Below are positions 1-47,951 of a stretch of DNA of 47,951 bases, piece after piece. Source of the stretch: a virus; IMG/VR virus record IMGVR_UViG_3300025141_011824, positions 1 to 47,951 of that record. The stretch is one strand, 5' to 3'. Position 1 is the first letter of the stretch. The number at the start of each line of letters is the position of its first letter. The notes beneath the pieces are model-generated. The model was not told the DNA's origin and searched no databases. It saw only the letters and a program-made list of their open reading frames with translations. The position numbers and the translations under genes are program-made.

Positions 1-1
1 T

Positions 2-559
2 GAACTTTCTAAGTATACTATCGATCTCTACCAAGAGCTTCATAAATCAGAAGATGAAGTAAAAATCCTTTTTGAGGGCGCACAAGGCTTCGGACTGGAT
101 ATTGATTGGGGTGACTACCCTTACGTCACTTCCAGCCATTGTACGAGCGCCTCGGCCCTTCTAAACGGTGTTCCTCCACAGGCTATCAGGAATGTCTGGG
201 GAGTGGCAAAGATCTATGAGACCTACGTCGGAGCCAAGAGCTTTCACGGTGATGGAGAGGTCTTTGATCGCATCCGTGAGGTTGGTGGAGAGTATGGAGC
301 AACAACAGGCCGACCTCGACAGTGTAACTGGATGAACTGGAACTTGCTTGAGCAAGCCGCAAACATTAATGGTGTAACCCATTTGGTGTTTAATAAGATG
401 GATGTCCTACGTGAAGTGAACCATTGGAATGCTTACGAGGATGGAGAGCAAACACAGTTTAGCGACGAGTCAGAGATGACAAAATGGATTGGCAAGAAAG
501 CCTTCACGATTCCAACGATGAAGGAAGTTTTCTTCTCGGATAACCCCAACGAAATCTAG
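2..559 (+). CDS. Adenylosuccinate synthetase family protein (PurA or PurZ), 3' part
   Basis: C-terminal 185 residues of a gene that begins left of the window; the frame is open from base 2. PurA joins IMP and aspartate using GTP; the phage paralogue PurZ joins dGMP and aspartate to make the precursor of 2-aminoadenine. Seen here: the block FEGAQGFGLDIDWGDYPYVT, which matches the PurA EGAQGxxLDIDxGxYPxVTSS signature, then GATTGRPRQCNW, which carries the conserved TGRPR substrate loop, and NKMDVL, the NKxDxx guanine-recognition motif. The C-terminal region is shorter than in E. coli PurA, as in compact archaeal and phage forms. The N-terminal GTP/IMP loop, where a catalytic Asp (PurA) or Ser (PurZ) would separate the two, lies outside the window. 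Family is sure; substrate is open. Confidence 0.9.
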   Translation, partial: ELSKYTIDLYQELHKSEDEVKILFEGAQGFGLDIDWGDYPYVTSSHCTSASALLNGVPPQAIRNVWGVAKIYETYVGAKSFHGDGEVFDRIREVGGEYGATTGRPRQCNWMNWNLLEQAANINGVTHLVFNKMDVLREVNHWNAYEDGEQTQFSDESEMTKWIGKKAFTIPTMKEVFFSDNPNEI

Positions 560-594
560 TCGCTTTATCTAGTTATGCACACTACTTATGTAAG

Positions 595-1482
595 ATGAGC
601 GTAACTATTGAAAATAACTCAAATAAAGATCTCTCTGTTTTAGAGGGTCTCATTGAGAAGTATCTCCCGTATGCTCAAGAGCGAATGGGATACGACAAAC
701 CAGTTTTAATTTCTCTCATCTCGGACGAGCAAAACGCCGCCAATCCTCTCGGCAGAACTGCTTACTATGAGCCCGATACTTCAAAGATAACAATCTATGT
801 TGACGGAAGGCATCCAAAGGATATGATGAGATCTATCTCTCACGAGTTAGTTCATCATACCCAAAATTGTCGTGGTGACTTAGAAAACATGGGAAGCCCG
901 GATGAAGGTTATGCACAGACAGATGAACACCTTCGAAAAATGGAAGAGGAAGCATATACCACGGGAAACCTTTGTTTCAGAGATTTTGAGGATGAAGAAA
1001 AGGCGAAACCGTTACAAGAAACTATTTATAAGGGTAAAGGGAGTAATATTACTATGAACAACGAGCAACTCAAACAAATTATCTTAGAGACAGTGAAAAG
1101 CAAACTTGCTGAAATCGCTGCTCAAAGCAACACAACAGAGGCTTTAGAAGAGACAACCGAGGTTGTTGAAGAGACCGTCGTCGATGAGGAAATCAACGAG
1201 GAAGAGGTCGTAGAAGAAGCTGCTGTTGAAGAGGCAGACGTCGCTGAGCGCCGCAAGAAGGTGTCCGGAAAGGACGATCCTAAATTAGCTGGTGGTCGTA
1301 GAGGCTATCTTGCCGACACTGGTGAGAAGATCAACGAGGAAGACGCAGAGACAGTCACTGAAGAAGAGGTTGTCGAAGAGTCCGCTGAAGAGGTCGTAGA
1401 GGAAACTACAGAAGCTGCTCCGCTTAAAGAGTGGTATGAGGATTCCCTTTATGGCAAGCTCACTAAATTGTGGGCCAAGTAG
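595..1482 (+). CDS. HExxH metallopeptidase-like domain fused to an acidic tail
   Basis: 295 residues. The N-terminal half has a zinc-peptidase helix SHELVHHTQ (H83, E84, H87), so it is probably a gluzincin-type metallopeptidase or a catalytic-fold relative; a third ligand is not obvious. From about residue 154 the protein changes to a short amphipathic segment (MNNEQLKQIILETVKSKL) followed by a very Glu/Val-rich acidic region and a final basic-acidic patch. The start has only a weak Shine-Dalgarno (TAAG), but the codon upstream leads into a stop. It lies in a plus-strand group with other low-complexity and virion-like genes, so a role in head or tail maturation is an inference. An alternative is a non-enzymatic structural protein. 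Confidence 0.7.
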   Translation: MSVTIENNSNKDLSVLEGLIEKYLPYAQERMGYDKPVLISLISDEQNAANPLGRTAYYEPDTSKITIYVDGRHPKDMMRSISHELVHHTQNCRGDLENMGSPDEGYAQTDEHLRKMEEEAYTTGNLCFRDFEDEEKAKPLQETIYKGKGSNITMNNEQLKQIILETVKSKLAEIAAQSNTTEALEETTEVVEETVVDEEINEEEVVEEAAVEEADVAERRKKVSGKDDPKLAGGRRGYLADTGEKINEEDAETVTEEEVVEESAEEVVEETTEAAPLKEWYEDSLYGKLTKLWAK

Positions 1483-1491
1483 GAGTTAACA

Positions 1492-1731
1492 ATGCCAAAT
1501 CCAAGAGTAAGAAGAAACCGTAGATTACAAAACCAAGCTGCTGCTGCTGCGGCGGTCGTTGAAGAGGCCACTGTTACAACAACTAAGGCTGTCACAGAGA
1601 CCACTACAAAGGCAACTACTGCGACGACAGCTACGAAAACCACTACTAAAGCTACTGGTGGTACTACTGCCACTAAAACAACAGCTAAGACCAAGACTGC
1701 AACAACTGCAAAGAAAACTACTAAATCATAA
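1492..1731 (+). CDS. Small basic Lys/Thr/Ala-rich low-complexity protein
   Basis: 79 residues: an Arg-rich start (PRVRRNRRLQ), a run of seven Ala, and then a tail made almost only of Thr, Lys and Ala (TTKA, TATKT, TAKKTTK). AGGAG stands 6 bases before the ATG, and the gene fits in a 10-base gap after its neighbour, so it is likely translated. Composition resembles the C-terminal tails of histone H1-like proteins. It could bind DNA or compact acidic proteins such as those encoded on either side. No known domain is seen; the opposite-strand open frame here is a mirror of the repeats. Confidence 0.6.
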   Translation: MPNPRVRRNRRLQNQAAAAAAVVEEATVTTTKAVTETTTKATTATTATKTTTKATGGTTATKTTAKTKTATTAKKTTKS

Positions 1732-1746
1732 TCAGGAGACTTTTTA

Positions 1747-3960
1747 ATGGGTGGCGTAGCAGGACATATGTCCCACATTTATGAGAACCCTGGTCTCACT
1801 TTTACAAAGATTAAAGACATCTTTACAGCAGCCTCCGCAGGTGAATTGGAAGGGACAGAGAAGACTGACGGTCAGAATCTGTTCATTTCTTATTCTGTAA
1901 AAGACGGAGAAGCTCGTGCTGCACGAAACAAGGGCAACATTAAGACAGGCGGATTATCACCCGCTGGTCTAGCCCAGAAATTTGCTGGACGAGGAGCCTT
2001 AGAAAAAACATTCAATGAATCGTTTCAAGCGTTTGAAAAAGCCGTTCGCTCCCTCCCCCAAGAGGCTCAAGTAGAAATATTTGGCCCTGACGCTAACATT
2101 TATTATAATGCCGAAATCCAAGACCCTCGGACAGCAAACGTAATTAACTACGACACTAAGACCTTGAACATCCATGATGTAGGTCACGCAGAGTTCGATA
2201 GAGAGACAGGTACTATCAAAGATGTTGACATTTCCAAGAACGCTGCGACTTTGGATGCTGCGCTTGAAAAAATGCAACAGTCCATCGAAGATGATGAATA
2301 CAACATTCAAAAGAATGCTATTAGGAATTTAGAAGGACTTGGAGATGATACAGAACTTACCAAGACCATTTCAAGAATTGAACAAGCGACACAAGCAGCA
2401 GGGATCAGCGATAATCACACTATTGCCGATTACCTGGTTGCCCGCATCGTACCATTTATCGAAGCCAACGTAGATTTGCCCGAGGACAATAAAAAGCTAC
2501 TTCTCCAAAGAATGCTTGGAGTTAAGGGAGTTACCTTCAATCACGTTGTAAAAGGTCTCGACAAAGAGAAGAAAGAAATCGTAAGAGCCATCGTCAAGAG
2601 TTCAAAAAAACTTTTAAAAGATGCCATTGCTCCAATCGAAGATATCGTCCACGACTTTTCAGTTGAAATGCTAAAGGGTCTTCAGAGTGCTTTCATTTTA
2701 GACAACCCCAAGGAGGTGAGTAGAATAAGACAAGAAGTTTCAAAAGCAATTGATGCTATTGAAGCTTCAGGAAGTGAAGAAGCTATAGCAATACTGAATC
2801 AACAGATGCGTAAGCTGAAGGGTGTTGAAAACATCTCTACGGCTGCGGAAGGTTTTGTGTTTGATTATGACGGGCAGACTTATAAGTTCACTGGTAACTT
2901 TGCCCCTATCAACCAAATCCTGGGTCTGTTTAGGTATGGTCGTGGAAGTGTTCCACCTTTATCTCTTGCCGAACAGGAGGAGGGTGGAACATTAGAACGT
3001 TGTGAGCGATTGGTAGCAATTGTACCAGGTGCTTTCAAGCCACCTCACAGAGGCCACTACGACATGGTGAAACATTATAGTTCCATCGTCGGAAATGGTG
3101 GAAAAGTTATTGTTATGATCTCACCAATCAAAGCAAGCGAGAGAAAGAGTTTCAATCCAGAAACACAATCAGACGTGGATAATGAGCAGTCCTTGGCTCT
3201 TTGGAACCTATACACCGCTGGCCTTCCAAATGTTGAAGTTCAGCTTTCCCCAATGCGCTCTCCAGTTCGTGCCTCCCTCGACTTTGTAGGTGAGCAGGCC
3301 GAGCCAGGGGATTGTGTTATCTTGGGAACTAGCACTAAGGGAGGAGACCAGTCCCGCTTTGCTAACAACATGCAAAAGTATGCTGGTGAAGGAGTTAGAG
3401 TTCCTAACCCTCTTCAATACGCATTTGACCCAACCGAAAACTTAAGCGCTACAGATATCCGAGTCGCAGCGAAAGAAGGCGACATAGAAAAGGTCCTATC
3501 CTTCGTCCCTGACGATGCGATGGGAAAGAAAGAAGAAATACTTAAAGTTCTCGGCTTATCAGGCGCACTGCCCGAAAATAAAAAAAAATCAAAAAGAGAC
3601 GAGCTTCTTTCCTATATTCGTGGGCTAGTAGAAGAGGTGCTAGACGAGCGAGATTATCAGAAGGACAGCGAGCGAATCAAGAGCTACATGAAAGACTGGC
3701 ATAAAATGCTCGGATCTGGCCCTCAGAAGCCCGGAAGCCCTTACACAAAGAAAAGACCAAGTAAAAGAGCTAAGAGCGGTCCTGTGGGCTTCTCGGCCCT
3801 TGAAGAGGATGGCTTGGAAGAGACTTCATCAATGGGTGGAGGAATGGGCGCTGGCTACGCTGGAACCAAAAAGAAAAACAATTTCAACGGCCTAATTAGA
3901 GAAGACGAACTCGTTGAGAAGATTTTAGACTACTTATTAAAGAAGATGGGAGCAAAATAA
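1747..3960 (+). CDS. Fusion: polynucleotide-ligase-like domain plus HxGH nucleotidylyltransferase
   Basis: 737 residues. The N-terminal part has the covalent-nucleotidyltransferase motifs of RNA/DNA ligases in order: motif I EKTDGQ with the adenylylated Lys at K39, a following RNKG block, a NAEI motif III-like segment, motif IV EGFVF (E368, G369) and motif V YKF (K380). A second domain starts near residue 420 with GAFKPPHRGHYD, the HxGH signature (H434-H437) of cytidylyl/adenylyltransferases, and has SATDIR (567-572), equivalent to the C-terminal ISxTxxR motif of NMN adenylyltransferases. The C-terminal about 120 residues are charged and end in two IR-containing amphipathic helices. SD CAGGAG precedes the start. 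Roles could be RNA or DNA end repair, NAD-type chemistry, or a virion-carried enzyme; the motifs are seen, the function is inferred. Confidence 0.75.
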   Translation: MGGVAGHMSHIYENPGLTFTKIKDIFTAASAGELEGTEKTDGQNLFISYSVKDGEARAARNKGNIKTGGLSPAGLAQKFAGRGALEKTFNESFQAFEKAVRSLPQEAQVEIFGPDANIYYNAEIQDPRTANVINYDTKTLNIHDVGHAEFDRETGTIKDVDISKNAATLDAALEKMQQSIEDDEYNIQKNAIRNLEGLGDDTELTKTISRIEQATQAAGISDNHTIADYLVARIVPFIEANVDLPEDNKKLLLQRMLGVKGVTFNHVVKGLDKEKKEIVRAIVKSSKKLLKDAIAPIEDIVHDFSVEMLKGLQSAFILDNPKEVSRIRQEVSKAIDAIEASGSEEAIAILNQQMRKLKGVENISTAAEGFVFDYDGQTYKFTGNFAPINQILGLFRYGRGSVPPLSLAEQEEGGTLERCERLVAIVPGAFKPPHRGHYDMVKHYSSIVGNGGKVIVMISPIKASERKSFNPETQSDVDNEQSLALWNLYTAGLPNVEVQLSPMRSPVRASLDFVGEQAEPGDCVILGTSTKGGDQSRFANNMQKYAGEGVRVPNPLQYAFDPTENLSATDIRVAAKEGDIEKVLSFVPDDAMGKKEEILKVLGLSGALPENKKKSKRDELLSYIRGLVEEVLDERDYQKDSERIKSYMKDWHKMLGSGPQKPGSPYTKKRPSKRAKSGPVGFSALEEDGLEETSSMGGGMGAGYAGTKKKNNFNGLIREDELVEKILDYLLKKMGAK

Positions 3961-4694
3961 TGCAGATTGATAGAAAACAATTTTTAGAGGAATTAGCACT
4001 TCGTGAGCACATTCGTGAAGCGATTAAATTTGTTACAGAGAAGAAACAACAAGAGCTTGATGAAGAAACACAACTGAGAGGAATTATCAGAGAGATGTTA
4101 CTTCAAGAAAAAGCCGCTGTTGGCGACAAAGTTCCACACGAGAACACAGGAATTAATGTTCTTGAAGACTTACTTAAAAGAATTGTTCCCGTCCTAGAAG
4201 ATGATTACAAGCAACTCACAACAAGTGAGGAGCAGAGACAGTCTTTTAGCGCTCATATCCTAAATGCTACGGAAAATACATTAGCCACTCAGAGAATTGA
4301 TGACGATACTCCTCTTGAGGAACAGGAAGATGAAATCTCCGTCCGTGTAGGTGACGATGACAAAGGTGAAAAGTTTATTGACATCGAGCCAGAAGAGGAA
4401 GAGGTCGAAGACGCAGAAGTAGAAGAGTTCGGCATTGAAGGTGAGGATAAGACCGGTCGTAATATGGCTTATACCACTTTCAAGAAGATTGAGCAGAACA
4501 TTGTAGATTCTTACGACATGCTCTCCAACAAAGAAGACCAAGATGTTTTCTACGAATATCTCCTTACCAACATCAAACTCTATTTCAACAAGTTTGAGGA
4601 CGAGCTTCAAACCACAGTTCCAGAGCCAGACACAGGCGCTGAAGAGGCTGAGATCGAAGCTGCGGAGACAGGTGAAGAAGAACTGGGGTTTTAA
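3960..4694 (+). CDS. Acidic protein of unknown function, virion-like neighbourhood
   Basis: 244 residues, starting in a TAATG overlap with the ligase-fusion gene, so translation is probably coupled. The N-terminus has two amphipathic Arg-rich helices (LREHIREAIKFV and LRGIIREMLLQE) of the same kind as in the two larger genes upstream. The middle is a strongly acidic, probably disordered stretch (EEEEVEDAEVEE), followed by a compact helical region near residues 165-215 and another acidic tail. No enzyme motif is seen. The composition suits a scaffold, prohead core or assembly protein, but this is inference from neighbours only. Confidence 0.6.
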   Translation: MQIDRKQFLEELALREHIREAIKFVTEKKQQELDEETQLRGIIREMLLQEKAAVGDKVPHENTGINVLEDLLKRIVPVLEDDYKQLTTSEEQRQSFSAHILNATENTLATQRIDDDTPLEEQEDEISVRVGDDDKGEKFIDIEPEEEEVEDAEVEEFGIEGEDKTGRNMAYTTFKKIEQNIVDSYDMLSNKEDQDVFYEYLLTNIKLYFNKFEDELQTTVPEPDTGAEEAEIEAAETGEEELGF

Positions 4695-4697
4695 ACA

Positions 4698-5993
4698 ATG
4701 GCTACGTTATACGTAACTCCAACTGGTAGCGATTCAAACAATGGTACTTCCATTGGGACTTCCAAGTTGACCATTAGTGGTGCAATTGATATAGCGTCTA
4801 ATGGTTCAGGAAATGGCTATGGCAACGGGGATACGATTTTGGTTTATCCAAGTGCTTCTGGTCCTGCAACTTACTATGAGAGTCTTTTGCAATTGCAAAG
4901 CTTTGGCGCTGCCGAGGCGATAAAAAAGAACCTAACCATCCAAGCGGTGACGTCGTCGTACAATGTTACGATTGATGCTGAAAGAGATAGTTATATCTTT
5001 AAGATGTATCATTACACTATTCTTAGAGGATTCATTCTTACTGGCTCAATTTCGTTTGCGTGTCAATCTTCGAATGGAAATGATAATGCGCTAAGAAATA
5101 AATATGACCAATGTACATTCACGGGGCTCAAAGAGGGATCAGCCGTTAGTGCCCCTGGTGCTTCGGAGGTGGTGGCTTGTAAGTTCCAAACGATCACAGC
5201 CAGCGCTGCAAGTGTTTTAACCTCTGGGAATTCCACTGCGACTCCAAGCTTCAACGCTTGTGTTTTTCAAGATTGCCATTTTGACGGGGATACTGGATTT
5301 ATTATATACAACGGAATGGGTACGAACCAGCAACTGACTATTGATTCTTGCCATGTAACAGACTCTTCTGGTGGGCAATCATCAATTGCGGGAACTAATC
5401 GTGCAGATGGTAATACTTTTTATAATTGTATTGTATCCAACAGTAATTATAATTCAAGTGGTTACGCAATTTATGCCGCAGACGGAGGCACTGTCAAGAA
5501 TTGTGTTGTATATAATTCTACAAACGGCTCCGCAGCCAATCGAGTGGGAGGAGGCACTGTTAGTGATACTTCTAACGACGATCCTGGCTATGTTGACGCA
5601 GCCGAACAGAACTTTAACATTACAGCAAATGGGTCGGCCTACAACGGTGGAACCAGCGATGCAACAATTGCAGGTGATTTTTCCGGAAGTGCGTGGGGAG
5701 AAAATGTTATTTCCAATCTTGACATTCAAACAACAAGAAATAGAGATATCGGTGCTCTAGCACTTAGTGGCGCTATCTGGCAAGTAAGTGCGACAGGATA
5801 TGATTCTGGGAGTTTTGTTAGCTCAGACTTTACAATCCAAAACATTTCAGATAGAGATGTTCCCCTTGTTAGGGACAGCGCAACATCTGGCTATCCTCAA
5901 ACAAACCAAACCCCTGTATCAATGAACATACCAGGCGTTCCTACTCTCCGTTATAGGCACGCTGCTTACAAAGTCACAACTGGAAAAGACTAA
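4698..5993 (+). CDS. Right-handed parallel beta-helix protein (pectate-lyase-like fold)
   Basis: 431 residues. The opening YVTPTGSDSNNGTS followed by AIDIAS and GDTILVYP is the usual entry to right-handed beta-helix repeats (DUF1565-like). Asn/Ser/Thr/Gly-rich rungs follow with recurring short strands such as NCVVYNS and FNACVFQDC. In tailed phages such folds form tail spikes, decoration fibres or polysaccharide-binding appendages. No catalytic residues could be assigned. The C-terminal 60 residues (after about 370) look like a separate beta-rich cap. It is the last gene of the left plus-strand group and its stop overlaps the stop of the convergent minus-strand gene by 4 bases. No hairpin terminator was seen at that junction. 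Confidence 0.65.
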   Translation: MATLYVTPTGSDSNNGTSIGTSKLTISGAIDIASNGSGNGYGNGDTILVYPSASGPATYYESLLQLQSFGAAEAIKKNLTIQAVTSSYNVTIDAERDSYIFKMYHYTILRGFILTGSISFACQSSNGNDNALRNKYDQCTFTGLKEGSAVSAPGASEVVACKFQTITASAASVLTSGNSTATPSFNACVFQDCHFDGDTGFIIYNGMGTNQQLTIDSCHVTDSSGGQSSIAGTNRADGNTFYNCIVSNSNYNSSGYAIYAADGGTVKNCVVYNSTNGSAANRVGGGTVSDTSNDDPGYVDAAEQNFNITANGSAYNGGTSDATIAGDFSGSAWGENVISNLDIQTTRNRDIGALALSGAIWQVSATGYDSGSFVSSDFTIQNISDRDVPLVRDSATSGYPQTNQTPVSMNIPGVPTLRYRHAAYKVTTGKD

Positions 5994-6193
5994 GACTGGA
6001 TGTACTGTTTGCCTTTTGGGGTGACAGCATAGAATGCACCATCGATTGATGCGCTGCGGCAATGAATAGCAATGAGTTTGTTCAAGAACAAATTCTCGAT
6101 GATCTCTTTACCGAAGTCCTCTTCGGCTTCTTCCATCTTATACTCTGCGAGCATCTCAATTTGCTCTAAAACATGAATCTCGTAATTAGACAT
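5990..6193 (-). CDS. Small unknown protein, possibly winged-helix
   Basis: 67 residues from the chosen ATG. AGGAGG at 6198-6203 is 4 bases before this ATG; the ATG directly upstream would leave one base, and the longer open frame would start before the SD, so the shorter start is preferred. Two helices rich in Glu are followed by a strand-turn-strand ending in YAVTPKGKQYI, like the wing of a winged-helix regulator. That resemblance is weak. The SD overlaps the 3' end of the HNH gene, so the two are probably on one message. The stop overlaps the beta-helix gene's stop on the other strand. Confidence 0.55.
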   Translation of the reverse strand: MSNYEIHVLEQIEMLAEYKMEEAEEDFGKEIIENLFLNKLIAIHCRSASIDGAFYAVTPKGKQYIQS

Positions 6194-6201
6194 CATTCCT
6201 C

Positions 6202-6717
6202 CTAAAAATTTAAAAATGTCTCCCAACTGGAATGCCTTTGCGTTCCAGCGGCTAACCCAAAATAAATTGAAAGCGGTGGGGCCTTGGGTTTTCTTAATAG
6301 TTTATAACCACACTCACTAGGCGTCCGATTGTTCTTCTTGTTATTACACCGATAACAAGCAACGACGCAGTTCTGATAATCTGTCTTACCACCACGAGAC
6401 TTTGGAATTACGTGGTCGATGGTAAGGTTCTTCTTGGTAGGTGACTTTCCACAATACTGACAAGTGTAACTGTCTCGCTTCTTTACGAGCAACTTGGTAA
6501 ACTTAACTTGTGTTGGGAAGTATTTCACTCTACTCTTTAATCTGATGATTGCTGGAATGTTGTGCGTGGATTCATAAGAACTTATTTTTTTATCCCACTC
6601 ACTTAAGATTTCTACCTTATCACGGAAGACAAGCTTCAAAGCCCTGCTCCAGCGAACAAAGCGTAAAACCCTGTAATCAGAGTTCAGAAGCAACACTTTG
6701 TTTTCTATTAATGTCAT
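6202..6717 (-). CDS. HNH endonuclease
   Basis: 171 residues. A treble-clef HNH nuclease is clear: CQYCGK (first zinc pair), LTIDHVIPKSRGG with the catalytic His, then NCVVACYRCNNKKNNRTP with the second Cys pair and the HNH asparagine. The N-terminal about 80 residues (LLLNSDYRVLRFVRWSRAL) match the usual leader of bacterial HNH proteins of this type. In phages these are often homing nucleases or help in packaging; no intron or intein is seen next to it. It lies directly downstream of tRNA-Thr on the same strand and ends inside the SD of the next gene. Family is sure, biological role is not. Confidence 0.9.
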   Translation of the reverse strand: MTLIENKVLLLNSDYRVLRFVRWSRALKLVFRDKVEILSEWDKKISSYESTHNIPAIIRLKSRVKYFPTQVKFTKLLVKKRDSYTCQYCGKSPTKKNLTIDHVIPKSRGGKTDYQNCVVACYRCNNKKNNRTPSECGYKLLRKPKAPPLSIYFGLAAGTQRHSSWETFLNF

Positions 6718-6736
6718 TCTAAAATAAATAGTATAA

Positions 6737-6811
6737 TGGAGCCCGAAGAGGGATTTGAACCCCCGGCCCGCTGATTACAAATCAGCCGCTCTACCACTGA
6801 GCTATTCGGGC
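6737..6811 (-). tRNA. tRNA-Thr (anticodon UGU)
   Basis: Full cloverleaf on the minus strand. Acceptor arms GCCCGAA/TTCGGGC pair perfectly, the anticodon stem is GCTGA/TCAGC around loop TTTGTAA, the T-arm contains GGTTCAAATCC, and the 3' CCA is encoded (6737-6739). It decodes ACA (and ACG by wobble). The stop codon of the deoxynucleoside kinase gene adjoins its 5' end, so it must be cut from a longer transcript. Confidence 0.95.
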
Positions 6812-7516
6812 TTAAATTGTTCTACGATGTAAGTCCAAAAACGGAGAGGGTGAAGGAGCAGAAAGAATTTGATTAGCAACTTTCTTCACGATACTGGCCC
6901 GTGATTTTTTACAGTTTCTCTCTTGATCCCAAGGAACTTCAATGATTTCAACACCTTGCTTTCGTAAGACGTTAATCATATGGACATTCTCTTCATAAAG
7001 GCTGTAAAGATAGCCGATGTCAATTGTTGTCTCACACTTTCTACCAGTCTCCTCTTCCATCCTGGCCTTGATTCGGTCAATAGCAATTACAGGATTGACC
7101 ATCAAATGTACACAGAAGTTTGGAAGGAGAACCGTAGAAGTCATTGAATGATAAATACTTCGATAAGTCTGAAACTCATTCTCGCTCATAACACCATTCT
7201 TGATTTGAAGCCGAGCAAAAGCCGTATCTCCAAAGTAAGAACGATCCAACACAGCATTACCATTTCCATTCATGGCGTGCCACTGTGCGTTCAAGTGCAT
7301 CTTATAGCGAGCTTGAAGGAGGTGAATCTGCATTGTGAAGGCCCATCTACCCTGGTCTTCGTAAAAACTAGCCAGATAGGGATTAGCATTGTTTTTTTCA
7401 TCAGGTTCCAAGAGAAGCAGTGTGTCTTCTCCGAGAGCCTGTCCTAATTCTTTGGAGAAAGTGCTCTTTCCCGCTCCAATGATTCCTTCAACAATAGCAA
7501 CCTTTCCACGGTTCAT
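6812..7516 (-). CDS. Deoxynucleoside kinase family protein
   Basis: 234 residues. The P-loop GIIGAGKST is at residues 11-19, DRSYFGD is the conserved DRS motif that follows the substrate-binding helices, and IKARMEEETGR contains the Arg-rich lid. This is the arrangement of the eukaryote/phage deoxynucleoside kinase family (dCK/dGK/TK2), which phosphorylates deoxynucleosides with ATP for phage DNA synthesis. GAGGAG precedes the ATG. Start overlaps the stop of the upstream gene. Substrate choice cannot be read from sequence alone; given the PurA/PurZ gene at the left edge, purine deoxynucleosides are worth considering. Confidence 0.85.
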   Translation of the reverse strand: MNRGKVAIVEGIIGAGKSTFSKELGQALGEDTLLLLEPDEKNNANPYLASFYEDQGRWAFTMQIHLLQARYKMHLNAQWHAMNGNGNAVLDRSYFGDTAFARLQIKNGVMSENEFQTYRSIYHSMTSTVLLPNFCVHLMVNPVIAIDRIKARMEEETGRKCETTIDIGYLYSLYEENVHMINVLRKQGVEIIEVPWDQERNCKKSRASIVKKVANQILSAPSPSPFLDLHRRTI

Positions 7517-8097
7517 TTTTTCTCCTCAATCATCTTCTTAAGTGCCCATTTTGAATTCTTAGAAAGGTTGTCGTAAGTTTCTAGTTCTTCTTTAAAAATA
7601 AAAGGTCTGCCGCTGACTCTAGTCATAAACTCATCCTCTTCTCCCATCTTCAAACTACCAACCAATTGCTTTTCTTGGAATGGCGGGAAATCGTTGGTCT
7701 CGCTGGTTCCATAAAGATATGCATCTTTTCCACCTTTGGGGATAATCAACACTGAATCTTGTTCCCATTCGCTACCATGGTTGATAATGTTGGAATTAAA
7801 ATCGTTATCGTCTTTTAAGTTTACAACAAACATACTTTGTTCACTGACTTCTACCGCTTCATCGGTATCAAAACCTTCAATGAATGAGCCCTTTACCTTA
7901 GTAACTCCATATCCTTTTGAAAGAAGATCAGCTTTTAATTTTCTACTTCTTTCGTAGTTCTCTTTATTAGTATATTCATTTCTAAAAGCAGAAAGAATCG
8001 CACTATCGTGTTCCATGATGTGGCCATAAACACGAGAAAGGCTTGATTCATTAATGCTTTCACGCCATTTTTCCCACTTATCTAATATCTTCTTCAT
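7513..8097 (-). CDS. Conserved phage-type protein of unknown function
   Basis: 194 residues. The segment RVYGHIMEHDSAILSAFRNE, followed by a Lys/Arg helix and KGYGVTKVKGSFIEGF, resembles a small phage and plasmid family I have seen near toxins and restriction genes (DUF3293-like), in which Ser and Ala before FR are conserved. I cannot name a function. SD AAGGAG stands 9 bases before the ATG. Its stop overlaps the start of the kinase gene by 4 bases, so the two are coupled, which suggests expression in the early operon. Confidence 0.55.
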   Translation of the reverse strand: MKKILDKWEKWRESINESSLSRVYGHIMEHDSAILSAFRNEYTNKENYERSRKLKADLLSKGYGVTKVKGSFIEGFDTDEAVEVSEQSMFVVNLKDDNDFNSNIINHGSEWEQDSVLIIPKGGKDAYLYGTSETNDFPPFQEKQLVGSLKMGEEDEFMTRVSGRPFIFKEELETYDNLSKNSKWALKKMIEEKK

Positions 8098-8110
8098 CTA
8101 TCTTTTCTCC

Positions 8111-8755
8111 TTATCCGATGATTTCGTCTACAAGTCCATACTTCAAGCACTCTTCTGCGTCAAACCACAGATCTCGCTTGAGAATTTCATTAAGTTTTCT
8201 TTTTGGAATGCTTGTGTGCTCAAGGTAAATCTTCTTGAGAACGTCCATAAGTAACGTACTGTTTTCGAGGCTATCCTTCATCTCTTCAAACTTTCCCCAC
8301 ATTCCTCCTGAGAGTTGGTGGATAAGCATAAAAGAGTTTCTGTGCATAAATCGTTTCTCTGCGACAACACTCATCAAAGTGGCAGCACTAGCAGCACAAC
8401 CCTCAACATAAGAATAGACAGGAACCTTGCTGTTCAAAATAACATCAACGCTGGAGAGCCCTGCGAATACACTTCCTCCATAACTATTGATGTGAAGATG
8501 AATAGCAGAAGGGTTCTCTGAACGAAGAAGGTTCGTCTGGTTGATGAGGTTTGTCTCAAGGTTTCTAAGTGTCTTGTTGAGCAACAAATTCTTTTGGCGA
8601 AGAACCTCAGAATAAAAATAGATTGTATTATTAACACTATCAACAACGTTGTTGTCGTCTTTTCTAGCACCCACTGGAGAAGAGATTACAGTATTCTCTG
8701 TATTGTCTTCTTTCTGGCTTCCTTTGCCTCCGACCCAATAAATATCTTTAAACAT
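8111..8755 (-). CDS. clpP: ClpP-like serine protease
   Basis: 214 residues. All catalytic positions of family S14 are present: INSYGGSVFAGL (the oxyanion-hole glycine motif), GCAASAA with Ser123, HQLSGG with His146 and RDLWFDAEE with Asp195. The ending YGLVDEI is typical. The first about 75 residues are longer than in bacterial ClpP and could replace the N-terminal axial loops. In phages ClpP acts with the host ClpX/ClpA or as a head maturation protease. This one sits in the early minus-strand block rather than with capsid genes, so a role in host takeover or regulated proteolysis is more likely. GGAG stands upstream of the ATG. Confidence 0.9.
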   Translation of the reverse strand: MFKDIYWVGGKGSQKEDNTENTVISSPVGARKDDNNVVDSVNNTIYFYSEVLRQKNLLLNKTLRNLETNLINQTNLLRSENPSAIHLHINSYGGSVFAGLSSVDVILNSKVPVYSYVEGCAASAATLMSVVAEKRFMHRNSFMLIHQLSGGMWGKFEEMKDSLENSTLLMDVLKKIYLEHTSIPKRKLNEILKRDLWFDAEECLKYGLVDEIIG

Positions 8756-8761
8756 ATCGTG

Positions 8762-9193
8762 TTACTCCTTTCGTAATCTTTTGATGTTTTGGTAGCAACG
8801 CTCAACTAAACCGGAACTGTTCTGAGCTTTACCTCCTCCCAAGTTCCAAATCGTATCGATACCGAATTGCTCACATACTTCCATTTCAGGAGTATTTTGT
8901 TTGGTTCTATCACCACCATTTCCAAAATAGTCTGGCTTCATTCTCTCCAAAGCCTCGCATACAGTTCCATCTGAGTCTTCCACAGAAGTGATCTGAGAAA
9001 CACCCTTGATGTTCTTCATAATGTAAGCTCTTTCTACGAAGGGCATAAAAACATAACCCTTCTTATCTTCGAGCCACGCATCGCTATTCAGGATGATAAT
9101 AACATCCCCCGAGCGGGAAGCCTCCTTGATCATGTCGATGTGACCCATATGGACCGGGTCAAAGCCTCCGCTTAGAGCGATTGTTTTTCTCAT
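8762..9193 (-). CDS. Cytidylyl/adenylyltransferase-like nucleotidyltransferase
   Basis: 143 residues. GGFDPVHMGHIDMIKEA carries the HxGH motif (H15-H18), and PDYFGNGGDR follows the pattern of the second substrate loop in glycerol-3-phosphate cytidylyltransferase and RfaE C-terminal domains. The usual ISxTxxR end is replaced by NSSGLVER, a looser match. The reaction would join a phosphorylated small molecule or sugar to CMP or AMP with release of diphosphate. It lies apart from the sugar island, in the early operon behind the tRNA promoter. Substrate is unknown. Confidence 0.8.
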   Translation of the reverse strand: MRKTIALSGGFDPVHMGHIDMIKEASRSGDVIIILNSDAWLEDKKGYVFMPFVERAYIMKNIKGVSQITSVEDSDGTVCEALERMKPDYFGNGGDRTKQNTPEMEVCEQFGIDTIWNLGGGKAQNSSGLVERCYQNIKRLRKE

Positions 9194-9203
9194 TGTATAC
9201 CTA

Positions 9204-9440
9204 TTATGTTGTTGATGATTGAAGTGCTATAAATACAAGAAGTACTATACCACAAAGTAAGTAAGAAAGAAAGTAAAATTTGTCTATTTTTTTATTAAAT
9301 TTCTTTACAGCACTCCATTTGAGACACACCATTGTTATTATTGCTATTTCAGCCATAAAGAAGTTCGTGGCAGCAATGGAGAATAGGAGAACCGCAGAGA
9401 TCAAAATCGCCGCACTTGCATATTTGACTTCATCCGTCAT
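9204..9440 (-). CDS. Small membrane protein
   Basis: 78 residues from the ATG with GGAGG 6 bases upstream; a TTG two codons earlier is in frame but sits too close to the SD. Three hydrophobic stretches are visible (about residues 8-22, 26-38 and 57-73), split by the basic loop KKFNKKIDKF, giving a likely two- or three-span inner-membrane protein. No homologue is recognised. It overlaps the 3' end of the upstream gene. Small membrane proteins in phage early regions often act in superinfection exclusion or host inhibition, but nothing here proves that. Confidence 0.6.
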   Translation of the reverse strand: MTDEVKYASAAILISAVLLFSIAATNFFMAEIAIITMVCLKWSAVKKFNKKIDKFYFLSYLLCGIVLLVFIALQSSTT

Positions 9441-9629
9441 CTTCAACCTCCATTACATCGTCAATGGATAGAATCCAGTTTTTTGATCTATAGAGATAAT
9501 CAAAATGCCACTTGGTTGTCTTCATTTTCTGGGAGATATCCTCTTTACCAATTTGCTGAAAGTAATCGACAAACAGTTTTCTTACTTCCATGTCGGTCAT
9601 TCTTATGTTTATTTTTTTTTCTATTAGCA

Positions 9630-9630
<1 letters not shown>
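9430..9630 (-). CDS. Small protein of unknown function
   Basis: 66 residues from the first ATG, or 56 from the ATG at 9600. The first ATG lies at the encoded CCA end of tRNA-Arg, and its only SD-like sequence (GAGGG) is part of the tRNA acceptor stem, which would be removed or masked when the tRNA is processed. The later ATG has no strong SD. The protein is helical and charged, with LYRSKNWILSIDDVMEVEDD at its end. No family is recognised. The long first start is listed because its spacing is better, with low certainty. Confidence 0.45.
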
Positions 9631-9706
<76 letters not shown>

Positions 9707-9715
9707 ATAAAACAT

Positions 9716-9744
9716 ATTATAACAGAATTCTTTCCTGTTGTCAA
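9716..9744 (-). promoter_or_regulatory. Sigma-70 consensus promoter for tRNA-Arg and the operon behind it
   Basis: On the minus strand, TTGACA (9739-9744) is followed by a 17-base spacer and TATAAT (9716-9721): both hexamers match perfectly. The expected transcript start is near 9709, just before tRNA-Arg at 9706. It lies between tRNA-Asn and tRNA-Arg and would drive the genes down to about 5990. The host's own polymerase would read it early in infection. Confidence 0.9.
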
Positions 9745-9754
9745 TAAAAGATTA

Positions 9755-9830
9755 TGGCTCCGGCTGCTGGACTCGAACCAGCGACATGGTGGTTAACAGC
9801 CACCCGCTCTACCAACTGAGCTAAGCCGGA
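9755..9830 (-). tRNA. tRNA-Asn (anticodon GUU)
   Basis: Cloverleaf on the minus strand: acceptor TCCGGCT/AGCCGGA, anticodon stem GGTGG/CCACC with loop CTGTTAA (anticodon GTT), T-arm with GGTTCGAGTCC, discriminator G, encoded CCA at 9755-9757. It is the last element of the upstream transcript (9841-11296) and is followed at once by the promoter for tRNA-Arg. Confidence 0.95.
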
Positions 9831-9840
9831 ATAATAATTT

Positions 9841-10110
9841 TCAATCGACCCCGTCAAGAATGTTTTGTCTAAGTTCACTGAAAGCCTCTTTATCACTCTC
9901 AGTCAACGCAGCCCAATCGCCTGGTTTCGGAGCTTCATTGTGATTCCAGGTAAGTTCGTGAAATCGGAATAACGATTCTCTATGGACTTCTTTCTCAAAC
10001 AGATTCCGCAGCCTGATCTTGTTTACTGGGTTTGTAAAACTCTTATAAACAGCAACTGCATTCTGAATCTCTTGCTCACTTAGTGTCGGCCTATCATCAA
10101 TATAAGTCAA
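9841..10110 (-). CDS. Small unknown protein with TTG start
   Basis: 89 residues. The start codon is TTG, and TTGA overlaps the TGA stop of the upstream gene, which points to coupled translation. The protein is mainly helical with an N-terminal LSEQEIQNAVAVYKSFTNP segment and an acidic end; nothing catalytic is visible. Its stop lies 10 bases before tRNA-Asn. No family is recognised. Confidence 0.55.
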   Translation of the reverse strand: MTYIDDRPTLSEQEIQNAVAVYKSFTNPVNKIRLRNLFEKEVHRESLFRFHELTWNHNEAPKPGDWAALTESDKEAFSELRQNILDGVD

Positions 10111-10322
10111 TCTGTAACCTCTTTCGTTTTTTGAATTTTCCGTGTCTTAACAACAAACTGTTCCCCAACAGTAACAAAATACCTTTTTACTTTGGCTTCC
10201 ATATCTGAATTCTCTGAAAGGATCTCCTTTCTCTTGAGATCTGCTTCTTCAAACGTCCAATAAGTAAAAGATTTTTTCCAAGGGCGGCCCTGTTTGTGTT
10301 TCTTTTCTTGCTCTTCTTCCAT
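10107..10322 (-). CDS. Small charged protein of unknown function
   Basis: 71 residues from the ATG at 10322, which has GAGAGTGA upstream. A longer frame would begin at 10361 but has no SD. The first part is Glu/Lys-rich (MEEEQEKKHKQGRPWKK). The middle TYWTFEEADLKRKEIL and the strand-rich VKRYFVTVGEQFVVKTRKI look like a small alpha-beta fold. Function unknown. It is in the operon that starts at the 11331-11359 promoter. Confidence 0.5.
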   Translation of the reverse strand: MEEEQEKKHKQGRPWKKSFTYWTFEEADLKRKEILSENSDMEAKVKRYFVTVGEQFVVKTRKIQKTKEVTD

Positions 10323-10438
10323 TATATCACTCTCATAATTTAGGGTTAACGTCCCAACCATCCGTTAACAATCCACCCGTAGGACTCCGATTCGTATTAT
10401 TATATACTATGGCTGGAGAAGTTTTTAGATTTTTTCTA

Positions 10439-10666
10439 TTATTTTGCTGCTTTATTGACAAGGCGAATTGTCTCCTCTGAAGCATATTGATAACAAAGGT
10501 TATCATCGTACCCGTCTAACCAGTAGATGTAAAGACGATCTATGTTCTCAAAACTGCAATTAGAGAATTGGACATTATAGTAGTCTTTATCGACACTTAG
10601 TATAATTCCATAGAAGTAGCCGTTGATGTCTTGTACGAGATCTCCCACTGAAAAAACATTACTCAT
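10439..10666 (-). CDS. Small beta-rich protein, SH3-like barrel suspected
   Basis: 75 residues. FSVGDLVQDINGYFYGIILSVD has the shape of an SH3/KOW-like or Tudor-like barrel in which a GDLV turn opens the fold; small proteins of this look are common in T4-like phages. The gene starts in an ATGA overlap with the upstream regulator gene. The 116 bases after it, up to 10322, hold no gene I can support. Function unknown. Confidence 0.55.
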   Translation of the reverse strand: MSNVFSVGDLVQDINGYFYGIILSVDKDYYNVQFSNCSFENIDRLYIYWLDGYDDNLCYQYASEETIRLVNKAAK

Positions 10667-11025
10667 TCTAAATCGAAATACTCCTGAGTTCTATATTTCT
10701 TAAGTAGTTTTTTAAGATCTTCAAGGTTCACTCCCAGGAATCGAGCCGCCTCTGCCTTAGTGCGGGTTGCTGAGAAAGCATACTTTAAGACAGCATCTCT
10801 AGCAATAGTAGGGACTGATTTCCATATAGGAAGACCATAAAACATAGAGCCCGCTGATTTAGCAGCCAACTCTAGCTTAAGTCCAATAACCTCTTCAAGA
10901 CTAAGACTGTTCAACATAACTTCGAATTCATCTGATGTTTTACCATCCTCACGAAGTTTCTTGCTGAGAGAACAATCTTTATTCTTGCCCGGTCGGCCCT
11001 TCTTTCTTTTTTTGCTCCATGTCAT
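10663..11025 (-). CDS. Small DNA-binding-like protein with a C-terminal helix-turn-helix
   Basis: 120 residues from the ATG at 11025 (GGAA 6 bases upstream). A longer frame to 11100 would overlap the previous gene by 120 bases and lacks a clear SD. The start is very basic (MTWSKKRKKGRPGKNKD, AT-hook-like GRP core). The end TKAEAARFLGVNLEDLKKLLKKY is a Fis-type helix-turn-helix. The two halves suggest a transcription regulator or DNA-architecture protein of the early operon. It overlaps the Nmad1-like gene by 47 bases. Confidence 0.6.
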   Translation of the reverse strand: MTWSKKRKKGRPGKNKDCSLSKKLREDGKTSDEFEVMLNSLSLEEVIGLKLELAAKSAGSMFYGLPIWKSVPTIARDAVLKYAFSATRTKAEAARFLGVNLEDLKKLLKKYRTQEYFDLE

Positions 11026-11296
11026 TTGCAATTCCAAGAATAGAGTATCCAGCAATGTCTTTCCAAGGGCTCTCTCCAAAAGCATCTTTCTTTGTAGCAA
11101 TCCTGAAGAGCTTATCTACTACTCTAACCATCGCTAGCATATCCAGATACTGGTCAGGCTGGACACCATCAGGATACAATACTTTCATAATTTCTTGACA
11201 CTTATGAAAACTATCTCCATAAGCTTCATTCTTTTCTTTTACTAGACTACCAATTGATGATCCAATATAAGAATATACGTTAGTATCTTTTTCCAT
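10979..11296 (-). CDS. Nmad1/DUF1599-like protein
   Basis: 105 residues. The pattern KEKNEAYGDSF, then VRVVDKLFRIA and later SPWKDIAGYSILGI, is that of the family known to me as DUF1599 or nucleotide-modification-associated domain 1. It is an all-helical domain, predicted to resemble MazG-type nucleotide pyrophosphohydrolases, and is found in phages with modified or hypermodified DNA. It is first gene behind a consensus promoter, 35 bases downstream of the -10 box, so it is likely an immediate-early gene. The link to a purine-modifying pathway with the PurA/PurZ-like gene is inference. Confidence 0.65.
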   Translation of the reverse strand: MEKDTNVYSYIGSSIGSLVKEKNEAYGDSFHKCQEIMKVLYPDGVQPDQYLDMLAMVRVVDKLFRIATKKDAFGESPWKDIAGYSILGIANDMEQKKKEGPTGQE

Positions 11297-11330
11297 AAAA
11301 TAATCCTTTGTTTAATTAAGTTCTTTTAGA

Positions 11331-11359
11331 AGTATACTATAAAACTACTTGTTTGTCAA
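11331..11359 (-). promoter_or_regulatory. Sigma-70 consensus promoter of the early minus-strand operon
   Basis: On the minus strand TTGACA (11354-11359), 17 bases, TATACT (11331-11336). The gap to the ATG at 11296 leaves a leader of about 30 bases containing AAAGGATT. It drives genes 11296 to 9755. Confidence 0.9.
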
Positions 11360-11412
11360 GTAAATTCTTCTTAGTTAACAGAGCTAATAACAGTACGTTT
11401 CTTGTTTACTTT

Positions 11413-11448
11413 CTTTTTTTAAATAAGAAAAGGCAGCACTGCGCTGCC
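11413..11448 (-). terminator. Rho-independent terminator of the serine-protease gene
   Basis: GGCAGC-ACTGC-GCTGCC (11432-11448), a 6-bp stem with a 5-base loop, is followed on the minus strand by TTTTCTTATTT. It lies about 75 bases after the stop of the trypsin-like gene and separates it from the early promoter downstream. In the plus direction there is an A-rich run on the other side, but no plus gene enters. The 227-base gap from 11297 to 11523 holds this hairpin and the promoter; I see no gene in it. Confidence 0.8.
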
Positions 11449-11523
11449 AAGAACTAAAAAAACAAGAAAACAGATAACGAACTTGTTTGAGATTTTAGCA
11501 TAGATTTCTGGTTTTGTAAAGAC

Positions 11524-12288
11524 TTATTTTTTCTTTGTTGTGTTATCGATGAAATCTCTCACCTCTACGTATCTTGGAGAGATTGAGAGGAAGGGAAATC
11601 TTACGTAGACTGAATGGATCATTCCTACGATTTGACCTCTATGATTGAAGATTGGGGAGCCTGAGCTTCCACCAACTGCTGGAATTGAATAGAGAGATCT
11701 TCCAATGTAGTCACCGTTGTAGTGTCCATGCATGGTAGGAACCATACCAGGACCATAAATTCCTGCTGGTGCTGCTAGGTTATACATTACATCACCTGGG
11801 GTAGGACGGATTCTTGAAACAGCGGAGGCTGGCTTATCTAAACCTTTTACATATGTCATACACATGTCTAAAGCATTATTCATAGCTAATATCTTAGCAT
11901 CATGCTTATCTCCCAGATTATCAATGACCTTGAATGTGCTTCCTTCAAGTTTTAAACCTTGATCTTTCAGCATTGCAATTAAACTTTCATCATCACAAAC
12001 GTGAGCAGCGGTCATTACATAAACACCATCGCCATCATTCTTTACAACAAAACCTGAGCCAGAAGTTCCCATTCTTTGTTTCAGACAAATTTCACTTGCA
12101 GTGTTGTTAGAATCAGTAACACAAATAGATACTTCCATGATCTTTTCAATCTTAAGGAAAGAGTCTCTTTTGAGGTTGTGCCTGGTAGACTCAGTGTGAG
12201 AGCTATTGATAGCACAGTTTGAGCTACAAGCAGTGGATAAGATTACAAATAACATTAAAAGTAGTCTATGAAATGTGATGTTTCGCAT
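11524..12288 (-). CDS. Secreted trypsin-like serine protease, probable lipoprotein
   Basis: 254 residues from the ATG with AAGGAA upstream; the longer frame adds 27 residues that would put the signal peptide inside the chain. The N-terminus is a signal peptide (RNITFHRLLLMLFVILSTAC) ending in a lipobox-like STAC, so C21 would be lipidated. The chymotrypsin-fold triad is complete: TAAH (H96), ALDMCM (D141) and GGSSGSP (S209). The ending is homologous to DegP/Ssp-type proteases without a visible PDZ domain. It should act in the periplasm or outer membrane of an infected cell. Divergently transcribed from the small exported protein at 12384. Confidence 0.8.
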   Translation of the reverse strand: MRNITFHRLLLMLFVILSTACSSNCAINSSHTESTRHNLKRDSFLKIEKIMEVSICVTDSNNTASEICLKQRMGTSGSGFVVKNDGDGVYVMTAAHVCDDESLIAMLKDQGLKLEGSTFKVIDNLGDKHDAKILAMNNALDMCMTYVKGLDKPASAVSRIRPTPGDVMYNLAAPAGIYGPGMVPTMHGHYNGDYIGRSLYSIPAVGGSSGSPIFNHRGQIVGMIHSVYVRFPFLSISPRYVEVRDFIDNTTKKK

Positions 12289-12383
12289 GGTAAGTTCCTT
12301 TTCGGTTGTATTTTTAAATAGGTCGGTGGAGACGTAAAGACAGGAAGAAACTATATACCTTTGATACAAACACGGAGTTCCTC

Positions 12384-12653
12384 ATGCGAATTACAGCCTC
12401 AATATTTTTAGCAATCCTAACAATCACAACGATTTCATTTCATTGTGTGAAAACATCTACAACAACAGCTAATATTCCAGAAAATAAAAATGTTGTTCGT
12501 ACCGATAAATGTTCCCCTTTTATCAATCTGGATTCTTCCCGTGAAGCTCTCACAGTACAGATTGTTCTGTTTGATGACCACGGAAATAAAAGAGAGATCG
12601 TCGCAATGAAACCCCAAGATGCTAAACTATTGGGCGGTACTGACTGTAAATAA
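12384..12653 (+). CDS. Small exported protein, possible lipoprotein
   Basis: 89 residues. The first 21 residues form a signal peptide (MRITASIFLAILTITTISFHC) that ends in a Cys, a weak lipobox. The mature part is short, with two further Cys (in DKC and at the C-terminal DCK) that could form a disulfide, and a strand-rich ALTVQIVLFDDHGNKREIVA. GGAG precedes the ATG. It faces the trypsin-like lipoprotein across a 95-base intergenic region in which I find no clear promoter hexamers. It could be a partner, substrate or inhibitor of that protease; that is only a guess from position. Confidence 0.55.
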   Translation: MRITASIFLAILTITTISFHCVKTSTTTANIPENKNVVRTDKCSPFINLDSSREALTVQIVLFDDHGNKREIVAMKPQDAKLLGGTDCK

Positions 12654-12691
12654 ATCTCCAGTCTATTTATCTTTGTAGCCCAGGATAAACT

Positions 12692-14005
12692 ATGGCGAAG
12701 AAAACTTATGTATTAGATACCAGCGTTTACTTGACAGACGCAAGTGCAATTAATTCCTATGGAAACAATGATGTGCTGATCCCTCTGAAGGTTTTGGAGG
12801 AGATTGATAATAATAAAAAAAGACAAGATAGTGTTGGAGCGAATGCAAGGAACTTGATTCGAATCCTAGATTCTTTGAGACAAAACGGAGACTTGAGGAA
12901 AGGTGTCCGGCTCGGAAAAGGCAAGGGAATAGTATTTGTTAGAAACTATAACCCAGCCCTCCTTCCTAACGACCTAGACCCTAAGACTCCAGATAATCAA
13001 ATTATTGGGACTGCTCTCACAGAAATAGATGCCTCTCCAAAAAGAAAGGTAATTCTAATTTCCAGAGACATCAACATGCGAATCAAGTGTGACGCAGTTG
13101 GGATTTCATCCGAGGATTACAACAGAGATCAGGTCGTCAGTGACAGAAGGCTCCTCTATACAGGCGTAAAGCACCACCTGGTAGATGAGCAGATAATTGA
13201 TAGATTCTATTCCAAAGAAGAAATCTTTTTGGAAGAAGATGAAGTAAAAATCCTTCCTAATCAGTTCGTTATGTTAGTCTCTAACTCTAATGAGAAGAAA
13301 ACAGCCTTAGCTAAGTTCGATAACTACCACCTCCCTCTCAAAAAAATTATTGAATATAAAGATGTATGGGGAGTGCGTCCGAGAAATAAAGAACAGGATT
13401 TTGCCATGAACCTTCTTATGGACCCTAGTATAGAAGTTGTTTCTCTTGTCGGCAAGGCTGGTTCTGGTAAAACACTATGTGCTATTGCCGCAGGCTTAGA
13501 ACAAACAATAGAGGGAGATTCAGAGGCTCCATACCGCAGACTCATTATCAGCAGACCCGTCCAACCACTGGGAAGAGACATTGGCTTCCTTCCAGGTACA
13601 ATAGAAGAGAAGATGGCTCCTTGGATTTCACCCATTCGAGATAATCTTGAGTTTTTGATGGGAGACAAGAGGACGCTAGACATGTATGTAGATCAGGGGA
13701 TTATTGAAGTTGAGGCGCTGACCTATATACGTGGTCGCAGCATCTCCAAAGCCTATATTATTATTGATGAGGCACAGAATTTAACAAGTCATGAAATAAA
13801 GACTATACTTACAAGAGTTGGAGAGGGAACCAAATTGATTTTAACTGGTGATATCGAACAAATTGACAACGTTTATGTCGATGAAACCTCCAACGGCTTA
13901 AGTTATGCTATTGAAAAATTTAAAAAATATGAATTATCGGGACACATGACCTTGTTGAAAGGTGAACGTTCCAGAGTAGCGACCTTAGCCGCAAAAATTC
14001 TGTAA
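12692..14005 (+). CDS. phoH: PIN domain-PhoH ATPase (PhoH2/YlaK type)
   Basis: 437 residues. The N-terminal PIN nuclease domain is shown by VLDTSV (D9), the TPDNQIIGTAL segment (D101) and SRDINMR (D126), the acidic residues that bind metal. The C-terminal PhoH domain has Walker A GKAGSGKT (254-261), ISRPVQPLGRDIGFLPG, the Walker B IIIDEAQN and LTGDIEQID. In bacteria PhoH2 proteins unwind and cut RNA with ATP; phage PhoH is common in T4-like marine phages but its role is debated. AGGA stands upstream of the ATG. It starts the plus-strand region that leads into the sugar island. Confidence 0.9.
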   Translation: MAKKTYVLDTSVYLTDASAINSYGNNDVLIPLKVLEEIDNNKKRQDSVGANARNLIRILDSLRQNGDLRKGVRLGKGKGIVFVRNYNPALLPNDLDPKTPDNQIIGTALTEIDASPKRKVILISRDINMRIKCDAVGISSEDYNRDQVVSDRRLLYTGVKHHLVDEQIIDRFYSKEEIFLEEDEVKILPNQFVMLVSNSNEKKTALAKFDNYHLPLKKIIEYKDVWGVRPRNKEQDFAMNLLMDPSIEVVSLVGKAGSGKTLCAIAAGLEQTIEGDSEAPYRRLIISRPVQPLGRDIGFLPGTIEEKMAPWISPIRDNLEFLMGDKRTLDMYVDQGIIEVEALTYIRGRSISKAYIIIDEAQNLTSHEIKTILTRVGEGTKLILTGDIEQIDNVYVDETSNGLSYAIEKFKKYELSGHMTLLKGERSRVATLAAKIL

Positions 14006-14019
14006 GGAGTAGAATTATA

Positions 14020-14331
14020 ATGAGTTATGAAGAAAATCCAGTCCTAAAAGAGACTGTAACAGGTGACACAGCACTAAAAGAGTGGCTTGTCGATTATGTT
14101 GGAGAGAAACTAAACCCAGAAGACAGCAATGTCACAGTGGAAATGATTGTAGAGGTCGTAGCCGCAGAATTCCCAGAGTTTGTCTTGGCGTTAGCTGAAG
14201 AAAACTATTTTAGAGGCTACGAGCAGGCACTGATGGATTCCAATCCACTCGGCCTTGAAGATCCCGTGGACCTACTACCTATTTCAGACGACGAGGACGA
14301 TGAGGATGAAGAAGATGACGGGAATGGCTGA
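14020..14331 (+). CDS. Small acidic protein of unknown function
   Basis: 103 residues with AAGGAG upstream. The middle (VTVEMIVEVVAAEFPEFVLALAEENYFRGYEQAL) is a helical core. The last 20 residues are nearly all Asp and Glu (DDEDDEDEED). The pattern is seen in small T4-like phage proteins near PhoH. No motif gives a function. Its 3' end overlaps the start of the metallopeptidase gene by 17 bases. Confidence 0.6.
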   Translation: MSYEENPVLKETVTGDTALKEWLVDYVGEKLNPEDSNVTVEMIVEVVAAEFPEFVLALAEENYFRGYEQALMDSNPLGLEDPVDLLPISDDEDDEDEEDDGNG

Positions 14332-14995
14332 CTATATTAAAGAGTCTTCGGAGAGGACTCAGAAAGAGCAAAAAGAATTTAAGTTATTTGGAGACATCAG
14401 TGTCTTCATCAAAGATCCTCTTCCCGAGGACATCGATGTAAGAAATGTCCTAGCAAAGCTTGAGTCTCTCATTCCAAGATATTTCGCCTCTGGTCTCGAT
14501 ATGATTATCGTTGGTGCAAACAGTGAATTCGAAGAAAGAGAAATCAACGCAATGTACCGTGATGGGGCAATCTATGTAACCAACTTTCAAATGACCGAGG
14601 CAGATTTATTAGACGACATCGTTCACGAACTCGCCCACGTCGTAGAAGAGAACAATGGAGAGTTCTTATATTCAGATGAGTTAATCTTCAAAGAATTCAT
14701 CGGAAAAAGAAAAAGATTACTTGACATTTTAGCCCAGGAAGGGTATAGTGTTGATGAACAAAATTTCATGAATGCAGAATATAATAGAGAGTTTGATGAT
14801 TTCCTTTACCAAGAAGTGGGATACCCTACGCTTACAGCCCTTACAATGGGTCTCTTTGCGTCTCCTTATGGAGCGACTTCTCTGCGTGAGTATTTTGCAA
14901 ACGGTTTTGAGGAATACTTCTTGGGAGATCGGAATTATCTGAAGAAAATCAGTCCCTTCTTGTACTCAAAACTAGATAAAGCAGAAGACTTATAG
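14315..14995 (+). CDS. HExxH zinc metallopeptidase-like protein
   Basis: 226 residues from the ATG at 14315, which has GAGG at a fair distance; the open frame reaches back to 14255, but that start has no SD and would overlap the neighbour by 77 bases. DDIVHELAHVVEE has the zinc helix (H104, E105, H108). Downstream SLREYFANGFEEYFLG may give the third ligand (Glu), as in gluzincins such as anthrax-lethal-factor-like and phage peptidases. Cellular target is unknown. Second HExxH protein of the window and unlike the one at 595 in sequence. Confidence 0.7.
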   Translation: MTGMADYIKESSERTQKEQKEFKLFGDISVFIKDPLPEDIDVRNVLAKLESLIPRYFASGLDMIIVGANSEFEEREINAMYRDGAIYVTNFQMTEADLLDDIVHELAHVVEENNGEFLYSDELIFKEFIGKRKRLLDILAQEGYSVDEQNFMNAEYNREFDDFLYQEVGYPTLTALTMGLFASPYGATSLREYFANGFEEYFLGDRNYLKKISPFLYSKLDKAEDL

Positions 14996-15006
14996 GAAAT
15001 ATTACA

Positions 15007-15333
15007 ATGAAATACGATGTAAAAATCAACAAAGAAGAAGGCACAATTGCTTTGCAAGTTGAAGTGCTCCCGCTCATCCCAAGAGAGAATGCAACTTGGA
15101 CAAACCCAGGCACCTTGGTGAACCCGGATAGAAACATTATAAAGTTTAATGAGAGTGCCGCTGCGTCCTACTTGACAGAGAAAGGTTACGATATTGGAAA
15201 AGTCCTCCAGGGTGGCACGGTTAAGAATGTAAGCACCGACACCAACAAGGGCACTTTCGTATTTGAACTTCAACAGAAAATCAAAACAACTCCACGCAAA
15301 AAATCAACCTCCAAAGTAAAGAGTAAAAAATGA
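15007..15333 (+). CDS. Small beta-rich protein of unknown function
   Basis: 108 residues. Regular short strands (DVKINKEEGTIALQVEVLPLI, GTFVFELQQKI) and a strongly basic tail of Lys, Ser and Thr. The tail may bind nucleic acid. The stop overlaps the start of the nuclease gene in an ATGA, so the two are likely made in step, which hints at a common pathway in DNA metabolism. No family is recognised. Confidence 0.5.
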   Translation: MKYDVKINKEEGTIALQVEVLPLIPRENATWTNPGTLVNPDRNIIKFNESAAASYLTEKGYDIGKVLQGGTVKNVSTDTNKGTFVFELQQKIKTTPRKKSTSKVKSKK

Positions 15334-16097
15334 GCCACATTTCATTCTCCGAGTTGAAGAACTGGGAAAAGTGTCCTTTCTACCACAAACTGACTTACAT
15401 CGATAAGATCAAAGCCTTTCAGGGGAATGAGCACACCGCATTCGGAACAGCGATGCACACGGTGTGCGAGAACCTTCTAACCGTAGGTCTTGACGACCCA
15501 CAGAAGTCGTTCGATGAATACTTCTTGAGCGAACTGAGAAAGATTCAGGACGTCGTTGACTTGAACGGAAAGCTTCTTGTAGACATGAGGGTCCAGGGCA
15601 AAGAGCTTGCCCCTATGGTAAAAGATGCCGTTGAAGACTACTTCGGCACCGATTATGAGCTTATAGCGGTAGAAGAGAAGCTCTATGAGGATATCGAAGG
15701 AATCCAGAACATTAAGTTCAAAGGGTTCATCGACCTCGTTCTCAAGACTAGCGACGGCCAATACCACGTCATCGACTGGAAGACTTGTGGCTGGGGATGG
15801 GACGCTCGTCGTAAAGCCGAGAAGATGACAGTATATCAATTGATCTTTTACAAGTACTTCTATGCAATCAAGCACAACATAGACCCAGAAAACATCACGG
15901 TTCATTTCGGATTATTGAAGAGAACTGGTAAAAAAAATAGGATAGAGTTATTTAAAACTACAAGCGGTAAAAAAAGAACTGAAAATGCTCTTAAACTATT
16001 GTATCAAGCCGTGTATAATATACTTGCAAAGAATTACACGAAGAATAGAATGGCTTGCACCGGTTGTGAGTTTAAAAATACAAAACACTGTCCATAG
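15330..16097 (+). CDS. Cas4/RecB-like PD-(D/E)XK nuclease with Fe-S type cysteines
   Basis: 255 residues. The opening ISFSELKNWEKCP gives the first Cys (C15), GTAMHTVCENLL the motif with the His, FKGFIDLVLKT and VIDWKTCGWG the Asp/Glu-x-Lys core, and QLIFY the following helix. At the end, CTGCEFKNTKHC supplies three more Cys (243, 246, 254). This four-Cys arrangement with RecB-type core is typical of Cas4-like exonucleases in phages, which process DNA ends in recombination or replication. No CRISPR array or other cas gene is seen, so a CRISPR role has no support here. Confidence 0.85.
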   Translation: MSHISFSELKNWEKCPFYHKLTYIDKIKAFQGNEHTAFGTAMHTVCENLLTVGLDDPQKSFDEYFLSELRKIQDVVDLNGKLLVDMRVQGKELAPMVKDAVEDYFGTDYELIAVEEKLYEDIEGIQNIKFKGFIDLVLKTSDGQYHVIDWKTCGWGWDARRKAEKMTVYQLIFYKYFYAIKHNIDPENITVHFGLLKRTGKKNRIELFKTTSGKKRTENALKLLYQAVYNILAKNYTKNRMACTGCEFKNTKHCP

Positions 16098-16105
16098 AGG
16101 TAAAA

Positions 16106-17377
16106 TTGAGCGACAAAAAGATTAAGGTTTTAACAATCAGTGACCACCCACTTAGCCCTAGTGGTGTCGGCACTCAAACTAGATACGTATGTGAGTCTCT
16201 ACTAAAAACTGGTAGATACCAAATTACGAGTCTTGGAGGGGCAATTAAACATCAGGATTACAGTCCGACTAGAACCGAAGAATATGGTGATAATTGGGTT
16301 ATTCATCCTGTTGATGGTTATGGAAACAAAGATATGATTCGGTCTATCATAAGAAATGTGAAGCCGGATCTTGTTTGGTTTATGACTGACCCACGGTTCT
16401 GGGGCTGGTTATGGGAGATGGAGAATGAAATCCGTCCTCTTGCTCCAATGGTTTATTACCATGTCTGGGACAACAAACCATACCCGCACTACAACAAGAA
16501 CTTCTACGAGTCAAACGATGTCATTGCAACCATTTCAAAGGTTACAGACGACATTGTAAGAAATGTAGCTCCAGAAGTGGAAACAGTCTATATGCCTCAC
16601 GCAGTTCAAGGCGACGTCTTCATGAAACGCCCAGGAGACCAGGTCGAAAGTTTCAAGAAGAACTCACTTCCAGTCTATGATCGTGACAAGGATAAATTTA
16701 TTGTGTTTTGGAACAATCGTAACGCCAGGAGAAAACAGAGTGGAACTTTGATTTTCTGGTTCAAGGAGTTCTTGGATCAAGTTGGTCACGATAAAGCGTG
16801 CCTCATTATGCACACCGACCCGAAAGATCAATATGGCCAAGATTTGGAACAAATCGTCAAAGAGTTGGACGTCGATGACGGTCAGGTTTTGTTTTCACGC
16901 ACCAAATATCCTCCCGACATCCTGTCTATGATGTACAACATGGCCGACTGCACTGTTAACATCTCAGATGCAGAGGGTTTCGGCCTTGCCACACTAGAAT
17001 CTCTTTCTTGCGAAACGCCAATTATTGTAAACATGACTGGTGGGCTTCAAGAGCAGGTTACAGATGGCGAGAACTGGTTCGGTATCGGCATTGAGCCTTC
17101 TTCAAAATCAGTCATCGGTTCACAGGAAGTTCCATACATTTACGAGGATAGGATCGGTAAGGAAGATTTCCTAGCGGCCCTTCATAAAATGTATAACATG
17201 ACCCCGCAGGAGCGTGCCGAAATAGGCAAAGCCGGTCGAGCACATGTAGAGAAAAATTATAATTTTGAAAACTTTTGCTCTAGCTGGGTGAAGCTGATGG
17301 ATGATACCCACGAGAAACACGGCTCTTGGGAAAACAGAAAGAATCATCAAACGTGGAAACTTACGGAGGTCAAGTAA
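16106..17377 (+). CDS. Glycosyltransferase, GT4 family (GT-B fold)
   Basis: 423 residues beginning at a TTG codon behind GAGGT, the first gene of the sugar island. The N-terminal half has the glycine-rich opening (HPLSPSGVGTQTRYVCESLL) and the C-terminal half has the nucleotide-sugar site MYNMADCTVNISDAEGFGLATLES, the E-x7-E motif of retaining GT4 enzymes. It would transfer a sugar from a nucleotide donor to a growing glycan or lipid carrier. Next gene is a related GT4, so two successive sugars could be added. Neither donor nor acceptor can be deduced. The 8-base gap to the nuclease gene leaves no room for a promoter. Confidence 0.85.
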   Translation: MSDKKIKVLTISDHPLSPSGVGTQTRYVCESLLKTGRYQITSLGGAIKHQDYSPTRTEEYGDNWVIHPVDGYGNKDMIRSIIRNVKPDLVWFMTDPRFWGWLWEMENEIRPLAPMVYYHVWDNKPYPHYNKNFYESNDVIATISKVTDDIVRNVAPEVETVYMPHAVQGDVFMKRPGDQVESFKKNSLPVYDRDKDKFIVFWNNRNARRKQSGTLIFWFKEFLDQVGHDKACLIMHTDPKDQYGQDLEQIVKELDVDDGQVLFSRTKYPPDILSMMYNMADCTVNISDAEGFGLATLESLSCETPIIVNMTGGLQEQVTDGENWFGIGIEPSSKSVIGSQEVPYIYEDRIGKEDFLAALHKMYNMTPQERAEIGKAGRAHVEKNYNFENFCSSWVKLMDDTHEKHGSWENRKNHQTWKLTEVK

Positions 17378-17378
17378 A

Positions 17379-18629
17379 ATGAGAAAGAAAATTGTAGTAA
17401 GAGGTCCTGTATTATCTCGTTCTGGCTATGGAGAACAGACACGCTACGCTCTCCGCTCCCTGCGAGCCTATGAGAATATCTTTGATATCTACCTTATCCC
17501 AGTTGGATGGGGTCAGACAGGGTGGATGTTCGAGGACAACGAAGAGCGACGCTGGTTTGACTTCCTGGCCAAGAAGACAGGAATGTATGCTCAGAACGGT
17601 GGTCAGTTTGATATGTCCCTGCAAGTAACCATTCCGAATGAGTGGGAGAAAATAGCACCAGTCAATATTGGATACACCGCTGGCATTGAGACAGACAAGA
17701 TTGCCCCCGGCTGGGTTGAGAGATCTGCTTTGATGGACAGGATTACTGTCATCTCTGAGCACGCTAAATATGGCTTTGACAACACAACTTATGAAGCGAC
17801 CAACCAGCAGACCGGAGAAGTGATTCCCGATTTCCGATGTACAGTTCCAGTGACTTCTGTTAGCTACCCTTACAAGCATATTGAAACCCAGGAAGTATCT
17901 CTTAATCTTGATTTTGATTTCAATTTCCTGTGTGTTGCACAGTGGAGTGTTAGGAAGAATTTGGAAAACACTGTGCGTGGTTTTGTAGAAGAGTTTAAAA
18001 ATGACGAAGTTGGTCTCGTTCTCAAGACCAGTTGTCGAAACAATTCTGTTATAGATCGTGCCATGACTAATAATCAGCTTGAGAATCTGCTCAAGCCATA
18101 TCCAGATCGTAAGTGCAAAGTTTATCTTTTACACGGCGACATGACCGAGGAAGAGATGACTGGACTTTATAATCATCCTAAAATCAAGGGCCTTGTTACA
18201 GCAGCCCACGGAGAAGGCTTCGGTCTTCCAATCTTTGAAGCAGCATACAACGGACTCCCAGTTATCGCTCCTGATTGGAGTGGGCACGTTGATTTCCTGT
18301 ATGCTCCCAAGAAAGATAAGAAGGGCAACGTCAAAAACAAGCCACACTTTATCAAGATTGATTATGACCTAGCGCCGATCCAACAAACGGCAGTGTGGGA
18401 TGGTGTCTTAAATGCAGATTCACGTTGGTGCTACCCAAAACAACAAAGTTACCAAAGTTCCTTAAGAAAACTCTACAAAGATAGTAAAATGTATAAAGGA
18501 ATTGCGAACAAGCTTCAGAAGCATATTCAAACTGAATTCGCCGCAGACAAAATGTACAAAAAGTTTGTCGAAGCAATGGGTGTAAAGGTTGATGAGGATA
18601 CAACTGAAGATTTGGTAGTATTTGATTAG
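17379..18629 (+). CDS. Glycosyltransferase, GT4-like (GT-B fold)
   Basis: 416 residues from the ATG following the preceding stop by one base; GGAGG lies upstream. RGPVLSRSGYGEQTRYAL is the N-terminal glycine-rich motif, LCVAQWSVRKNLENTVRGF the inter-domain linker start, and VTAAHGEGFGLPIFEAAYNG the donor-binding E-x7-E motif. It looks like a diverged duplicate of the gene before it, although the sequence similarity I can see is limited to motifs. No membrane segment, so a cytosolic enzyme using nucleotide sugars. Confidence 0.85.
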   Translation: MRKKIVVRGPVLSRSGYGEQTRYALRSLRAYENIFDIYLIPVGWGQTGWMFEDNEERRWFDFLAKKTGMYAQNGGQFDMSLQVTIPNEWEKIAPVNIGYTAGIETDKIAPGWVERSALMDRITVISEHAKYGFDNTTYEATNQQTGEVIPDFRCTVPVTSVSYPYKHIETQEVSLNLDFDFNFLCVAQWSVRKNLENTVRGFVEEFKNDEVGLVLKTSCRNNSVIDRAMTNNQLENLLKPYPDRKCKVYLLHGDMTEEEMTGLYNHPKIKGLVTAAHGEGFGLPIFEAAYNGLPVIAPDWSGHVDFLYAPKKDKKGNVKNKPHFIKIDYDLAPIQQTAVWDGVLNADSRWCYPKQQSYQSSLRKLYKDSKMYKGIANKLQKHIQTEFAADKMYKKFVEAMGVKVDEDTTEDLVVFD

Positions 18630-18631
18630 AG

Positions 18632-20239
18632 ATGCGAAGAATAACAATCGTTTCAGATTTTTTTGCTAATGAGATAAATGGAGGGGCCGAATTGGTGGAT
18701 GCCGAGGTGGCCTCTCTGCTCATTAAAGACGGCAAGGAAGTTTATAAAATAAAAAGTTCTGCCCTCACTGAGAGTTACATCAAAGAGCATCTTAGTGATT
18801 TTTACATTGTGTCAAATTTTGTCACTATGTCTGAAAGGGCAAAGAAGTTCCTGAAACAAACAGATTATGTTATTTATGAGCACGACCACAAGTATCTGAG
18901 AACAAGAGACCCTTCCCCGTTTGAAGATTTTAAAGCTCCCGACAGTCAGATCATAAATAAAGATTTTTATTCTAATGCAATCGCCGTCTTGTGTCAAAGC
19001 AAAAAGCACGCAGAGGTTGTAGAGTCAAATCTGAAAACTGGAAACATTGTAAACCTTGGTTGCAGTCTTTGGTCTTCTCAGGAGATGGACCTGTTGGAGA
19101 AGCACCTCGACACTCCTAAGAACGAACGCTACGCTATCATAGATTCAGACAACCATGTCAAGGGAAAATACGAAGCAATCAAATATTGCGAAAAAAATGG
19201 CCTACAATACGATTTAATAGCAACGAGCACCTATGAGGACTTCATAAGCACTTTGGGCCAATACAGAGGCATTGTGTTCCTTCCACAGGTATTGGAGACA
19301 TTCAGTCGTGTAGCAGTTGAGGCAAGAGTCCTGAAATGTCAGTTACTTACGAACAAAAACATCGGTGCGTCCTATGAAAAGTGGTTCAAACTGAAAGGCA
19401 GAGAACTTCTCGATATGGTCCGGGCAAAGAAGTTTGAGGTTTATAAAACTTTATCTTCTTTCATCGACGGCAAAAGAATTGAGAAGAGTCAAATAGAGGG
19501 AGACATTACAGTCATCCTTAATATGTACCGACGCCCACAGAACATGGGAATGCAGATCAAAGCCATCAAAGATCAGACTGTGAAACCGAAGCAAGTCTGG
19601 ATGTGGGTAAATCAACACGAGGATAACAAGAAGGTTGATAAAAAACAATTTGACGTTGACCGAGTGTTTGACAACAATCATAACTGGAAGTTCTATGGTC
19701 GTTTCGCAGCAGCACTTCTCGCAGACACAGAGTATGTCGCCATCTTTGATGACGATACTGTGCCAGGAGAGAAGTGGTTTGAGAACTGCCTCTCGACAAT
19801 GGAGACCACACCAGGCATCCTCGGCTCCGCAGGAGTAACCCTGGAAGACAACATCTACGTAAAGCATCAGCGATGTGGCTGGCCAACCAAGAATGAGCAA
19901 ACCGAGAGGGTTGACTTAGTTGGCCACGCTTGGTTCTTCAAGAGAGAATGGCTTGCTCACTTATGGAGGGAAAAACCTTTCACTTGGGACAATGGCGAGG
20001 ACATTCAATTTTCTTATTTAGCGCAGAAGTATGGAGGAATACAAACCTATTGTCCTCCACACCCAGCCTCAGATACTTCATTACACGGTTCAACATTAGG
20101 AAACGAACTGGGTATTGATAGTAAGGCTACCTCGAACAACAACGAGGTAGGACATCAACAATTCTTCACAGAAAGAGATCTGTGCGTTCAAAACGCAATT
20201 AGGAATGGTTGGTCAACAGTAAAAGAAGTGAAATTATGA
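18632..20239 (+). CDS. Two-domain glycosyltransferase (GT-B-like half plus GT2 half)
   Basis: 535 residues. The first about 290 residues resemble the N-terminal and donor domains of a GT4 enzyme (SDFFANEINGGAELVDAEVA and VFLPQVLETFSRVAVEA). The second part, starting near ITVILNMYRRP, is a GT2-type GT-A domain with the metal-binding FDDDTVPG motif and GHAWFFKREWL, where GT2 enzymes place the acceptor loop, and a later EDIQFSYLAQ (ED motif). A bifunctional enzyme could add two sugars. It ends in an ATGA overlap with the epimerase gene. Confidence 0.8.
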   Translation: MRRITIVSDFFANEINGGAELVDAEVASLLIKDGKEVYKIKSSALTESYIKEHLSDFYIVSNFVTMSERAKKFLKQTDYVIYEHDHKYLRTRDPSPFEDFKAPDSQIINKDFYSNAIAVLCQSKKHAEVVESNLKTGNIVNLGCSLWSSQEMDLLEKHLDTPKNERYAIIDSDNHVKGKYEAIKYCEKNGLQYDLIATSTYEDFISTLGQYRGIVFLPQVLETFSRVAVEARVLKCQLLTNKNIGASYEKWFKLKGRELLDMVRAKKFEVYKTLSSFIDGKRIEKSQIEGDITVILNMYRRPQNMGMQIKAIKDQTVKPKQVWMWVNQHEDNKKVDKKQFDVDRVFDNNHNWKFYGRFAAALLADTEYVAIFDDDTVPGEKWFENCLSTMETTPGILGSAGVTLEDNIYVKHQRCGWPTKNEQTERVDLVGHAWFFKREWLAHLWREKPFTWDNGEDIQFSYLAQKYGGIQTYCPPHPASDTSLHGSTLGNELGIDSKATSNNNEVGHQQFFTERDLCVQNAIRNGWSTVKEVKL

Positions 20240-21249
20240 TTTTAATAAGTTTTGGAACAAGACCCGAGTATATCAAGCTCAAACCAATTATGGACATTTT
20301 CGCCAAGAACAATTTCCCATACAAGGTTTTATTCACCGGGCAACACACAGACCTGCTCCCGCCCGGAGCATCTTTGGAGATTGATTACACACTAGAGATT
20401 GAGCGAGGTGCCAACCGCCTCGACGCAATTGTTAGATCGGTTATGTGTCAATCCCACATTTGGGTAGATTCAGATATTACGCACGTAATGGTCCAGGGAG
20501 ATACAACATCTGCCTTCGCCGTCGGCTTGGCTGCGTTCCACAGAAAGATTCCAGTCATTCACTTAGAGGCTGGCCTGCGGACTTACGACAACGACAACCC
20601 TTACCCAGAGGAGTTTAACCGTCAAGCCCTCTCTCGTCTTGCCTCAATCCACCTGTGCCCCACCAAGATGGACGCCCTAAACCTGCGTAGCGAGAGCACG
20701 TGCGGCGCAGTCTATGTGGTAGGAAACACAGTTTTGGACCATCTCACGGACATCAAGACCTCTTACAACGATAAGGTCCTGGTCACAATGCACCGTCGAG
20801 AGAATCACGAGATTATGGACAAGTGGTTTGATAGCCTTGAGGGACTCGCAGAAAAACATTCAGAATTAGAATTTGTTTTTGTATCCCATCCCAATCCAAA
20901 CGTTCAAAAGCATCTCGGGAAATTAAAGAGAGTAAAGGTAATCGACCCTCTTCCTCACAAAGAGTTCGTTCAAGAACTCGCTCAATGCCGTTTTCTTATT
21001 ACAGACAGTGGTGGCCTTCAGGAAGAGTCTTCATTCTTCCGCAAGAAGAGTGTCGTCTGTCGTAAGCTCACAGAGCGCAAAGCAGGAGTAGGAACCTTCT
21101 CCAAACTTTGTTATCACCCGGAAGACCTCTCACGATACGTCTCTGATGTAGTTAGGAACCACGAGGTGCCAGACGATTGGGAATGCCCTTACGGAGACGG
21201 AAGATCCGCAAAGATGATTTACACCGTATTGAGGAACATTCTTGAGTAA
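20236..21249 (+). CDS. wecB: UDP-N-acetylglucosamine 2-epimerase (WecB-like)
   Basis: 337 residues starting in the ATGA overlap; an earlier in-frame ATG at 20209 would overlap the previous gene by 31 bases. The family signatures are all there: SFGTRPEYIKLKPIM, GQHTDLLP, GDTTSAFA, HLEAGLRTYDNDNPYPEEFNR, VTMHRRENHE and DSGGLQEES. It converts UDP-GlcNAc to UDP-ManNAc (or a C2-epimerised relative). It supplies an N-acetyl sugar for the cluster. It is not followed by a ManNAc dehydrogenase, so ManNAc itself may be transferred. Confidence 0.92.
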   Translation: MILISFGTRPEYIKLKPIMDIFAKNNFPYKVLFTGQHTDLLPPGASLEIDYTLEIERGANRLDAIVRSVMCQSHIWVDSDITHVMVQGDTTSAFAVGLAAFHRKIPVIHLEAGLRTYDNDNPYPEEFNRQALSRLASIHLCPTKMDALNLRSESTCGAVYVVGNTVLDHLTDIKTSYNDKVLVTMHRRENHEIMDKWFDSLEGLAEKHSELEFVFVSHPNPNVQKHLGKLKRVKVIDPLPHKEFVQELAQCRFLITDSGGLQEESSFFRKKSVVCRKLTERKAGVGTFSKLCYHPEDLSRYVSDVVRNHEVPDDWECPYGDGRSAKMIYTVLRNILE

Positions 21250-22024
21250 GGGATTCAAAGAAGATTTTTTCAATTTGCTCTCCAAACTAAAACGTGGAGA
21301 GCATTTTGCTTTCGTTCGTTATTCTGACGGAGAAGTGTTTGTTATGCAAAACAAGCATCTTGTTCTTCAAAAAGAGTATGTGAAGGTCGGAGAGACCCTC
21401 CACAATTTTGGTTATTCAGAAGACGACCACAAAGAGTTTATCCCTGAGAAGCACGGCTTCGTCAAAGATAAGTTGATTGACTCTTTCAAATTTCAAAAAA
21501 AGAATTATTTCGTCGGTGCTGGCTGTGGAGCCTGCACTTGTGCTATTTCAGAGCACATTGGTTTTATGGAAGACTTACGCCCAGGAGACAAAGAGCACTG
21601 GACTTCTCCAAATCTATTGGTGAATTCAAACTACCCACTCTTCGTAACGCAGTTTGTTCCACAGTTTAAGAAGCATAAGATTGTTATGATCTGTAGCGAG
21701 AATGCTCAACTGGAGAAACTTCCATTCGAGGTTGTAAAAGATTTTCGTGTAGGAAAGAACTGCATCGTCAACGACCATCACCTTGAAGACGAAATCAAGA
21801 ACTGGGTTTCAGAGAACGACATTGAAGACCACGTCTTTTTGTTTTCTGCCAGTAGTCTTAGTGAGATTCTAATCCACAAACTCTACGAAGTCAGTGATAA
21901 CAACACATACATTGACATCGGGACAACCCTCCACCCCTACATGGGTCTCAGTATTGAGAGGGATTATCTGCGTGCATATTGGAATCACGCCATGCACCCA
22001 GATCTATTCAAGGACTGCGGATAA
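21242..22024 (+). CDS. GT-D-type glycosyltransferase-like protein
   Basis: 260 residues from a TTG start that lies inside the last codons of the epimerase gene. FAFVRYSDGE near residue 22 recalls the R-x-G/S-DGE motif of the GT-D fold (family DUF1792). SASSLSEILIHKLYE and DIGTTLHPYMG match its C-terminal donor site pattern. These enzymes transfer glucose-like sugars in bacterial glycoprotein synthesis. The resemblance is limited to motifs. There is no other ATG near the start, which supports the TTG. Confidence 0.6.
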   Translation: MSKGFKEDFFNLLSKLKRGEHFAFVRYSDGEVFVMQNKHLVLQKEYVKVGETLHNFGYSEDDHKEFIPEKHGFVKDKLIDSFKFQKKNYFVGAGCGACTCAISEHIGFMEDLRPGDKEHWTSPNLLVNSNYPLFVTQFVPQFKKHKIVMICSENAQLEKLPFEVVKDFRVGKNCIVNDHHLEDEIKNWVSENDIEDHVFLFSASSLSEILIHKLYEVSDNNTYIDIGTTLHPYMGLSIERDYLRAYWNHAMHPDLFKDCG

Positions 22025-22404
22025 TGATTTTAGTCGAGAATGAAGAAAAATACTTTGAATTCATTCGTGAGCTACGAAATCATAGTCAAGTAAAAGAAGG
22101 GTTCATACAACAGCGGCACATACCGCTCTGTAAGCACTTAAAGTTTATGGAGAAATATGGTAACCTATATTATATCTGTCTAGTTCAAAACAATCCAGCA
22201 GGGTTTGTTGGGCAGATTAATGGAGATATCAGAGTTGCCGTACACCCAGATTTTCAAGGTCAAGGAGTCGGAACTTTCATGATTAACGAATTAATGAAAT
22301 TACACCCAGAAGCAGCAGCAAGAGTAAAATTAGAAAACGAAGCGAGCATCAAGCTGTTTGAGCGGTGCGGATTCAAAAAGAAATATTACATTCTGGAGAG
22401 ATAA
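22024..22404 (+). CDS. GNAT-type N-acetyltransferase
   Basis: 126 residues starting in a TAATG overlap. The acetyl-CoA motif VHPDFQGQGVGTFMINELMK has the Q-x-x-G-x-G signature, followed by NEASIKLFERCGFKK, the typical last GNAT strand and helix. In the cluster it probably acetylates an amino sugar formed by the aminotransferase encoded next. It is small, as in WecD-type sugar acetyltransferases. A protein substrate cannot be excluded. Confidence 0.85.
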   Translation: MILVENEEKYFEFIRELRNHSQVKEGFIQQRHIPLCKHLKFMEKYGNLYYICLVQNNPAGFVGQINGDIRVAVHPDFQGQGVGTFMINELMKLHPEAAARVKLENEASIKLFERCGFKKKYYILER

Positions 22405-23024
22405 TGCTTCACAACCCATATAAAATAGTAAAGATGTTTGAGGAAGAGGTTGCCCACTACACTGGCGCACCTTATGCCGTATCAGTTAACAGTTGTACCA
22501 ACGCCCTGTTCCTAGCCTGCAAGTATGTCGGTGTTGAGGGGCAAGATGTGATTGTTCCAAAGAGAACCTATCTTTCACCACCTCAGTCAATCAGACAGGC
22601 CGGTGGAAACCTTGTTTTCGAGGATATCAAGTGGAAAGGCATTTATCAGCTAAAACCGTTCCCTATTTACGACGCAGCAAAGCGTCTAACGTCCGGTATG
22701 TATATTCCAGGTACGTTTATGTGCCTTAGTTTTCACATTAAAAAACATTTGAAGATTGGAAAGGGCGGCATGATTCTTTGCGATGACCCAGAAGCAGTCA
22801 AGTGGCTCAAGGCCCGCAGGTACGAAGGTCGCACTGACGGCATGAAATACCACGAGGATATGATTGACGAGGAGGGTTGGAATATGTATATGACCCCAGA
22901 GCAAGCAGCCCGTGGGCTCACACTGATGCAGAACTATCCCAAAGATATGCCAGATCTACCAGAAGAGCCACCATATCGAGACCTAACAGAGTTTGAATTA
23001 TTTAAAGAGGTAAAAACAATATGA
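22404..23024 (+). CDS. Short DegT/DnrJ-like aminotransferase domain protein
   Basis: 206 residues, about half the usual 360-400, starting in a TAATG overlap. It keeps the PLP core: SVNSCTNALFLA, PKRTYLSP, PIYDAAK (Asp that holds the pyridine nitrogen) and SFHIKKHLKIGKGGMI, in which the catalytic Lys is present. The central segment and the whole C-terminal domain seem to be missing, but MTPEQAARGLTLMQ shows the end of the core in normal order. Either a minimised sugar aminotransferase or a partner subunit. It is not an obvious pseudogene, because the frame is clean and neighbours overlap it. Confidence 0.7.
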   Translation: MLHNPYKIVKMFEEEVAHYTGAPYAVSVNSCTNALFLACKYVGVEGQDVIVPKRTYLSPPQSIRQAGGNLVFEDIKWKGIYQLKPFPIYDAAKRLTSGMYIPGTFMCLSFHIKKHLKIGKGGMILCDDPEAVKWLKARRYEGRTDGMKYHEDMIDEEGWNMYMTPEQAARGLTLMQNYPKDMPDLPEEPPYRDLTEFELFKEVKTI

Positions 23025-23755
23025 AAGCACCTGAAGATATCCCCTACGCACTTTTTGACAAATATTCAATGCAAGGAAAAGTAGCCGTTGAATATTCTTA
23101 TCGTAATGATTGCAGCGCAGAGATACAAGAAGAGATAAACCAGAATTTCACAGAAGAAAATTTGATCAGTTCGATGGAACGAATTAAAAATAGAGAAGTG
23201 AACTATTATGGATATACTGACTTGTGGGTATACGAAGCGCTAGAAAAATACCCAATTGAGGGCAAAACAGTGTGCGTGGTTGGTTCTACATATCCTTGGT
23301 ATGAAGCAATGGCTCTTCAGTTTGGCGCAAAGCGTTGTGTTGTATTTGAATATTCGAAGAGAGAAGCCTTCGATGATAGAATTGTATATTTACAACCCGA
23401 GGAGATAGGCGATGAGCAGTTTGATGTTTGTTTTTCTATTTCTTCCTTCGAGCACGATGGTCTGGGCCGATATGGAGACCCCTTGAATCCTGACGGAGAC
23501 CTTGAGGCAATGGAGAGGGCAAAAAAGTATGTCAAAAAGGATGGCATTATGATTTTGTCAGTACCTTGTGGCAAGGATAAAGTATTTTTCAATGTCCATC
23601 GTGTATATGGATATGAGCGCCTTCCTAAGTTAATAGAGGGGTGGACCCCGTTAGATAGATTCGGGTTCGATGATCGCTTTTCCTTTACAAACGAACAAAA
23701 CACGGGCGAACAATCCCCTTATCAGCCAGTCCTAGTGCTAAGGAATGATCAATGA
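23021..23755 (+). CDS. DUF268-like methyltransferase-related protein
   Basis: 244 residues. VCVVGSTYPWYEAMALQFGA, followed by FSISSFEHDGLGRYGDPLNP and DGDLEAM, matches the family I know as DUF268, in which a Rossmann-like fold resembles SAM-dependent methyltransferases. It is found in bacterial sugar clusters. The G-x-G SAM loop is degenerate (GSTYP). Function in the glycan pathway is not known; methylation of a sugar is an inference. Confidence 0.7.
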   Translation: MKAPEDIPYALFDKYSMQGKVAVEYSYRNDCSAEIQEEINQNFTEENLISSMERIKNREVNYYGYTDLWVYEALEKYPIEGKTVCVVGSTYPWYEAMALQFGAKRCVVFEYSKREAFDDRIVYLQPEEIGDEQFDVCFSISSFEHDGLGRYGDPLNPDGDLEAMERAKKYVKKDGIMILSVPCGKDKVFFNVHRVYGYERLPKLIEGWTPLDRFGFDDRFSFTNEQNTGEQSPYQPVLVLRNDQ

Positions 23756-24642
23756 TCACGTTTTATGAACTTGGAGGACTAGGAAGACTAGGAAACCAGC
23801 TTTTTCAATACGCAGCCACCCGAGCACTTTCTTTAAAAAACGGATATGAGATTAAAATTCCAAACCCGACTACAAGGAATTGGCATGGGCAAGATTGCTT
23901 GTTGGACAAGTTCAACATCGAGGCGGGAAGTCTTCAAGAGGAAGACTTGAAGGGAATTGAATATCAATATAACGAGCCCGATTATATGTTTTATGATTCA
24001 GACTTCACCAACTTACCAGATAATGGAAACTTGAGTGGGTTTTTCCAGAGCACCTATTACTTTTTAGGGTTTGACGAGCAGATCCGAAAAGAACTGACTC
24101 CCAAAGATGAGTTCCTGACAGTGGGAGCACAAAGAATCTCTGAGATTAAAAAAAACAATCCCGGTTATGAAATTGTAAGCTTACATCTCCGGAGAGGAGA
24201 CAATACCGATAACTCAAACCCTAGCCCAGAGCTAAACGAGATGTATGGCAAATCCAGAGATTTAGAATTGGATAGTTTTTATGGAAAATACTTTGTAAAC
24301 GCTAAAAAGAAGTTCGCAGGACAAAAAGTCAAGTTTTTAATATTCTCTGGAGGTTCTCGACAGTCTGGTAACGATAATGAGAGTGATATAGACTGGTGTA
24401 AGAGGAACTTTACTGGCGATGAGTTCTTGTTTGCTGAAGGTGGCGACAGTATGACCGATTTTTGCTCTATAATGTCTTGTGACCACAATATCCTGAGCCA
24501 TATCAGCAGTTTTGGATGGTGGGCAGCATTTTTGAACCAAAATAAGGATAAAAAGGTCGTTGCACCCCTCAGATATCACCCAGATATGCCCTATCACACC
24601 TACAGAGAGGGTTTTTACCCTGAAAATTGGATCATAGTATGA
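23752..24642 (+). CDS. Alpha-1,2-fucosyltransferase family GT11
   Basis: 296 residues starting in an ATGA overlap. GGLGRLGNQLFQYAATRAL is the GT11 N-terminal motif; SLHLRRGD is the HxRRxD motif I that binds GDP-fucose; FLIFSGG and ISSFGWWAAFLN are motifs II and III (usual form SSFSWWGA). The enzyme transfers L-fucose or a related GDP-6-deoxy-L-sugar in alpha-1,2 linkage. A GDP-fucose synthase gene lies three genes downstream, which supports the donor assignment. Confidence 0.9.
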   Translation: MITFYELGGLGRLGNQLFQYAATRALSLKNGYEIKIPNPTTRNWHGQDCLLDKFNIEAGSLQEEDLKGIEYQYNEPDYMFYDSDFTNLPDNGNLSGFFQSTYYFLGFDEQIRKELTPKDEFLTVGAQRISEIKKNNPGYEIVSLHLRRGDNTDNSNPSPELNEMYGKSRDLELDSFYGKYFVNAKKKFAGQKVKFLIFSGGSRQSGNDNESDIDWCKRNFTGDEFLFAEGGDSMTDFCSIMSCDHNILSHISSFGWWAAFLNQNKDKKVVAPLRYHPDMPYHTYREGFYPENWIIV

Positions 24643-25634
24643 AAAATTATTGGAAAAATAAGAACATTTTAATCACCGGAGCAGCCGGTTTTATCGGCTC
24701 AAACCTAGCAAAAGACCTAGTTTCAGAGGGAGCCAGCCTATTTTTGGTTGATAATTTGGAGCGAGGTAAGATGGAATACATCACAGACATCTTCAGCAAG
24801 GTATATTTCCTCAATGGAGACCTCCGAGATGAAGATTTTTGCGAGAAAATCTGTAAAAACAAGGATATTGTTATTCATCTTGCCTCAAAAGTGGGTGGAA
24901 TTGGATATTATACAAGCAAACCTTACGAGGTTATGAATGATAACATAAAAATTGACTCAAACATGTTGAATGCTGTAATCAAAAATGGTATTGACAGGTA
25001 TTTTTATGCCAGTAGTGCCCACATTTATCCTATTGAACTACAGGGAGAGCCAGAATCTCCTGCAATTTTTGAAGATCAGGACTATCCTGCAAACCCAGAG
25101 CTATCTTATGGATGGGCCAAGCTCATTGCTGAGAAACAAATTCAATATGCTTGCGAAGAAAACCCAAATCTCAACGTGGCGATGGCTCGATATATCGGAA
25201 TTTATGGTGAAAATCAAGAGTTTGCTCTTGAGACAGGCTCGGTTATTCCTGTTTTTTGCCATCGTGCCATCAAGCATCCCGAGATTCCTTTCAGTATTTG
25301 GGGAACAGGGCAAGAAACTCGGTCATACTGCTTCATCGACGACGCAATTGAGTGTACAAAGCTTATGATTCAGAAGATGGACGAGAAGCAGGTGGTAGGG
25401 CCACTCAATGTCGGTCAACAGACTCGCATAAAAATTGAAGATATCGCTAAGAAAGTGATTAAAATATCTGAAAAAGATGTTAAAATAGAATTTGACGAAA
25501 CAAAAGATACTTTGATATGGGGACAGATGTGCGATTGCACCAAGGCATTCACTGAGCTTGGCTGGAAAGCGCAAACAACCCTGGACGAAGGGTTAAAAAG
25601 AGTTTATACAGATATACAAAGGAGACTAAAGTGA
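24639..25634 (+). CDS. NDP-sugar epimerase, GDP-mannose 3,5-epimerase-like (extended SDR)
   Basis: 331 residues from the ATG in the ATGA overlap. GAAGFIGSNLAKDL binds NAD(P); SSAHIYP and YGWAKLIAEK hold the catalytic Ser/Tyr/Lys; GTGQETRSYCFIDD is the substrate end. The order of motifs, in particular the VGGIGYYTSKPYE segment and the SSAHIYP site, is nearest to GDP-mannose 3,5-epimerase, which gives GDP-L-galactose. A UDP-sugar 4-epimerase or decarboxylase is possible. Its neighbours support a GDP-sugar route. Confidence 0.75.
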   Translation: MKNYWKNKNILITGAAGFIGSNLAKDLVSEGASLFLVDNLERGKMEYITDIFSKVYFLNGDLRDEDFCEKICKNKDIVIHLASKVGGIGYYTSKPYEVMNDNIKIDSNMLNAVIKNGIDRYFYASSAHIYPIELQGEPESPAIFEDQDYPANPELSYGWAKLIAEKQIQYACEENPNLNVAMARYIGIYGENQEFALETGSVIPVFCHRAIKHPEIPFSIWGTGQETRSYCFIDDAIECTKLMIQKMDEKQVVGPLNVGQQTRIKIEDIAKKVIKISEKDVKIEFDETKDTLIWGQMCDCTKAFTELGWKAQTTLDEGLKRVYTDIQRRLK

Positions 25635-26557
25635 AAATTCTAATTACAGGCGGCGCAGGTTACATTGGCAGCGAACTTATTGATTATCTTATTGATGATC
25701 ACGAAGTTTATGTAGTAGATAACCTTATGTATGATGAGACATCTCTACTTCGGTATGTTCACCATGACAATTTTCATTTTGAGCGGGCTGATATTCGAGA
25801 CTTAAGGGTCATGAAAAAATATATGGATACATGTGACATCATTATTCCACTCGCAGCCCTAGTAGGTTTTCCTCTCTGCGAACGTCTCCCCCGAGATGCT
25901 ACTGAAATTAACTATGAAGCTAACAAATGGATTGCTGATGTTAAGTCAAAAGACCAGAGAGTAATCTATCCTTGTACAAACTCTGGCTATGGAACCAGCG
26001 TCAACGGAAAAATTATTACAGAGGAGGACCCTCTTAATCCAATTACACTTTATGGAAAGACGAAGGTCGAAGCAGAAGAGGTATATCGCAATACAGATAA
26101 TTGTGCCACTTTTAGACTTGCCACTGTTTATGGGCCATCCTCAAGAATGAGGACAGACCTATTGGTTAATAATTTTGTCTTAAAAGCTATCAAAGATCGT
26201 GTTATAGTTTTATATGAGTGTGAGTTCATGAGAAATTATGTACACATTCACGATGTATGTAGAGCATTCTTGATGTCTCTAAATCGATGGGACCTTTTCA
26301 ACAATGATACTTTCAATCTGGGGAACGATTCAATTAATATGAATAAGTTGCAGTTAGCACAGAAGATTAAAAATCACATGCCTCTTGAAATTATCAAAGC
26401 AGAGTTCACATCTGATCCTGATAAGAGAGATTACATCGTAAGCAGTGAAAAATTATATAACACGGGGTTTGAGTGTTCTTATGACCTGGATGATGGGATA
26501 AAACAACTCGTCAAAGCTTATAAGGTTATTGATTCCCCATGGTACGCAAACTATTAA
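25631..26557 (+). CDS. Extended SDR sugar epimerase/dehydratase
   Basis: 308 residues with a GTG start in a GTGA overlap. TGGAGYIGSELIDYL is the NAD site; PCTNSGYGTS and YGKTKVEAEEVYR are the catalytic Ser and Tyr-x-x-x-Lys; FRLATVYGPSSRMRTD and NYVHIHDVCRAF are the substrate region. It belongs to the broad NAD-dependent epimerase/dehydratase family and is unlike the previous and next SDRs in detail. The specific reaction cannot be told from sequence. It may be the C4 or C5 epimerase of a deoxy sugar. Confidence 0.75.
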   Translation: MKILITGGAGYIGSELIDYLIDDHEVYVVDNLMYDETSLLRYVHHDNFHFERADIRDLRVMKKYMDTCDIIIPLAALVGFPLCERLPRDATEINYEANKWIADVKSKDQRVIYPCTNSGYGTSVNGKIITEEDPLNPITLYGKTKVEAEEVYRNTDNCATFRLATVYGPSSRMRTDLLVNNFVLKAIKDRVIVLYECEFMRNYVHIHDVCRAFLMSLNRWDLFNNDTFNLGNDSINMNKLQLAQKIKNHMPLEIIKAEFTSDPDKRDYIVSSEKLYNTGFECSYDLDDGIKQLVKAYKVIDSPWYANY

Positions 26558-26566
26558 GGAAAACAA

Positions 26567-27517
26567 ATGTCATTCTGGAAAGATAAAAAAGTTTTGGTAA
26601 CTGGCGGCAACGGATTCGTTGGCACCCATGTAGTAAATCTCTTGCGAACGCATGATTGTAAGGAGGTTATTGTTCCTGGGCGTCACGATTATGATCTGAC
26701 CGTCGAGCGAGAAGTGGAGGCAATGTTTGAGGCTACAAAGCCAGACGTTGTTATTCATCTTGCAGGAAAGGTAGGCGGCATCGCCGCCAATAAAGCTTCC
26801 CCTGGAACTTTCTTTTACGACAACATTATGATGGGCACCCTGGTGTTAGAATATGCCCGACGCAACAACGTCCAAAAGACCGTTGCTCTCGCAGCAGGTT
26901 GCGGCTATCCCCTCAACTTAGACGTCCCATATAGTGAAGAAGACTTTTGGGACGGACTCCCACAAGTAGAATCTATGGGGTATTCTATGGGCAAGAAGAT
27001 GTTGATAATCCAGTCTTGGACATACCGCACGCAGTATGACTTCAACTCAGCTATTCTATTGCCTGCAAACCTTTATGGTCCGAATGATAACTTTCACTTG
27101 GAGAATAGCCATGTTGTCCCCGCTCTGATTCGCAAGTTCTTATCTGCCAAAGAAAACAACTTAGAGTCTGTGGAGATTTGGGGAACTGGGAATGCCACTA
27201 GAGAGTTCCTCTATGTGGAGGACACGGCCCAAGCAATTTTGGATGTTGCGGAGAAGTTTGACCAAACTGGACCTTTGAATCTGGGGACCGGCGTTGAGAC
27301 TTCCATCCGAGAGTTGGTAGAAACAATTTCAGAACTTGTAGATTATAAAGGAGAGATTGTTTGGAACACAGATCGTCCCGATGGTCAACCACGAAGATTT
27401 TATTCGATGGATCGGTTTGAAGAGAGTATGGGATATGTTCCCAGCACCACTTTGCGTGAGGGGTTAAAAAAGACAATTGATTGGTATCTCAATTCTGATG
27501 ACGAAAGGAGACTTTAA
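26567..27517 (+). CDS. fcl: GDP-L-fucose synthase (GMER/WcaG family)
   Basis: 316 residues with AAGGA upstream. TGGNGFVGTHVV is the NADP site; HLAGKVGGIAANKASP, AAGCGYPLNLDVPYSEEDFW, YSMGKKMLIIQSWTYR (Tyr-x-x-x-Lys) and LLPANLYGPNDNFHLENSHV are hallmarks of GDP-4-keto-6-deoxymannose 3,5-epimerase/4-reductase. It gives GDP-L-fucose from the product of GDP-mannose 4,6-dehydratase, which is not found in the window and may come from the host or from another phage region. In colitose pathways a relative (ColC) works after ColD, so it could also take a 3-deoxy substrate. Confidence 0.88.
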   Translation: MSFWKDKKVLVTGGNGFVGTHVVNLLRTHDCKEVIVPGRHDYDLTVEREVEAMFEATKPDVVIHLAGKVGGIAANKASPGTFFYDNIMMGTLVLEYARRNNVQKTVALAAGCGYPLNLDVPYSEEDFWDGLPQVESMGYSMGKKMLIIQSWTYRTQYDFNSAILLPANLYGPNDNFHLENSHVVPALIRKFLSAKENNLESVEIWGTGNATREFLYVEDTAQAILDVAEKFDQTGPLNLGTGVETSIRELVETISELVDYKGEIVWNTDRPDGQPRRFYSMDRFEESMGYVPSTTLREGLKKTIDWYLNSDDERRL

Positions 27518-28491
27518 TGAAAGTAGCCAGAGATTCGTCCGGAGAGTATTCGGATTGCGGATATCGTTATTTGGATTTTGAGAAGTTTGATGACGGAAGT
27601 CAAGAGGAAGTATTATTTTATGGATACGCCTCTGGTAGAAACAAGCAACTCATTGATGAGCACAAAGACTTTAAACGTAAAATATTCTATCAGGGAGAAC
27701 AGCCTTGTGGCTTTTACTCTCAGAACACTGTCGAGCGACAACAAAGCTTTGACCTTGGAAATGATTTCGATGAGGTCTATTCTACATGCCCTTATAGTGC
27801 AAAGTGGATGAATTTGATTCATGGGTATGATAAATATCGCCCTATCATCTTTCCACATAATATGAACTGGGCAGTTGGCGATGAAGAGCATGATAGATTT
27901 ATTGATGTTATGTATTGGGGAAACCTCCCTAATGCCTCCGTCGATGTTAGGCACATCATTGAAACAATTCCTAAATTCAAATATGCTTTCTTTACCCTGG
28001 GTCACGGCCTCACACCCGACCTTCATCAATATGTGAGTGGTGTCAATGTGCCACGTACCGAGATGTGGGGTTATCTTCGTCGATCTAAGATTATGGTGAC
28101 GTCCAACCTTCTATATATGACAGACCCAGAGGTTGCAGCAACCAAGTCACTAGATCGATGGAAGGAGAATGAGGCTTTTCATCTTATAGATCAGAAGATT
28201 ATGCCTCAGATTAAAACACGACCCATCGAGGCTATCTTCAATAAAACATTGGTCTTATTGAAAGAAGATCCTTGGAGAATCTTTGATTATTGGTTTAATG
28301 AGGGAGAGCATTTCCTTTATTATAAAAACAACGAAGACTTAGAGGACATGATTAGAGAGGTCACCACGAACTGGGATAAGTACAAACATATCCCAGAGAA
28401 CGCTTATAAAAGAGCGGTCGATCTATACACCACTGAAAAACTTTACCACAATATAAAAAAGGGGCAAGATGAGTTCAAATTCAAACACTAG
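27517..28491 (+). CDS. Putative glycosyltransferase, GT-B-like
   Basis: 324 residues starting in a TAATG overlap. The motif TRPIEAIFNKTLVLLKEDPWRIFDYWFNEG and then EHFLYYKNNEDLEDMI resemble the donor-binding half of GT1/CgeB-type enzymes (E in RPIEA, and the D near the end of the helix). The N-terminal half (CGYRYLDFEKFDDGSQ and YGYASGRNKQ) is not like a standard acceptor domain. I call it a likely glycosyltransferase with moderate confidence; it could be a different GT-B-fold protein. Confidence 0.6.
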   Translation: MKVARDSSGEYSDCGYRYLDFEKFDDGSQEEVLFYGYASGRNKQLIDEHKDFKRKIFYQGEQPCGFYSQNTVERQQSFDLGNDFDEVYSTCPYSAKWMNLIHGYDKYRPIIFPHNMNWAVGDEEHDRFIDVMYWGNLPNASVDVRHIIETIPKFKYAFFTLGHGLTPDLHQYVSGVNVPRTEMWGYLRRSKIMVTSNLLYMTDPEVAATKSLDRWKENEAFHLIDQKIMPQIKTRPIEAIFNKTLVLLKEDPWRIFDYWFNEGEHFLYYKNNEDLEDMIREVTTNWDKYKHIPENAYKRAVDLYTTEKLYHNIKKGQDEFKFKH

Positions 28492-28900
28492 AAAATATCT
28501 TCCAACATTATCCGAGCTTGTAGACAGACTTTCTATCGCTCAGTTGAAAGAGGTCTTTATTACAGAGCATAAGAGCGAATATGCTGAAGAAATTTCTGAT
28601 ATCATTCACGATATTAACTTAATATTTGATCAAAAACAAGTTATAATGGACGGAGACACCATTAGAGCAATTATTGTATTGTCGCAAATGAATTTGCACA
28701 TCTGGCATAACGAATCCAACTATCGTAAGGGAATCAAAGATGGAAACAACTTGGAGCTTACACACGGATTAAATGGTATTCGCAATACTGCCAAAAATAA
28801 AATACAAGAATTGTCCGGTGGTCGAAAAGATTATAAGATTGACTGCCTAGCAGCAGAATTTAAAGACTGGGAAATAAGTTGGAAAAAGGAGAAAAAATGA
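28469..28900 (+). CDS. Helical protein of unknown function in the sugar island
   Basis: 143 residues, overlapping the gene before by 23 bases. SELVDRLSIAQLKEVFITEH, a middle helical hairpin, and HGLNGIRNTAKNKIQE are the notable segments. The pattern LVDRLSI-LK... and N-G-R-N-A-K is one I have seen in glycan clusters of bacteria and phages. No catalytic residue can be assigned. Translation is coupled to both neighbours. It may be a small partner of a glycosyltransferase, but that is a guess. Confidence 0.5.
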   Translation: MSSNSNTRKYLPTLSELVDRLSIAQLKEVFITEHKSEYAEEISDIIHDINLIFDQKQVIMDGDTIRAIIVLSQMNLHIWHNESNYRKGIKDGNNLELTHGLNGIRNTAKNKIQELSGGRKDYKIDCLAAEFKDWEISWKKEKK

Positions 28901-29433
28901 AAGCACTTATCATAACACATTCAGGGTTTCAAGATCACGAGGTTATATACCCGTATCACAGCTTGAAAGAAAACAATTTTGAAGTGGATATTGTAGCTGA
29001 TAAACTAGGGAGATTTTACGGTATTTTAGGATGTCACATGGTTGGAGACATTTTAACAACAGATTTTAATGATCCTAAAAATAGAGAAAAGTACTTGGAG
29101 TACGACTTATTAGTCATCCCTGGTGGAGTAAAAGCTTTAGAGAAGCTAAGGCTAGAGACTGGCGTAGTTGAGTTCGTTCGTGAATGGAATGCATTGGATA
29201 AAACAATATTCTCTTTATGCAATGGTGCTCAATTGTTGATAACAGCAGATGCTATTAGAGGCAAGACAGTTTCTGGATACTATGCCATCGAGGCGGATAT
29301 CAACAATGCTGGTGCCACATACCACAGAGGCCCTGTTGTAGTCGATAGCAACATAGTATCCTCTCCTCATTACGATTTCATGGGTGAGTGGATGCGAACC
29401 GGCTATGAGGTCTTGGCTCAAAGAGAAAAATGA
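28897..29433 (+). CDS. DJ-1/PfpI superfamily protein
   Basis: 178 residues starting in the ATGA overlap. The nucleophile elbow IFSLCNGAQLLITA holds Cys108 in the typical C-N/G-G context, and E15 (DHEVIYP) sits where the family's Glu pairs with it. PfpI-type proteins act as proteases, deglycases or chaperones. In this context it could detoxify a reactive keto-sugar or glyoxal-like by-product, which is inference. Its presence inside a sugar cluster is unusual. Confidence 0.8.
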   Translation: MKALIITHSGFQDHEVIYPYHSLKENNFEVDIVADKLGRFYGILGCHMVGDILTTDFNDPKNREKYLEYDLLVIPGGVKALEKLRLETGVVEFVREWNALDKTIFSLCNGAQLLITADAIRGKTVSGYYAIEADINNAGATYHRGPVVVDSNIVSSPHYDFMGEWMRTGYEVLAQREK

Positions 29434-30107
29434 GTTACAAAAACAACATTGTCAATAAGCCATGGGGATATGAATATCTTGTTTATGAAAATGAGAATGT
29501 TGGCCTCTGGTATCTACACATAGAAAAAGAGCAGAGAACATCAATGCACTGTCATCCCAAAAAGAATACTGGGTTGGTGTTGCTGAAAGGTAGTGCAAGA
29601 ACTTCTTTCTTGAACAATAGTGTTAAGATGACTTCCTTGAAAAAGATCATGATTCGACGTGGTCTATTTCACTCTACTATGGGTATTTCAGAAGGCGGCG
29701 CTTCTATCTTTGAAATTGAAGCCCCCAAAGACAAGGCAGATTTGGTTCGTCTGGAAGATTCGTATGGGAGAAAGCTGTCTCCATATGAAGGTAAAAATAA
29801 AGAAGTCCCAAAAGGAGAAGAGTGTCTTTGGATTACTGATCCTGCCGAGGGGGAAGTAAATAGTTATTCTTTCTGCGACTGCACAATGACGACTGAAAAC
29901 ATCATCAACAAAGAACAACTATATAATCGCAATGATGATGATATTTTTATCTTTTTAAGGGGAGGATTGAGGACCAAAGAAGACGATCAGATAGCCCAAC
30001 CAGGTGACGTTTTGGATGGCCTGACTCTCGACAAATTATCAAGAGTGTTTGAGATTACCGATAAGGTAGTTTTATTATCTATAGGAGCAAACAATGGGGA
30101 TTCTTGA
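29430..30107 (+). CDS. Two-cupin protein, sugar-phosphate isomerase-like
   Basis: 225 residues in an ATGA overlap. NKPWGYEYLVYEN and the following HCHPKKNTGLVLLKGS have the cupin HxH...E pattern of type II phosphomannose isomerases, sugar isomerases and epimerases. The second half (FIFLRGGLRTKEDDQIAQPGD) looks like a weaker second cupin repeat. It may be a sugar-phosphate isomerase or a regulatory sugar-binding protein. Metal ligands are partly conserved. Confidence 0.65.
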   Translation: MSYKNNIVNKPWGYEYLVYENENVGLWYLHIEKEQRTSMHCHPKKNTGLVLLKGSARTSFLNNSVKMTSLKKIMIRRGLFHSTMGISEGGASIFEIEAPKDKADLVRLEDSYGRKLSPYEGKNKEVPKGEECLWITDPAEGEVNSYSFCDCTMTTENIINKEQLYNRNDDDIFIFLRGGLRTKEDDQIAQPGDVLDGLTLDKLSRVFEITDKVVLLSIGANNGDS

Positions 30108-30582
30108 AAAGGGAAAGCTTTATGTTTTTGATATCGACAGAACTTTTATCACAACTTACAACTCAGACGGCGAGTTGATTTGGCTTAAGAACATGGAAGG
30201 CCCATATGAGCGAGTAAGTGATAATGTTGTGGTGGGTTCTAATGGAACAAAAGCCGTACTTCACGAAGGTGTGGAGAAAGTTTTGAAACACTTACAGGGC
30301 CAGGGAAAGAACATTGCGTTCCTTTCGGTCGGAGGTCTGCTAGATGTGGATTATTACGATCAACCTTCTGTTAAGATAATGAAACTGTTTGGAATTCATT
30401 CTTATTTCAATCACGAGAGACTTCTGCTTTACAAGACAGCCAGAAAAGATACTGTCTTACAACACTTGCCTCCTTCAATCTTTTTTGATGATGACGAGAA
30501 GCACCTGGTAGCGACACTAAGACTAGACAACGTAACTGTTGTAGACAGAAAGAGTTTCACGTCCTGGGAGCAGTTATTATGA
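30094..30582 (+). CDS. HAD superfamily phosphatase (MDP-1/FkbH-like)
   Basis: 162 residues. YVFDIDRTF is motif I with the nucleophile Asp and the DxD, FLSVGG is the motif II region, and SIFFDDDEKHL is motif IV with its acidic pair. The chain is short with a small cap. It would remove phosphate from a sugar-phosphate intermediate. The gene overlaps the cupin gene by 14 bases and the E1-alpha gene by 4, so it is part of the same translation unit. Confidence 0.75.
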   Translation: MGILEKGKLYVFDIDRTFITTYNSDGELIWLKNMEGPYERVSDNVVVGSNGTKAVLHEGVEKVLKHLQGQGKNIAFLSVGGLLDVDYYDQPSVKIMKLFGIHSYFNHERLLLYKTARKDTVLQHLPPSIFFDDDEKHLVATLRLDNVTVVDRKSFTSWEQLL

Positions 30583-31412
30583 ACAACCAGGCGTTTAGGA
30601 TGAGGGTGTTCAAAACAGCATCACTTTGTCGGAATTTTGAAGACGCAGTGTTTTATCATCTTAACGAAAAGAATATAAAATTCCCAACTTATATGTCCGC
30701 AGGTCAAGAATACATACCAGCGACATTATCACAAATTTATAAGGATTTAGATCCAGCCCTGTTTGCACAGCATCGAGGCCATTCATGGTATCTGGCGTTC
30801 GGCGGGGACATGGTGAAGCTTATCGATGAGTTGCTCGGTCGCCCTACTGGATGTGCTTATGGAATGGGCGGCTCCGCATCTATTCACTGTCCAGAGATTA
30901 ATATGTTTGGTCATGATGGCCTCATGGGTAGTCAAGTTCCAATTTCTGTTGGGTATTGTTATTCTAGCCGGAAACCAACCATTGCGGTGATGGGCGATGC
31001 TTCTGCCGAGGAAGACTACGCTCTTGGAGCAATGGGGTGGGCTTCCACAAAGAACCTTCCTATCCTATTTGTAGTCGAGGACAACAACCTTTCTATTCTA
31101 ACTGAGAAGCGAAAGAGGAGAAACTGGGAGATGCATGACGTTGCCAAAGCTTTTCAAATGAGGGGTTATGATCTTGACGACGACCCGCTTGAGATTTTAA
31201 ATCATTGTGGTCGTTCAATTGACTCCCCTCGCCTGCTGAACATAAAGACAAATCGGCTTTATTGGCACGCAGGGGCAGGGATAGACGATCCAGATACCTT
31301 TGACCGATATAAGCACGAAATGCTCGCACTCGGTGATGAAGCAGCGGAGATTCATGAAACAACTAAAGAAATGGTAAACCAGGTATGGCTAAAACAGTTA
31401 GAGACACAATAA
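30579..31412 (+). CDS. Thiamine-diphosphate enzyme, E1 alpha subunit type
   Basis: 277 residues in an ATGA overlap. FAQHRGHSWYLAFGGD, GRPTGCAYGMGGSAS and GSQVPISVGYC match E1 alpha of 2-oxo-acid dehydrogenases (PDH/BCKDH/acetoin type). The ThDP-Mg motif runs from G139-D140 to N169-N170. In 2-oxo-acid dehydrogenases, alpha and beta form the active site and pass an acyl unit to lipoyl E2. No E2 or E3 gene is present here, and 277 residues is shorter than typical E1 alpha (about 330-400). An alternative acceptor, such as a keto sugar, is an inference. Confidence 0.88.
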   Translation: MNNQAFRMRVFKTASLCRNFEDAVFYHLNEKNIKFPTYMSAGQEYIPATLSQIYKDLDPALFAQHRGHSWYLAFGGDMVKLIDELLGRPTGCAYGMGGSASIHCPEINMFGHDGLMGSQVPISVGYCYSSRKPTIAVMGDASAEEDYALGAMGWASTKNLPILFVVEDNNLSILTEKRKRRNWEMHDVAKAFQMRGYDLDDDPLEILNHCGRSIDSPRLLNIKTNRLYWHAGAGIDDPDTFDRYKHEMLALGDEAAEIHETTKEMVNQVWLKQLETQ

Positions 31413-32299
31413 AAGAAATTACACGTTCTCACTTGACAGAGAAAAACGGCCTTGCATTTGGACAGTGTCTCACTGCCGTAGGTTGGGTCGGGGGCACTTT
31501 GCCCCACCTATATGAAGAAGACGGTATGGTAGAGTTGTCAATGGCTGACGTCGCAGGCGGCGGAATCGTTGTTGGTTCCGCTCTTGCTGGGAGGCGACCA
31601 ATGTATGTTATCCGATATCAGGGTTTCAATTGGTACAACTGCCCAAGTATTGTAAATTATGCGGCCAAGTCTCAGGAGATATGGAAGACTCCGTGCCCCC
31701 TCCTTGTACGAGGAATTGCAATGGAAGGTTCCATCGGCCCAGTGGCAGGCTCCTCTCATCATTCACTCTATTATCGAATGCCGGGGGTCAAGATTGCTAG
31801 TCCCATGACGCCAAAAGAATACGAGCAAGTGTATGATTATTTTATGAAAAATGAAGATGTGGTGTATGTATCAGAGCATAGAGGTAGTTACTTGAATACA
31901 GAAGAAATGCCCGATACCCTCCATTCTGATTCTGATATTGTATTGTTTCCTATTTCCATCACACGCTTTGAAGCAGTGAAGGCAAGTAAGATCTTGTTAG
32001 AAAAAGGAATAAAAGCAAGCGTCGCCCACATCAGGTGGATTAAGCCGTTTCACATAGAGGAAGATTGGAAGACAACCCTAGCAAGCTCTAAATACGGTGG
32101 GATGGTTCTGGATGATGATTATGTTGACGGAGTAGCAAAGAGTATTGCTCACGACATCACAATGGAAACCGGAAGACCAGTTTATACAATGGGTTTAGAG
32201 AATAAGTCAGCAGGTTTTGCCAAAGGAGTAGATAACCTACCTCCCACTGCTGAACAAATAGTACAAAGAGTTATAAAAATTAAAGGAGAGTTAGAATGA
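31385..32299 (+). CDS. Thiamine-diphosphate enzyme, E1 beta subunit type
   Basis: 304 residues, overlapping the alpha gene by 28 bases. ELSMADVAGGGIVVGSALAGRRP, RGIAMEGSIGPVAGSSHHSLYYRMPGVK and the C-terminal transketolase-like segment AHIRWIKPF match E1 beta (pyrimidine-binding domain and C-terminal domain). The strong coupling to the alpha gene says they form one enzyme. It lacks the extended N-terminal part of some PDH beta chains. The pair stands beside the 2OG oxygenase, radical SAM and ColD-like genes. Confidence 0.88.
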   Translation: MAKTVRDTIKEITRSHLTEKNGLAFGQCLTAVGWVGGTLPHLYEEDGMVELSMADVAGGGIVVGSALAGRRPMYVIRYQGFNWYNCPSIVNYAAKSQEIWKTPCPLLVRGIAMEGSIGPVAGSSHHSLYYRMPGVKIASPMTPKEYEQVYDYFMKNEDVVYVSEHRGSYLNTEEMPDTLHSDSDIVLFPISITRFEAVKASKILLEKGIKASVAHIRWIKPFHIEEDWKTTLASSKYGGMVLDDDYVDGVAKSIAHDITMETGRPVYTMGLENKSAGFAKGVDNLPPTAEQIVQRVIKIKGELE

Positions 32300-33219
32300 G
32301 TTTAGAGAAAAGAATAAGAGGATTTGATCATCTTGGAAGTCGATTCTCACATGAAAGATTGGACAGGGTGTTGATAGGATATAAAATTCCGGATGAACTG
32401 TTTAAAAGATTTCAAACAGCAGCAGCTACCTATATCTCTCGTTGTCTACCAGGAGAACAATATACATTGTCTGATGAAGATTTGATGCAGAGGCTGGAAA
32501 AACACTATAGTGAGATTCAAAACATCACACCTAATGGGATGATGGTTCCTAAGAGGCATCTTAATGTAGAATATAACCTGTTGGTTAAGTCCTTTGCTGA
32601 TATTATTGCTTCTTGTAATATCAACGATTTGGTCTCCAGTTGGCACGTTCCTTTAAACCTTAGAGTCAAGTTGGGCCAAGCAGACGACGCCAACCTGCTT
32701 CGACACCACCCCACCGAACACATCCATTCAGATAGTTGGGCAGGAGAGTCGAGCGAGAGCGTCACCACTCATATTCCTATTTTTGGCGATGTTGAAAGAA
32801 ATCATTTGACTTTCTTCTCCCCTCCTGATGATTTTCAAGAGGAGTGGCTGGGAGCACTTCCTTCATATAGAGACGGAGGTCATATTGCAGAAAGATACAA
32901 TCACTTAGACGTGATACCTCAAAAGGGATATCTTTATTTTCATGACTTCTCTGGCCTGCACTCTTCTCACCGTTTTCCTAATGCGGGCGCAAGAGTTACG
33001 CTTGATACAACTTTCGTACTAAACCGACCAGAGCCAATTTTAGGTACTGAGCACCCTTGGAGAGAAAATGAGAGAGCAACCAACGAAACACTTTCATCTC
33101 TCGGAGACCAAAAGCTTTTTTATTTTCCAGATACCAATGAGGAGTTTGTAGACAGCGAAGGCGGTTTCAAACACCCAACCAATCTTCATATTCTTGATTT
33201 GGAAACAAAAAATGGCTAA
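32296..33219 (+). CDS. 2-oxoglutarate/Fe(II) oxygenase-like protein
   Basis: 307 residues in an ATGA overlap. EHIHSDSWAG supplies the HxD pair (H144, D146) of the iron-binding facial triad; HDFSGLHSSHRF supplies the distal His (H222 or H225), and R233 in AGARVTLD would bind 2-oxoglutarate. The double-stranded beta-helix region between them has the right length. It may hydroxylate or desaturate a sugar intermediate. Family members in phage sugar clusters are known, but the substrate here is not. Confidence 0.7.
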   Translation: MSLEKRIRGFDHLGSRFSHERLDRVLIGYKIPDELFKRFQTAAATYISRCLPGEQYTLSDEDLMQRLEKHYSEIQNITPNGMMVPKRHLNVEYNLLVKSFADIIASCNINDLVSSWHVPLNLRVKLGQADDANLLRHHPTEHIHSDSWAGESSESVTTHIPIFGDVERNHLTFFSPPDDFQEEWLGALPSYRDGGHIAERYNHLDVIPQKGYLYFHDFSGLHSSHRFPNAGARVTLDTTFVLNRPEPILGTEHPWRENERATNETLSSLGDQKLFYFPDTNEEFVDSEGGFKHPTNLHILDLETKNG

Positions 33220-34735
33220 AAGGTTAGATATATTATTTATTCACCCGAATGCTTCCAAAAAAATCTATCAAGATTTGAGCAAGAATCATTCAGCCATCGA
33301 GCCTCCTATTTGGGCAGCAATGCTTGCGAACCACTGTCGTATTAATGGTTTCGGAAGTCAAATTCTCGACTGTGAGGCAGAGAGAATAAATTATATGGAG
33401 GCAGCACAGACTATCAAGGATATAAATCCCAGAGTCGCTTGTTTCGTTGTCTATGGGCAACAACCTAGTGCATCAACTCAGAACATGGCCGGGGCTGTTG
33501 CTCTAGTTGACGAGTTGAAAAAGCTTGCCCCTAACCTTGTAACTCTTTTTGTTGGAGGTCATATCTCTGCTCTCCCAAAAGAAACTCTACGTCAAGAGGA
33601 GAGTATTGATATGATATGTCAAAATGAAGGCGTGTACACTATCAGTAGCCTTCTTTCGCTTTCAGACTTGACCGATGAGACAGAACTTAGAAAGGTAAAG
33701 GGACTAGGATATAGGGTAGATGGAGAACCAGTCCTGAATGAGTCTTCCCCTGTTGTTTCAAGGGGTGACCTGGAGACAGATTTACCAGGAATGGCTTGGG
33801 ATCTGTTGCCAGATATTAAAAAGTATAGAACTGCTGGGTGGCACTCCTGGTCAAACAATTCAGACAAGGAACCATTCGCAGCACTTTACACGAGCTTGGG
33901 TTGTCCCTATAAGTGTTCCTTTTGTATGATCAATATCATCAATAGAACTAATCCTGCCCCGCACATTGCAAGCTCAGACAGTAATCTGTTCCGTTGGTGG
34001 AGGCCAGAGTTTATTATCAAACAATTTGACCAGATAGCAGCAATGGGAGTCAAGAATGTTAAGATAGCAGACGAACTGTTTGTTTTGAACCCACAACACT
34101 TTTTGAAGATTTGTGAATTGCTTATTGAAAGAGATTATGGTTTCAACATCTGGGCTTATTCTCGTATCGACACTTGTAAGCCAAAATACCTTGAAACTTT
34201 GAAAAAGGCAGGCGTAAATTGGCTTGGCCTTGGAATTGAAAATCCAAATCAAACTTTGAGAAAAGAAATTCATAAAGATGGCTTTAAAGAAGTGGGAATA
34301 CTTGATATAATACAGGAAGTAAGAAATGCTGGCATCAACGTTGGCGGGAATTATATTTTCGGATTACCTATGGATACGGAGGAATCTTTGCAGGAAACAT
34401 TAGACTTTGCGCTAGAGAACAAGACTGAAATGGTCAATATGTACTGCGCCATGGCCTACCCTGGAAGCCCTCTCCATTTGTCTGCAAAGCAGAATAATCT
34501 GGAACTCCCATCGACATATTCAGGATACAGTCAGCATTCTTATGATACGTTGAACTTGTCTAACGACAATCTAACATCTGAACAGATTTTAAGATTTAGG
34601 GACAAGGCTTGGATGACTTACCATACGGACCCATCGTATCTTGAGCTTCTCAAAGACAAGTTTGGAGCAAAAGCAAGTCAGAATGTCGAGAACTCTACTA
34701 AGATTAAGTTAAAAAGAAAATTACTTGGAGATTAA
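33212..34735 (+). CDS. B12-binding radical SAM enzyme
   Basis: 507 residues from the ATG that overlaps the preceding stop by 8 bases. The N-terminal part (ILFIHPNAS, AAMLANHCRINGFGSQILD, VGGHISALPKETL) is a B12-binding Rossmann-like domain. The radical SAM cluster motif CPYKCSFC is at C231, C235 and C238, preceded by TSLG. GLGIENPNQTLRKEIHKDG is the typical later motif. Members methylate or rearrange unreactive carbons, for example C-methylation of sugars and antibiotics, using SAM. It is in the same unit as ColD-like and E1 genes, so a C-methylation of the sugar is plausible. Confidence 0.88.
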   Translation: MAKRLDILFIHPNASKKIYQDLSKNHSAIEPPIWAAMLANHCRINGFGSQILDCEAERINYMEAAQTIKDINPRVACFVVYGQQPSASTQNMAGAVALVDELKKLAPNLVTLFVGGHISALPKETLRQEESIDMICQNEGVYTISSLLSLSDLTDETELRKVKGLGYRVDGEPVLNESSPVVSRGDLETDLPGMAWDLLPDIKKYRTAGWHSWSNNSDKEPFAALYTSLGCPYKCSFCMINIINRTNPAPHIASSDSNLFRWWRPEFIIKQFDQIAAMGVKNVKIADELFVLNPQHFLKICELLIERDYGFNIWAYSRIDTCKPKYLETLKKAGVNWLGLGIENPNQTLRKEIHKDGFKEVGILDIIQEVRNAGINVGGNYIFGLPMDTEESLQETLDFALENKTEMVNMYCAMAYPGSPLHLSAKQNNLELPSTYSGYSQHSYDTLNLSNDNLTSEQILRFRDKAWMTYHTDPSYLELLKDKFGAKASQNVENSTKIKLKRKLLGD

Positions 34736-34736
34736 T

Positions 34737-35927
34737 GTGACAACTTTTAAAAAATTTAGAGCACAAAACATAACATACCCTCTCGCAATGGAGACTATCA
34801 GTAACGATGATATCGATGCTCTCTGTGAGTGGTTGAAATCCTACCCTAAATTAACTAAGGGTGATTTGACCTTGGAATATGAAAAGCAGTGGGCAGAGTA
34901 CATTGGTACTAAATACGCAGTGTATTGTAATTCAGGTTCGTCTGCCAACCTACTGATGATTTATGCAGCACATGTTTCAGGAATGATGAAGAATAATAAG
35001 ATTGCTGTTCCATCTGTAGGGTGGGTAACAACAATCGCACCAGCTATTCAGTTTGGATTAGAGCCTATTATGCTGGGAGCGGACAAAGAGACCTTCGGAA
35101 TGGACTTAGACCAACTAGAGGAGTTGTGCAAGACAGATCCTCCAGGTGCGGTTATTTACGTTCAGGTTTTGGGAGTCCCTCACTACAAGGAAAGATTGAT
35201 GGCCTTGAAAGAAGAATATGGATTTGTTCTCCTTGAGGACTCTTGTGCTGCTCTCGGAGCAGAATATTCAGATGGAACCATGGTTGGGCAGATTGGAGAT
35301 ATGTCAAGCTTTTCTTTCTACTTTGGTCATCAACTATCATCTATTGAAGGTGGCATGGTAAACACTGATAATAAAGAACTCTACGACTTGATGATGATGC
35401 TCCGTAGTCACGGTTGGGGAAAAGACCTTGATACTGAGACCTATGATGGACTGATTGAAAAGCACGGAGTTGACGACTTCCACAAGCCCTTTACCTTTTT
35501 CGTCCCAGGATTCAATTTCAGATCAACTGATTTGCAAGCCTTCTTAGGTTTGAAGCAAATGGAAAAGGCAAAGTGGGTAGCTCAAAGAAGGTACGAAAAC
35601 CATCTTCGCTACGCCAGAAACCTAGAGGGATATGTTCAATATCAGAACTGGAGAGGGCATAAGCCTGTTTCAATTTCTTTCGGAGCCCTTGCAAACAGCA
35701 CTGAGCATCGACAGGAGATAATCAATAGACTTGTGGAAAAGAAGATTGAAACTAGAATCTTCAGCGCAGGCAACTTAGGTCGCCACCCATTCTGGGTTGA
35801 GAGATACGGACAGTTTGATGATGAGGTGAGTAATAAAATTCACGAACAGGGATTTTTTGTACCAAACTACCCTGAATTGACAAACGAGGATATCGACTTT
35901 ATCTGCAAGGTTATTAAAGGTGAGTAA
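34737..35927 (+). CDS. colD: ColD-like sugar 3-dehydratase (DegT family, His in place of Lys)
   Basis: 396 residues from a GTG with GGAG 6-7 bases upstream; the frame has a TTG four codons earlier without a SD. KYAVYCNSGSSANLLMIYAA, PSVGWVTTIAPAIQFG, LLEDSCAALGA and VPGFNFRSTDLQAFLG agree with DegT/DnrJ enzymes. In SFYFGHQLSSIEGGMV, the position of the PLP-Lys is His198, the mark of ColD-type GDP-4-keto-6-deoxymannose 3-dehydratase, which uses PLP and glutamate to remove the C3 hydroxyl. The product is GDP-4-keto-3,6-dideoxymannose, the entry to colitose. An RfbH-type CDP enzyme also has His but would need a ferredoxin-like partner, not seen here. Confidence 0.85.
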   Translation: MTTFKKFRAQNITYPLAMETISNDDIDALCEWLKSYPKLTKGDLTLEYEKQWAEYIGTKYAVYCNSGSSANLLMIYAAHVSGMMKNNKIAVPSVGWVTTIAPAIQFGLEPIMLGADKETFGMDLDQLEELCKTDPPGAVIYVQVLGVPHYKERLMALKEEYGFVLLEDSCAALGAEYSDGTMVGQIGDMSSFSFYFGHQLSSIEGGMVNTDNKELYDLMMMLRSHGWGKDLDTETYDGLIEKHGVDDFHKPFTFFVPGFNFRSTDLQAFLGLKQMEKAKWVAQRRYENHLRYARNLEGYVQYQNWRGHKPVSISFGALANSTEHRQEIINRLVEKKIETRIFSAGNLGRHPFWVERYGQFDDEVSNKIHEQGFFVPNYPELTNEDIDFICKVIKGE

Positions 35928-36676
35928 TGAAGGTTCTTGTTCTAGGAGACAGTTGTCAAGATGTTTTTGTCTATGGTGAGTGTAATCGTTTAGCTCCCGC
36001 AGCCCCAGTTCCAGTATTTGTTGAACAGTACCGGAAAACCAACCGAGGCATGGCAGGAAATGTTTGGGAAAATCTAAAAGCATTTGGAGCGGACTGTGAT
36101 TTCTTTGCCAATCAAGCAGAGATCACCAAGACTCGCTACGTGGAGACAAAGACTAATCATATGATAGTCAGGGTTGATTCTAGTGAAGATAGGATTGATC
36201 GTATTGATACGCAACGTTTACAGAAATCTGACTTAGAACAATATGACGCCGTCGTTATATCTGATTACAACAAAGGATTCCTCTTAGAAGAGGATATTGA
36301 CTTTATTGCCAAAAATCATAATTTAGTCTTTTTAGATACAAAGAAGATTATTGATGACTGGGCCGCTGAAGTAAACTATATAAAGATCAATGAGATAGAA
36401 TATGAGAAAACGCAGCATTCTCTCGCAGATAAGGGCTGGATTTACGACAAGCTAATAGTTACCAAAGGATCAGAAGGGTGCTACTATAAAGACAAGAATT
36501 TCCCAGTGAAAAAAGTAGACATTAAAGACCTCACAGGGGCTGGTGACACATTTCTTTCTGGTTTAGTTTTCAAATATGTAAAGACAAGGGATATTGAAAA
36601 GTCTATTGTTTTTGCAAATAACTGTGCCACTCACGTGGTTCAACTAAAAGGAGTTAATACAATCAATGCGCTTTAA
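35927..36676 (+). CDS. PfkB-family carbohydrate kinase, HldE-kinase-like
   Basis: 249 residues in a TAATG overlap. DSCQDVFVYGECNRLAPAAPVPVF is the start of RfaE/HldE-type kinases (usual PEAPVPV). DLTGAGDTFLSG holds the catalytic GAGD. RGMAGNV and VVQLKG fit too. It would phosphorylate C1 of a sugar 7-phosphate or similar. It is about 60 residues shorter than the E. coli HldE kinase domain. The matching nucleotidylyltransferase lies two genes downstream, so the functions that HldE combines are split. Confidence 0.85.
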   Translation: MKVLVLGDSCQDVFVYGECNRLAPAAPVPVFVEQYRKTNRGMAGNVWENLKAFGADCDFFANQAEITKTRYVETKTNHMIVRVDSSEDRIDRIDTQRLQKSDLEQYDAVVISDYNKGFLLEEDIDFIAKNHNLVFLDTKKIIDDWAAEVNYIKINEIEYEKTQHSLADKGWIYDKLIVTKGSEGCYYKDKNFPVKKVDIKDLTGAGDTFLSGLVFKYVKTRDIEKSIVFANNCATHVVQLKGVNTINAL

Positions 36677-36956
36677 AGAATATTATCAATACTATCTTAC
36701 ACTTCACCAAAACAAATGGTGTAGAAGATTACATGTACTAGGACAACTAACAACACTGTTGTTTTTGTATCTTGTCATCGCCAGCAAGTCATGGCTCTTG
36801 CTTCCATTGGCCCCCTTCGTGGTCTATCCCTTCGCCTGGACGGGTCATTTATATTTTGAGAAAAACAAACCCGCAGCGTGGAAGCGGCCCATCATTGCCA
36901 AAGCATGTGACTGGGTTATGTTAAAAGATATCATAATTGGACGAGTGAAGTGGTAA
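36666..36956 (+). CDS. Mpo1/DUF962-like membrane protein
   Basis: 96 residues, overlapping the kinase gene. YYLTLHQNKWCRRLHVLGQ and WTGHLYFEKNKPAAWKRP are the two His-containing motifs of DUF962, which includes yeast Mpo1, an iron-dependent dioxygenase of 2-hydroxy fatty acids. Two membrane helices are seen in the middle (TLLFLYLVIASKSWLLLPLAPFV region). In a phage it may process a lipid-linked intermediate or simply anchor something at the membrane. A sugar-cluster location is unexpected. Confidence 0.8.
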   Translation: MRFKEYYQYYLTLHQNKWCRRLHVLGQLTTLLFLYLVIASKSWLLLPLAPFVVYPFAWTGHLYFEKNKPAAWKRPIIAKACDWVMLKDIIIGRVKW

Positions 36957-37345
36957 AAAAAGTTTGGACTAATGGATGCTTTGATATCCTTCACCGAGGA
37001 CATCTTGAGATGTTTCAGTACGCCAAGTCTTTGGGAGACTATCTGGTTGTCGGAATAGACACCGATGAAAAGGTCAAGAGGGACAAAGGACCCGAAAGAC
37101 CCTACAATTGTCTCAGTGATCGAAAGTTTATATTAGAATCAATTAAATTTATTGACGAGGTAGTCGTCTTTGATTCTTCACAGGGATTAGAAAACTTAAT
37201 AAAGTCTAACCAACCTGATATAATGGTAATTGGTTCAGACTGGAAAGGAAAGAAAGTTGTAGGACAACAACACGCAAAGGAGTTAGTGTTTTTTGATAGA
37301 ATAGGAAGCTATTCCACAACAAACATTTTAGAAAATAAAAAATGA
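36950..37345 (+). CDS. HldE/RfaE C-terminal-type nucleotidylyltransferase
   Basis: 131 residues from a GTG overlapping the preceding stop. TNGCFDILHRGHLEMFQYAKSLG has the HxGH motif (H15-H18), then GIDTDEKVKRDKGPERPYN and IGSYSTTNIL (ISxTxx-like) as in HldE domain II and glycerol-3-phosphate cytidylyltransferase. It would attach AMP, CMP or GMP to the sugar-1-phosphate made after the kinase and phosphatase steps. With the PfkB-like gene it forms a split HldE pair. Confidence 0.85.
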   Translation: MVKKVWTNGCFDILHRGHLEMFQYAKSLGDYLVVGIDTDEKVKRDKGPERPYNCLSDRKFILESIKFIDEVVVFDSSQGLENLIKSNQPDIMVIGSDWKGKKVVGQQHAKELVFFDRIGSYSTTNILENKK

Positions 37346-37668
37346 CATACGTAATAGACATAGATGGAACAATTTGCGAAAGTGTCTCCGATCTCAATGG
37401 AGACTACCGCAATATGAAACCATTACACACTAGAATTGAAAAGATAAACGAGCTTTACGATTACGGACACAAGATTGTGTATTTTACTGCTAGAGGGATG
37501 GGAAGGCACAACAACAACCAAGCACGAGCCATTCAAGACTTCTACAGCATCACCGAGAATCAATTGAAAGACTGGGGGGCAAAATACCATCAGCTTATGC
37601 TGGGCAAGCCCGCTGGCGATGTTTATATCGACGACAAAGGAGTGAAAGACATTGACTTCTTTAAATAA
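37342..37668 (+). CDS. Small HAD-family phosphatase
   Basis: 108 residues in an ATGA overlap. YVIDIDGTIC is motif I with two Asp, YFTARGMGR is motif II/III-like with the Thr, and DVYIDDKGVKD is motif IV. Short HAD proteins of this shape occur in capsule and O-antigen clusters next to nucleotidyltransferases, where they remove a sugar-phosphate. It fits the GmhB-like step between kinase and nucleotidylyltransferase, but it may act on another compound. Confidence 0.8.
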   Translation: MTYVIDIDGTICESVSDLNGDYRNMKPLHTRIEKINELYDYGHKIVYFTARGMGRHNNNQARAIQDFYSITENQLKDWGAKYHQLMLGKPAGDVYIDDKGVKDIDFFK

Positions 37669-38020
37669 AACACCAGAAATGAAGTTTGTGAAGAAGGGAT
37701 GGGGCCATGAACTGTGGATTGTCAACAAGCCAGAGTATTGCGGCAAGTTGCTGTTTTTTGAGAAAGGAAAGCGATGCTCTTGGCATCATCACAAAATTAA
37801 GGACGAAGTCTTCTATCTTCAGTCTGGAAAGATGCTGGTAAAGTATTCAGACCAAGACGATATTGAACAAGCAGAAGAACTAATCCTAGAAGCAGGGCAA
37901 AACTTCTACATCTACATTGGCCTTAGACATCAGATGATTGCCCTTGAGGATTGCGAGTTGTTTGAGTTTTCAACAGAACATTATGATAGCGACTCTTATC
38001 GAATCGTAAAGGGAGATTAG
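37652..38020 (+). CDS. Single-domain cupin protein
   Basis: 122 residues from a TTG with GGAG 9 bases upstream; an ATG at 37679 is in frame without a clear SD. CSWHHHKIKDEVFYLQSGKM contains the cupin HxH...E metal site and RHQMIALEDCELFEFS the second half. It resembles sugar epimerase/isomerase or WbuC-type cupins of polysaccharide clusters. It may be a sugar isomerase or epimerase. Confidence 0.7.
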   Translation: MTSLNKTPEMKFVKKGWGHELWIVNKPEYCGKLLFFEKGKRCSWHHHKIKDEVFYLQSGKMLVKYSDQDDIEQAEELILEAGQNFYIYIGLRHQMIALEDCELFEFSTEHYDSDSYRIVKGD

Positions 38021-38974
38021 ATGAAACTGGTAACGATTACAGGGTGTTTGGGCCTCATTGGCTCCTACGTAACCAAGCGATGCTTACAGAAGGGCTGGAG
38101 GGTATACGGAATCGATAGCTGCACTTACGCAGCCAATAAGAGCTTTCTCAAAGGATTCCAGCAATACGAGAACTTTACGTTCATCGAAGAGGACATCGCT
38201 ACGCTGGACTACCTACCAGACTGCGATTACGTAATCAACATTGCAGCCGAGTCTCACGTTGGAAACAGCATTATCGATAGCACGGACTTCATCAACACCA
38301 ACATCATCGGTGTGAGAAATCTGCTTGACCTTATCCGACGCAAGCCAGACAACGTAGACGACCGTCCGGTCTTCTTCCATTTCAGCACCGACGAGGTCTA
38401 CGGAGACATTGACGAGGGAGATCACTTTGAGACAGACCTTCTCAAGCCAAGCAACCCGTACTCAGCATCTAAAGCCTCCGCAGACATGCTTATCCTTGCC
38501 TGGGCACGAACCTACAACCTGGATTACCTAATCCTTCGCCCAACAAACAATTACGGCATCGGCCAATACCCAGAGAAGCTTATACCCATTTCTGTTAAAC
38601 ACCTACGCAGAGGAAAGAAGATTAGACTTCACAACAAGGGAGAACCTGTCAGAAACTGGCTACACTCCCACGACACCGCTGAAGCAGTCATAACAATCAT
38701 TGAATCTGGTAAGAGAAACGAAATCTTCAATGTTTCTGGTGACTTCGAGCAAGAAAATTGGAAAACAGTTAAAAAGATCATCGAATTGTATTATAATGGT
38801 ACTGAAGTCAATTGGGAAGATTATGTAGACCTTTCCCACGTTCGACAAGGACAGGATGTCCGCTACGCCCTCAACGACGATAAGTTGAGAGCACTTGGCT
38901 GGGAGCCTGAAATGGACTTCAACGATGAGATTGCTAGAATTGTAGAATACTACAAAAAAAACTTTAAATGGTAA
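38021..38974 (+). CDS. dTDP-glucose 4,6-dehydratase-like SDR (RmlB family)
   Basis: 317 residues. GCLGLIGSYV is the NAD site (with CLG in place of the usual GGG), FHFSTDEVYGD is the family's STDEVYG signature, and PYSASKASADMLILAW and RPTNNYGIGQYPEKLIP are RmlB hallmarks. It dehydrates a nucleotide sugar at C4-C6 to a 4-keto-6-deoxy product. It is the last gene of the sugar island; the next gene is 15 bases away with its own AAGGAG. Donor could be dTDP, UDP or GDP. Confidence 0.88.
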   Translation: MKLVTITGCLGLIGSYVTKRCLQKGWRVYGIDSCTYAANKSFLKGFQQYENFTFIEEDIATLDYLPDCDYVINIAAESHVGNSIIDSTDFINTNIIGVRNLLDLIRRKPDNVDDRPVFFHFSTDEVYGDIDEGDHFETDLLKPSNPYSASKASADMLILAWARTYNLDYLILRPTNNYGIGQYPEKLIPISVKHLRRGKKIRLHNKGEPVRNWLHSHDTAEAVITIIESGKRNEIFNVSGDFEQENWKTVKKIIELYYNGTEVNWEDYVDLSHVRQGQDVRYALNDDKLRALGWEPEMDFNDEIARIVEYYKKNFKW

Positions 38975-38989
38975 AAGGAGATTAACCAA

Positions 38990-39229
38990 ATGAGTAACGA
39001 TGTAAACCTGGATAAACTACAACTATCCGACCAAGCAATGGGAGCCTTAATGATGGCCCTTCAAAAATCACTATTAGAGCAAAGTGATATCACACCAGTT
39101 CTAAAAGGATTCAAATTCGTCAGTAATGCTGGAGAGCTTGTGGTCCTCAACCCACCACTTGTCAAGTTTGGCGTCGAGGCCATGGCCGTAGACGGAGAGA
39201 ACGACGAACCAATTATGCCTACTGAGTAA
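38990..39229 (+). CDS. Small conserved-type protein of unknown function
   Basis: 79 residues with AAGGAG upstream. QAMGALMMALQKSLLEQSDI is a helix, GFKFVSNAGELVVLNPPLVKF is strand-rich, and the end is acidic. Small proteins like this stand before the zinc ribbon and sigma genes in T4-like marine phages as I recall. No function can be read. It marks the return to core phage genes after the sugar island. Confidence 0.55.
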   Translation: MSNDVNLDKLQLSDQAMGALMMALQKSLLEQSDITPVLKGFKFVSNAGELVVLNPPLVKFGVEAMAVDGENDEPIMPTE

Positions 39230-39230
39230 G

Positions 39231-39497
39231 ATGCCGAAGTATTCTTACAGGTGTAACGGCTGTTCACACTCTTTCGATGTGAGACACTCTATCAAGGAAC
39301 TTCTTACTGATTGCCCCGAATGCGACCAGAAAGAAGCCTTGAAGAGGGTTCCTTCTACCCCTTTTCGATCAACAACAACTAAAAAGACCCAACGTGGAAA
39401 AGTTGGCGAGGTTACAAAAAAGTTTATTGAGGATGCAAGAGAAGAGCTTAAGAAAGAAAAGAAGCAGCTACAAAAAGAAGAGTATAAACCCCAATGA
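39231..39497 (+). CDS. FmdB-type zinc-ribbon protein
   Basis: 88 residues. YSYRCNGCSHSFDVRHSI and LLTDCPECDQKEALKRVPS form a zinc ribbon with two CxxC pairs, as in FmdB/putative regulatory proteins. The basic coiled-coil end (EELKKEKKQLQKEE) could interact with nucleic acid or polymerase. In T4-like phages such ribbons lie next to the late sigma factor and may help in transcription, which is inference. Confidence 0.8.
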   Translation: MPKYSYRCNGCSHSFDVRHSIKELLTDCPECDQKEALKRVPSTPFRSTTTKKTQRGKVGEVTKKFIEDAREELKKEKKQLQKEEYKPQ

Positions 39498-39805
39498 CTT
39501 TGTTAATAATAACATGCCTTATTTCAGTTCCTTTGAACGTTCTTTTGATTTGGTATATCAGAAAACTGCTCCAAAAGCTTCTTTTCGTCTCGGACAACAT
39601 GTCTGATTTGTTAAGCACGCTTTCAAGCTTTTCAAACCATTTAGAACAGTTACATGAAATGGAAATGTATTATGGAGATGAAACTTTAGCACACTTGATC
39701 CGTCACTCAAAGACGGTCGTAAAGTATGTTGAAGAGTATAAGTCAATCTATGCTCTCTTAGAAGACGAAGACACAAAGGAGTCAGATTTTGCCGAGGAAG
39801 CGTAA
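39494..39805 (+). CDS. Single-span membrane protein with a helical cytoplasmic part
   Basis: 103 residues in an ATGA overlap. A membrane helix (LLIITCLISVPLNVLLIWYI) is followed by a long helix with heptad-like leucines and an acidic end. It may anchor another protein or form a coiled coil. The gene lies between the zinc ribbon and sigma genes. Function unknown; a similar small membrane protein stands next to gp55 in other T4-like phages as far as I recall. Confidence 0.55.
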   Translation: MTLLIITCLISVPLNVLLIWYIRKLLQKLLFVSDNMSDLLSTLSSFSNHLEQLHEMEMYYGDETLAHLIRHSKTVVKYVEEYKSIYALLEDEDTKESDFAEEA

Positions 39806-40475
39806 GAAAGGAAGACATTATTTTACAAAAGACCATGAAAATGCGATTGTTCAGTATGTTTGCACAAATGATATTAAAGAGAGAACAGAGTTATATGTCA
39901 CCCTAATCCAGCCAGCGTTTAGTGAATTGGTCGATAAGATTGTTTATACTTATAAATTTTCTAATCTTCCAAACATTGATTTATTGAGGGAAGAATGTAA
40001 AATTTGGCTCACAACCATTTTAGAGAAGTACGACCCCGATAAAGGCTCCAAAGCCTTTTCATATTTCAGTGTTATCACGAAGAACTGGTTCATTCACAAA
40101 GTCAAAAAGAACAACCAGAGACATAGACGAGAGATTCAGATGGCCGATCTGTCCAAGAACATGGAACAGCGCCATATGTCATCCTCTGAGAACTACGACG
40201 TCATTCGAGAACGAAAAGAGTTCTGGATTCACCTATGGAAGGAGATTCTTTCCTGGGAGGCTATGGCTCTCAAAGAGAATGAAAAGAAAGTATTAGACGC
40301 AGTTAAAATCTTATTGGAGAATTCAGAGAACATAGAAATCTTCAACAAGAAAGCAGTCTATCTTTATCTCAGAGAGATTACCGGCTTGAACACCAAGCAA
40401 GTCGTCAATTGTTTGAACAAAATGAGAATTCGTTATAGAGGCTTCAAGGACGACTGGAACCGAGGAAAAATCTAA
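39789..40475 (+). CDS. gp55-like late-transcription sigma factor
   Basis: 228 residues from a TTG with AAGGAG upstream, overlapping the membrane-protein gene. YDPDKGSKAFSYFSVITKNW is the region 2 segment of gp55-type phage sigma factors, followed by a basic KVKKNNQRHRREIQ and a C-terminal helix-rich part with REITGLNTKQVVNCLNKMRIR, like a small region 4. The protein directs host RNA polymerase to late promoters that use only a -10-like TATAAATA element. It is the strongest sign that the phage is T4-like. I found no clear late promoter in the intergenic gaps. Confidence 0.85.
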   Translation: MPRKRKKGRHYFTKDHENAIVQYVCTNDIKERTELYVTLIQPAFSELVDKIVYTYKFSNLPNIDLLREECKIWLTTILEKYDPDKGSKAFSYFSVITKNWFIHKVKKNNQRHRREIQMADLSKNMEQRHMSSSENYDVIRERKEFWIHLWKEILSWEAMALKENEKKVLDAVKILLENSENIEIFNKKAVYLYLREITGLNTKQVVNCLNKMRIRYRGFKDDWNRGKI

Positions 40476-40494
40476 ATCATTTCTAATTACCTGT

Positions 40495-40785
40495 ATGAAA
40501 GATATAGACAAATACCTCGCAGAAGCAATTGAGAACATTAGAAATGATAGAGATACCACACAATCCCTCTTAGAGGACGTGATGAAGTATCTCGCTAGGG
40601 ATGATTCCCACCACGAGAAGGTTGGCCAAGTAGCGGCGAAATACGTAGAAACGCTCCAACGCTCCAACGAACAACTTGTAAAAGTAGCCGCACTTCTACA
40701 AAAGAAAGAGAATAAAGCCGCAGGACTAACTGCGTCAGACAAGAACGAACTCTTTGATATTATCAAAGGCGGCGTAGGGGAGTGA
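40495..40785 (+). CDS. Small helical protein of unknown function
   Basis: 96 residues. DIDKYLAEAIENIRNDRDTT, then GQVAAKYVETLQRSNEQLVKVAALLQKK and ELFDIIKGG form three helices. I recall similar short proteins near gp55 in marine T4-like phages. A role in packaging (small terminase-like) or assembly is possible but unproved. It stands 19 bases after the sigma gene. Confidence 0.6.
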   Translation: MKDIDKYLAEAIENIRNDRDTTQSLLEDVMKYLARDDSHHEKVGQVAAKYVETLQRSNEQLVKVAALLQKKENKAAGLTASDKNELFDIIKGGVGE

Positions 40786-40790
40786 GCTAA

Positions 40791-42170
40791 GTGCCATCAG
40801 GTTTTCAAAAATCACCCCAATTAGGAAGATATATTGATCCAAATTACACTTCGATGGAAAGCCTCGTCAACGACGCTGCCCTCGCCAATATGGAAACAGA
40901 CATTCTCTCTAATACAGGGCAGTTTAGAGCAAGGGTGTTGTATGCGTGGGAAGAAGAGGTTGAGGGAGACAGTGATTCATTTTGGGCAAACATCACCCGA
41001 GAGGCAACAAAAAGGATTGTAAAAGTAAAAGCAAGAATTCTAATGGACGACAGTCCAGTTCACCACTTTACACTTCCACAACCAAGGGTGTTGCCACTAC
41101 CAAATACCGAAGACCCAAACAACACCAGAGGCGTTGATTGGCCTGCTATCAACCAACACCCAACATACGTAGCAAAACATCTTGGTTTGCCTCTTCCAAA
41201 CCCAGGCGATATCATTTATGTAGGATATTCTAGCACGGGTAACGGAGGTCCCGATGGCGTCGGGACAGATCCAATCTATGTTTCCCCAGTAGAGAGCCAA
41301 GGCGTTGCAAACTTAGGGGAGATGATGGGTGGAGAAGGAGGAAGTCCTTTCGTTGCGTTTAATGGTGCCACAACCGCCTTCCTCGGCGCTCTAGGCGGGC
41401 CAGCCTTTGATCCTTCTAAAGGTACCATAGTTGAGACAGTCAAGGCAGAACCTTATAAGGAGAATAGGGTTAGACTCTTTAGTTTTGGAAAAATGCAACC
41501 TAATAGCCCACTGCTTGTTGATGTCCCGGTCGCTTATGAGTCACGACGAGGAACGATGAAGGGCAAACTTCACGTATTAGCCGCAGCCCGCTTCAATGCG
41601 ATGAACGAGGCTTTCATGAGAGAGACGAAGACGAAGCGTGGATTCAAAGTTTTATCGGGCACACGACCACAGTGGCCATTTCCAGGTGCAACTATCCAAG
41701 ACTACTACAAGGCAATCATCAAGAAGTATAGAAGCGACTACCCAGGAAAGCCAGATAGTTATGTTTTTGCAAAAGGGAGTGCCCTCAAGGCATACAACTC
41801 TCCTCATCAAACTGGATTAGCTATGGATTTGTATTATGTAGAGGGGAAAAGGAAAATGACGGCATCAAGCTCAACCAGGGCTCAACAAGCAGAAATGAAG
41901 GCTTTCAAGTGGCTTAAGGGCAACGCCCATCGTTTTGGAATGTCCCCACTGAAAAGCCCCTTCGAACCGTGGCACTGGGAAGTTCTAATCCCACGAGCTA
42001 GTTGGGCCACGGGTGAAGAGTTTACGAAAGATTATTATGTCAGGGTAGTAGAAACAAGTATCACTCCTTATCCTGAAGACGTCATCGATAACAAAAAAAG
42101 GAAACACACCGTTCAGGGAAAGAAGCTGGCAACCAACAATAAAGTCTTCGCATACGTAGGGTTCGCATAA
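40791..42170 (+). CDS. Tail/baseplate protein with a VanY-type carboxypeptidase domain
   Basis: 459 residues with a GTG start after GGGGAG. The C-terminal domain is an LAS-type D-Ala-D-Ala carboxypeptidase: S337-P-H339 then D346 in NSPHQTGLAMDLYY, and FEPWHWEV with E392 and H395; H339, D346 and H395 bind zinc. An N-terminal part (RARVLYAWEEE, NPGDIIYVGYSS) may be an OB-like baseplate hub fold. It would cut peptidoglycan cross-bridge peptides during DNA entry, replacing the lysozyme domain of T4 gp5. It opens the tail gene set. Confidence 0.8.
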   Translation: MPSGFQKSPQLGRYIDPNYTSMESLVNDAALANMETDILSNTGQFRARVLYAWEEEVEGDSDSFWANITREATKRIVKVKARILMDDSPVHHFTLPQPRVLPLPNTEDPNNTRGVDWPAINQHPTYVAKHLGLPLPNPGDIIYVGYSSTGNGGPDGVGTDPIYVSPVESQGVANLGEMMGGEGGSPFVAFNGATTAFLGALGGPAFDPSKGTIVETVKAEPYKENRVRLFSFGKMQPNSPLLVDVPVAYESRRGTMKGKLHVLAAARFNAMNEAFMRETKTKRGFKVLSGTRPQWPFPGATIQDYYKAIIKKYRSDYPGKPDSYVFAKGSALKAYNSPHQTGLAMDLYYVEGKRKMTASSSTRAQQAEMKAFKWLKGNAHRFGMSPLKSPFEPWHWEVLIPRASWATGEEFTKDYYVRVVETSITPYPEDVIDNKKRKHTVQGKKLATNNKVFAYVGFA

Positions 42171-43084
42171 TGGGCGGCAGTAATCAAAATAAAAATATAA
42201 AGCAAGACGACACAACAACACGAGTCCTGAACAACTCAGACCAAGCTGCCGTAAAGACTCAGGGAGTTTTCAACTCTCCAATTGTTGAGGCAAACCCGAA
42301 ATATATCGAAGCACCCGGTGATGTTGTACACGCCAACAAACACAACGCTTGGATTGTTTTAGGAAGAGACAGAAATGCAACATTGGCGAGTGGCAAGGGC
42401 GGAAGAGGCGATTCTCAAACTGGCGCAATTGATCTCGTGGTTGGTCGAATGGCTTCTAATCCAGATAGCGAGAAATATGTAGATCCTAATTTCCAGGTGG
42501 ATTCTGCCCGAGTGTACATAAGTCAGAAAGCTGACATTGATAAATACTTAAATCTGTCTGACGGAACGGTAGGAAATTCAAAAGATAAATCAGCCATCGG
42601 AATAAAAGCCGATGCAGTAAGGATCGTGGGAAGAGAAGGTGTCAAGATTGTCACAACCACCGATAAATTCAACTCTCAGGAAGGAGAATTGGTCAGCTAT
42701 GCGCCAATCAATTTGATAGCCGGAAATAATGACAGTGGCTTACAACCCCTCGTAAAAGGTGAAAATCTTATAAAAGCCCTCTCAGAAATATACAGCAGGA
42801 TAGATGAGTTGGCCACCGCAGTCAGCGAAATACAAGAAGCTCAGCAAGACTATAACACAACTTTGGCAAATCATAGCCACAGAGTTGTCACTGGTTGGTC
42901 TGCCGGGACGGCATTCCCAAGCACATCGCTCGCAATAGATTTAGCCTCCTACTCCGCCTCCACCGCCATCACGGCAATTGATTTGAGTTTAATTAGTACT
43001 AATATTGGAATAAATAAAGCAAAAGCAATAGAAGTTAGAGATCCAAAAACATATATAAACAGTCAGTGGAATAGCACAAATTAG
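42170..43084 (+). CDS. Baseplate or tail structural protein
   Basis: 304 residues in a TAATG overlap. AWIVLGRDRNATLASGKGGRG, followed by GAIDLVVGRMAS and DSARVYISQKADID, is a pattern I associate with baseplate proteins of marine myoviruses. The rest has many short strands, with a helical segment (NLIKALSEIYSRIDELATAVS) and NHSHRVVTG near the end. It is likely a structural partner of the peptidase protein, but the fold is not identified. Confidence 0.55.
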   Translation: MGGSNQNKNIKQDDTTTRVLNNSDQAAVKTQGVFNSPIVEANPKYIEAPGDVVHANKHNAWIVLGRDRNATLASGKGGRGDSQTGAIDLVVGRMASNPDSEKYVDPNFQVDSARVYISQKADIDKYLNLSDGTVGNSKDKSAIGIKADAVRIVGREGVKIVTTTDKFNSQEGELVSYAPINLIAGNNDSGLQPLVKGENLIKALSEIYSRIDELATAVSEIQEAQQDYNTTLANHSHRVVTGWSAGTAFPSTSLAIDLASYSASTAITAIDLSLISTNIGINKAKAIEVRDPKTYINSQWNSTN

Positions 43085-43093
43085 GAACACACA

Positions 43094-46000
43094 ATGGCAA
43101 CAGATTGGACAAAAAAAGAACTCAACAGACCTTTTAGAGAGGGTGAAGGCAGCTATGCCGTTGTAGTTCCTTCAAACAATGTAAAAAATGCCCTAGATAA
43201 AGGCGCAGCCGTAATTGGATTTCATTATGGTCGCAGAATATCCGATAATGTTACAGAGTTAACTAACAAGCAAATCCAAGAGCTTTTAAATGACAAAACG
43301 GGTTTTGAACTGGAGGTTGATGGTGACATCGGCCCAAAGACCAAAGAAGCCATTAAAGTATTTCAGAAGAACAATGGCCTAACAGTGGATGGGGTCGCAG
43401 GACGAATGACCAATGCAGCCCTCCAAGGTATATTCATAACCGGCCCTCACATTTCTAAGCGCCCTGGTAATAACACACGCACTTATTTTGTCAGAGTAGT
43501 CTCATCTGATTTTGAAAAGCTTCCTTCCGTAGACACGCCAACTCAACGCAACCTTACTAACGGAACTTTTGAGGGAAAACTCGGAGTAGCCACTCAGGGT
43601 GCTTTTGAACCTGAAAATATTGTTACATGGAAAAATGCCTCGCAGGTTATTCAAGACTTGAAAAAGGCAGCATATAATCTTGAATTACTACAAGAAAAGA
43701 TTGAAGAATCAGACTATGATTATGTTGGTGGAGAAGGATATGGAATACTGAATTTAAAGAAAATAGGGGATAGGCTATTAGATCTTGGAGATTTGTTAGA
43801 AGAGTTTTTTAAGAATAATAAAACTGGAAATGACCCAATAACGATGCAGTTCTGGGTGGGCAGTTGGTTTACTGGATTCTTGCGAATGTACAGCGGCCCT
43901 GCGAAGAAGGACTTACCTGAAGGTCAATTCCCAAAGTGGCTTTGGATTGGGTTCGATTCAAATTTGGGAACAAACGAGAATATAGAAGGACTGGGGTTTA
44001 TAAACACGCCGCTGTTCAAAGACCCAAGAATCACAACACTCCTGATAAATATTCAAAAATTCAATGCCGAACCCGGTATGACTCCACCTCCAGGCGACCC
44101 AACTTGTTACCGAGGAACAGTAGATATAGAAGCGGCAGCAGATGAAGCAAAGTCTAGCTTAACGCTGCAAGATTTGATTGATAAATATATCTTTTCCACA
44201 CCAAGCTTAGACCCAACTCGGGCTATAGAAGAAGCCTTGCAAACCGCAGAAGGATCCGAAAAACTGGCAAAGAAGCTGGCAAACAAACCCCCATTCCCAA
44301 AAACTGCGGAGGAGATAGCCCAAGAAAAGACTTTTTTTGGAAACCCAACTCTTAAAGAAGTTCTGAGAAACAAAAATAAAAAATCTTCAAGTTACGCTGG
44401 CGACGCAGTATTCCAAGCATTACCTAAAGACCCAAGTAGAATCAGAAGCGTAGACGACGCTTACGCTTACGTTCTCAATCGAATAGGACTACCCCAATTA
44501 GCAGCAGAGGTTCTAAGGTGCTTGAGGTTAGACATATCAGTAGAAGACGTCCTCGACGCAACTTGCAACTCTATGCTTCAAGCAATCGGTCAAAACCCGA
44601 GCCAAATAGAAAAAGCTTTTCAGATAATGGAAAGAGAAATTGATCTTTTCGGGATTGAAGGGTTAGAAATAAAGGGACAAGTCTTAATCGAAGAATTAAA
44701 ACAGACAATGTTTGAACTCTCTTCCCAGGGCGTAAAAGATCCATTTTACCAAACCCTTATAGAAAGAGAGATATTTAGCTCTCCAAGTGGAAAGAGATTC
44801 TTGTGTGAGGTTATTGTTGGGTCTCTATATCAAGTCGGAAAGGCAATAAAAAACTTTGGAGAAGTAGAACTATCTTCTCCATATGATCCACCAGAGACCC
44901 CACAGACTCCAGTAATTGAAAATTGCCCTTTATCTTTTGAACTACCAGATACAATCGCTCCATTACTTTCAAAGGGCAAGAAATCTTTAGCGCAAAAATT
45001 TGAAGAACAGCTTCTGCAAATCCTTGATGCTGTGATTGTATACCCGCTACGTGAAGGGTTGGCGGCTCTGACCGACGCATGTCAACCACAAGACGTCGGA
45101 GTCGAGCTACCACCAGACATTGTAAATGACAATCTTACGAACTTTGTAGGCCCTGATGCCAACGCAGAGGACCTTTTGATGGCCACAGCGGCCTTGTTAA
45201 GCCCTTACGAGCTTTGTTCTCTACTAGAGGGTGAACCATCAGGGGAAGTTCTCTTTGAAGTTCAAGCACTTATAAAAAGAGACTTCCAAGCCCTGGCCGA
45301 AAAGCTAGACAATTTTGCCAAGATAGAAGCTTTTTTTGAAACAGTTGGTAGGATAATCAATATTGACTTCTGTGATGAATTAGCAGTACAAGGGCCAACA
45401 CCAGTGCCAGGAGGCGTGTGTTTCGAAGGACCTGCCCCACGAGAGTTGGCCTTAGCAGATGCCCTCGCCAACAAAGGTCTGAATGAGGCAGAGATTGCTC
45501 AACAATTAGAGTTGAACCGACAGATCAAAAAAGATATTATTGGTGATTTAGCAAGGAGCATTCTCGACCCAGAAGTAAAGTTTAATTTTGATATCAATTC
45601 GCAATTAGGACAAGACTCCTCACTGTTGGACAAAATTTCTAACGGGGTCGGTGGTGTGTTCAATGGAGTAGAGACATCATTCACAGTAGACTCTTCTACC
45701 TTCGTTCCCTCGGTAGCAAATGTTTTTGATAAGTATAATCCCATAGAACCAGGCGAACCTGTATCTGGGGAGATAATGTTGAAGGATATTTTAGTAAGCG
45801 GAGAGAATTTTACACATTTAGACCCAGCAACGAAGCATAGATTTATTATTCCGCAACAAGGGTTGCAATTTACAGAGGCCGTCCAAGACGCCGCCCCAGC
45901 ATCTCAGGAGTTGGGTGGAATTTCAAACACTTTTGTATTGAAAAGAGGCGATAATGGAGAATATTTATTTGCCATTTATAATAATGAATCTGGCACCACA

Positions 46001-47951
46001 GAGTTCTTTACAAGCTTCTCTGATGACAGCTTTGAAATACCAAACAAATATAAAATACCAGCTAACCTACAATTCAACGACATTCCAGAGGACATCCAAG
46101 TATTAGGAAAACTCTTCAGTGATAGAATCCAAGGAGATTTGAAGGTATCAGAAATAATAGACACAAGTATAGGGTTACAAGGACAACAAATAAATTCACT
46201 AATCAACAGCCCTACAATTTCATACCTACTGTTCGATGAGAACTCGCCTTCCATCGCAGAGATGATATACGATGAAACAATGCTGGACTTAATTAAGGAA
46301 CCACTCGGAGAAACATCCGAATCAGAGCTTTTAGAAATTGCAACATTTGAAGATGTAGACGCCGTCCAAAGTCCAAGTATTTACGATCTAACGGAAATCA
46401 AGAGAGAATCAGCAAAAGTATTTGTTGAGAATCTCGGTAAAGAAGATTTGAGAGGCGAGGGTGAGTTCAAGGCGTTTGACTCCACCATGTTTGAATCTAC
46501 CACACAAGCGATGGTAAAGTTATATATCGCAGAGAATATGATGAAAGCAATGTTCGCATTGTCTAAATTTAGAGTAGACGAGAGCTTCTCAGACATCTTG
46601 ATGAGCAGATACATACTCAATGATATAAATAAAGAAAGCCCCGAACTTAGTGGGGCAATTGCTAAACTTGCGGAAGAGCAAGAAGTGACAGTGGAGGAAA
46701 AGCTCCTTGAAATGCTCAACCTCGCAGTAGAAGACGAGACAACGCAGGAAGGCATGGATGCTATCATACGCTCTGCCCTCCCCGCAGCAGACCCAAAAAC
46801 TTTTATTGAACTCTTGCCCACCTATGACGTCGCCACGCTCAAAAACGCCGCATCTGCAATTACAGATTCCCTTCAATACACTCGTGAGATTCCAATTGAG
46901 GATGACAGATTTGTCATGGAGACTTATGTAAAATTAGATTTAAAATCACCGGACAAATTTCAACAGCAAAACATGCCCTCCACAGCAGGAAACGCACAAA
47001 AACAAGCATATAGTTTGTTTTCGGACGTTTTATATGCCCCTTGGGACTGGGCAGAAGTAGATGACCCCATCACGACTGCTGGTGGATTTGGGTACAAGGG
47101 AAAATTACCAGATAAAGAAGTGTTTTCATTTCACGCCCTTAAAAAGTTTTTAGAAACAGCCGCCGCCCAGGCAGATGTAAGCCTCACGGAAGAGTTGGAA
47201 GCCACGTGGGTTGAGGAAACACTTCCCGGTTGGGTAGGAGAGCTTGAATTTAAGATTGTCGGCTGGAAAGGCGGTGCTAACTCCTCCTCGGGTAAGTTAA
47301 ACCTAAAAAACTCAAACATTCAGAAGAACTGGTACCAAAGTATTGGTTCCTCCCAATGGCTCGTCAACCCAGATCGACCGGACTCATACAACGCCATCAT
47401 TGACACACTTCCAGATGATGAAACAGAGTTTGATTACACCGGATACGATAATAGTCACACGCTGGACATAACTTACAGTATGTTGGGGATCCCAGGCTTG
47501 ACTTCTTTTGACTCCGTAGCAGAGTTGAACAGTCAAAGCACTGATGTTCAGTATGTGATAGAAGAAAAGGAAATAACAGTCCCAAAATATTTCAAGAAGC
47601 TCTTCCCCGGCGATGATACTAGCGAGAACTTCCCTAGCTGGGATGCCTATGGTTACGAAACCTTCAACGTTGCAGTTGTAAAGAGACTAACACGGGTATC
47701 ATCCCAGTCTGCCGTCGCACAAGCGGTGGAGACCGATTGGTCCCAAGTATCAACAATATCAGATGAAGAAAAAAGATCGCTGATAGTGTTGGATATCCTG
47801 AAGCATCAGCCATATACAGACATTTTTGACAATATCAAGTTTGGTTTAAGGCTTTCATATGTCGCAAAGGGAGAAGACCCACAGAGTCAATTTTGGAATA
47901 TTATAACCAACCCGCAGACAACAGACACGCAAAAGAAAGAAGATATAAAAA
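43094..47951 (+). CDS. Very large tail/virion protein with a peptidoglycan-binding N-terminus, 5' part
   Basis: Open for 1619 residues and still open at the right edge; I checked the frame at several points with no stop. The start ATG follows the previous stop by 9 bases with AGGA in between. Residues about 58-111 (LTNKQIQELLNDKTG, DGDIGPKTKEAIKVFQ, VDGVAGRMTNAALQ) are a PG_binding_1 repeat. The remainder is a long, Gln/Glu-rich mixture of helices and strands without a known motif and could be a tape-measure-like or baseplate giant. Translation coupling with the peptidase genes suggests a shared role at cell-wall entry. Confidence 0.75.
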   Translation, partial: MATDWTKKELNRPFREGEGSYAVVVPSNNVKNALDKGAAVIGFHYGRRISDNVTELTNKQIQELLNDKTGFELEVDGDIGPKTKEAIKVFQKNNGLTVDGVAGRMTNAALQGIFITGPHISKRPGNNTRTYFVRVVSSDFEKLPSVDTPTQRNLTNGTFEGKLGVATQGAFEPENIVTWKNASQVIQDLKKAAYNLELLQEKIEESDYDYVGGEGYGILNLKKIGDRLLDLGDLLEEFFKNNKTGNDPITMQFWVGSWFTGFLRMYSGPAKKDLPEGQFPKWLWIGFDSNLGTNENIEGLGFINTPLFKDPRITTLLINIQKFNAEPGMTPPPGDPTCYRGTVDIEAAADEAKSSLTLQDLIDKYIFSTPSLDPTRAIEEALQTAEGSEKLAKKLANKPPFPKTAEEIAQEKTFFGNPTLKEVLRNKNKKSSSYAGDAVFQALPKDPSRIRSVDDAYAYVLNRIGLPQLAAEVLRCLRLDISVEDVLDATCNSMLQAIGQNPSQIEKAFQIMEREIDLFGIEGLEIKGQVLIEELKQTMFELSSQGVKDPFYQTLIEREIFSSPSGKRFLCEVIVGSLYQVGKAIKNFGEVELSSPYDPPETPQTPVIENCPLSFELPDTIAPLLSKGKKSLAQKFEEQLLQILDAVIVYPLREGLAALTDACQPQDVGVELPPDIVNDNLTNFVGPDANAEDLLMATAALLSPYELCSLLEGEPSGEVLFEVQALIKRDFQALAEKLDNFAKIEAFFETVGRIINIDFCDELAVQGPTPVPGGVCFEGPAPRELALADALANKGLNEAEIAQQLELNRQIKKDIIGDLARSILDPEVKFNFDINSQLGQDSSLLDKISNGVGGVFNGVETSFTVDSSTFVPSVANVFDKYNPIEPGEPVSGEIMLKDILVSGENFTHLDPATKHRFIIPQQGLQFTEAVQDAAPASQELGGISNTFVLKRGDNGEYLFAIYNNESGTTEFFTSFSDDSFEIPNKYKIPANLQFNDIPEDIQVLGKLFSDRIQGDLKVSEIIDTSIGLQGQQINSLINSPTISYLLFDENSPSIAEMIYDETMLDLIKEPLGETSESELLEIATFEDVDAVQSPSIYDLTEIKRESAKVFVENLGKEDLRGEGEFKAFDSTMFESTTQAMVKLYIAENMMKAMFALSKFRVDESFSDILMSRYILNDINKESPELSGAIAKLAEEQEVTVEEKLLEMLNLAVEDETTQEGMDAIIRSALPAADPKTFIELLPTYDVATLKNAASAITDSLQYTREIPIEDDRFVMETYVKLDLKSPDKFQQQNMPSTAGNAQKQAYSLFSDVLYAPWDWAEVDDPITTAGGFGYKGKLPDKEVFSFHALKKFLETAAAQADVSLTEELEATWVEETLPGWVGELEFKIVGWKGGANSSSGKLNLKNSNIQKNWYQSIGSSQWLVNPDRPDSYNAIIDTLPDDETEFDYTGYDNSHTLDITYSMLGIPGLTSFDSVAELNSQSTDVQYVIEEKEITVPKYFKKLFPGDDTSENFPSWDAYGYETFNVAVVKRLTRVSSQSAVAQAVETDWSQVSTISDEEKRSLIVLDILKHQPYTDIFDNIKFGLRLSYVAKGEDPQSQFWNIITNPQTTDTQKKEDIK

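Follow-up and report, generated by a model that had tools for sequence, protein, structure and literature searches.

The virus record was analysed over its whole length of 47,951 bp (the window) and encodes a T4-type late sigma factor, PhoH and a head protease. On its plus strand, two genes code for E1-like ThDP subunits: an E1-alpha-like subunit of 277 aa (30579-31412; PF00676 67 bits), which carries the ThDP motif GDASAEED...EDNN, and an E1-beta-like subunit of 304 aa (31385-32299; PF02779 38.6 bits, PF02780 27.7 bits). We refer to this pair as E1αβ. The first-pass annotation had described the two subunits as whole and translation-coupled, and indeed both genes are intact and overlap by 28 nt. 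Directly upstream, on the same strand, lie genes for a DJ-1/PfpI-family protein (28879-29433; PF01965 111 bits; invariant Glu and Cys in the alignment), a bicupin with a metal-binding HxH motif (29430-30107; assigned by alignment and by the double-barrel cupin matches of a model with pLDDT 90.9) and an MDP-1-like HAD phosphatase (30094-30582; assigned by alignment, with a weak match to TIGR01685 below the cut-off). Downstream, also on the plus strand, E1αβ is followed by an Fe(II)/2-oxoglutarate oxygenase-like protein (32296-33219), a B12-binding radical SAM protein (33212-34735), a ColD-type PLP/PMP 3-dehydratase (34725-35927), a PfkB kinase similar to the HldE kinase domain (35927-36676; TIGR02198 120 bits, below the cut-off), an HldE-adenylyltransferase-like nucleotidyltransferase (36950-37345; TIGR02199 120.6 bits, below the cut-off) and an RmlB-like 4,6-dehydratase with the active-site motif STDEVY (38021-38974; TIGR01181 292.5 bits, below the cut-off). 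Two SDR genes stand further upstream on this strand: one (25631-26557; PF01370; cluster 6) is a frequent partner in related cassettes, and the other (26567-27517; NF047922 283.7 bits, below the cut-off) codes for a GDP-fucose-synthase/ColC-like SDR, a possible pathway reductase. The operon had earlier been confined to 30579-35927. The gene content of that span was borne out, but its limits are too short: they leave out 28879-30582, where the genes for DJ-1, bicupin and HAD are part of the module.

A radical SAM protein and a 2OG oxygenase had been assigned to the operon, and both assignments hold. The former contains Radical_SAM and B12-binding domains (PF04055 71 bits, PF02310 49 bits) and the motif CPYKCSFC. 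The latter (32296-33219) had no match in Pfam or NCBIfam. Its relatives keep the facial triad and Arg, HxD...H...R (H144, D146, H222, R233), and the best fold matches of its model (pLDDT 84.5) are the PhyH-type Fe/2OG oxygenases SnoK, SnoN and PtlH. By triad, Arg and modelled fold, it is a predicted Fe(II)/2OG oxygenase.

The product of 34725-35927 has the DegT fold, and its best solved relative is ColD (2gms, 173 bits, 1e-49). As in ColD, the PLP Lys is replaced by His and the [2Fe-2S] cysteines are absent. Thus, the earlier description as a ColD-like dehydratase with a catalytic His is correct, but the residue is His202 in the ORF and not His198. The His is present at this position in 95/95 members of the cluster. 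Across the loci, the DegT partners are only about 30% identical, yet the catalytic His is invariant. His-type DegT proteins occur in 45 of 56 full-length loci; within eight genes of E1αβ, 59 DegT proteins are of the His type and 5 of the Lys type. The ColD partner is not universal, because E1αβ is present in the SAR11 draft genomes G038 and G051 and a full-length DegT was not found in them. GMD was not found in the window, where the RmlB-like 4,6-dehydratase is present instead; a GMD-like SDR occurs in 24 of 86 relatives.

E1αβ has the two-subunit E1-type architecture, with PF00676, PF02779 and PF02780 all above their cut-offs. Among family models, those for PDH E1 match it best, yet the score is 104.8 bits against a cut-off of 393.85. 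It had been stated that no E2 lies near E1αβ, and a lipoyl E2 elsewhere in the genome would have spoken for an ordinary E1. No Biotin_lipoyl domain was found in the 47,951-bp record, and a 2-oxoacid_dh domain was likewise not found in 34 related virus records, which reach 186 kb but may be fragments. Because the initial domain search can miss weak domains (PF02779 in the window was missed and then found by hmmscan), the absence of E2 was rechecked with local profiles: this E2 search covered 9,176 ORFs, those of the window together with those of related loci, and gave 0 matches. In 6 of 15 genomes that bear E1αβ (drafts), an E2 domain was not found; some hosts do have E2. E1αβ might be a conventional E1 of the PDH or acetoin-dehydrogenase kind that serves a host lipoyl E2 and supplies more acetyl-CoA during infection, as the best family matches and the E2 of some hosts would allow. 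However, the score is far from the cut-off, E2 was found neither in the virus records nor in the glycan loci, the pair falls into a clade of its own in which Asp replaces Glu, it stands among sugar genes, and a YerE-like enzyme can replace it (both described below). This metabolic-boost reading was rejected as highly improbable.

Sequence comparison sets E1αβ apart from other ThDP enzymes. The 28-nt overlap is kept exactly in 46 dereplicated loci, and the ThDP motif positions of E1α are almost invariant among 127 relatives. Activation of the ThDP aminopyrimidine by Glu is a general feature of ThDP enzymes. In E1β, Asp55 occupies the position of the catalytic Glu, and Asp is found there in 125/125 aligned relatives, whereas every other E1-beta, mini-pair and transketolase row of the tree has Glu. 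This replacement could alter the chemistry. The first-pass annotation had likened the pair to AviB1/AviB2. In a tree built without the sequences of AviB1/AviB2, Pau11/Pau12 and KbDH, the Asp-type E1β forms its own long-branch clade (support 100/100), apart from the Glu-type E1-beta linked to ColD; because of this separate clade and the Asp for the catalytic Glu, E1αβ is probably not simply an AviB1/B2-like enzyme. The bearers are aquatic phages, SAR11/SAR116 and CPR bacteria; in CPR genomes α and β are fused into one protein, and some loci contain a second ThDP α/β pair. Among cultured phages, no close relative of E1α or E1β was found, and literature searches yielded nothing pertinent on E1 enzymes in viruses or on ThDP enzymes of the Asp type.

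Neighbours were counted in 86 dereplicated E1αβ loci, viral and bacterial; for GC-rich plasmid loci, the annotated gene coordinates were used. The loci are sugar-gene neighbourhoods. The most constant neighbours are the bicupin (73/86) and DJ-1 (71/86). The closest solved relatives of the DJ-1/PfpI protein are DJ-1D and PH1704. A fold search with the bicupin gave no single outstanding enzyme.

E1αβ is accompanied by bicupin and DJ-1 more constantly than by the dehydratase. This fits an alternative in which the ColD-type enzyme and a GMER/ColC-like SDR make colitose, and E1αβ, DJ-1 and bicupin form a separate route in the same glycan island. The ColD-type gene is often adjoined by a GMER/ColC-like SDR gene in viral loci, and this SDR could reduce the 4-ketone; the two SAR11 drafts in which full-length DegT was not found also fit. 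However, the His type is enriched beside E1αβ (59:5) as compared with DegT proteins elsewhere in the sampled bearer genomes (His:Lys = 7:15), and on an Azospirillum plasmid a related E1α-E1β directly precedes a true ColD. Together with the co-variation described next, these observations make separate routes quite unlikely.

DJ-1 and bicupin, usually together with HAD, are also kept in 16 distinct viral loci whose E1αβ slot is occupied by a ThDP enzyme that consists of a single chain (about 577-616 aa; PF02776/PF00205/PF02775). These replacements have the TPP_enzyme_N/M/C architecture of YerE-like carboligases, which E1αβ does not. YerE/JanthE-like enzymes are an AHAS-fold class that works on α-keto acids and ketones. 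The best solved relative of the replacement is 8RPH (383 bits), followed by acetolactate synthase (268); 8RPH is JanthE, a YerE-like enzyme (PMC12188165). Among the viral loci, 62 contain E1αβ only and 1 contains both E1αβ and the single-chain enzyme. The type of dehydratase changes along with the ThDP enzyme: an RfbH-type dehydratase with Fe-S cysteines is present in 11/16 YerE-like loci versus 2/59 viral E1αβ loci, where the ColD type is the partner. The substrate of YerE is CDP-4-keto-3,6-dideoxyglucose (PMC12247030). This slot swap is the strongest evidence for the carboligase reading. Because a JanthE-like enzyme fills the same slot and the dehydratase type swaps along with it, E1αβ most likely has a function analogous to that of YerE.

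E1αβ could instead be a transketolase- or DXS-like synthase of an unusual ketose phosphate, which the bicupin would isomerise to an aldose and a kinase (HddA- or HldE-type) and HAD would convert to the sugar 1-phosphate; only after activation would the SDR and the ColD-type enzyme dehydrate it. Heptose-type kinases are indeed present in most loci: among 46 viral loci, 14 have an HddA-like GHMP kinase, 23 a PfkB kinase and 0 both. Moreover, the window holds both HldE halves and a HAD, no GmhA-type SIS domain was found in the 34 virus records, and phosphomannose-isomerase cupins are among the bicupin fold matches. Against this stand the AHAS-fold enzyme in the slot, the co-varying dehydratase, and transketolase/DXS-sized ThDP matches elsewhere in bearer genomes, which would make a second ketose-phosphate source redundant. 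We regard a ketose-phosphate synthase as unlikely.

The proposal that E1αβ is a lipoyl-independent ThDP carboligase acting on the keto sugar made by the ColD-type enzyme is thus well supported by comparison, through the absence of E2, the conserved His-type dehydratase and the YerE/JanthE-like replacement. The further details of the first-pass annotation (pyruvate as the source of a C2 unit, GDP as nucleotide, C-methylation, hydroxylation) are putative. It is likely, in our judgement, that the module is a phage-borne nucleotide-sugar operon for a branched-chain 3-deoxy sugar with E1αβ as this carboligase. A 4,6-dehydratase (the RmlB-like protein of 38021-38974 or a host enzyme) would form an NDP-4-keto-6-deoxy sugar, from which the His enzyme, ColD-type by sequence, would remove O3, so that a 4-keto-3,6-dideoxy sugar results. 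Mainly because a YerE/JanthE-like enzyme replaces E1αβ in its slot, we infer that E1αβ needs no E2/E3: it would decarboxylate an α-keto acid on its ThDP and transfer the resulting acyl anion to C4, the ketone carbon; the product would be a tertiary alcohol bearing an acyl branch. An SDR would then reduce the branch ketone, and the B12-radical SAM and 2OG enzymes may add methyl or hydroxyl groups to the branched sugar. Neighbouring glycosyltransferases probably use this sugar to remodel the host surface glycan. To our knowledge, DJ-1, bicupin and HAD do not belong to the yersiniose pathway, and a plain yersiniose-type route leaves them and the heptose-type kinases unexplained. Speculatively, these three are near-obligate helpers, perhaps makers of the α-keto-acid donor. 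We tentatively extend the proposal: the Asp-type two-subunit clade, widespread in aquatic phages, CPR and SAR11-type bacteria, may be an undescribed keto-sugar carboligase that activates its cofactor with Asp and is supplied by DJ-1, bicupin and HAD with a donor other than pyruvate, by which phages write a new branched sugar on the host surface.

Branched sugars that owe their side chain to a ThDP carboligase are known from antibiotics and, among bacterial surface glycans, from a limited number; SAR11 is among the most abundant bacteria. From its genes, the virus described here suggests that marine phages probably make a rare branched surface sugar. E1αβ is a distinct two-subunit carboligase candidate with an altered catalytic acid, recurrent in aquatic phages and SAR11. 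It suggests a concrete chemistry, open to testing, for some of the sugar genes that are still uncharacterised in the hypervariable regions of phages. It is also a natural case in which to ask whether Asp can stand in for the Glu that activates ThDP, and a candidate for the biocatalytic synthesis of tertiary alcohols.

The hypervariable region of pelagimyophages carries LPS genes (rfaE, glycosyltransferases), which are thought to alter the host O-chain (PMC7029224). The present locus is similar in its phage-borne sugar and glycosyltransferase genes; in contrast, no ThDP carboligase or 3-dehydratase module was found in the searched passages of that account (PMC7029224). The phage dehydratase shares with ColD of the GDP-colitose pathway the catalytic His and the lack of Fe-S cysteines, and ColD is its best solved match. 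However, it is distant (173 bits) and stands in a module with E1αβ, and its nucleotide and substrate are putative. Two-subunit E1-like enzymes put C2 branches on keto sugars in antibiotics (PMC4425429, PMC12247030). AviB1/AviB2, Pau11/Pau12 and KbDH-alpha/beta (aKADH2) resemble E1αβ in being E1α/E1β pairs, apparently with neither E2 nor E3, that belong to deoxysugar clusters in which a 4-keto intermediate is formed, but they are described from antibiotic clusters, whereas E1αβ is an Asp-type clade of aquatic phages, SAR11/SAR116 and CPR. YerE, JanthE and ErwE, which serve LPS branched sugars, consist of one AHAS-type chain and work with an RfbH-type dehydratase, whereas two E1-type subunits and a ColD-type enzyme are found here. 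Nevertheless, a JanthE-like enzyme takes the same slot, with DJ-1, bicupin, HAD, a His-type 3-dehydratase and an SDR as partners, and lipoyl-independent ThDP carboligation would be common to both.

The window, a complete virus record of 47,951 bp, encodes a late sigma factor, PhoH and a head maturation protease, which indicates a T4-like phage, and approximately 16.1–39.0 kb of its plus strand is densely packed with sugar and glycosyltransferase genes. Within this region lie two intact E1-type ThDP subunits, E1α (30579–31412, plus strand; PF00676 above cut-off) and E1β (31385–32299, plus strand; PF02779 and PF02780 above cut-off), whose scores are far under every PDH equivalog cut-off. The two genes overlap by 28 nt, and the identical overlap is present in 46 dereplicated loci. 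They are followed, in order, by genes for a 2OG-oxygenase-like protein (HxD...H...R present; PhyH-type fold matches), a B12-binding radical SAM protein and a ColD-type dehydratase with His202. Thus, the domains, motifs and His202 bear out the gene set that the first-pass annotation described in a phage. A 143-aa protein (28469–28900) shows 82–88% identity among several such phages and is better conserved than most surrounding sugar genes.

The E1α search gave 10 viral loci, and an E1β profile retrieved 75 loci from viruses and 50 from cells. The cellular matches come from SAR11 (Pelagibacteraceae), SAR116, Thiothrix-labelled single cells, marine Betaproteobacteria and Burkholderiaceae, Magnetospirillum, CPR (Yanofsky- and Daviesbacteria, Sungiibacteriota), Nitrospiraceae and Omnitrophota. 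Dereplication at 90% identity left 46 viral and 40 cellular loci. Within eight genes of E1β in these 86 loci, we counted E1α in 83, bicupin in 73, DJ-1/PfpI in 71, DegT in 55, GMER-like SDR in 40, HddA-like kinase in 39 and B12-binding radical SAM in 33. The order DJ-1, bicupin, HAD, E1α, E1β and then DegT is common among the viral relatives. Therefore, the constant core extends beyond the interval of the first-pass annotation (30579–35927) and takes in the genes directly upstream. In three CPR genomes, E1α and E1β form a single fused chain of 627–631 aa, which indicates that both subunits act as one enzyme (E1ab). These natural fusions are from Candidatus Yanofskybacteria (L124:9020–10903, L126:9014–10909 and L132:6689–8584).

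In the E1β tree, a long branch leads to a single clade (100/100) that holds all family members, separate from PDH, acetoin-dehydrogenase and Glu-type ColD-linked E1β. The position of the Glu that touches the ThDP aminopyrimidine is Asp in all 125 aligned family sequences and Glu in every outgroup row; pairwise alignment with PDH E1β also puts the Asp at this site. To our knowledge, the sole well-known natural exception to this Glu is glyoxylate carboligase (Val).

Some loci possess a second, Glu-type ThDP pair besides E1ab. In L128, L112, L100 and L091, a full-length Glu-type pair shares the glycan locus with the Asp-type pair and groups with a ColD-linked pair from Azospirillum; in L128 it immediately adjoins a His-type dehydratase. 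A miniature pair (approximately 200 + 178 aa), which keeps the Glu and has no C-terminal transketolase domain, adjoins or lies near E1ab in L094:10912–12060, L098, L086, L057, L046 and L077. Because an E1α-like piece of equal size occurs in loci with a YerE-like enzyme (L228:4276–4905 and L252), the miniature pair probably has a function of its own.

The DegT proteins of many loci are only ~30% identical to each other and seem unrelated on first comparison, but the catalytic Lys position is His in 95 of 95 DegT cluster members. Over all dereplicated loci, 65 DegT proteins are His-type and 9 Lys-type (59 versus 5 within eight genes of E1β), and a His-type protein is present in 63 of the 86 loci and in 45 of the 56 that are full-length. 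In contrast, fetched full-length DegTs elsewhere in twelve E1ab-bearing genomes comprise 7 His-type and 15 Lys-type (Fisher p = 7e-8, a loose value given the relatedness of the sequences and the choice of the genomes partly for having no nearby DegT). No full-length DegT was found in two E1ab-bearing SAR11 drafts, G038 and G051. An independent case comes from Azospirillum lipoferum, where a plasmid carries a Glu-type E1α–E1β pair immediately 5′ of a clear ColD (408 bits against the solved ColD sequence), with a glycosyltransferase gene nearby. The window also encodes a short Lys-type DegT protein (219 aa, 22365–23024). Conservation of this short length among its relatives makes a small, stable family more probable than gene decay.

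No lipoyl E2 partner of E1ab was detected. A Biotin_lipoyl domain was not found in the window, a 2-oxoacid_dh domain was absent from 34 virus records of up to 186 kb, and a local E2 profile matched none of 9,176 ORFs from the window and loci. Among 15 bearer genomes, 6, all drafts, contained no E2 domain.

In the main, less likely alternative, E1ab would be a transketolase/DXS-like synthase that makes an unusual ketose phosphate. In the 46 viral loci, we found an HddA-like GHMP kinase in 14, an HldE-like PfkB kinase in 23 (in the window, 35927–36676) and both in none. No GmhA-type domain was detected in the 34 virus records. Heptose-type kinases without this domain may point to a heptose-type acceptor sugar, or else to production of a sugar phosphate inside the cassette, and this counts towards the synthase explanation.

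A second survey, anchored on bicupin and DJ-1 rather than on E1, recovered loci that keep the order DJ-1, bicupin, HAD without E1ab. Their E1ab slot is occupied by one protein of approximately 577–616 aa with three acetolactate-synthase-fold domains, whose top solved relative is 8RPH (383 bits; the second, an acetolactate synthase, scores 268). 8RPH is JanthE, a YerE-like enzyme that joins α-keto acids to ketones (PMC12188165). Counted by distinct viral DJ-1 sequences, E1ab occurs alone in 62 cases, the YerE-like enzyme alone in 16, both in 1 and neither in 7, the last being mostly short contigs. In one phage with both, the divergent YerE-like enzyme (L050:1390–3237) is on the opposite strand and has a CDG ThDP motif, as reported for JanthE. 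All 16 YerE-like-only loci possess a His-type dehydratase. The dehydratase type switches together with the ThDP enzyme type: the RfbH-type, with Fe-S cysteines, occurs in 11 of 16 YerE-like loci versus 2 of 59 viral E1ab loci. CDP-4-keto-3,6-dideoxyglucose is the product of the RfbH-type enzyme. The same compound is the substrate of YerE (PMC12247030). The simplest reading is that each ThDP enzyme would use the product of its own 3-dehydratase, and that the predicted sugar substrate of the YerE-like enzyme would be CDP-linked; that of E1ab is probably GDP-linked. Comparative genomics thus favours the central proposal of the first-pass annotation, and supports E1ab as a predicted lipoyl-independent carboligase acting on a 3-dehydratase product. 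This proposal is strengthened most by the slot exchange, because the YerE-like enzyme replaces E1ab beside the same partners and the dehydratase co-varies.

The DJ-1, bicupin and HAD genes (28879–30582) are nearly obligate. Because they are common to the E1ab and YerE-like versions, they probably serve a reaction common to both ThDP enzymes, and perhaps supply an α-keto acid. In DJ-1, Glu21 and Cys114 are invariant in the alignment, and the nearest solved proteins are DJ-1D and PH1704. In two phyla, a 2-isopropylmalate-synthase-like gene is immediately 5′ of E1α (L128:7764–9038 and L131:7994–9160), and this adjacency hints that the α-keto acid donor might be chain-elongated.

Two-subunit sugar-branching enzymes are encoded in antibiotic clusters, namely AviB1/B2, Pau11/12 and KbDH (PMC4425429, PMC12247030). 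In its predicted mode of action, E1ab is similar to these enzymes. However, we keep E1ab outside their group.
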